A stretch of 31,599 nt of DNA from a virus: IMG/VR virus record IMGVR_UViG_3300048584_000281, positions 1 to 31,599 of that record. One strand, 5' to 3'. Shown here in pieces: positions 1 through 31,599 of this stretch. Both the position numbers and the translations under genes were made by a program. The first letter of the stretch is position 1; each line of letters opens with the position of its first letter. Under the pieces are notes generated by a model. That model had not been told where the DNA came from. It did not search any database and saw nothing but the letters and a program-made list of their open reading frames with translations.

Positions 1-222
1 TCATTCGGCGTGTTCGCCCTCGCGGAAGGCGCTGTCGGTGATGCGCTTCAGGAGTTCGGCGTAGTGGGCGAGCGTTCCGACGTGGCCCCAATGCACCTCA
101 TCGGGATGAACATCGAAATGCTCGTCGCTCAGGGCGGCAAGCCGCGCCAGCATGGCGTCGATCTCGACCTTGCGGGCGATGAAGGCGTCGAGGGCCTTGG
201 CGTTTCGGGGTGCGCGGGTCAT
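1..222 (-). CDS. Small hypothetical phage protein
   Basis: This is a complete 73-residue reading frame on the reverse strand, opposite to the late operon. Its ATG is preceded by AGGAG at a normal distance, which supports translation. The protein is soluble-looking, charged and mostly helical, with a central run rich in His, Asp and Glu (about residues 34-48). I see no catalytic motif or membrane segment. It diverges from the terminase small subunit gene across a roughly 95-bp gap, so the two probably have separate promoters. I recall similar small proteins next to terminase genes in alphaproteobacterial prophages, but I know of no function and assign none. Confidence 0.6.
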   Translation of the reverse strand: MTRAPRNAKALDAFIARKVEIDAMLARLAALSDEHFDVHPDEVHWGHVGTLAHYAELLKRITDSAFREGEHAE

Positions 223-317
223 CGGAAATCTCCTTGGTTGGTGACCCCATACAGGCTCTGTCGGGCGCGCTTATCGAGGCAATAAGTGCATCAAAACATT
301 ATGGTTTCGGAGCGGAC

Positions 318-881
318 ATGCAGGGCATGAGCGAGCGCCAGTACGCGTCCCATGTCGGCCTGTCGCGGGGCGCGATCCAGAAGGCGAAGACGTCGGGAAG
401 GCTGGTCCTGCATGCTGACGGTTCGATCGATGCGCGGGCAAGCGATGCGCGCCGCGCGTCGATGACCGACCCCTCGAAGCAGCGGCGCGATGGCGGCGAA
501 GCCAAGCTGAAGCCCGTTCCCGATGCGGCCTTGTCCGCCGTCGGCGACACGCTTCGCGAAAGCGGGATCGCGCCGTCTCCGGCTGGCGGCGGAACCACGT
601 TCCTCCAGGCCAAGACCGCCAACGAGGTGCTGAAGGCTCAGGAACGGCGTCTGCGTCTGCAGCGCATGAAGGGCGAAGTCATCGATCGTGCGCGGGCAAC
701 CGCTCTCGTCTTTCGACTGGCGCGTGAGGAGCGCGATGCTTGGGCGAACTGGCCCGCGCGGATCGCGGCGCTGATGGCAGCGGAGCTCGGCCTCGAAGCG
801 CACGCGATGCAGAAGGTTCTGGAGACCCATGTCCGAGCGCACCTCGCCGATCTCGCCGAGGTCGCCACAGACTTCCGATGA
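318..881 (+). CDS. Terminase small subunit (Nu1-like)
   Basis: This 187-residue protein is the likely DNA-recognition subunit of the packaging motor. The start at 318 is chosen because GGAG lies just upstream; an in-frame ATG at 210 would overlap the divergent neighbour. Residues 4-20 (SERQYASHVGLSRGAIQ) look like a winged helix-turn-helix that would bind the cos or pac site. A polar linker follows, then a helical C-terminal half with a conserved-looking segment (LKAQERRLRLQRMKGEVID) typical of small subunits paired with GpA-type large subunits. Its 3' end overlaps the large-subunit gene by 53 bp, which implies coupled translation. The family call rests on position and the HTH; a narrower assignment is uncertain. 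Confidence 0.75.
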   Translation: MQGMSERQYASHVGLSRGAIQKAKTSGRLVLHADGSIDARASDARRASMTDPSKQRRDGGEAKLKPVPDAALSAVGDTLRESGIAPSPAGGGTTFLQAKTANEVLKAQERRLRLQRMKGEVIDRARATALVFRLAREERDAWANWPARIAALMAAELGLEAHAMQKVLETHVRAHLADLAEVATDFR

Positions 882-2838
882 GCTGTTCGCTTTCGAAGGC
901 GTGGATGCGCTCGTCCAAGCATGGCGCGATGGGCTCACGCCCGATCCCGCGCTCACCGTCTCGGAATGGGCGGATCGGCACCGGTTCCTGAGCCCGCGCG
1001 CTTCGGCCGAACCCGGGCGCTATCGCACGGACCGCACGCCCTACATGCGCGCCATCATGGATGCGCTATCGCCCGGCAACGCCGCGCGCCGCATCGTCTT
1101 CATGAAGGCGGCGCAGGTCGGCGCGACCGAGGCCGGCAACAACTGGATCGGCTATGTCATCCACCATGCGCCAGGACCCATGCTTGCGGTCCAGCCGACG
1201 GTGGAACTCGCCAAGCGCTTCTCGCGCCAGCGCATCGATCCGCTGATCGCTGAAAGCCCGGTGCTGCGCGAGCGCGTCAAGCCGCAACGCTCGCGCGACG
1301 CCGGCAACACGGTTCTGTCGAAGGAATTCCCGGCGGGGCTTCTGGTCATCACCGGCGCCAATAGCGCGGTCGGCCTGCGATCCATGCCGGCGCGCTACCT
1401 GTTTCTCGACGAGGTCGATGCCTATCCGCCGTCCGCCGACGAGGAAGGCGATCCTGTCGCGCTCGCAGAGGCCCGGACGCGCACGTTTTCCTGGCGCTCG
1501 AAGGTTTTCCTGACGTCGACGCCTACGATCCATGGCGTGTCGCGGATCGAGCGCGAGTTCGAGGCGAGCGACCAGCGGCGCTACTTCGTGGCGTGCCCGC
1601 ATTGCGATCACCGCCAGTGGCTCCGCTTCGAGCGTCTGCGCTGGGAGAAGGGTCAACCGCATACGGCGCACTACTCTTGCGAAGCCTGTGAGGGTCGGAT
1701 CGAGGAGCATCACAAGACGGCCTTGATGATGTCCGGCGAGTGGCGTCCGACGCGCGACGATGCGCATTCGGGAACCGTCGGACACCACCTCTCCGGGCTC
1801 TATTCGCCGGTGGGCTGGCTCTCATGGGCGGACATCGCCCGGATGTGGGAAGCCGCGCAGACGAGCGACGAAGCCAAACGCAGCTTCAAGAACGGCGTCC
1901 TCGGCGAAACCTGGATCGAGACCGGCGAAGCACCGGATTGGCAGCGGCTCTACGAGCGTCGCGAGCCATGGCGCATCGGCACGGTGCCGAGCGGCGGTCT
2001 GTTTCTCACGGCAGGCGCCGACATCCAGAAGGATCGTATCGAAGTCTCGATCTGGGCCTGGGGTCGCGGGCTCGCGAGCTGGCTCGTCGACCATATCGTC
2101 ATTCACGGCGGCCCGGACAGCGCCGAGTCTTGGGCGGCTCTGACGGATCTCCTCGGCCAGACCTGGCCGCACGCCCATGGCGTTCGGCTGAGCCTGTCGA
2201 AACTCGCGATCGACACAGGCTTCGAAGCACCCGCCGTCTATGCATGGGCGCGCCAGCAGGGATTTGCGCAGGTCATTCCCATCAAGGGCGTCGAAAGCTT
2301 CAAGCGCACGGCGCCGGTGACAGGCCCGTCCTTCGTCGATGCGACGGAAGGCGGCCGGAAGATCCGCCGCGGCGCGCGGCTCTGGACGATTGCCGTCGCG
2401 ACCTTCAAGGCCGAGACCTATCGGTTTCTACGGTTGTCAAAGCCGACCGACGAGGATGCGGCGGATGGAGCGCAGGGTCCGGCCGGGCTTGTGCACTTGC
2501 CCCAGGGTGTCGACGCCGAATGGGTGAAGCAGCTCGTCGCCGAGCATCTCGTGACCGTCACCACCAAGCGCGGCTTCCAGAAGCTCGAATGGCAGAAGGT
2601 TCGTGAACGCAACGAGGCGCTGGACTGCCGGGTCTATGCCCGCGCCGCCGTCTGGATCGCAGGAGCCGATCGCTGGTCGGAGGAGAAGTGGCGCGATCTC
2701 GAAGATCAGGTCGGCCCGCAGCCTGCGGAGACTGACGATACGCAATCGAACATCGAAGCCGGGCGTCTCGCCCGCCCAACCCCACCATCCACGAAGCGGC
2801 AGAGCGACTGGCTCGGCCCGCGCGGGAAGTGGTTCTGA
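829..2838 (+). CDS. Terminase large subunit (GpA family)
   Basis: This 669-residue protein is the ATPase/nuclease that cuts and pumps phage DNA into the prohead. The adenine-binding and Walker A-like segment is KAAQVGATE (residues 93-101), of the lambda gpA type. Walker B is LFLDEVD (191-197). A zinc-binding pair CPHC (256-259) and CEAC (284-287) follows, as is usual in the family. The C-terminal nuclease half contains GADIQKDR and LAIDTGFEAP, which carry the likely metal-binding aspartates. The ATG at 829 has GGAG six bases upstream and sits inside the small-subunit gene. The length matches GpA-type terminases. The gene is intact and followed by the gpW-like gene after 9 bases. Confidence 0.95.
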   Translation: MSERTSPISPRSPQTSDELFAFEGVDALVQAWRDGLTPDPALTVSEWADRHRFLSPRASAEPGRYRTDRTPYMRAIMDALSPGNAARRIVFMKAAQVGATEAGNNWIGYVIHHAPGPMLAVQPTVELAKRFSRQRIDPLIAESPVLRERVKPQRSRDAGNTVLSKEFPAGLLVITGANSAVGLRSMPARYLFLDEVDAYPPSADEEGDPVALAEARTRTFSWRSKVFLTSTPTIHGVSRIEREFEASDQRRYFVACPHCDHRQWLRFERLRWEKGQPHTAHYSCEACEGRIEEHHKTALMMSGEWRPTRDDAHSGTVGHHLSGLYSPVGWLSWADIARMWEAAQTSDEAKRSFKNGVLGETWIETGEAPDWQRLYERREPWRIGTVPSGGLFLTAGADIQKDRIEVSIWAWGRGLASWLVDHIVIHGGPDSAESWAALTDLLGQTWPHAHGVRLSLSKLAIDTGFEAPAVYAWARQQGFAQVIPIKGVESFKRTAPVTGPSFVDATEGGRKIRRGARLWTIAVATFKAETYRFLRLSKPTDEDAADGAQGPAGLVHLPQGVDAEWVKQLVAEHLVTVTTKRGFQKLEWQKVRERNEALDCRVYARAAVWIAGADRWSEEKWRDLEDQVGPQPAETDDTQSNIEAGRLARPTPPSTKRQSDWLGPRGKWF

Positions 2839-2847
2839 GGATCTGTC

Positions 2848-3057
2848 ATGGCCTGGACGACCGACGAACTCGATGCGTTGAAGCGGGCCTATGCCAGCGG
2901 CACGCTCCGGGTCAGCTATGACGGCAAGACCGTTGAATATGGCTCGGCGGATGACCTGCTGAAGCGGATCCGCACCATCGAGGCCGAGATCACGGCATCC
3001 TCCGGCGTGTCGCGCCCCATCGCGGGCTATGCCGGGTTCGGACGGGGCGACCGGTGA
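2848..3057 (+). CDS. gpW-like head-tail joining protein
   Basis: This 69-residue protein matches the size and helix-hairpin-helix style of lambda gpW, which binds below the portal and completes the DNA-filled head before tail attachment. The N-terminal helix (TTDELDALKRAYASG) is followed by a short beta pair (LRVSYDGKTVEYGS) and a second helix (ADDLLKRIRTIEAEI), the order expected for the gpW fold. It sits between the large terminase and the portal exactly as in lambda, and its stop overlaps the portal's GTG start by 4 bp. The assignment rests on size, predicted fold and gene order. Confidence 0.85.
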   Translation: MAWTTDELDALKRAYASGTLRVSYDGKTVEYGSADDLLKRIRTIEAEITASSGVSRPIAGYAGFGRGDR

Positions 3058-4574
3058 GCCAGATCACCTTCCTCGACCGGATGGTGGCGTGGGCCGCGCC
3101 CGAGGCAGGTGTGAGGCGGGCGCTCGCGCGGCGCAGCTTCGAGGCACTGAGCGCCAAGGCCCATGGCAATGCCCGTGGCTATGACGGCGCGGCCAAGGGA
3201 AGGCGCACGGACGGCTGGAAGGCGGCAGGAACATCGGCTGATGCCGAGATCGCCGCCGCCAGCGGATTGCTGCGGGACCGCATGCGCGATCTCACCCGCA
3301 ACAATCCGCACGCGGCGAAGGCTGTCTCGGTGCTGGTCAACAACATCATCGGCAGCGGTATCATTCCGCGCGCTGCGACGGGTGACGCAAGGCTCGACGA
3401 GACGGTTGACCGGCTCTGGACCGATTGGTCCGCCGCCTGCGACGCCGATGGACAGCTCGACATCTTCGGGCTGCAGACCCTCGCCGTGCGGGAAATGATC
3501 GAGGCTGGCGAGGTGCTGATCCGCCGCCGCCCGCGACGTCTGAGCGATGGTCCGGCCGTTCCGCTCCAGATCCAGATCATTGAAGCCGATCTCCTGGACA
3601 ACACCCGCAGCGGCGATCTCGCCGATGGCGGCCGGCTGCTTCAGGGCATCGAATTCGATCCCTTGGGCCGACGCCGCGCCTATTGGCTCCATGCCCAGCA
3701 TCCTGGCGATGCGGTCGTCACCATGCGCCGACGTCTGGAGAGCCTCGCCATCCCGGCGAGCGAGGTGCTGCATCTCTACGAGAAGCAGCGCACGCAGGTT
3801 CGCGGCGTGCCGTGGGGCACGCCGGTGATGCGGGCGTTGCGCGATCTCGATGACTGGACGCAGGCAGAGCTGGTCCGCAAGAAGACGGAAGCCTGTGTCG
3901 TCGGCATCGTGCTTGGCGCCGATGAAGCCGATCAGGGCATCGCCCCGTCGGTAGTCGACGCCGACGGCAACCGCGTCGAACAGTTCGAGCCCGGATTGAT
4001 CGCCTATGCGCGCGGCGGAAAGGACATCCGCTTCAATCAACCGGCCACGACGGCGGGTGTCGGCGAATGGCTCCGCGCGCAGCTTCACATCGTGGCAGCC
4101 GGGTTCCGCATGCCCTACGAGCTGCTGACCGGCGATCTCAGTCAGGTCAATTATTCATCGATTCGGGCGGGGCTCGTGGAATTCCGCCGCCTGATCGACG
4201 CCGTCCAATGGCAGATCGTGATCCCGGTTCTCTGCCAGCCCATGTGGGTCTGGTTCTGCCAGGCCGCATGGGCTGCCGGGAAACTGCCGCGGCCGGACAT
4301 CGCGGTCGAATGGTCGCCGCCGCGTTTCGAAGCCGTGGACCCGCTGAAGGACGCGATGGCCGATCTTCTGGCGTTGCGCTCGGGCACCATGTCGCTGGCA
4401 CAGGCCATCGCCCGCCAGGGTCACAACCCCGATGCCGTGCTCGCCGAGATCGCCGCGATGAACGCCAAAATCGACGCCCTCGGGCTCATTCTCGACAGCG
4501 ATCCGCGGCGCGTGACGAAGACCGGCGTGATGCAGGCTGACGCCACCGGCCAACCCTACAATCCTGACAACTGA
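3054..4574 (+). CDS. Portal protein (lambda gpB family)
   Basis: This 506-residue protein is the dodecameric portal at the head vertex, the channel for DNA and the docking site for terminase and neck. Features of the lambda-type family are visible: a helical N-terminus, the segment LTRNNPHAAKAVSVLVNNIIGSG (about 83-105), the pattern PFQIQIIEADLLD-like near residue 180, and the conserved LLTGDLSQVNYSSIRAGL segment around residue 360. Translation starts at a GTG that overlaps the gpW-like stop codon by 4 bp, indicating coupling. Length and neighbours are standard. It lacks a fused protease, which here is fused to the capsid gene instead. Confidence 0.93.
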   Translation: MSQITFLDRMVAWAAPEAGVRRALARRSFEALSAKAHGNARGYDGAAKGRRTDGWKAAGTSADAEIAAASGLLRDRMRDLTRNNPHAAKAVSVLVNNIIGSGIIPRAATGDARLDETVDRLWTDWSAACDADGQLDIFGLQTLAVREMIEAGEVLIRRRPRRLSDGPAVPLQIQIIEADLLDNTRSGDLADGGRLLQGIEFDPLGRRRAYWLHAQHPGDAVVTMRRRLESLAIPASEVLHLYEKQRTQVRGVPWGTPVMRALRDLDDWTQAELVRKKTEACVVGIVLGADEADQGIAPSVVDADGNRVEQFEPGLIAYARGGKDIRFNQPATTAGVGEWLRAQLHIVAAGFRMPYELLTGDLSQVNYSSIRAGLVEFRRLIDAVQWQIVIPVLCQPMWVWFCQAAWAAGKLPRPDIAVEWSPPRFEAVDPLKDAMADLLALRSGTMSLAQAIARQGHNPDAVLAEIAAMNAKIDALGLILDSDPRRVTKTGVMQADATGQPYNPDN

Positions 4575-4585
4575 GCTTTTGCCCT

Positions 4586-6547
4586 ATGACCCGAAACATC
4601 GACCTGCCACCGCTGACGCGGGCGGCGGACCTGTTGCCTGCGTCGATCGATGCGGCCGAGCGCACCATCGAGGTGGTCTGGTCCACTGGCGCCCGTGTGC
4701 GTCGCAATCCCTTCTTCGGCGATCCGTTCGACGAGGAACTGGCGATGGATCCGCGCGCCGTCCGTCTCGATCGCCTGAACGCGGGCGCGCCCCTCCTGAA
4801 GGTGCACGATGCCTCCGCGCTCGACAGCATCATCGGTTCGGTCGTGCCCGGCAGCGCCCGCATCGAGAACGGACGCGGCATCGCCCGTGTCCGCTTCTCC
4901 GACCGGGTGGAAGTCGAGCCGCTCTGGAAGGACGTCGAGGCCGGGCACATCCGTGCGGTCTCGATCGGCTACCAGGTCCATCGCTTCGAAGTGTCCAGGC
5001 AGGCAGGCGCACCCGAGCTCTGGCGCGCGGTCGATTGGACACCCTTCGAGATTTCCGCGGTGCCCGTCGGCGCTGATCCGGCAGCGGGCTTCCGCTCCGA
5101 CGAAACGCTTCACCCCTGCGTCGTCCACCGCGCCGACGCTCCATCCAAGGAGAAAACAGCCATGGACGACGCTGTGACCGACAATGCCGAAACGCAGAAC
5201 CGCCAGGCCGCGCCTGAAGCACAGGATCGCGTATCGAACACGCCGCTGACCGATGCGGAGACGATTGCCGCCCGCGCGCGCGATTCCGAACGCGAACGTG
5301 TCGGAACCATCTACGATCTTGCCGGCCGCCTGCACCTCGAGCGCAGCTTCGCCGACGATCTGGTCAAGCGCGGCGTCACGCTCGATGCGGCGCGCAGCGA
5401 AATCCTCGACAAGGTCGCCACCGATGCCGAGAAGACGCGGGTTTCGCCTCAGGTCAGCGTTCCGCTCGGCGGTCGCGATGAACGCGTCACCCGTCGTGAC
5501 GCCGTTTCGAATGCTCTTCTGCACCGCTACTCGCCCACGCTCTTCCCCTTGAGCGAACCGGCGCGGGAGTATCGCGGACTGACCCTGATCGAGCTTGCCC
5601 GCGAGTTCCTGGCATCCGCGGGCGTCAATGTGCGCGGGCTTTCCCGCGACGAGATCGCCACGCGCGCCCTTCACTCCACCTCTGACTTCCCGGAAGTTCT
5701 CGCGGCCGTGACGGGCAAGACGCTCCGGCAGGCCTATGATGCCTATCCGCGCACCTACGTTCCCTTCTGTCGGCAGGTGCTCGCCACCGACTTCAAGGCG
5801 ATGCACCGTGTCCAGCTCGGCGAAGCCCCGCAGCTCGTGAAGGTCAACGAGGGCGGCGAGTTCAAGCGCGGCACCCTTGCCGAAGGTCGCGAGAGCTACC
5901 GTGTCGAGACCTATGGGCGCGTCGTCGCGGTCACCCGGCAGGTCCTCATCAACGACGATCTCGACGCCTTCACCCGCATCCCGGCGATGTATGGCACGGC
6001 GATCGCCACGCTGGAGAGCAACGTGGTCTGGGGCATCATCCTGGCCAACGCCGCCATGAGCGACTCCATTGCGCTGTTCCACCAGAACCACGGCAATCTG
6101 GCGAACCCGGCCACCGCGCTCAGCGTCACCGCGATCGGCGCGGCGCGCGCGGCCATGGCCCGGCAGACGGGGCTCGACAAGAAGACTATCCTCAACGTCC
6201 GGCCCGCCTATCTCATCGTGCCGGCATCGCTCGAACTCGCGGCCGAGCAGCTTGTGGCGCAGAACCTCGTGCCTGCCCAGACTGGCAACGTGGTTCCGTC
6301 CTCGATCCGCACATTGACGCCGATCTCCGAGCCTCGTCTCGATGCCGCGAGCCTTACCGCCTGGTATCTCGCCGCGAACCCCGCCCAGATCGACACCATC
6401 GAGTACGCCTATCTCGAAGGCCAGCAGGGCGCCTACATCGAGACGCGCAATGGCTTCGACGTCGACGGCGTCGAGATCAAGTGCCGCCTCGACTTCGGCG
6501 CAAAGGCGATCGACTGGCGCGGCCTTTACCGCAATCCCGGCGCGTGA
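4586..6547 (+). CDS. Prohead protease / major capsid fusion protein
   Basis: One 653-residue frame joins a prohead protease to a major capsid protein. Residues 1-180 resemble the HK97-type serine protease: His74 (LLKVHDAS) and Ser126 (IRAVSIGYQ) fit the catalytic pair, and EISAVPVGAD (155-164) is the usual motif after them. A charged, helical, scaffold-like stretch covers about 193-310. The rest looks like a Mu gpT-type capsid subunit, with motifs such as GGEFKRGTL, VTRQVLINDDLDAF and the C-terminal KCRLDFGAKAIDWRG. The upstream start at 4586 has a poor ribosome binding site, whereas an internal in-frame ATG at 5162 has AAGGAG 9 bases upstream. I infer two products: a little full-length protease fusion and much scaffold-capsid protein. 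Confidence 0.9.
   Translation: MTRNIDLPPLTRAADLLPASIDAAERTIEVVWSTGARVRRNPFFGDPFDEELAMDPRAVRLDRLNAGAPLLKVHDASALDSIIGSVVPGSARIENGRGIARVRFSDRVEVEPLWKDVEAGHIRAVSIGYQVHRFEVSRQAGAPELWRAVDWTPFEISAVPVGADPAAGFRSDETLHPCVVHRADAPSKEKTAMDDAVTDNAETQNRQAAPEAQDRVSNTPLTDAETIAARARDSERERVGTIYDLAGRLHLERSFADDLVKRGVTLDAARSEILDKVATDAEKTRVSPQVSVPLGGRDERVTRRDAVSNALLHRYSPTLFPLSEPAREYRGLTLIELAREFLASAGVNVRGLSRDEIATRALHSTSDFPEVLAAVTGKTLRQAYDAYPRTYVPFCRQVLATDFKAMHRVQLGEAPQLVKVNEGGEFKRGTLAEGRESYRVETYGRVVAVTRQVLINDDLDAFTRIPAMYGTAIATLESNVVWGIILANAAMSDSIALFHQNHGNLANPATALSVTAIGAARAAMARQTGLDKKTILNVRPAYLIVPASLELAAEQLVAQNLVPAQTGNVVPSSIRTLTPISEPRLDAASLTAWYLAANPAQIDTIEYAYLEGQQGAYIETRNGFDVDGVEIKCRLDFGAKAIDWRGLYRNPGA
5147..5164 (+). 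promoter_or_regulatory. Internal ribosome binding site and ATG in the protease/capsid gene
   Basis: AAGGAG occupies 5147-5152 and an ATG lies at 5162, in frame with the large fusion gene (residue 193). The internal start falls exactly at the protease-capsid boundary. A 461-residue product (5162-6547) would be a scaffold-domain plus capsid protein without protease. The external start at 4586 has no comparable Shine-Dalgarno sequence, so the internal site is likely the major one. Confidence 0.6.
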
Positions 6548-6595
6548 TCGCCGCCGGAACGCTTCCCCATCCCCTGACACATTCGGAGAACTCCC

Positions 6596-6931
6596 ATGCG
6601 CGGCTATATCCAGCCCGGCAACACCATCACGCTTCCCGCCCCCTATGCCGTGGCTTCCGGCGACGGCCTGTTGGTGGGCGCGATCTTCGGCATCGCGACC
6701 GGATCGGCGGCCATCAACGCCGAGGTCGAGACTCTCACAGAAGGCGTGGTCGAACTGCGCAAGGCCCCGTCCCAGGCATGGGCCGTCGGCGCGCGCATCT
6801 ACTGGGACAACGCCGCACGTCTCGCGACGACCGTGATCGCATCGAACACCCTGATCGGCGCTGCGACCGAGCCCGTGGCAGGCGGGGTTAACGATACGAT
6901 CGGTCGCGTCCGGCTCAACGGCGTGGCCTAA
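6596..6931 (+). CDS. DUF2190 capsid cement/decoration protein
   Basis: This 111-residue protein has the all-beta look of the DUF2190 family, small proteins encoded right after the major capsid gene that decorate and stabilise the shell. The typical N-terminus (YIQPGNTITLPAPYAVASGDGLLVG) and the central pattern VELRKAPSQAWAVGARIYWD are seen. The ATG follows GGAGAACTCCC, a good ribosome binding site. Its stop codon overlaps the stop of the convergent RES toxin gene by 4 bp, so no terminator separates the phage operon from that inserted module. Function is inferred from family and position. Confidence 0.85.
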   Translation: MRGYIQPGNTITLPAPYAVASGDGLLVGAIFGIATGSAAINAEVETLTEGVVELRKAPSQAWAVGARIYWDNAARLATTVIASNTLIGAATEPVAGGVNDTIGRVRLNGVA

Positions 6932-7704
6932 AGGTCGCCACGGTCCCATTTCAGGGCCGCGATCCGCGGATCGGCGGCGAAGGTTCCACGCGGAAACTCG
7001 AGACCCTGACGGGGGAACTCGCACAAGGCCTGAACACCGGATGGGCTTAGCCGAATGCGCCAAGTCTGCCGGTCGACCGGTGCGGGCCTTGCAAAGGCGC
7101 GGCACATCAGGATCGCGAGATTGGCTCGTTGATCCGGATCGCGGACCGACTGGTAACGGATCACATCAGCGTCCGCTGCTCGGGCGGCGTCGGCGAAGGC
7201 TTGGCAGGGACCAAAGTCGGTGCGATCCGTCCAGAGGCCGCTGTCTTGCGAGAGCGGTTCGCTCATCAGATCGAGCAGCCGCACGCTCGACACCGCAGCC
7301 GAGAAGGCCGTGTACTCCGCAGCGTCAGCCGGCCAAGGCGTGGCGGGCGACTCGGCGAAGAACAGCAGCCGGTAGAACGCCATCTCGGCGACAGCGGTCG
7401 CCGGGTGTTCCGCCGCGTAGTAGACTCCGAGCGTGCGCCCTGCGCGCCGAAAGCGGGACCCTGTCGGATAGATCGCGCCATAACGGAACGGCGTCGCCAA
7501 CAGGAAATCGAGATGGCGGCAGTCCGGCGGGATCGCGGGTTTCGTCTCCTCGATCAGTTCTTCGAGCAAGGACTGTTCGGCGAGCGTGTCGGTCAGCTTC
7601 AAGGTCGAGACGCGATGCTGGGCCTCGACGAGCCGCCAGCACGCGCCGTCGAAGCGACGGAACTCAGACGAGAGCGCGACGCGCGTCCAGATAGGCGATG
7701 ACAT
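6928..7704 (-). CDS. RES-domain toxin (NAD+-degrading family)
   Basis: This 258-residue protein carries the RES domain, a family whose characterised toxins deplete NAD+ by phosphorolysis and are held in check by an Xre-type antitoxin. The motif TGSRFRRAG (81-89) supplies the conserved arginine. The following GVYYAAEHPATAVAEMAF (93-110) contains the conserved Tyr and Glu107. The later RYQSVRDPDQRANLAIL carries the expected serine. The start at 7704 lies inside the upstream antitoxin gene (41-bp overlap), so the two are translationally coupled. The gene is intact and reads against the phage head operon, ending exactly at the cement protein's stop. In a prophage it could mediate addiction or abortive infection (inference). 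Confidence 0.9.
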   Translation of the reverse strand: MSSPIWTRVALSSEFRRFDGACWRLVEAQHRVSTLKLTDTLAEQSLLEELIEETKPAIPPDCRHLDFLLATPFRYGAIYPTGSRFRRAGRTLGVYYAAEHPATAVAEMAFYRLLFFAESPATPWPADAAEYTAFSAAVSSVRLLDLMSEPLSQDSGLWTDRTDFGPCQAFADAARAADADVIRYQSVRDPDQRANLAILMCRAFARPAPVDRQTWRIRLSPSGVQALCEFPRQGLEFPRGTFAADPRIAALKWDRGDL

Positions 7705-8044
7705 CGACGAGTCCGCTCACGGTTTGCACCTTCTCGATCGGCTGAGCGTCGAGAGCGGTGTTGGGATTGACGAGCCAGCTTGCCGCGACCCTGGCGTCGC
7801 CTCCTGCAATCGCGTCGAGGGAGCGGAACAGGCGCACGAAGAGGATCGCCAGCTCGAACGGCTTCGTCCCAGGCTCAAGACCGAATTCCCCGCGCTTCAT
7901 GCGCGAGACCGTCGCCTCGCTGACACCGATGACGGTGGCGAGGATCCGGGCGGTCACACCCAACTGATCCGCAGCACGAAGAACTGCCTTGGTGACGACC
8001 GGACCGGCTTCCGGGCGGGCGGCGGCGGACAGAAGGACTGTCAT
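7664..8044 (-). CDS. Xre/MbcA/ParS-type antitoxin
   Basis: This 126-residue protein is the partner of the RES toxin. I place the start at 8044 because AAAGGAG lies just upstream; an ATG at 8077 lacks such a site and falls within the operator region. Residues near 40-55 (VIGVSEATVSRMKRG) form a helix-turn-helix. The C-terminal half, with GGDARVAASWLVNPNTAL and a following P-I-E plus GLVDVIAYL, matches the toxin-binding MbcA/ParS (formerly DUF2384) domain. Such antitoxins block the RES active site and repress their own promoter. Two similar imperfect palindromes just upstream fit that role. Order is antitoxin first, toxin second, the usual arrangement. Confidence 0.9.
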   Translation of the reverse strand: MTVLLSAAARPEAGPVVTKAVLRAADQLGVTARILATVIGVSEATVSRMKRGEFGLEPGTKPFELAILFVRLFRSLDAIAGGDARVAASWLVNPNTALDAQPIEKVQTVSGLVDVIAYLDARRALV

Positions 8045-8053
8045 GGGCGTCTC

Positions 8054-8095
8054 CTTTCTAAAGAAACTATATGACATGAAACTTCCTAAGGAAAG
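8054..8095 (-). promoter_or_regulatory. Promoter and paired operators of the RES/Xre module
   Basis: Reading on the reverse strand, a -35-like TTTCCT (8089-8094) is 17 bp from a -10-like TATAGT (8066-8071). Two similar 14-mers, CTTTCTAAAGAAAC (8054-8067) and CTTCCTAAGGAAAG (8082-8095), cover the region after the -10 and the -35. Each is an imperfect palindrome, and their starts are 28 bp apart. They are good candidates for autorepression sites of the Xre antitoxin. The second also contains the AAGGAA that probably serves as ribosome binding site for the forward gene at 8104. Confidence 0.55.
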
Positions 8096-8103
8096 AGAAA
8101 TCC

Positions 8104-8418
8104 GTGGAGGCCTTCCGTGTTGCTCTCGACGTCCTGTTCGCCGATCCGAACCTTGGCGAGACCGCGCTCTGGCAAGCAGGCGGCGTCGGCCCGGGGGTTC
8201 CTGTCCGCGTCATCCGCCGCCGCCCGGACGCCGTGGTCGAATTCGGAGCGTCCCGCGCAATGCTGACAACATTGAGTATCGATATCCGGCGCTCGCAGGC
8301 TGCAACGATCGCTGAGGGCGACCTAATCGTTATAGGCGCAGAAACCTTCAAGATTATCGCCGAACCGGTAAGCGATGTGCTCGGGCTTGTATCGGCCTGC
8401 GAGGCCACTGTGATTTAA
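8104..8418 (+). CDS. Head-tail attachment protein (lambda FII-like)
   Basis: This 104-residue protein resembles the phage head-tail attachment family (lambda gpFII type), a small beta-barrel protein that caps the neck. The pattern ALWQAGGVGPGVPVRVIRRRPDAVVEFG, then LSIDIRRSQAATIAEGDLIVIGAETFKII, is typical: a first strand pair, a 'DxVVEFG' turn and an 'EGD.I.I....Y.I' end. Translation starts at GTG 8104. The likely ribosome binding site (AAGGAA, 8088-8093) is embedded in the toxin-antitoxin operator, so the inserted module has become the 5' region of this head gene. The next phage gene begins 1.1 kb away, beyond another insertion. Confidence 0.7.
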   Translation: MEAFRVALDVLFADPNLGETALWQAGGVGPGVPVRVIRRRPDAVVEFGASRAMLTTLSIDIRRSQAATIAEGDLIVIGAETFKIIAEPVSDVLGLVSACEATVI

Positions 8419-8440
8419 GCTCGACGAGTCAGTCTTGCAG

Positions 8441-9469
8441 TCAGCCTTGTTCGAAAGCTCGACGCGAGTCGCCCGGCAAACTGTGTCCCACCGACGCAGT
8501 GATAGTAATCGTGCTTCTGGGAAGAATCTTGAGATCTGGAACTTCAGCTACGTCCTTTTCGCGAGCTGTTTCACAGAAGACTTCAATCGCATGGCGATCT
8601 CCAATTACAACGCCATGAATCAGGTCATCATTCTCGTGGTTCGGACCTCGAATACTTGGTCTCATGCCTCTTTCAGACCTGGGGCGCTGATCATCCATTG
8701 ATCGCGGTTGCGTCAGGTGTCGAAGAAAAAACCATGAAAGCGACCAAGTGTCTTCAAATGCTCCATTGTGGAGATCCAGAACTCGTGCGGGCGACTTCTC
8801 GATCGGCGCAAGCCAAATTCCAGCGTCAACGCGACCAGAGACGCTTTTTACATACTCAAAGAGCGCCAATCCACCTGAATAGTCGTAGATCGGTCTAGTC
8901 AAATTCCGCGTATGAAGAGCACGAATTTTCGCTATCGTTGTGGAAGAAAAGTGCGATGCGGGTGGGCAGTACATCATGTACTTGAAAAAATGACTTCCGA
9001 ATCTCTCTGTGAGCTTTAAGAGCCGCTGATGTTGTAAGTGGTCCACACTCTTGAACGATGATTTTTCGTCGAATCCTAAGGTCGGCGATGCAGGATGCAG
9101 GCGTTTCGCTTGCAAGAGATACGACCAAATCCGAGTTTCCTCCGGAAGAATGAAATTCCTGTATTCCAGCACCAATCCCAAGTCCGATTGCGAAACCAAA
9201 TTCTCCATCTTGATGGAATGCTGGTGAGTATCAATTCTGAAATCAAATTTCAGGTCATCCCCGCACGATGCAATGGCTTCATTAAGGCGATCAATATTGA
9301 ACCTGAGCGATTCTTCCCGCCGCTGTGTTTCTGCATCCATCAGTGCACAGAGCTGGCTTGTCAGAGCAGGTTCGTCCGGCGGGACAGGCCGCAAGAAAGT
9401 CCGCGAAAGTGCGGCATCAACGCCGTCGAAGTAAGCAACTAGATGCGGAATGTGCTGAATGCCTATCAT
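8441..9469 (-). CDS. Cargo protein with nuclease-like E...D...QxK pattern
   Basis: This gene of about 342 residues reads against the operon. The ATG at 9469 is preferred; an in-frame GTG at 9481 is also possible, and neither has a strong ribosome binding site. Its base use differs from its neighbours: the 60 bases 8941-9000 contain only 27 G/C. Counting from the GTG start, Glu93 (KMENLV), Asp100 (SQSDLGLVLE) and Gln124-x-Lys126 (YLLQAKRL), with strands between, resemble the core of PD-(D/E)XK nuclease-fold proteins with a QxK variant, and recall DUF6615-type proteins. A helical section (DHLQHQRLLKL) follows, as in those proteins. This is a pattern match only; function is unproven. A role in defence against other phages would fit the location. 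Confidence 0.55.
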   Translation of the reverse strand: MIGIQHIPHLVAYFDGVDAALSRTFLRPVPPDEPALTSQLCALMDAETQRREESLRFNIDRLNEAIASCGDDLKFDFRIDTHQHSIKMENLVSQSDLGLVLEYRNFILPEETRIWSYLLQAKRLHPASPTLGFDEKSSFKSVDHLQHQRLLKLTERFGSHFFKYMMYCPPASHFSSTTIAKIRALHTRNLTRPIYDYSGGLALFEYVKSVSGRVDAGIWLAPIEKSPARVLDLHNGAFEDTWSLSWFFLRHLTQPRSMDDQRPRSERGMRPSIRGPNHENDDLIHGVVIGDRHAIEVFCETAREKDVAEVPDLKILPRSTITITASVGHSLPGDSRRAFEQG

Positions 9470-9535
9470 TTGTCCGCTCACCCAAGACGCAATTTGCCAC
9501 TTCTATAACCCGAATCGGACAATATCAGATAGTCC

Positions 9536-10168
9536 ATGCGCTTCAGCATCCAGCATCCCGATCTCGGCAAAGCCCTTGCTGAATCCGAAAAGGACATCGA
9601 GCGCGCCGCCACCTCCGGGATGCGGGACGCGCAAAATGAACTGAAGGAGCGCTTGCGCGAAGACGTCGTCTCAGCCGGCCTTGGCGAACGCCTCTCGCGG
9701 ACATGGCGAGGCAAGGCGTTCCCCGAGGTCGGCGAGAGCGTCGAAGCCGCAGCCTTCGTCTGGTCGAAAGCCCCGAAACTCATCGACGCCTTCGATCGTG
9801 GCGTCACCATTCGTTCGGCGCGGGGGTTCTGGCTGGCGATCCCGACACCCGCCGCTGGGGCGCGCGGGCGAGGACCGAACGGGCGTGCGTCACGCATCAC
9901 GCCCGGGGGCTGGGAGCGACGTACCGGCATGCGGCTGCGCTTCGTCTATCGCAAGCGCGGCCCTTCGCTGCTGGTTGCCGATATGGCCCGCCTCAACACG
10001 CGAGGACTGGCGGCGGCGAATAGACGCAAGACCGGTCATTCAACGGTGATCGTGTTCCTGCTCGTACCCCAGGTCACGCTCCGCAAGCGGCTCAACATCG
10101 ATGCGATCGCGAAGCGGCAAGCCGCGCGCGTGCCAACCCTGATCGCGCGGCACTGGCCTCGCTCCTGA
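9536..10168 (+). CDS. DUF6441 family neck/tail protein
   Basis: This 210-residue protein sits where lambda-like phages encode the tail-completion protein (HK97 gp10/lambda Z position), between the head connector and the tail terminator. The basic, helix-rich N-terminus (KDIERAATSGMRDAQNELKERLRED) and the later RRTGMRLRFVYRKRGPSLLVAD and RKTGHSTVIVFLLVPQV fit what I recall of DUF6441. The ATG at 9536 lacks a clear Shine-Dalgarno sequence, perhaps because the reverse-strand insertion just upstream displaced the original leader. The structural role is inferred from gene order; the family name is from memory. Confidence 0.65.
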   Translation: MRFSIQHPDLGKALAESEKDIERAATSGMRDAQNELKERLREDVVSAGLGERLSRTWRGKAFPEVGESVEAAAFVWSKAPKLIDAFDRGVTIRSARGFWLAIPTPAAGARGRGPNGRASRITPGGWERRTGMRLRFVYRKRGPSLLVADMARLNTRGLAAANRRKTGHSTVIVFLLVPQVTLRKRLNIDAIAKRQAARVPTLIARHWPRS

Positions 10169-10181
10169 AGGCTCGTCCTAC

Positions 10182-10616
10182 ATGCCCTCGAAACGCGAAA
10201 CCGTCCTCGGCGCGGTGAAGACGCTTGTCGCCGCCGCCCTGCCGGGCGCGGAGGTGAAGCGCAATCTCGCCAAGCCGGAGCGTATTCCTCCGGGCGGGCT
10301 GGTCGTGATCCGCGATGGCGATCCGGGTGAGCCCGACGTCACGCTCTCGCCGGTGTCCTACCTCTACACCCATCGCATTCCCGTCGAGATAGCCGCTTTC
10401 GAGAGCGCCACGCTCACGCGTGAGCAGGTGGTCGACGAGATGCTCACCGCCATCGGTGCGGCGATCATCGCCAATCGCAGGCTCGGCGGGCTTGTCGACT
10501 GGATCGAGGCGGAAGCCCCGACCTCCGAGGACATCGAGACCACGGGCAGTCAGGCCGGCCGCTTCGCCGATGTCGTGATCGTCGCGACCTATGCAACCGC
10601 CGATCCGTTGAACTGA
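10182..10616 (+). CDS. Putative tail terminator (lambda gpU position)
   Basis: This 144-residue protein has the alpha/beta layout expected of tail terminators: an N-terminal helix (RETVLGAVKTLVAAALP), strands including GGLVVIRDGD and YTHRIPVEIAAF, a long helix (REQVVDEMLTAIGAAII) and a final strand FADVVIVATYAT. Terminators cap the finished tail tube and join it to the head. Homologues in alphaproteobacterial prophages often carry misleading 'acyl-CoA transferase' labels. It follows the DUF6441 gene by 13 bases. The expected next gene, the tail tube, lies 2.5 kb downstream beyond the GTPase insertion. Confidence 0.65.
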   Translation: MPSKRETVLGAVKTLVAAALPGAEVKRNLAKPERIPPGGLVVIRDGDPGEPDVTLSPVSYLYTHRIPVEIAAFESATLTREQVVDEMLTAIGAAIIANRRLGGLVDWIEAEAPTSEDIETTGSQAGRFADVVIVATYATADPLN

Positions 10617-10658
10617 GCAACGCTAGCAAGCTTGATGGGCGGACATTCTGGCATTCGC

Positions 10659-12920
10659 TTAACTTGAAGCAATCTGCCCTCCAGCTTCTTTGATCGCCTC
10701 ACGCAGGATTTCATGCAGGCGGCTCAGGAACAGACGTGCGTCCGCAGTCATCGCGGCACTGATCCGGGGCGCGGCCACGTCATGAATCGTCTCAATCGTA
10801 TGGGCCCTGCGCATTGCTGACCCTGGCCCACTGTGATCGAATGCCTCTCGCCAGCCGGTCACTTGGTCGTCTGTCAGCCTTGTTTTCGTCAGATCGTACA
10901 GGCGCGCGAATACTGTTCTGCGGATCCGGTCGAGGGCCAACTCGCGTTCATCATCCGTGTGCGGGAGCCGCGTCCAGTCGGCAGGTCGGTCCAGCCACTT
11001 TGATGCCTCCTCCTGCAGCCGAGCGAGAAGATCGGCCACTGGTGTCAGATTGTCGTACTCGTCCGCCCAACGTGAAGCGAGGCGGCGGCTTAGGGCCTTA
11101 ATCCTCGTCCAGTGCTCCTTGGAGATACCATCGTGGTAGGAAATGCCAAGACGAGCCCGCCAAGGATCTCTGAATGCGTCGATTGCGTCGTGCATCGCGA
11201 TTTCCAAGCCTTTAAGCTCGTATATCGGGCTGCAGTCCGTCTCTTCGCTCGGTGCGCCCGACGAGCGCATCATTTCGACCAGTTTCTCGAGTTGGCGCTT
11301 GAAGCCACCAGGCAGCTTGGCGGTCGGCTTGTCCAATCCGCCAAGAAACACGGAATGACCATCGACCTGCCGTTCGACAGCACCAGCAACACCTGCACCC
11401 ACAATGTCGCGTAGGCTCGCGATGGCATTGCCGACCGAGCCCAGGACGTGGTCGCGTTTCTGGTCGAAAGAGCCAAGGTTCGCACCCTTGACCTGATCAA
11501 AGTGGGTGAAGGCAATCGCCAGCTTGTCTGCGAAGCCTGAGCTGCCAACGGCTCGAAGGAGGGCAAGCGGGGCGGCCTGCATCGGCTGCTGCGCATTATC
11601 AACAAGGAGGATCATGTCGACGCGCGAGAACTTGTTGGTCACGCGAGTGGAAACCGAGGAGACACTGCTTGCGGTGTGACCAAGGCCCTGACCGTCCAGC
11701 AGCACCAGTTTCAACTCTTCGTCCTGTTCATCAAGATCAGGGTAGAGCGGTCCTTGAACGCGGATTCCGTCGACAAGGGGCGTGAGCAGCCGACCGAACT
11801 GCTTGTGATGGTTGCTCGAGAACCAGCGAACAGCCGCAAGGAAGTCATCACGGTCGTCGCTGTTGTAGGTCCAGATGGTCGGCCACCCGGTTGCGGATCG
11901 CTCGGTGTTCCCAACCTCGATGCGGTCGAAGCGCTCGGCGACCTCGTCCATCAGGTCTAGCGCGAGCGTCGAGAAACGAGGGTTCTTGAATGCTTCGACG
12001 CCGAACAGCTCGAGCCAGGCGGCCTTGCCATCAGCCGATTTTTCGTCGCTGAGCCGACCGATCTGCGCCTCGCAGAAGGTGCCCGTCTCTTTCGCAAGGT
12101 CCTTGATGGCATTGACAAAGCCGAGCAGGCGGATGCGTTGGTTCTCGATCTCTTCCGCTGTGACTTCCTCGTCTTCGCTGATCGCCGTGTCCGGCTTTGG
12201 CTCGTCTTCGAAAGCGAAATCGTCGTCGTCGCTCTCGTGGGCTGTATTCCATCCGCCGAGAATGTACGAAAGGCGGAACCGCTGCTCCCGATGCTCGAGA
12301 AGCGCTGCGGCAATTTTCGGGTCCGACTTGCCTTGGATCGCTTCGAGGCAAGCCTCCTCGATGCATTCATCAATGTGCGCGCGTACCTCGTGCTCTGGCA
12401 TGAACGTCACCGCAGCGGAGAAGTCGCCAGGTGCAACGACGATCTCGATATCGGCAGTGGTCGTCTTGGCTGTCGATGTCGACGGAAAACGATCGGTCTC
12501 CGGATCAGAACCGATGACATGGCGAAGCAAGGTAGTCTTGCCCGCTCCTGTTGTTCCGAGAAACAAGACCGTGCTGTAGCCGTCGTCGCGGGTGGGGAGA
12601 GCAATGACGGCCGAGCGGCTCGCTTCCGCATCATGCGCTTCTGCTTCGATACCGTCGAAGAATGCGGAAACCACGATGTCGTCGAACTCGAGTGCTGCAT
12701 CCTTGCGGCGATCGCCAGACCACCAAGACTCGTTCTGCAGCAGTTCATTCAGTTGCTCGACCAGCCGGTCGGCTTCTGCATCGTCGGAGGTTCCAAGCCC
12801 CTTTCTGACCTTGAGGCCCCATTCGTTTCGGCTGTCTCGGCGAACAGGGTGCCGGAATGTCACGCTCCAGCCGGGGCGGTTCGATCTGGTCTTCGAGGCA
12901 CTGAACCTGCGATCAGTCAT
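10659..12920 (-). CDS. Large GTPase, putative phage-borne defence protein
   Basis: This 753-residue soluble protein is coded against the tail operon. Walker A/G1 is GTTGAGKT (122-129); KTTTADIEIV (152-161) looks like switch I; DGQG (409-412, in VLLDGQGLGH) fits G3; THFD (472-475) fits G4. A region of about 250 residues, with an acidic stretch (229-260), separates G1 from G3, which is unusual. Residues 17-62 (from PGWSVTF through WGLKVRKGLGTSDDAEAD) resemble the arm-type DNA-binding segment of tyrosine integrases. The C-terminus is helical with no evident membrane segment. GGAG precedes the ATG. I do not recognise the family. A dynamin-like or sensor GTPase with an anti-phage role is an inference from location and architecture. 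Confidence 0.7.
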   Translation of the reverse strand: MTDRRFSASKTRSNRPGWSVTFRHPVRRDSRNEWGLKVRKGLGTSDDAEADRLVEQLNELLQNESWWSGDRRKDAALEFDDIVVSAFFDGIEAEAHDAEASRSAVIALPTRDDGYSTVLFLGTTGAGKTTLLRHVIGSDPETDRFPSTSTAKTTTADIEIVVAPGDFSAAVTFMPEHEVRAHIDECIEEACLEAIQGKSDPKIAAALLEHREQRFRLSYILGGWNTAHESDDDDFAFEDEPKPDTAISEDEEVTAEEIENQRIRLLGFVNAIKDLAKETGTFCEAQIGRLSDEKSADGKAAWLELFGVEAFKNPRFSTLALDLMDEVAERFDRIEVGNTERSATGWPTIWTYNSDDRDDFLAAVRWFSSNHHKQFGRLLTPLVDGIRVQGPLYPDLDEQDEELKLVLLDGQGLGHTASSVSSVSTRVTNKFSRVDMILLVDNAQQPMQAAPLALLRAVGSSGFADKLAIAFTHFDQVKGANLGSFDQKRDHVLGSVGNAIASLRDIVGAGVAGAVERQVDGHSVFLGGLDKPTAKLPGGFKRQLEKLVEMMRSSGAPSEETDCSPIYELKGLEIAMHDAIDAFRDPWRARLGISYHDGISKEHWTRIKALSRRLASRWADEYDNLTPVADLLARLQEEASKWLDRPADWTRLPHTDDERELALDRIRRTVFARLYDLTKTRLTDDQVTGWREAFDHSGPGSAMRRAHTIETIHDVAAPRISAAMTADARLFLSRLHEILREAIKEAGGQIASS

Positions 12921-13004
12921 GACGTTGTTCTCCGTTGTTCCCGGGCTTTCTATAGGCCGCAGATCGTCCTGTCAATCTGAATCGGAACAACGCAGAACAA
13001 CGTC
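12921..13004 (-). promoter_or_regulatory. GTPase promoter between 21-bp inverted repeats
   Basis: Bases 12921-12941 and 12984-13004 form an inverted repeat matching at 20 of 21 positions, with 42 bp between. Each arm holds two GAACAAC/GTTGTTC heptamers 10 bp apart, giving four in all. Between the arms, on the reverse strand, are a perfect -35 TTGACA (12970-12975) and a -10-like TAGAAA (12947-12952, 17-bp spacing) or TATAGA (12949-12954, 15 bp). The inner arm runs right up to the GTPase ATG. Only one arm would be transcribed, so this is more likely a protein-binding operator pair than an RNA hairpin. Confidence 0.6.
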
Positions 13005-13172
13005 AGGCCGTAAGACATGGACGAAAATCGCGCAGTGGCGGCCACCCGTACTTGCTGCCTTGCGGCTCCCATAGCGGGCTTCGCTATCCAGCGCCCGCCT
13101 CTTCAGGCCGACGGATAGCTCGTCCACCGTTGCAGACCAGCGCCTTAGCCATCATGACGAAGGAGTATCAAT
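13005..13172 (+). other. Leader region before the tail tube gene
   Basis: No gene is supported here. A small perfect hairpin is present (ATAGCG 13071-13076, CGCTAT 13082-13087, 5-nt loop) and AAGGAG at 13160-13165 is the ribosome binding site for the tube gene. I see no convincing forward promoter, so tail genes are probably read through from upstream. Confidence 0.4.
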
Positions 13173-14420
13173 ATGCCTCGCGCTCGCGGCGTGAACGCGG
13201 CTCTCGCCGCCGTGTTCGAAAGCACCTATGGCACCCCGCCCGGCACCGGCTTTCGCCGCATGCCCTTCGCCTCGGTCAACATCGGCGAGGAACAGGGGCT
13301 GATCGCGAGCGAGCTTCTCGGGTTCGGCCGCGAGCCGCTGGCGCCGGTCTATGACGTCATCACCAATACGGGCGATCTCGTCGTTCCCGTGGATACCCGC
13401 AACATCGGCGTCTGGCTGCGCGGCCTGATGGGCGCGCCGACGACGGTCGCCGCGAACGCCGCGACCGGAACGATCACGCTGACCGCGAACCTTCTGGTCA
13501 ACGACACCGTGACGGTCGATGGCACGGTCTATACCGCCGTCGCCTCCGGCGCGACGGGCCAGCAATTCAATCTCGGCGGCACGGCGGCGCTGACCGCCAC
13601 CGCGCTTGCCGCGATCATCAATCCGAGCGCGAACGTCGCGGCCGCGGCGGTTGGTACGGTCGTCAACCTGACCGCCAAGGCGCTGGGACCGGGCGGCAAT
13701 GCGCGGACGCTGGCGACCAACGCGCCGACGCGCGCCAGCCTGTCGGGGGCGACGCTGTCGGGCGGCGCCAACAGCCACACATGGTTCTCCGGCGCGCAGG
13801 CTCTGCCCTCGATGTCGATCGAGGTCCAGCTTCCCGACGTGCCCTTCTTCGGGATGAACTACGGCGCCCGCATCAACAGCTTCCAGGTTCAGGCGCAGCG
13901 GTCCGGGCTGCTCACCGCCTCGCTCAACATCATGGCGCAAGGCGAGACCATCGCCGCGACGGCGCAGTCTGGCACTCTGTCGGAGTTCGTGCTGGAGCGC
14001 TTTGGCCAGTTCCAGGGCGAGGTCCGGCGCAATAACGTGGCGCTCGGCAACGTCATCTCGGCGGAACTCACCTATTCGAACAACCTCGAAGCGGTCGAGG
14101 TGATCCGAAGCGACGGGCGCATCGCCGATGCCGATCCGGGCATCATCGCGCTGACCGGCAACATCACGACCCGCTTCGAGGACCGCGTCCTTCTCGATCA
14201 GGCGACCAACCGCCTGCCATGCGAGCTTCAGTTCCGCTGGGCGGCAGGCGCAGCCGCATCGCTGGTCTGGACCGCGCACCGGGTCTTTCTGCCGCGTGGC
14301 GAGCGTCAGATCCAGGGGCCGGGCGGCGTGCAGGCTCCGTTCGCATTCCAGGCCGCGATCGATCCGGTGCTGAACCGCGCCGCGACCTGCGTGCTCACCA
14401 ACGACGTCGCGTCCTACTGA
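13173..14420 (+). CDS. Tail tube protein with inserted beta domain
   Basis: This 415-residue protein is the major tail tube subunit, the polymer around which the siphophage tail is built. The N-terminal segment (VFESTYGTPPGTGFRRMPF, 14-32), WLRGLMGAP (81-89), and then HTWFSGAQALPSMSIEVQL (202-220) are typical of the Phage_tube_2-like family. Between GAP and HTW lies an extra block, about residues 97-199, rich in Thr, Val and Ala (TITLTANLLVNDTVTVDGT and so on), which resembles surface beta domains added to other phage proteins. The ATG has AAGGAG 7 bases upstream. Position before the chaperone and tape-measure genes is standard. The insert probably decorates the tail surface (inference). Confidence 0.9.
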   Translation: MPRARGVNAALAAVFESTYGTPPGTGFRRMPFASVNIGEEQGLIASELLGFGREPLAPVYDVITNTGDLVVPVDTRNIGVWLRGLMGAPTTVAANAATGTITLTANLLVNDTVTVDGTVYTAVASGATGQQFNLGGTAALTATALAAIINPSANVAAAAVGTVVNLTAKALGPGGNARTLATNAPTRASLSGATLSGGANSHTWFSGAQALPSMSIEVQLPDVPFFGMNYGARINSFQVQAQRSGLLTASLNIMAQGETIAATAQSGTLSEFVLERFGQFQGEVRRNNVALGNVISAELTYSNNLEAVEVIRSDGRIADADPGIIALTGNITTRFEDRVLLDQATNRLPCELQFRWAAGAAASLVWTAHRVFLPRGERQIQGPGGVQAPFAFQAAIDPVLNRAATCVLTNDVASY

Positions 14421-14442
14421 TCCGCTTCACCAGGAGACTCCC

Positions 14443-14820
14443 TTGCTCAAGCTCTCGACACCATCCCGCGATCCGTTCTGGCTCGACATCCTGCCCGGCG
14501 TGCGCATCCAGTTCCGGCCGATCTCCGTCGCCGACATGCTCGTCGCCCGCGCCGCTGCCGCCGAGTCTCTCGGTGCGAAGGTCGAGGGCGACCAGCCGCT
14601 CGACCGGAACACCATGGTTGCGGCCGGCGCGGCCTTCACGCGCTCGCTTGCGCTGAGCGGCATCGTGGCATGGGAGGGTATCGGCGATGCCGGCGGCAAG
14701 CCGATCGATCCGAACCCGACCGCCATCAATCAGCTGCTCGAGGTCTGGCCCGCCTTCGACGCCATCGACCGGCTCTATGTCGGCCCGGCCCTGACGAGGC
14801 TTGACGAAAAAAACGTCTAA
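14443..14820 (+). CDS. Tail assembly chaperone, gpG-like
   Basis: This 125-residue protein occupies the lambda gpG position between tube and tape measure. It starts at TTG 14443, chosen because AGGAG lies 6 bases upstream and no ATG in the right frame precedes the conserved part. It begins with a short strand region (SRDPFWLDILPGVRIQFRPIS) followed by helices. gpG-like chaperones coat the tape measure during tail assembly. The last codons are GAC GAA AAA AAC GTC TAA, and the A-run is a slippery site, so some ribosomes should shift to the -1 frame and make a longer GT product (described separately). Confidence 0.8.
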   Translation: MLKLSTPSRDPFWLDILPGVRIQFRPISVADMLVARAAAAESLGAKVEGDQPLDRNTMVAAGAAFTRSLALSGIVAWEGIGDAGGKPIDPNPTAINQLLEVWPAFDAIDRLYVGPALTRLDEKNV

Positions 14821-14850
14821 TCGCCCTCGCGCGCTGGCACTTCGAGGGCG
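14808..14850 (+). promoter_or_regulatory. -1 ribosomal frameshift signal (slippery site plus hairpin)
   Basis: The heptamer A AAA AAC occupies 14808-14814 in the correct phase with the gpG-like frame. Seven bases further on, CGCCCTCG (14822-14829) and CGAGGGCG (14843-14850) form a perfect 8-bp GC-rich stem with a 13-nt loop. A -1 frame opens at 14805, directly after a TGA at 14802-14804, and runs without stops to 15137. Slippery site, spacer and stem all fit a programmed -1 frameshift. Confidence 0.88.
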
Positions 14851-15137
14851 GCGATGGCTATTGCGCCGCCTGCCCATCGCGGTGCGGGGCTTGCGCCTAT
14901 GTCGAGCACGCGCCCGTGACGGCCGAGGGCCTTCTCGCATGGGAAGTCATCCGCAGGTCCGCCGGACAGGTCCGCGCCGTGATGGGCGGCGTCTACGCTA
15001 TCGACTTCGGTGCGGTCTTCGCCCTGGCTGAGGCCATGGATGCGTCCTCGCCGCTCCTCGCCGACATCCTTCCCGAGATCGAACCGATCATCGTGGCCGC
15101 CTATGGCCGCGACGCCAGCCGTCACAATCGCGATTGA
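14814..15137 (+). CDS. T extension of the tail chaperone GT fusion (-1 frame)
   Basis: This segment has no good start codon of its own near the beginning and is best read as the -1 frame continuation of the gpG-like gene. The fused product would be 124 residues of G followed by 107 residues of T (231 in all), as for lambda gpGT. The first part contains CAACPSRCGAC, four cysteines in a C-x2-C-x3-C-x2-C pattern that could bind zinc. The remainder (VTAEGLLAWEVIRRSAGQ and onward) is helical. A GTG at 14916 could start a shorter protein, but that would lose the cysteine segment and has no clear ribosome binding site. GT chaperones link the tape measure to tube subunits. Confidence 0.8.
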   Translation, partial: RLIALARWHFEGGDGYCAACPSRCGACAYVEHAPVTAEGLLAWEVIRRSAGQVRAVMGGVYAIDFGAVFALAEAMDASSPLLADILPEIEPIIVAAYGRDASRHNRD

Positions 15138-15149
15138 GCAAACCTGTCC

Positions 15150-18100
15150 ATGTCCACCACCAGCGTCTCGATCCGCCTTGGCGTCGAAGGCAAGGCGGAG
15201 GTCAAACGCGCCTTCGAGGAAGTCGGCCAGGCAGGAACGCAGGCCTTCGGGCAGGTTGACCGAGCGCTTGAGAAGACGGGAGCCGCGACGGATCGGGAAA
15301 CCGCCCGGTTCAAGCGCCTGGCGGAAGCCGCCCGCATGGCGGCGCAGGCCGATGCTGCGCAGGGGCGGTTCAATCAGGTTCTGGGCGTTGATCGCCAGGC
15401 GGCGGGTTCGGCGCGCGCGTCGGCCGAGGTCTTCGAACAGGCTGCGAGGGAAGTCGAACGCTATGAGGCCCGCGCGAAAGCCTTGCGCGCTGCCATCGAT
15501 CCGCTAGCGGCGGCGCAGGACCGGCTCAATGCCGAACTCGCCGAGCACGCGGCGCTCGCCAGCCGGGGCGCGATCACCCCCGCCGAGCAGGCCGCCGCGA
15601 ATGCGCTGGCAAAATCGCGTTTCGATCAGACCGCACAGGCAATCAAAGGCGTAGGTGCCAACTCGAAGCTCACGACCCAGCAAGTCATGACGCTTCAGTA
15701 CACGGTGAACGACGTGATCGCGTCGATGTCCACCGGCATGTCGCCGATGACCATCCTGATGCAGCAGGGCGGACAGGTCACGCAGGCCTTCGGCGGCTTG
15801 CGCGGCACGATCATGACGCTCGGCTCCGCCATCGGAGTCGTCGGCGGCGTGATTGCAGGCGTCGCCGTCTCCGTTGGCGTGCTCACGGCGGCGTGGTTCG
15901 CCAATGATGCCTCGACGCGCGCTGTATCGACCGCGCTCGCCGGGATTGGCCGGGCGTCCGGCACGACCGCGGCGCAGCTGGAACAGGTCGCGCAATCCTC
16001 CGCCGATGCCGGCAAGGTCTCGGTCTCGTCGGCTCGCGAGATGCAGGTCGCTTTCCTGCGCACCGGCAAGATCGGCGCGGAGGAAATGGGCCGCGCCATC
16101 GCGGTCTCGCGCAACCTTGGCGTCACGCTCGGCGTCGAAACGAAGCAGGGCGCGGAGGAGCTGGCCCGGGCGCTGGCCGATCCGTTGCGCGGCGCAGATG
16201 AACTCAACGACCGCATCCGATTCCTGGACGACCGTACCCGCGCCTATGTCCGCACGCTGGTCGACCAGAACCACCGGGCGGAAGCACAGCGCGTCATCCT
16301 GAACGCGCTCGCGCCCTCGCTGGCCGACGCCGAGCAGGCGGTCAATGCACTCGGGCGCGCTTGGCAGTTCGTCGGCCGTTCGGCATCGAACGCCTTCGAC
16401 GCGCTCGGCAAGGCCGTCGACCGGGCGGTGGATGGCCGCACACCCACGGAGGAGCTGGATCTGCTGCGCTGGCAGCAGGAGCGCCTCCGCGCCAACGTGC
16501 GCGGCAATGTCGTGCCGCTCATGCTGCCTCAGGTCGAGCGGCGCATCACTGAGCTCGAACGGCAGCTCAATGACCAGCAGGAGCGCGCACGGCGGATCGC
16601 CGCGGAGGCCCGCGCCAACGAGCAATCGGTGCGCGCAGGCGAGATCGCCCGCGACACCAACCCCGGCGCACGGGAGATCGAGCGGCTGCGGACGCAGGAA
16701 GGTGTCCTTCGTGCCGCGCTCGCCGATCCACTGGTCCGCTCGAAGCTCGCCGATGTGGCGGAGGTGGAGGCCGCCTACCGGCGTGTCATCACGGAACTCG
16801 CCCGCTACCGACCCTCGGTGGATGCGGCAACGCAGGCCGTGGTGGAGCAGACCTCCGCCACGGACATCTCGATCCGTGCGACGCTCTCGCTGGCCGAGGC
16901 CTATATCGAAAGCACTGAAGCCGCCGTACGCGCGGAGGCTCGCCGGCAAGGGCTCGTCGATCAGGCCCGTGAGGGCGTCAACGCGGAAATCCGCGCGCGG
17001 CAGGCCTTGCGGGAGCGGATCGCCGAGCAGGCGGTCGAGGCCGCCCGACAGGTGTCGGAACTCGGCCGCCAGATCGACGGTCAGCGCCGCCTGAACGAAG
17101 CGATTTCCTCGGGCGCGCTCTCGTCCCAGCGCGCCCAGCAGATCATGCAGGTCGAGCAGGCTCTGCGCCCGCTGATCACGGCGCAGACGCTGGCCGAGGG
17201 CGAGGCCAAGGAGAAGCTCGGCCGCATCATCGACCGCACGCGCGAAGCCTATGAGCAGCTTCACCGCGAGCAGAACCGGACGGACCTGCTTCAGGGCATC
17301 GAGCGCCGCCGCGACGAGATCGCGCTGCGTGAGCTGGAACTGTCGCTGGTCAGGCGCGGCCCAGCCGCGCGCCGCGAGGGCGTCGATCAGCTGCGTTTCG
17401 AGCAGGAGCTGAAGCGGCTCGGCATCGATCCGAACGATCCCGAAGCCAGTTACTCCCGCGAGCAGATCCAGCGGCTCAACCAGCTTGGGCGGCAGACGAC
17501 GGGCCGCGAGGCGGCCTTCGACTACGAGCAGCAGAACACCGGTCTCGCCCGAGAGGTCGAACTCCTGAAGCAGGGAGCCTCGGCTCGCTCGGAAGCGATC
17601 ACCATGATCCGCGCCGAGCAGCAATTACGCCGCCAAGGGATCGACCCGGCGGGTGCCGAAGGACAGGCAGCGCTCGCCGCTGCGCGCCGCCAGTTCGCGC
17701 TTGAGCGCCAAGCGGAAGCGCAGGTCGCGTTGCAGGATCAGCGCGCCGAGATCGGCTTGATTGAAACCCAGATCGGCCTGATCGGCGCATCCGCTCAGCA
17801 ACGCGAGACGGTGTTGGCCACCATCCGCGCCGAACAGGATCTGCGCCGACGCGGCATCGATCTCGCCAGCGAGGAAGGTCGGGCGATCGTCGCCAACGCC
17901 GTCCGGGTGCAGCAGCTCACGACGGAACTGCAGCGGCAGGAAGCGACCCAGCGGGCCTTGCAGGGCGCGATCGGCAACGCGCTCGACCGCTTCGGAACGC
18001 TGCTGGCGCAAGGCAAGACGGACTGGAAATCGTGGGCGGATGCCGGCCAGTCGGCGATCAACGACATCATGAACGAACTGATCAAGCTCGCGGTGATGAA

Positions 18101-18506
18101 CCCGCTCAAGAATTTCCTGTTCGGCGGCAACGCGCCGACCCTGGCGACAGGCGGTGGCATCTTCGGAGAGCTCGGCAAGATCTTCGCTGGTCTGTTCCAT
18201 GAGGGCGGGCTGGTCGGCGCGGGCGGGCCCGGACGACACATCCCCGCGATGCTGTTCGCGGGTGCGCCGCGCCTTCATGGCGGCGGCTACATCCGGCCAG
18301 GCGAGGTGCCGGCCATCCTTCAGACCGGCGAGCGCGTGCTCAACCGCAAGGAGACCGCCGCCTACGACCAGCGCGGCGACTACGCGGCACCAACCGTCGT
18401 TACATTTAACATCACGACGCCCGATGCGGGCTCGTTCCGCCGGGCGCAGGGACAGATCACCGCCGAGATGGCCTCGGCGCTGGAACGAGCGAGGCGGAAC
18501 CTGTGA
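15150..18506 (+). CDS. Tail tape measure protein
   Basis: This 1118-residue protein sets tail length and probably exits first during DNA ejection. The N-terminus (SIRLGVEGKAEVKRAFEEVG) begins a long coiled-coil region. A conserved tape-measure core with QQVMTLQYTVNDVIASMSTGMSPMT-like sequence precedes a hydrophobic stretch at about 220-250 (AIGVVGGVIAGVAVSVGVLTAAW). Between about residues 714 and 930 a motif of the type 'RAEQxLRRxGID' recurs three times with a spacing near 72 residues. The C-terminal Gly-rich part with GEVPAILQTGERVLNRKE is a family hallmark. It is the longest gene of the tail assembly block and its stop overlaps the next gene's GTG by 4 bp. Confidence 0.95.
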   Translation: MSTTSVSIRLGVEGKAEVKRAFEEVGQAGTQAFGQVDRALEKTGAATDRETARFKRLAEAARMAAQADAAQGRFNQVLGVDRQAAGSARASAEVFEQAAREVERYEARAKALRAAIDPLAAAQDRLNAELAEHAALASRGAITPAEQAAANALAKSRFDQTAQAIKGVGANSKLTTQQVMTLQYTVNDVIASMSTGMSPMTILMQQGGQVTQAFGGLRGTIMTLGSAIGVVGGVIAGVAVSVGVLTAAWFANDASTRAVSTALAGIGRASGTTAAQLEQVAQSSADAGKVSVSSAREMQVAFLRTGKIGAEEMGRAIAVSRNLGVTLGVETKQGAEELARALADPLRGADELNDRIRFLDDRTRAYVRTLVDQNHRAEAQRVILNALAPSLADAEQAVNALGRAWQFVGRSASNAFDALGKAVDRAVDGRTPTEELDLLRWQQERLRANVRGNVVPLMLPQVERRITELERQLNDQQERARRIAAEARANEQSVRAGEIARDTNPGAREIERLRTQEGVLRAALADPLVRSKLADVAEVEAAYRRVITELARYRPSVDAATQAVVEQTSATDISIRATLSLAEAYIESTEAAVRAEARRQGLVDQAREGVNAEIRARQALRERIAEQAVEAARQVSELGRQIDGQRRLNEAISSGALSSQRAQQIMQVEQALRPLITAQTLAEGEAKEKLGRIIDRTREAYEQLHREQNRTDLLQGIERRRDEIALRELELSLVRRGPAARREGVDQLRFEQELKRLGIDPNDPEASYSREQIQRLNQLGRQTTGREAAFDYEQQNTGLAREVELLKQGASARSEAITMIRAEQQLRRQGIDPAGAEGQAALAAARRQFALERQAEAQVALQDQRAEIGLIETQIGLIGASAQQRETVLATIRAEQDLRRRGIDLASEEGRAIVANAVRVQQLTTELQRQEATQRALQGAIGNALDRFGTLLAQGKTDWKSWADAGQSAINDIMNELIKLAVMNPLKNFLFGGNAPTLATGGGIFGELGKIFAGLFHEGGLVGAGGPGRHIPAMLFAGAPRLHGGGYIRPGEVPAILQTGERVLNRKETAAYDQRGDYAAPTVVTFNITTPDAGSFRRAQGQITAEMASALERARRNL

Positions 18507-19084
18507 GCTTTCATGACGTGTCCTTCCCGGACGCCATCGCGCGCGGCGCGACCGGCGGCCCGGAATACTCGACCGACGTAGTGATGGTCGCGTCCGGCTT
18601 CGAACAGCGCAACCAGAACTGGTCAGCCTCGCGCGCCCGCTATGACATCTCGACTGGCATCCGCACCCGCGAGCAGATGGCCGAGGTGATCGCCTTCTTC
18701 CGCGCCCGCAAGGGCCGAGCCTTCGGCTTCCGGTTCAGGGATTGGGGCGACTTCGAAGCCACCGACCAGCAATGCCAGGCGGTGAGCGCGACGGTGTTCC
18801 AGCTGGTGAAGCGCTATCCGTCCGGTCCCGTCGTCGAAATCCGCACCATCACCCGGCCGGTCGTCGGCTCTGTGGTCGTGCGCGTCAACGCGAACGTCGT
18901 CACGCCGACTATAGATCACGCGACGGGGCGGCTCACCTTCGGCGCGGCGCCGGCGGCGACGCCCGTCGCGACCTTCCGCTTCGACGTGCCCGTGCGCTTC
19001 GACACCGACCAGCTTCAGGTGATCAGCCGCGCCTATAACCTGCAAAACGTCCAGTCGATCCCTCTGGTCGAGATCAGGGCGTGA
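18503..19084 (+). CDS. DUF2460 distal tail protein (GTA gp12-like)
   Basis: This 193-residue protein belongs to the DUF2460 family found in GTAs and related siphophages, where it forms the distal tail ring between tube and hub. Visible family signatures are FPDAIARGATGGPEYSTDV near the start, NQNWSASRARYDISTGIRT (about 36-54) and the segment AFGFRFRDWGDFEA (about 73-86). The start is a GTG that overlaps the tape measure's stop codon, implying coupled translation. The next GTA-type gene (DUF2163) normally follows directly but here is 2.4 kb away beyond the regulator/antiporter insertion. Confidence 0.92.
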   Translation: MSFHDVSFPDAIARGATGGPEYSTDVVMVASGFEQRNQNWSASRARYDISTGIRTREQMAEVIAFFRARKGRAFGFRFRDWGDFEATDQQCQAVSATVFQLVKRYPSGPVVEIRTITRPVVGSVVVRVNANVVTPTIDHATGRLTFGAAPAATPVATFRFDVPVRFDTDQLQVISRAYNLQNVQSIPLVEIRA

Positions 19085-19282
19085 ATGAGATACATCGTTT
19101 AGAAGCACCTACATCCCTTGAGTGCCATGGTTGTTGATCCTCTCGGACTTGACAGCCTCCGCACCCAGACTGAGGTCATCTGCTTTGCGAGCATCGCATC
19201 CTTGCGGCAGACAAACGCTAGCAATCCTGCATAGCAGCGAGAACGGTTCTAGCGAATTGACCCACCCGGTGCACCGTGGTGC

Positions 19283-19525
19283 TCAGGAGCTGCTGCCCTT
19301 CAGTCGCACACCTGGACCGCCATCCTCTTTCGTGAGCAGGTCGACGCCTGACGCGGCGAGCGCACGAATGATCGAGTCTTCGCTGGCATGTTGCAGCGCG
19401 TGGCGGCCTTTTTCGAACTCGCGGACGGTGCTGCGACAAACCCCAGCGGCCGTGGCAAGATCCTCCTGAGTCCAGTCGAGCAAGGCGCGTGCGGCACGAC
19501 AGGTGGCAGGGACGAGCCGTGTCAT
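19283..19525 (-). CDS. Xre-family regulator
   Basis: This 80-residue protein is a single helix-turn-helix domain (ARALLDWTQEDLATAAGVCRSTVREFEKG) with a short C-terminal tail (LLTKEDGGPGVRL) seen in many small alphaproteobacterial Xre regulators. The ATG at 19525 has AGGA 8 bases upstream; an in-frame TTG at 19543 would begin inside the palindrome and is less likely. The gene diverges from the antiporter gene, with two inverted repeats and overlapping promoters between them, so it most likely controls itself and the antiporter. The cue it senses is unknown. Both genes probably entered the tail operon together. Confidence 0.85.
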   Translation of the reverse strand: MTRLVPATCRAARALLDWTQEDLATAAGVCRSTVREFEKGRHALQHASEDSIIRALAASGVDLLTKEDGGPGVRLKGSSS

Positions 19526-19539
19526 CTCGTGATCCTGTT

Positions 19540-19556
19540 TCAACCATTTTGGTTGA
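19540..19556. promoter_or_regulatory. Palindromic operator candidate TCAACCA-TTT-TGGTTGA
   Basis: Two perfect 7-base arms, TCAACCA (19540-19546) and TGGTTGA (19550-19556), are separated by three T. The palindrome lies just before the Xre ATG and touches the antiporter promoter's -35, so one bound dimer could repress both genes. Binding by the adjacent Xre protein is an inference. Confidence 0.5.
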
Positions 19557-19583
19557 TTTATTCCGGTGTGGTTCCTAAATCAA
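19553..19583. promoter_or_regulatory. Overlapping face-to-face promoters (regulator/antiporter)
   Basis: TTGATTTA (19553-19560) and TAAATCAA (19576-19583) are perfect inverted copies 15 bp apart. On the forward strand this gives -35 TTGATT (19553-19558), 17 bp, -10-like TAAATC (19576-19581). On the reverse strand it gives the identical arrangement: -35 TTGATT (19578-19583), 17 bp, TAAATC (19555-19560). Each promoter's -10 sits on the other's -35, so polymerase could occupy only one at a time. Confidence 0.45.
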
Positions 19584-19608
19584 GGAGGTCAGCAGAAAGG
19601 AGAGGTCA

Positions 19609-21327
19609 ATGCCGCACGACACGCCGTTGATCGCGACGATCGCCATTGGTCTCGCTCTGGCGTTCGCGTTTGGTCTGCTGGCACAGCGCCTCCGGTTGCC
19701 GCCCATCGTTGGCTACTTGGTTGCGGGCATCGTCGTCGGTCCTTTCACGCCCGGCTTCGTGGCGGATCAGAAGTTGGCTGTCGAGCTGGCTGAGATCGGC
19801 GTCATCCTGCTGATGTTCGGCGTTGGCCTGCACTTCTCGCTGAAAGACCTGCTCTCCGTCCGGGCCATCGCCATTCCGGGCGCAATCGGTCAGATCGCGG
19901 TTGCCACGCTTTTGGGGATGGGCCTTGCGTGGTTGCTCGGCTGGAATCTTGGCGCCGGCCTCATCTTCGGGCTTGCGCTTTCCGTCGCAAGCACCGTGGT
20001 CCTCCTGCGTGCGCTTCAGGAGCGTCGGCAAGTCGAGACAGAAAAGGGGAAAATCGCCGTCGGTTGGCTCATTGTCGAAGACCTCGTCATGGTCCTGACC
20101 CTGGTGCTCGTTCCGCCGCTTGCCGGACTTCTGGGCGGAACGCAACCAGCCGACACCAGCAATCCGGGTCTAGTCGCCGCGCTCGGGGTCGGCCCGGTGT
20201 GGGCGACGCTCGCGCTCACTGCGGCCAAGGTCGCGCTCTTCGTCACGATCATGCTGGTGCTGGGGCGCAAGTTCATCCCGTGGGTGCTGCACTATGTGGC
20301 GCATACCGGCTCGCGCGAACTCTTCCGCCTCGCTGTGCTCGCAATCGCGCTTGGCGTCGCTTACGGCTCCGCGAACCTGTTTGGCGTGTCGTTCGCCCTC
20401 GGTGCGTTCTTCGCTGGCATGGTGCTGGCGGAAAGCCAGCTCAGTCATCAGGCGGCCAAGGAGACGCTACCGCTGCGCGACGCCTTTGCGGTGCTCTTCT
20501 TCGTCTCGGTCGGCATGCTGTTCAACCCGGCCGTGCTGGTGGCCCAGCCGCTGGCCGTCCTCGCCACATTCTTCATCATAGCCTTCGGCAAATCTGTGGC
20601 CGCTTACTTGATCGTGCGCGCCTTCGGCCACCCGAACGGCGTGGCGCTCACCATCTCGGCGAGCCTTGCGCAGATCGGTGAGTTCTCTTTCATCTTGATC
20701 GTGCTGGCTGTGAACCTCGCCATCGTGCCTCCAGAGGCACGCGACTTGGTCGTTGCGGGCTCGATCCTGTCGATCCTTGTCAACCCGCTGATGTTCATGG
20801 CGATCGATCGGCTATCCGCTGGCGAGACGCCGGCGCCCGGCGTCCAGCAGGAGAAGGCTGCTGCGGGGCCGTCCTCGACGTCGCCCGAAGCAGACGAGCC
20901 CGTGACAGCGCTTTCAGATCACGTTGTTCTTGTAGGACACGGTCGGGTCGGATCGGCGATCGGCTCATCGCTGCGCGCGAGAAGCATTGCGCACCTCGTT
21001 GTTGAAGAGGATCGTTCAGCTGTGGACGGCCTCGCGGCGAAAGGGGTGGAAAGCTTTGTCGGGCCATGCGGTGAACGGGCGATGCTCGACCGACTCAACC
21101 TGAAGCACGCGCGCTGCCTCGTCACGGCCATTCCAGACCCCTATGAGGCCGGGCATTTGGTCGAGGCCGCAAAGGCCGCCAATCCGAACATCCGTGTTAT
21201 CGCGCGCGCTCATACCGCTGAGGCCGTCGACTATCTCCGCAACCTGGGAGCCGATGTCGTGCTGATGGGTGAGGAGGAGTTGGCCAAGAGCATGAGCGCG
21301 GCAGTGAACTCGACAACTGGAAGCTAG
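19609..21327 (+). CDS. CPA2-family cation:proton antiporter with RCK domain
   Basis: This 572-residue inner-membrane protein resembles the KefB/YbaL type of CPA2 antiporters, which exchange K+ or Na+ for H+. About 12 hydrophobic segments fill residues 5-400; the characteristic IVGYLVAGIVVGPF (33-46) and the unwound-helix region VIALTI/LIVEDLVMV style motif (GWLIVEDLVMVL) with its Glu-Asp are present. A linker is followed by a C-terminal TrkA-N/RCK domain: VVLVGHGRVGSAIG is a Rossmann Gly-rich loop for nucleotide binding. Two Shine-Dalgarno sequences precede the ATG (AAGGAGG at 19582 and AAGGAG at 19597). A full chromosomal-type transporter within a phage tail operon is odd; it likely serves the lysogen. 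Confidence 0.88.
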   Translation: MPHDTPLIATIAIGLALAFAFGLLAQRLRLPPIVGYLVAGIVVGPFTPGFVADQKLAVELAEIGVILLMFGVGLHFSLKDLLSVRAIAIPGAIGQIAVATLLGMGLAWLLGWNLGAGLIFGLALSVASTVVLLRALQERRQVETEKGKIAVGWLIVEDLVMVLTLVLVPPLAGLLGGTQPADTSNPGLVAALGVGPVWATLALTAAKVALFVTIMLVLGRKFIPWVLHYVAHTGSRELFRLAVLAIALGVAYGSANLFGVSFALGAFFAGMVLAESQLSHQAAKETLPLRDAFAVLFFVSVGMLFNPAVLVAQPLAVLATFFIIAFGKSVAAYLIVRAFGHPNGVALTISASLAQIGEFSFILIVLAVNLAIVPPEARDLVVAGSILSILVNPLMFMAIDRLSAGETPAPGVQQEKAAAGPSSTSPEADEPVTALSDHVVLVGHGRVGSAIGSSLRARSIAHLVVEEDRSAVDGLAAKGVESFVGPCGERAMLDRLNLKHARCLVTAIPDPYEAGHLVEAAKAANPNIRVIARAHTAEAVDYLRNLGADVVLMGEEELAKSMSAAVNSTTGS

Positions 21328-21403
21328 CACCGCCACGGGTGAGGAGCGATCTTCCGCCGTTTCCCGCCCAGCTTTCACGCGCACACCGGCTTATCGAAGC
21401 GCG

Positions 21404-21426
21404 GGGGCCGACACTTACTCGGCCCC
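21404..21426 (+). other. GC-rich hairpin after the antiporter gene
   Basis: GGGGCCGA (21404-21411) and TCGGCCCC (21419-21426) form a perfect 8-bp stem with a 7-nt loop, 76 bases after the antiporter stop. No T-run follows, so it is not a typical intrinsic terminator. It may protect a 3' end or help factor-dependent termination. Confidence 0.4.
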
Positions 21427-21453
21427 GACGCGACATCCACGAGAAACCAATCC

Positions 21454-22293
21454 ATGAAACCCACCACCCCTGCGCTTGCCGCGCATCTTGCCGGCGAGGT
21501 GACCACGCTTGCGACCTGCTGGCGGCTCGAACGGGCCGATGGCTGGGTTCGCGGCTTCACCGACCACGACCGCGAACTCGTGGTCGATGGGCTGACCTAT
21601 GTGGCGTCGACGGGCTTCCTGCCTTCGGCGATCAAGACCGCCTCCGATCTCTCCGTCGACAACCTCGATGTCGACGGCTTTCTCGATGACGCGGCGCTGC
21701 GGGCCGAAGACCTGATCGCCGGGCTGTTCGACGGCGCACGGATCGAGGTCTTCATCGTCAACTGGGCGGACCTTGGCCAGGGACGGCTCCTGCTGCGCAA
21801 GGGCTTCCTCGGCGAGATCAAGCGCGCCGATCAGCGCTTTTCGGCTGAGATCCGGGGCCTGTCGAACCGGCTGCAACAGACCGCCGGCAAGCTCTACTCG
21901 CGCCTGTGCCGCGTCGATCTCGGATCGAGCGAATGCGGCGTCGCGCTCGGCCCGCGCACCGACACCTATGCGGTCACGCAGGTGATCGCCGCCGACACGG
22001 TGCGGATCGTCACCGCGCGCGCCACGGGCTTCTTCACCTTCGGCAAGGCGACCTTCATGAGCGGCGCCAATGCGGGCGCGGTCAACGAGGTGCTGCTGCA
22101 TGACGGCCAGACCATCCGGCTGTTCGTGCCGATGCCGCGCCCCATCGTCGTCGGCGACCAGATCGTCCTCGTCGCCGGTTGCGACAAGACGCCGGAGACC
22201 TGCAACGCCAAGTTCGCCAACATCCTGAACTTCCGGGGCGAGCCGCATATTCCGGGGAACGACAAGGTGTTCTCCTATCCGGTGCGCGCATGA
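21454..22293 (+). CDS. DUF2163 tail hub protein (GTA gp13-like)
   Basis: This 279-residue protein has the DUF2163 N-terminal domain (WRLERADGWVRGFTDHDREL, 23-42) and a phage_BR0599-type C-terminal domain ending in ILNFRGEPHIPGND. In the Rhodobacter capsulatus GTA the equivalent hub protein binds an iron-sulfur cluster. Four cysteines here, Cys152 (RLCRVD), Cys161 (SSECGV), Cys243 (AGCDK) and Cys250 (ETCNAKF), are well placed to ligate one. The gene overlaps the peptidase gene by 4 bp (ATGA). It is the first gene after the antiporter insertion, and the hairpin upstream may influence its expression. Confidence 0.92.
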   Translation: MKPTTPALAAHLAGEVTTLATCWRLERADGWVRGFTDHDRELVVDGLTYVASTGFLPSAIKTASDLSVDNLDVDGFLDDAALRAEDLIAGLFDGARIEVFIVNWADLGQGRLLLRKGFLGEIKRADQRFSAEIRGLSNRLQQTAGKLYSRLCRVDLGSSECGVALGPRTDTYAVTQVIAADTVRIVTARATGFFTFGKATFMSGANAGAVNEVLLHDGQTIRLFVPMPRPIVVGDQIVLVAGCDKTPETCNAKFANILNFRGEPHIPGNDKVFSYPVRA

Positions 22294-22724
22294 GCGCGTT
22301 CACGCGGGTGGCGCTGCTGGCCGAGGCGCGCACATGGATCGGCACGCCCTGGCATCACCAGGCGGCGGTCAAGGGCGCGGGCTGCGACTGCATCGGCTTC
22401 GTGCGCGGCGCGGCCGAGCCGTTCATCGGGGCGATCACCCAACCGATGAATTACGCCGCGACCTGGCCGCTCTACCGGGCCGAAGAGCGCCTGCGCGACG
22501 AGATGGCGGCCCACGCCGCCGAGATCGACATTGCTGATGCCTTGCCCGGCGACATCCTGCTGTTCGGCGTCGGCAAAGGTCCGGCGCACCATTGCGGGTT
22601 CCTCAGTGAGGATAACCGCCTGCTGCATTGCTACCGCGAGGCGGGCGCGGTCGTCGAACAGGACCTGACCGAGTTCTGGACCGAGAAGACGCGCGCCGCC
22701 TTCCGCCTGCCGGGCATCGCCTGA
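22290..22724 (+). CDS. NlpC/P60 tail peptidase (GTA gp14-like)
   Basis: This 144-residue cysteine peptidase likely opens peptidoglycan locally when the tail tip reaches the cell wall. The start at 22290 overlaps the DUF2163 stop as ATGA. The catalytic cysteine is probably Cys34 in AGCDCIGFV, and the histidine is His101 in AHHCGFL, with His113 (LLHCYRE) as the usual third polar residue. The length is standard for the GTA-type tail peptidase. Its stop and the next gene's ATG overlap by one base (TGATG), so hub, peptidase and tip genes form one coupled block. Confidence 0.93.
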   Translation: MSAFTRVALLAEARTWIGTPWHHQAAVKGAGCDCIGFVRGAAEPFIGAITQPMNYAATWPLYRAEERLRDEMAAHAAEIDIADALPGDILLFGVGKGPAHHCGFLSEDNRLLHCYREAGAVVEQDLTEFWTEKTRAAFRLPGIA

Positions 22725-23356
22725 TGGCGCGCATCGTCCTCACCGTCGCGGGCAATGTCATCGGCAACCTGCTGCTGCCCGGCCTTGGCGCTGCCATTGG
22801 CGGGGCGATCGGCGCCTATGTGGGCGGCATGGTTGACAGCCAGCTGTTCGGCGACGGTGCGCGCAACAACGTCGTCACCGGTCCGCGCCTGCAGGATCTC
22901 AGGGTGCAATCATCGGGCTATGGCTCGGTGATCCCGCGCGTCTATGGCAAGGCGCGGCTGTCGGGCAACGTGATCTGGATGCGCGGCTTCGAGGAGGAGA
23001 CGCGAACCGAGACGCAAACGGTGGGCGGCGGCGGCAAGGGCGGCGGTGGCGGCGGCCGGCAGACCACCACGACCGTGACTTACGTCTATTTCTGCGATGT
23101 CGCGGTGGCGCTCTGCGAAGGGCCCATCACCGGCATCGGAAAGATGTTCGCCGACGGCAACGCCATCGGCTCCGAGCACTATGCGGCGCGACGCGTCTAT
23201 CTCGGCGACGCGACCCAATCGGCGGACCCGCTGATCGCGGCGACCGAAGGCCTCGCGCCCGCCTATCGTGGCCTTGCCTATGTGGTGCTGGAACGCTTCG
23301 CGATCACGCCCTTCGGCAATCGCCTGCCGAACTTCTCGTTCGAACTCACCGCCTGA
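22724..23356 (+). CDS. Free-standing paralogue of the tip protein N-terminal domain
   Basis: This 210-residue protein aligns end to end with residues 1-213 of the next gene product. Shared landmarks in the same order are LVLTVAG/IVLTVAG at the start, a Gly/Ala-rich helix, LFGxG near residue 42, GYG/AYG..IP.V.G (65-76), NVIWMRG / NIIWVRG, a Gly-rich loop GGGGKGGGGGG, CEGPIT/CEGPVT, and TPFGNRLPNF / TPFGNRFPNF. In the large protein this domain probably docks on the hub. The small copy stops exactly where the domain ends. It could form part of the tip ring or control assembly. A tandem duplication is the simplest origin. Confidence 0.85.
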   Translation: MARIVLTVAGNVIGNLLLPGLGAAIGGAIGAYVGGMVDSQLFGDGARNNVVTGPRLQDLRVQSSGYGSVIPRVYGKARLSGNVIWMRGFEEETRTETQTVGGGGKGGGGGGRQTTTTVTYVYFCDVAVALCEGPITGIGKMFADGNAIGSEHYAARRVYLGDATQSADPLIAATEGLAPAYRGLAYVVLERFAITPFGNRLPNFSFELTA

Positions 23357-23367
23357 AGGTTCGATCC

Positions 23368-26300
23368 ATGGCGCAACTCGTCCTGACCGTTGCCGGCGCA
23401 TGGGCGGGCAACGCCATCGGCGGCGGGCTCGGCCAGGCGGCGGGCGCAATGCTCGGCTCGTATCTGGGGGCCGCCATCGAACAGGATTTGTTCGGTCCCG
23501 GCCCGTCTGCCGTCACGCGAAGCGAGGGCGCGGGCGTCACCGATCTGCAGGTCTCCGGTTCGGCCTATGGTCAGCCGATCCCAAGCGTCTGGGGACGTGG
23601 GCGGATCGCCGCCAACATCATCTGGGTGCGCGGCATCAAGGAGACCGCGATCACCGAGACGGAAACCACTGGCGGCGGCGGCAAGGGTGGTGGCGGCGGC
23701 GGTGGTCGCCAGACCACGGTGCGCACGCGCTACGAATACTCGGCCGACATCCTGCTCGGCGTCTGCGAGGGCCCGGTCACGGCGATCTACCGGATCTGGG
23801 TCAACAACACGATGCTGGACCCCGAGCATGTCGGCGCAATCCGGGTCGGTTATGGCGAGGACAGTCAGCAGGCCGATCCGCTGGTGGCGGCGGTCGAAGG
23901 CGCAGGCCGGACACCAGCCCATCGCGGCCTCGTCACGGTCATGCTGGAGGACTTCAAGCTCACCCCATTCGGGAACCGCTTTCCGAACTTCGAGGTCGAG
24001 GTCTATCGGGGCTCGGACGATCCGAACAATGCGCGCCACCTCGTCGAGGGGATCTGCCTGATCCCGGCCTCGGGCGAGTTCGTCGCCGACACCGAGATCG
24101 TGCGCAAGGTCGGTCACGGCTCGGCGACATCGCAAGCGGCGATCAACGCTAACACCGGCACGAAGCGCTCGGACTTTCTCGTCTCGATCGACAACCTCGC
24201 GCGCGAACTGCCGAACGTCGAATGGATCAACTTCGTCTACGCCTGGTTCGGCACATCGATCGATGTTGCGACCTGCGATCTCGTGCCCAAATGCGAGTAC
24301 GCGCAAGGTCAGTCGGGTGCGTTCGGGGCTGAGACCGCGCCGCATCTCTGGTCAGTCGCGGGCGGCGGGCGCTCGGTCTGGCCGGTCGTCACCTCCTACA
24401 CGCTCCCGAACGGGCAGTCCGCCCTGTCCTATGGCGGCACGATCAGTGACGGCTCGGTCATCCGGGCGGTTCAGGAACTGAAAGCGCGGGGCTACAAGGT
24501 TCTGTTCTACCCCTTCATCATGATGGACATTCCGCCGCCCGATCCGGCGCCATTCCCCTGGCGCGGCAGGATCACGGGCGCTGCGGCCGATGTCGCCGGG
24601 TTCTTCACGCGACCGGTGGGGTATCTGCGCTTCATCCGCCACTGCATGAGTTTGTGCGTGCAGGCGGGCGGGGTCGACGCCTTCGCCGTCGGCTCGGAGA
24701 TGGTGGGGCTCAACCGCATCCGGGATGCGGGCGGCGCCTATCCCGCCGTGCCGTTCTGGCGGCAGATCGCGGCTGAGGCGAAGACGCGGCTCGGCGCGAC
24801 CTGCACCGTGACCTACGCCGCCGACTGGTCGGAATACCGCTATCATGATCGCGGCGGCGCCAACGTCGACTTCCCGCTCGACGCCCTCTGGGCCGACAGC
24901 AACATCGATGCGGTCGGCATCGACGCCTACTTCCCCGTCACCGACACCGATCGTTCGCTGACCGACCCGGCGACGATCGGCACGGGCTGGGGTTCCGGCG
25001 AACTGATCAGCTATTTCTATGCGAGCGAGGCGGACCGGGATCTGCCCGGGCGCGGCGCCAACCGCGTCCAGTCGCCAATCAGCGAGCCGTTCTGGGCGCT
25101 CAAGGACCTGCGCTGGTGGTGGGAGAACAGCCACACGCCGCGCGTGGCAGGCGTGCCGACGGGACCGGCGAGCCCCTGGACGCCGAAGATGAAGCCGATC
25201 TGGCTCACCGAATACGGCTTCCCGTCGGTGCATTGCTCGCCAAACCGCCCGAACGTCTTCGTCGACCCGAAGTCGGCGGAGAGCTTCTACCCCTGGTATT
25301 CGAACCGATCCGTGGACCGCGTGGTCCAGCGCGTCGCAATCAAGGGCACCGAGGATTGGTGGCGGGAGCCTACGAACAATCCGCTCGACGGCCAGGGGCG
25401 GCGGATGATCGGTCCGCGCTTCCTCTGGTGCTGGGACGCACGGCCATACCCCTTCTTCCCGTCGCTGCAACGGGTCTGGCAGGACGGCGACAATTACCGC
25501 CTCGGCCATTGGGTTCAGGGAAAGATCGGCAACATGCAGCTCTCCGAGATCGTGCGCGACCTGTGTCTTCGTGCGGGGCTTGTCGCATCCGAATTCGATG
25601 TCACGAGCCTCACTGACGAGGTCTCGGGCTATGTCGTCAGCGAGCGCAAGTCGCTGCGCGAGATGATCGCCGTGTTGCAGACCGCGTTCTTCTTCGACGC
25701 GGTGGAGAGCGGCGGCGTGTTGCGCTTCGTCAAGCGTGGCGGCGGAACCATCGTCGCCGTCGACGCCAATGATCTTGGCGCGGCGGAAGGCGACGGCGAC
25801 CGGGCGCGCATCCGGATCGAGCGCGCGCAGGATGTCGAATTGCCGATCTCGATCGATGTCGTGCATCTCGATGAGGCCCGCGACTACCAGAGTTCGACCG
25901 TCACGGGTCGCCGGCAGCTCGGCACCTCGCGCAGCGTGACCACCTTCTCGCTGCCGCTGATCCTCTCGGTCGAGGAAGCCCAGACCATCGCCCAGCGTGC
26001 GCTCCGGGAGATCTGGCAGGGCCGCGTCACGTTAGAGGCCAAGCTGCCGACCCGCGCAATCCGCATCGATCCGACGGATGTGATCGAAGTGCCCGTCGAT
26101 GGCGCGATCCGCCGCTTCCGGGTGACGTCCGTGACCTATGGCAAGCCGGGGCTCGTGCTGGTGCGCGGCGTTGCGACCGATGGCGACCTGCCGCAGTTCG
26201 TCACCGTTCCGACCGGATCGGGCGACCTGCAGCCGAACGTGCCGGACACCGCCTCGCCGACGCGCGTCGAACTGATGGACCTGCCGTTGCTGACAGAAGC

Positions 26301-27186
26301 CGACGCGGGTGAAGCGACCTCGTTCTACATGGCCGCCTGCTCGCTCGGCGGCGCACCGTTCCGGGGCGTCTCGCTGTTCCGGCCGACAACGGACGGGCTC
26401 GACTACACCGTCTCCGGCGTCGCCGACGTCGCCTCGGTGATCGGCGACACGGTGACCGCGCTGGCGCCGGGACCGGCGCACGTCTGGGACAATGGCAATT
26501 CGGTCGAGGTGCAACTCGCCTTCGGCTCGCTCGAAAGCCTGCCCGATACGCGGATCCTCGATGGCGCCAACGGCGCGCTGATCAATGGCGAGATCATCCA
26601 GTTCGCCAACGCGGTGCTGATCGGGCCTGGACGCTACCGGCTCTCGCGGCTTCTGCGCGGGCGGCTCGGGACCGAGCACCGGATTGCGAGCCACGCCATC
26701 GGCTCGCGCTTCGTGCTGCTCGATCCCGGGCGGCTTGAACGCCCGACCTTCTCGGCCTCCAGCATCGGCCTCGCCATCGCCTGGCGCTTTGCGCCCGTGC
26801 CGCAAGGGCCGACTGGTGACCAGTCCGGACAGATCAGCTTCGCGAATGGCGGCGAGGCCCTGAAGCCATGGTCACCTGCGCATGTGCGGGGCGCGCGCAA
26901 TGGCGCGGGCGATCTCACGATCAGCTGGGTCCGCCGCACCCGCTACGGCGGGTGGTGGCGCGATCTGACAGACGTTCCGCTGAACGAAGAGACCGAGCGC
27001 TACGAGGTCGACGTGATGAACGGCTCGACGGTGCTCCGCACGCTTGCCGTGTCCGCACCTGCCGCGATCTACACCGCCGCCCAGCAGGTCGCAGATTTCG
27101 GATCGGCGCAGGCGAGCGTCACCGTTCGCGTCGTGCAGCTCTCGACCGCGATCGGGCGCGGCACGCCGGCCCTGGCGACGCTCTGA
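23368..27186 (+). CDS. Baseplate multidomain tip protein ('megatron', GTA gp15-like)
   Basis: This 1272-residue protein is the central tail-tip/host-recognition protein. An N-terminal docking domain with a Gly-rich loop (102-113) covers residues 1-215. A GTA-type TIM-barrel-like domain follows from about 280 to 640, including LKARGYKVLFYPFIMMDIPPP and IWLTEYGFPSVHC. Next comes a phage tail hub region (SEIVRDLCLRAGLVASEFDV, SERKSLREMIAVLQ), then a C-terminal Rcc01698-like part with LLRGRLGTEH and several beta domains. Length and order match GTA gp15 relatives, in the place of lambda gpJ. No truncation is visible. Confidence 0.94.
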   Translation: MAQLVLTVAGAWAGNAIGGGLGQAAGAMLGSYLGAAIEQDLFGPGPSAVTRSEGAGVTDLQVSGSAYGQPIPSVWGRGRIAANIIWVRGIKETAITETETTGGGGKGGGGGGGRQTTVRTRYEYSADILLGVCEGPVTAIYRIWVNNTMLDPEHVGAIRVGYGEDSQQADPLVAAVEGAGRTPAHRGLVTVMLEDFKLTPFGNRFPNFEVEVYRGSDDPNNARHLVEGICLIPASGEFVADTEIVRKVGHGSATSQAAINANTGTKRSDFLVSIDNLARELPNVEWINFVYAWFGTSIDVATCDLVPKCEYAQGQSGAFGAETAPHLWSVAGGGRSVWPVVTSYTLPNGQSALSYGGTISDGSVIRAVQELKARGYKVLFYPFIMMDIPPPDPAPFPWRGRITGAAADVAGFFTRPVGYLRFIRHCMSLCVQAGGVDAFAVGSEMVGLNRIRDAGGAYPAVPFWRQIAAEAKTRLGATCTVTYAADWSEYRYHDRGGANVDFPLDALWADSNIDAVGIDAYFPVTDTDRSLTDPATIGTGWGSGELISYFYASEADRDLPGRGANRVQSPISEPFWALKDLRWWWENSHTPRVAGVPTGPASPWTPKMKPIWLTEYGFPSVHCSPNRPNVFVDPKSAESFYPWYSNRSVDRVVQRVAIKGTEDWWREPTNNPLDGQGRRMIGPRFLWCWDARPYPFFPSLQRVWQDGDNYRLGHWVQGKIGNMQLSEIVRDLCLRAGLVASEFDVTSLTDEVSGYVVSERKSLREMIAVLQTAFFFDAVESGGVLRFVKRGGGTIVAVDANDLGAAEGDGDRARIRIERAQDVELPISIDVVHLDEARDYQSSTVTGRRQLGTSRSVTTFSLPLILSVEEAQTIAQRALREIWQGRVTLEAKLPTRAIRIDPTDVIEVPVDGAIRRFRVTSVTYGKPGLVLVRGVATDGDLPQFVTVPTGSGDLQPNVPDTASPTRVELMDLPLLTEADAGEATSFYMAACSLGGAPFRGVSLFRPTTDGLDYTVSGVADVASVIGDTVTALAPGPAHVWDNGNSVEVQLAFGSLESLPDTRILDGANGALINGEIIQFANAVLIGPGRYRLSRLLRGRLGTEHRIASHAIGSRFVLLDPGRLERPTFSASSIGLAIAWRFAPVPQGPTGDQSGQISFANGGEALKPWSPAHVRGARNGAGDLTISWVRRTRYGGWWRDLTDVPLNEETERYEVDVMNGSTVLRTLAVSAPAAIYTAAQQVADFGSAQASVTVRVVQLSTAIGRGTPALATL

Positions 27187-27265
27187 CCCCGATCATCTGA
27201 CGCCGAAAACCCCATCCCGAAACCCGACCAAGGCGCTCTGACCGCGACGCCTTGAAGGAGCCGTC

Positions 27266-27964
27266 ATGACCACACCGAACCTTGGGCTTCCCTTCATCCT
27301 GCAGGGGCAGGCGCAGAAGGAAGTCACCCACAACGAGGCGCTGATCCGCCTCGACGCACTCGTGCACGGCAGCGTGCGCAGCAGGTCGCTCGCCACGCCG
27401 CCCGGGTCACCCGCGAATGGCGAGCGCTGGATCGTGCCTTCCGGCGCGACCGGCGCATGGGCGGGACAAGCGGGCCGGATCGCCCACTGGAACGTCAACG
27501 CCTGGTCGTTCTACGTGCCGCTGACCGGCTGGCGCTACCATGTCGAGGATGAGCGGCTCACGGTCGTCTGGACCGACGCCGATTGGCGCGACCGCATCGT
27601 CGGCACGCCCAATGGTGGCGCGCTCCGCCTCGTGGCGCTTGAGCAGGAACTGACGCTCACCGGCGCCTTCGTCGACGCCACGACCGCCGTGATCGCCGAC
27701 CGCATGATCGTGCTGGCTGTCGCCTCGCGCACGACCTTGGCCATCACCGGCGCGACCTCCTACGGCGTCGGTGTTGCCGGCAACACCAACCAGTTCGGAG
27801 GCTCGCTCGGCATTGCGCTTGGATCGAACAACATCGGCGTGATCGGCCCGACCGCCTTCTACGCCAACTCAGCCGTACGCGTCACAGCGGCTGGCGGCAA
27901 CTTCACAGCAGGCCGCGTGCGCGTCGTCCTCTACGCGCTCGCCTTCACCGCGCCGACCGCGTGA
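27266..27964 (+). CDS. DUF2793 domain protein, tail-tip or fibre associated
   Basis: This 232-residue protein starts with the clear DUF2793 signature: TPNLGLPFILQGQAQKEVTHNEAL and then LDALVHGSVRSRSLATPPGSP and GERWIVPSGATGAWAGQAG. These proteins occur beside tip and fibre genes in alphaproteobacterial phages. The C-terminal half is beta-rich, ends in ALAFTAPTA and may form a trimeric receptor-binding or fibre-linking region. AAGGAG precedes the ATG by a normal distance. The exact role is unknown; receptor contact is an inference. Confidence 0.85.
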   Translation: MTTPNLGLPFILQGQAQKEVTHNEALIRLDALVHGSVRSRSLATPPGSPANGERWIVPSGATGAWAGQAGRIAHWNVNAWSFYVPLTGWRYHVEDERLTVVWTDADWRDRIVGTPNGGALRLVALEQELTLTGAFVDATTAVIADRMIVLAVASRTTLAITGATSYGVGVAGNTNQFGGSLGIALGSNNIGVIGPTAFYANSAVRVTAAGGNFTAGRVRVVLYALAFTAPTA

Positions 27965-27992
27965 TCTGAAGCCCAACATCCAGGAGAATGTG

Positions 27993-30203
27993 ATGAAGAA
28001 GGATCTGCTCTGGCCGAGCGCGCCAGGTGGGGGCGCTGACGTGCCCGGCGGCATCGCAGGCCATGTGCGCGGCGCTGCCCTGCAGGATCAGGATGGCCGC
28101 GTCGCGCCCATGGTCAGCATTCTCGGCGCGCCCACGAAGTTCCGCGACGCCTTCGAGGCCTTCGACACGACCACGCGCTGGAACGCCGTCCAGATCGCGC
28201 CCGGCGACATTGTGCAGGTCGACGGCAATGTCGCGGGCGCGAGCTATCTCGTGATCTCGAAGGACCCGCTCAGCGAGGCATCCGAAACCGTCATCGAGAC
28301 GCTCGACAGCTTCACCATGCCCGTGCGCGTCGCTGCCGGCATTTCGCTGTCGCAGCGGATCAACGGGCAGGAGTTCTCGCTGGAACTCGTCTCGACCGAT
28401 GACTGGCCAAGCGTCGCGCCGCTCGTTCCGGCAGGTCCGGTCGCCATCGCCTCGATCTCCCACGTGACCACGACGCTCAGCGTCACGACCGCCGCGCCAC
28501 ATGGGCTCAGGATCGGCGAGCGGGTCTCGATCTTCGGCGTCCCCGACAGCCGCCTCAACTATTCCTGTCTCACCATCGCGACTACGCCGACGCCCACGAG
28601 CTTCACCGCGACGACCGGGCCGCAAGGCGCTATCCCCTCGGTGACGGCCGGGCCATTCACAAGCGGCTCGATCATCAAGGCCGATCCGCTGGGCTATGCG
28701 CGCAACGGATCGAGCCTCGTCTTCGAGGGCACGACCGCGACGAACGAGAGCTACTACGTCCGCTCCGAGGGCGGCGACGCGCTGCCCTCCGGCACGATCG
28801 CAGGCAACCACGCGGCCGCCTTCTCGGTGTCGACGGCCGCCACCCAACTGGTCGCGGCAGCGGGGGCCTATGCGTTCGCGCCTGCCGCCCTGTTCGAGAT
28901 CCTGCCCCAGCTCGAAAAGGTGACCTTCAGCGGTTCGCCGATCGACAGCGCCGGCGCGATCTCGGCCATGTTCAAGCGCACGCAGGTCGTCCCCAATCCG
29001 GCCCGCGACTACAAGCTTCGCCTGCGCGCCAAGAACCACCGCTCTCTGTCCCGCCCCGTAGGCAGGATCGTCTCGGCGGCCAAGGCAGGTTCGGCGACGG
29101 TGACAATCACCTTCGACCAGCCGCACGGATTGACGGTCGCCGATCTGGTCACGGTCCATGGCATCCGCGATCAGGTGAACTTCGCCAATCTGGCGACCCC
29201 GACCGCCGTCGCGAGCGTGCCGAACGCCACGACGATCACGATCCCCATCGGCGCGTCGGCGACCGCAACGTCGTATGGCGGCGTCGTCATACGGGTGAAT
29301 GGCGGCGTGTTCGGTGCGCCCATCGGCCAGGTCGCGCAATCCATTGCCCGCACCGCCAATGTTCTGACTGTCACCGGCTCGGCGGCCTGGTCGGGGCTGC
29401 AGATCGGCCAGTACGTCAATCTGCACGGCGCGCGCGACGCCGTATCCGGCGCGGACCTCGGGCTCGATGGCCCGTATCGCGTGCGCGACATCGCAACGAC
29501 CGCGCTGGTTCTCGAACCCATCGCAGCTGCACCGACCGGCGCCGATATCGTCACCACGAACTGCGGCGGCGCGGTCCTGCCGCGCACAGATTTCCGGATG
29601 CACTTCATCCGCGTCATGGAGTTCACGCGCCTCATCACCGAGTCCATCGGCGGCTTCGGACGGGCCGACCAGATGGATGCCGCCCCGGTCCTCGTCACCA
29701 ACGCCATCTCGGCGGTCACCGTGACCGGCGGCGTGGCGCAGGACGCTGTCGCGGGCAATCCGGTCGGGATCGGCGCGCGCGCCGCCAACGTCAATCAGGC
29801 GGCGATGTCCGCGACCGGCGATCTCGTGCACCTGATGGCGACGATGATCGGCGCGCTCGTCAACAAGCCGTTCTCGATCCCTGAAGCCGATTGGAGCTAT
29901 GCGCCCTCCGGCGTGATCGCCAACACGGCGGATGTCGTGATCGCCGCCGCGGCCGGTGCGGGCATCCGGCGCTATGTCACCGCGATCCAGGTGATCAACA
30001 CCAACGCGGTCGCAACCGAGTTCGTGGTCAAGGATGGCGCCACGGTGATCTGGCGTATCTGGCTGCCCGCCAGCATGACGACGCCGTGGGACATCGACTT
30101 CCCCACGCCGCTTCGCTCCAGCGCCAATGCGGCGCTCAATGCCGCCGCCATCACCACCGGCGCCAGCATCTATCTCGATGCGCAGGGCTACACCGCGCCC
30201 TGA
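27993..30203 (+). CDS. Large fibre-like protein with three internal repeats
   Basis: This protein of 736 residues starts at ATG 27993, with AGGAG 6 bases upstream; the adjoining GTG at 27990 is less likely. It is almost entirely beta-type sequence rich in Thr, Ala and Val. Three related blocks of about 60 residues occur near 152-210, 357-418 and 446-510. Each has the outline 'strand, PHGL or equivalent, G/A-x-x-V-x-I/L-x-G-x-x-D/P, then a strand ending T-x-L/I-x-L/I'. The C-terminal 130 residues (GIRRYVTAIQVINTNA onward) look like a compact jelly-roll type domain. I read it as a side fibre or tip decoration; I do not recognise a precise family. Confidence 0.65.
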   Translation: MKKDLLWPSAPGGGADVPGGIAGHVRGAALQDQDGRVAPMVSILGAPTKFRDAFEAFDTTTRWNAVQIAPGDIVQVDGNVAGASYLVISKDPLSEASETVIETLDSFTMPVRVAAGISLSQRINGQEFSLELVSTDDWPSVAPLVPAGPVAIASISHVTTTLSVTTAAPHGLRIGERVSIFGVPDSRLNYSCLTIATTPTPTSFTATTGPQGAIPSVTAGPFTSGSIIKADPLGYARNGSSLVFEGTTATNESYYVRSEGGDALPSGTIAGNHAAAFSVSTAATQLVAAAGAYAFAPAALFEILPQLEKVTFSGSPIDSAGAISAMFKRTQVVPNPARDYKLRLRAKNHRSLSRPVGRIVSAAKAGSATVTITFDQPHGLTVADLVTVHGIRDQVNFANLATPTAVASVPNATTITIPIGASATATSYGGVVIRVNGGVFGAPIGQVAQSIARTANVLTVTGSAAWSGLQIGQYVNLHGARDAVSGADLGLDGPYRVRDIATTALVLEPIAAAPTGADIVTTNCGGAVLPRTDFRMHFIRVMEFTRLITESIGGFGRADQMDAAPVLVTNAISAVTVTGGVAQDAVAGNPVGIGARAANVNQAAMSATGDLVHLMATMIGALVNKPFSIPEADWSYAPSGVIANTADVVIAAAAGAGIRRYVTAIQVINTNAVATEFVVKDGATVIWRIWLPASMTTPWDIDFPTPLRSSANAALNAAAITTGASIYLDAQGYTAP

Positions 30204-30222
30204 ACCGCTCGTGACTTGGGCT

Positions 30223-30327
30223 TTGGCCACAGGCGCGCACACGGCGCGATAGTCCCACGCCCGCATGTCTGGCGCAGCCGCATTCGCATTGGCCAGACGG
30301 CGCGCCCTGTGCGCCACCAGGGGCCAA
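30223..30327 (+). other. Structured intergenic region with nested inverted repeats
   Basis: This stretch lies in the 147-bp gap between the fibre-like gene and the membrane protein gene. An imperfect outer stem joins 30223-30248 with 30301-30327 through the paired blocks TTGGCC/GGCCAA, GCGCACA/TGTGCGC and GGCGCG/CGCGCC. Within it GTCTGGC (30267-30273) and GCCAGAC (30292-30298) form a second stem. There is no T-run, so it is not a standard terminator. It may process or protect the lysis mRNA. Confidence 0.45.
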
Positions 30328-30350
30328 CCCCAACGCCGAGGTAAGAAACC

Positions 30351-30692
30351 ATGCCTGCAACAGCTGCGGCGGCGGTCACCGTCGCCCCGGAAACCCTGAC
30401 GATCACCTGGCTGGTCGCTGGCGGGATCATCGCCCAGCTCCTGATCCTGATCGTCTTTCTCGTCCGGGTGGCCTGGTGGTTGTCGCACCGCTTCACGCTG
30501 ATCGATGCGACCCTTGCCGGGAACGCCAAGGAGATTGTCGCTCTCAGGGTGGATGTCTCGAACGACATCGCCGGGCGCAAGGTCGTGGCCGAGGCCCGCA
30601 CCGACATCGCCCAGATCAAGGCCACGATGGGCGAATTCCGCGAGCGCATCGACCGTCTCGAAAGCCACGAGGACGGGCGCAAGCACGCCTGA
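30351..30692 (+). CDS. Membrane-anchored coiled-coil protein of the lysis region
   Basis: This 113-residue protein has one membrane segment (about 18-44, ITWLVAGGIIAQLLILIVFLVRVAWWL in outline) and a charged helical tail (about 60-110) that looks like a coiled coil (KATMGEFRERIDRLESHED). GAGG precedes the ATG. Its place before the endolysin suggests a lysis role, such as a holin, antiholin or spanin-like component, but I see no lipobox or signal peptidase site and cannot decide. Proteins of this layout are common and poorly defined in phage lysis regions. Confidence 0.6.
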   Translation: MPATAAAAVTVAPETLTITWLVAGGIIAQLLILIVFLVRVAWWLSHRFTLIDATLAGNAKEIVALRVDVSNDIAGRKVVAEARTDIAQIKATMGEFRERIDRLESHEDGRKHA

Positions 30693-30743
30693 TCCGCCAC
30701 CCTCAACCCCAACCGCAACCCGACCGAAAGCCCGCCCCCAACA

Positions 30744-30774
30744 GCAATCCGGAACGGATTGCGTTCCGCAATCC
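30744..30774 (+). promoter_or_regulatory. Alternating-hairpin element upstream of the endolysin
   Basis: The 31 nt read as GCAATCC (30744-30750), GGAAC, GGATTGC (30756-30762), GTTCC, GCAATCC (30768-30774). The middle GGATTGC can pair perfectly with either flanking GCAATCC, and GGAAC with GTTCC, so the hairpins are mutually exclusive. It ends 21 nt before the endolysin's AGGAGG (30796-30801). An RNA switch that tunes endolysin translation is possible; a REP-like DNA repeat is the alternative. Confidence 0.5.
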
Positions 30775-30806
30775 TATGCCGGGCTTCGTCGTTTCAGGAG
30801 GTCGCC

Positions 30807-31376
30807 ATGCTGCCTGCCCAATACCGATGGCTCGAAGCCGAGCCCGGCCCGCGCATGATCATCGAGGCGCTGAAGCAATACGGCACCCTCGAAGCGCCCG
30901 GCGACGCCGACGATCCGAAGATCATCGGCTGGCAGGCGGAACTCGAAGCCGCCGGTCTCGGTCGTGCCTATGCCGGCGTCTACCGCCACGACGCGATCCC
31001 ATGGTGCGGCCTGTTCATGGCGATTGTCGCCCACCGCGCCAACATCGAACGCCGCCCAGAACGCAATCCGCCGCGTCTCTACCTTTCGGCGCTCGAATGG
31101 GCGGCGTTCGGCACGTCGGTGCCAAAGGGCGCCGCGGCGCTCGGAGACGTGCTCGTCTTCAAGCGTAAGGGCGGCGGGCATGTCGGCCTCTATGTCGGCC
31201 ACGACGCTTCGGCCTTCCACGTTCTCGGCGGCAATCAATCTGACCGCGTGACGATCTTCAGGCTGTCGCGCAACCGGCTCGTCGCGGTGCGCCGCCTGGC
31301 TTATCGCGCGCAGCCCGCGAACGTCTGCCCGATCCCTCTCGCCGCGAGCGGAAGCCTCTCCGTCAACGAGGCCTGA
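30807..31376 (+). CDS. Cys/His endolysin (TIGR02594-like)
   Basis: This 189-residue protein resembles the TIGR02594 family, CHAP/NlpC-like cysteine hydrolases used as endolysins. Catalytic residues are visible: Cys67 in IPWCGLF, His125 in GGGHVGLYVG and Asn143 in LGGNQSD. No signal peptide or membrane segment is present, so export would need a holin. The start at 30807 is set by AGGAGG 5 bases upstream; an earlier in-frame ATG (30759) lies inside the hairpin element and is unlikely. It cuts peptidoglycan at the end of infection. The next gene is a small membrane protein. Confidence 0.88.
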   Translation: MLPAQYRWLEAEPGPRMIIEALKQYGTLEAPGDADDPKIIGWQAELEAAGLGRAYAGVYRHDAIPWCGLFMAIVAHRANIERRPERNPPRLYLSALEWAAFGTSVPKGAAALGDVLVFKRKGGGHVGLYVGHDASAFHVLGGNQSDRVTIFRLSRNRLVAVRRLAYRAQPANVCPIPLAASGSLSVNEA

Positions 31377-31401
31377 TCCAACCTAACCCAAGGAGATTTC
31401 C

Positions 31402-31599
31402 ATGAACGCCGTTCTTCAGTTCGGTGCGGGCTACCGCACCTACATCATCGCCGCCGTGCTCGTGCTGGTGGTCATCATCGAGAAGGGCCTCGGCATCGAT
31501 GTGCCGGGCGTCGATGTCGGTTCCGACTGGCTCACCCAAATCCTCGCCGCGCTCGGCCTCGGCACGCTGCGAGCCGGGATCACCGGGGCGAACAAGTGA
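31402..31599 (+). CDS. Small holin-like membrane protein
   Basis: This 65-residue protein has a hydrophobic segment at about 13-27 (YIIAAVLVLVVIIEK) and a second, weaker one at about 44-62 (LTQILAALGLGTLRAG). AAGGAG lies upstream of the ATG, 25 bases after the endolysin stop. Its size, two possible membrane helices and position next to the endolysin fit a small holin or pinholin, which would open the inner membrane to start lysis. I recall similar proteins in alphaproteobacterial prophages listed as hypothetical. The gene ends exactly at the window edge with its stop codon. Confidence 0.7.
   Translation: MNAVLQFGAGYRTYIIAAVLVLVVIIEKGLGIDVPGVDVGSDWLTQILAALGLGTLRAGITGANK

Follow-up and report, generated by a model that had tools for sequence, protein, structure and literature searches.

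A predicted dynamin-like GTPase with an integrase-arm-type N-terminal domain and a conserved upstream operator, carried as optional cargo in a phage tail module

The gene described here is best read as encoding a mobile, stand-alone, self-repressed bacterial dynamin-like GTPase, probably an anti-phage effector, and we hold this reading as a whole with moderate confidence. Its fold, its N-terminal fusion and its operator are well supported computationally, by the fold of the G domain, by the homology of the N-terminus, and by an operator that is tied to the gene and absent where the N-terminal domain is absent. Mobility and an enrichment of defence genes in the neighbourhood lend further support. 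The gene lies in the IMG/VR virus record IMGVR_UViG_3300048584_000281, of which positions 1 to 31,599 were analysed (31,599 nt, hereafter the window). The window codes for terminase, portal, head protease and tail genes. Features of the gene and its surroundings are listed in Table 1.

Table 1 Features of the GTPase gene, its upstream region and its insertion site, in window coordinates.
Feature	Position	Strand	Basis or remark
Dynamin-like GTPase gene	10659..12920	-	753 aa; ATG start; no internal stops
N-terminal integrase-arm-type (DUF6538-like) domain, residues 1-66	12723..12920	-	AlphaFold, DUF6538, hhalign
G1/P-loop GTTGAGKT, residues 122-129	12534..12557	-	kept in homologues
STSTAKTT, residues 147-154, G2/switch I candidate	12459..12482	-	kept in homologues
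Helical insert within GTPase domain, about residues 176-368	11817..12395	-	AlphaFold model
G3 DGQG, residues 409-412	11685..11696	-	kept in homologues
G4-like THFD, residues 472-475	11496..11507	-	kept in homologues
C-terminal helical part, about residues 565-745	10686..11228	-	AlphaFold model
Operator, promoter-proximal pair GAACAAC-N3-GAACAAC (coding strand)	12924..12940	-	-20/-10 from ATG
-10-like TAGAAA, 17-nt spacer	12947..12952	-	weak match, by eye
-35 box TTGACA, between operator pairs	12970..12975	-	upstream sequence
Operator, distal pair GTTGTTC-N3-GTTGTTC (coding strand)	12985..13001	-	-81/-71 from ATG
Optional insert; near-identical phages have an empty site here	10623..13172		phage comparison

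GTPase motifs and dynamin-like fold

The G1, G3 and G4-like motifs named in the initial annotation are present in the open reading frame and, together with STSTAKTT, varied little or not at all among 64 homologues. Since homologues at 38-90% identity keep them, they are beyond chance. The G4-like THFD is a variant, with H replacing K. The spacing reported for G1 and G3 was also borne out: they stand ~280 residues apart, and the helical insert modelled between them contains an acidic, disordered, low-confidence stretch (residues 227-244).

Structure prediction for the whole protein, followed by structure search, had been proposed as a check, and both were run. The AlphaFold model (64 sequences) had a pLDDT of 86.6 and a pTM of 0.85. 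Its top Foldseek matches were SynDLP (E 5e-7), IniA (E 3e-5) and the Campylobacter dynamin pair (E 4e-4), and VIA-align returned Z scores of 14.5 for 5owv (250 residues), 14.2 for mitofusin 1 and 12.9 for BDLP (376 residues). C-terminal helices, examined as a stalk/paddle feature, were present in the model. Judged from this model, the protein very likely has a dynamin-like fold and groups with bacterial dynamin-like proteins and mitofusins. Among viral predicted structures the nearest were giant-virus dynamins, with weak matches. A housekeeping translation GTPase was rejected, as the EF-Tu match (Z 11.7 across 167 residues) was weaker and shorter than the dynamin-like ones.

At the sequence level, 55 of the 64 members matched the Dynamin_N profile at E ≤ 1 (best 5.8e-5), with no such match among the hits of the window protein itself. 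Matches to Pfam, PHROGs, NCBIfam and PADLOC were confined to P-loop fragments, and the family is unnamed in these libraries; in PADLOC-DB 2.0, no model was matched outside the P-loop.

The superfamily fold would also suit a classical membrane-protecting dynamin whose DNA-binding domain merely regulates expression. The model for such a protein is DynA of Bacillus subtilis, a bacterial dynamin that clusters at the membrane and delays phage-induced lysis (PMC8844932). Dynamins are counted as a defence class by DefenseFinder (PMC11811056, PMC12595487); those predicted in PMC12595487 were inactive against the phages used there. However, no transmembrane helix or strongly hydrophobic stretch was predicted in the 753 residues (KD19 maximum 1.17), which leaves action at a membrane uncertain, and the sequence match to the PADLOC LeoBC model is limited to the P-loop. 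We regard this explanation as possible and do not favour it.

Distribution, phage cargo and defence neighbourhood

More than 130 relatives were found, in at least a dozen phyla. They are single genes, located on chromosomes, plasmids or phages. Profile scans detected 132 relatives on genome contigs, of which 80 were fetched for analysis, and 14 viral contigs; tblastn detected relatives on 11 plasmids and none in 50,697 phage records. The host phyla (Pseudomonadota, Chloroflexota, Acidobacteriota, Bacillota, Actinomycetota, Planctomycetota, Verrucomicrobiota, Nitrospirota, Cyanobacteriota and others) were intermixed on the GTPase tree, where single host placements may be wrong because several hosts are metagenome bins. 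One copy per genome was the rule; the genome of locus L057 (G014) has a second copy, 40% identical, elsewhere on the chromosome.

No constant partner gene was found across the loci, and a conserved two-gene system was rejected for lack of a recurrent partner. Type I restriction-modification (RM) genes were the only widely recurrent neighbours, at varying distances. Two of the Rhodococcus copies that lack the N-terminal domain (L018 8545-9947, L019 8522-9923) are accompanied by two or three small uncharacterised genes in what seems to be an operon.

As first annotated, the orientation of the gene in the window is opposite to that of the tail genes; its neighbours are those for the tail terminator (10182-10616, plus strand) and the tail tube (13173-14420, plus strand). 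It is absent from phages with a nearly identical tail tube. Both flanking genes were present on 40 phage contigs: 37 had only a gap of 28-139 bp between them, two carried the GTPase gene and one a T5orf172-like gene. In another phage clade the GTPase gene lies one gene away, between connector and tail terminator, and in a third phage type near a capsid gene. In this third setting, on contig IMGVR_UViG_2667527406_000008 (L205), a homologue with the full operator adjoins the capsid gene, which is Mu-like (assigned by eye).

The other defence-type cargo noted initially is represented in the window by a RES-domain toxin (6928-7704, minus strand) and an Xre-type antitoxin (7664-8077, minus strand), a pair inserted against the head genes. 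The tail module also holds a Na+/H+ antiporter with a TrkA-N domain (19609-21327, plus strand), and a tail protein with gene-transfer-agent TIM-barrel and Rcc01698 domains is encoded at 23368-27186 (plus strand). Seven related phages (L200, L175, L188, L186, L198, L187, L164) carry varied small cargo at the same sites, between the connector, tail terminator, tail tube and tape measure genes. The cargo was T5orf172-like or, by eye, PIN/VapBC-, Phd/RelE-, acetyltransferase-, NUDIX- and LysE-like.

An optional, opposite-strand insert in a tail-gene module would be expected of a moron that benefits the phage in another way, through superinfection exclusion or lysogen fitness, without being a general defence gene; the tail modules of relatives likewise take up toxin-antitoxin, transporter and enzyme cargo. 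We consider this rather unlikely, as most relatives of the GTPase reside on chromosomes or plasmids, often with defence genes nearby.

The survey of homologue neighbourhoods that the initial annotation had suggested found defence genes within 10 kb of the GTPase at 14 of 49 independent loci and in none of the 60 control regions (Fisher p 4e-6); counting HsdM/HsdR only, the figures were 8/49 and 0/60 (p 0.0012). The reference set was small, consisting of proteins from annotated plasmid neighbours of the GTPase, and 35 of the 49 loci had no match to it. Controls were random 20-kb chromosomal regions of the same genomes. Because they were chosen irrespective of gene content, the enrichment could reflect a shared preference for mobile islands. 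PADLOC identified type I methylases, DISARM DrmD, Septu-type ATPases and AbiEi among the neighbours, none of them among the families shown for the control. Plasmid copies adjoin BREX and AbiE genes or a type I RM system.

The proposal of an undescribed single-gene defence system is partly supported, by several observations: absence from the libraries, no constant partner, an arm-type N-terminus, defence-gene enrichment and optional carriage by phages. The defence role itself is probable on this context.

The N-terminal domain and its putative operator

Residues 17-62 had been likened to the arm-binding segment of tyrosine integrases, and profile comparison upheld the likeness. By hhalign, the N-terminus of the GTPase matched the profile of integrase N-termini with a probability of 83%, E 8.4e-6 and a score of 32; the highest score among 150 column shuffles was 12.9, the reversed profile scored 11.2, and protein slices outside the N-terminus reached no more than 13.2. 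As the score is far above the shuffled and reversed controls, the resemblance is real, as remote homology: on profile evidence, it joins residues 18-60 to DUF6538, the domain at the N-terminus of tyrosine integrases. Pfam DUF6538 itself gave weak matches, under the curated cut-off, in 15 of 62 family members, and DUF6538 proteins from the relatives' own genomes bear a Phage_integrase domain.

The structure check of residues 1-66 alone gave a divided answer. AlphaFold modelled them as strand-strand-strand-helix, but no convincing PDB match was found: the best fold-search hit had E 0.36, with integrase arm structures absent among the matches listed (which does not count against such a fold), VIA-align peaked at Z 5.5 with enolase N-domains, and a PDB sequence search with the N-terminus returned no match. 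Scanning viral contigs with the N-terminal profile recovered only members of the dynamin-like GTPase family; a scan with one integrase recovered no relatives.

Of 68 non-redundant homologues possessing the N-terminal domain, 61 were found by weight matrix to carry four half-sites GTTGT[T/A]CC, two direct and two inverted, upstream of the gene. Each of the 61 arrays scored higher than the best of 1,360 shuffled sequences, in a test that is self-flattering in that the matrix was trained and scored on one set. An untrained search with at most one mismatch agrees with the matrix result: the full four-site array occurred in 38 of 69 groups, in 0/752 control upstream regions and in 0/5,050 shuffles. 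Across 20 whole genomes, the exact 11-bp-spaced repeat was almost confined to the GTPase gene; as we read the coordinates, about two of its 24 places lie elsewhere. In Azospirillum (L017), where the GTPase gene is second in a two-gene operon, the array precedes the first gene.

The claim that the gene has its own promoter fared unevenly. A simple sigma-70 scan upstream yielded no match over threshold, but a TTGACA box lies within the conserved operator, and a TTGAC-like box sits between the operator pairs in 54 of the 61 homologues.

The two pairs shared a half-site spacing of 10 bp in 43 homologues and of 11 bp in 16. A one-residue hairpin insert accompanies the 11-bp spacing (15/16 against 1/43), but on the tree this link comes down to one or two events and is phylogenetically non-independent. 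The array in its standard form was missing from 7 of the 68 homologues, several of which have variant TGTTCC repeats. At L048, L063, L075, L093 and L095, variant repeats (TGTTCC or ATTGTTCC) occupy the same place upstream, possibly reflecting a shifted operator specificity.

Six homologues lack the N-terminal domain, namely five Rhodococcus plasmid copies and one SAR202 bin, and none of them has the four-site array upstream. They form two separate lineages on the tree, the only two independent absences known. Because domain and array are absent together in both, the array appears tied to the N-terminal domain, which argues for autoregulation. We consider it quite likely that the N-terminal domain binds DNA and autoregulates the GTPase gene; that it is the GTPase N-terminus that binds this operator is what we infer from the sequences.

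An NTPase that has a DNA-binding-type domain, and whose promoter bears the genome's one repeat array, is comparable in layout to plasmid partition cassettes, and the gene does occur on plasmids and phages. It might belong to a maintenance or segregation-like system, with the array as an anchor and DNA being moved or clustered by the dynamin part. This is improbable, however: the single gene is also found on chromosomes and in phage tail modules, where partition is unneeded, it has no adaptor gene, and its neighbours include defence genes. Least probable is that a host regulator reads the operator while the N-terminus serves otherwise, for instance in dimerisation or phage-DNA binding; half-site and N-terminal changes show no covariation once ancestry is allowed for, but at least a dozen phyla retain the array, which the genomes checked show at hardly any other place, and it disappears jointly with the N-terminus in two lineages.

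Proposed mechanism and comparison with known systems

For the self-repressed anti-phage GTPase that we favour, we infer DNA binding, repression, a trigger, an effector step and protection as follows. The integrase-arm-type domain would bind the tandem GTTGTTCC half-sites flanking the promoter and, when bound, repress the gene to a low level of expression. The two inverted pairs would be kept together by self-association of the protein, through its dynamin-type GTPase and helical parts. During infection, GTP-driven assembly or a phage trigger would draw the protein off the operator, and this release would both raise expression and free the dynamin part to act. The dynamin part might then assemble in a GTP-dependent manner on membrane or DNA, so that infection fails or lysis is delayed.

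More tentatively, and with a low probability in our estimate, the working surface of the GTPase could be DNA throughout: its own operator, to which it would be tethered at rest, and phage or replicon DNA during infection. GTP-driven assembly would then sequester or disable the bound DNA, and operator release would be both sensor and switch.

Bacterial dynamins are known as membrane proteins, a few of them counted as anti-phage. A widespread subfamily with a fused integrase-type DNA-binding domain, and with a single operator preserved in at least a dozen phyla, would connect a membrane-type machine with DNA recognition and self-control. The operator is also a marker sequence for finding further members of the family. 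Our literature search found no paper describing a fusion of a dynamin and an integrase-type domain, or such an operator.

Bacterial dynamin-like proteins and mitofusins (Nostoc BDLP, Campylobacter DLP1/2, SynDLP, IniA, MFN1/2, Fzo1) have the GTPase-domain fold and flanking helices in common with the window GTPase. The latter differs in that its GTPase domain contains a helical insert of ~190 residues, that it begins with an integrase-type domain and has a conserved putative self-operator, and that no transmembrane segment is predicted. The N-terminal domain of tyrosine integrases (Pfam DUF6538, PF20172) aligns with residues 18-60, with a matching strand-strand-strand-helix order; unlike those enzymes, the window GTPase has no recombinase catalytic domain, and its N-terminus would target its own promoter, not an attachment site. 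Among defence systems, Eleos/LeoBC also has a dynamin-type GTPase and is counted as defence (PMC11811056), and LeoA is a bacterial dynamin (PMC4159319). The LeoBC model matched the window GTPase only at the P-loop (E 0.018), and whereas Eleos/LeoBC comprises two genes, the window GTPase is one gene without a constant partner. DynA, the bacterial dynamin with a reported anti-phage effect, is likened to it at the level of the superfamily fold; in contrast to the membrane-clustering DynA, the window GTPase belongs to a mobile family with its own DNA-binding-type domain and operator.
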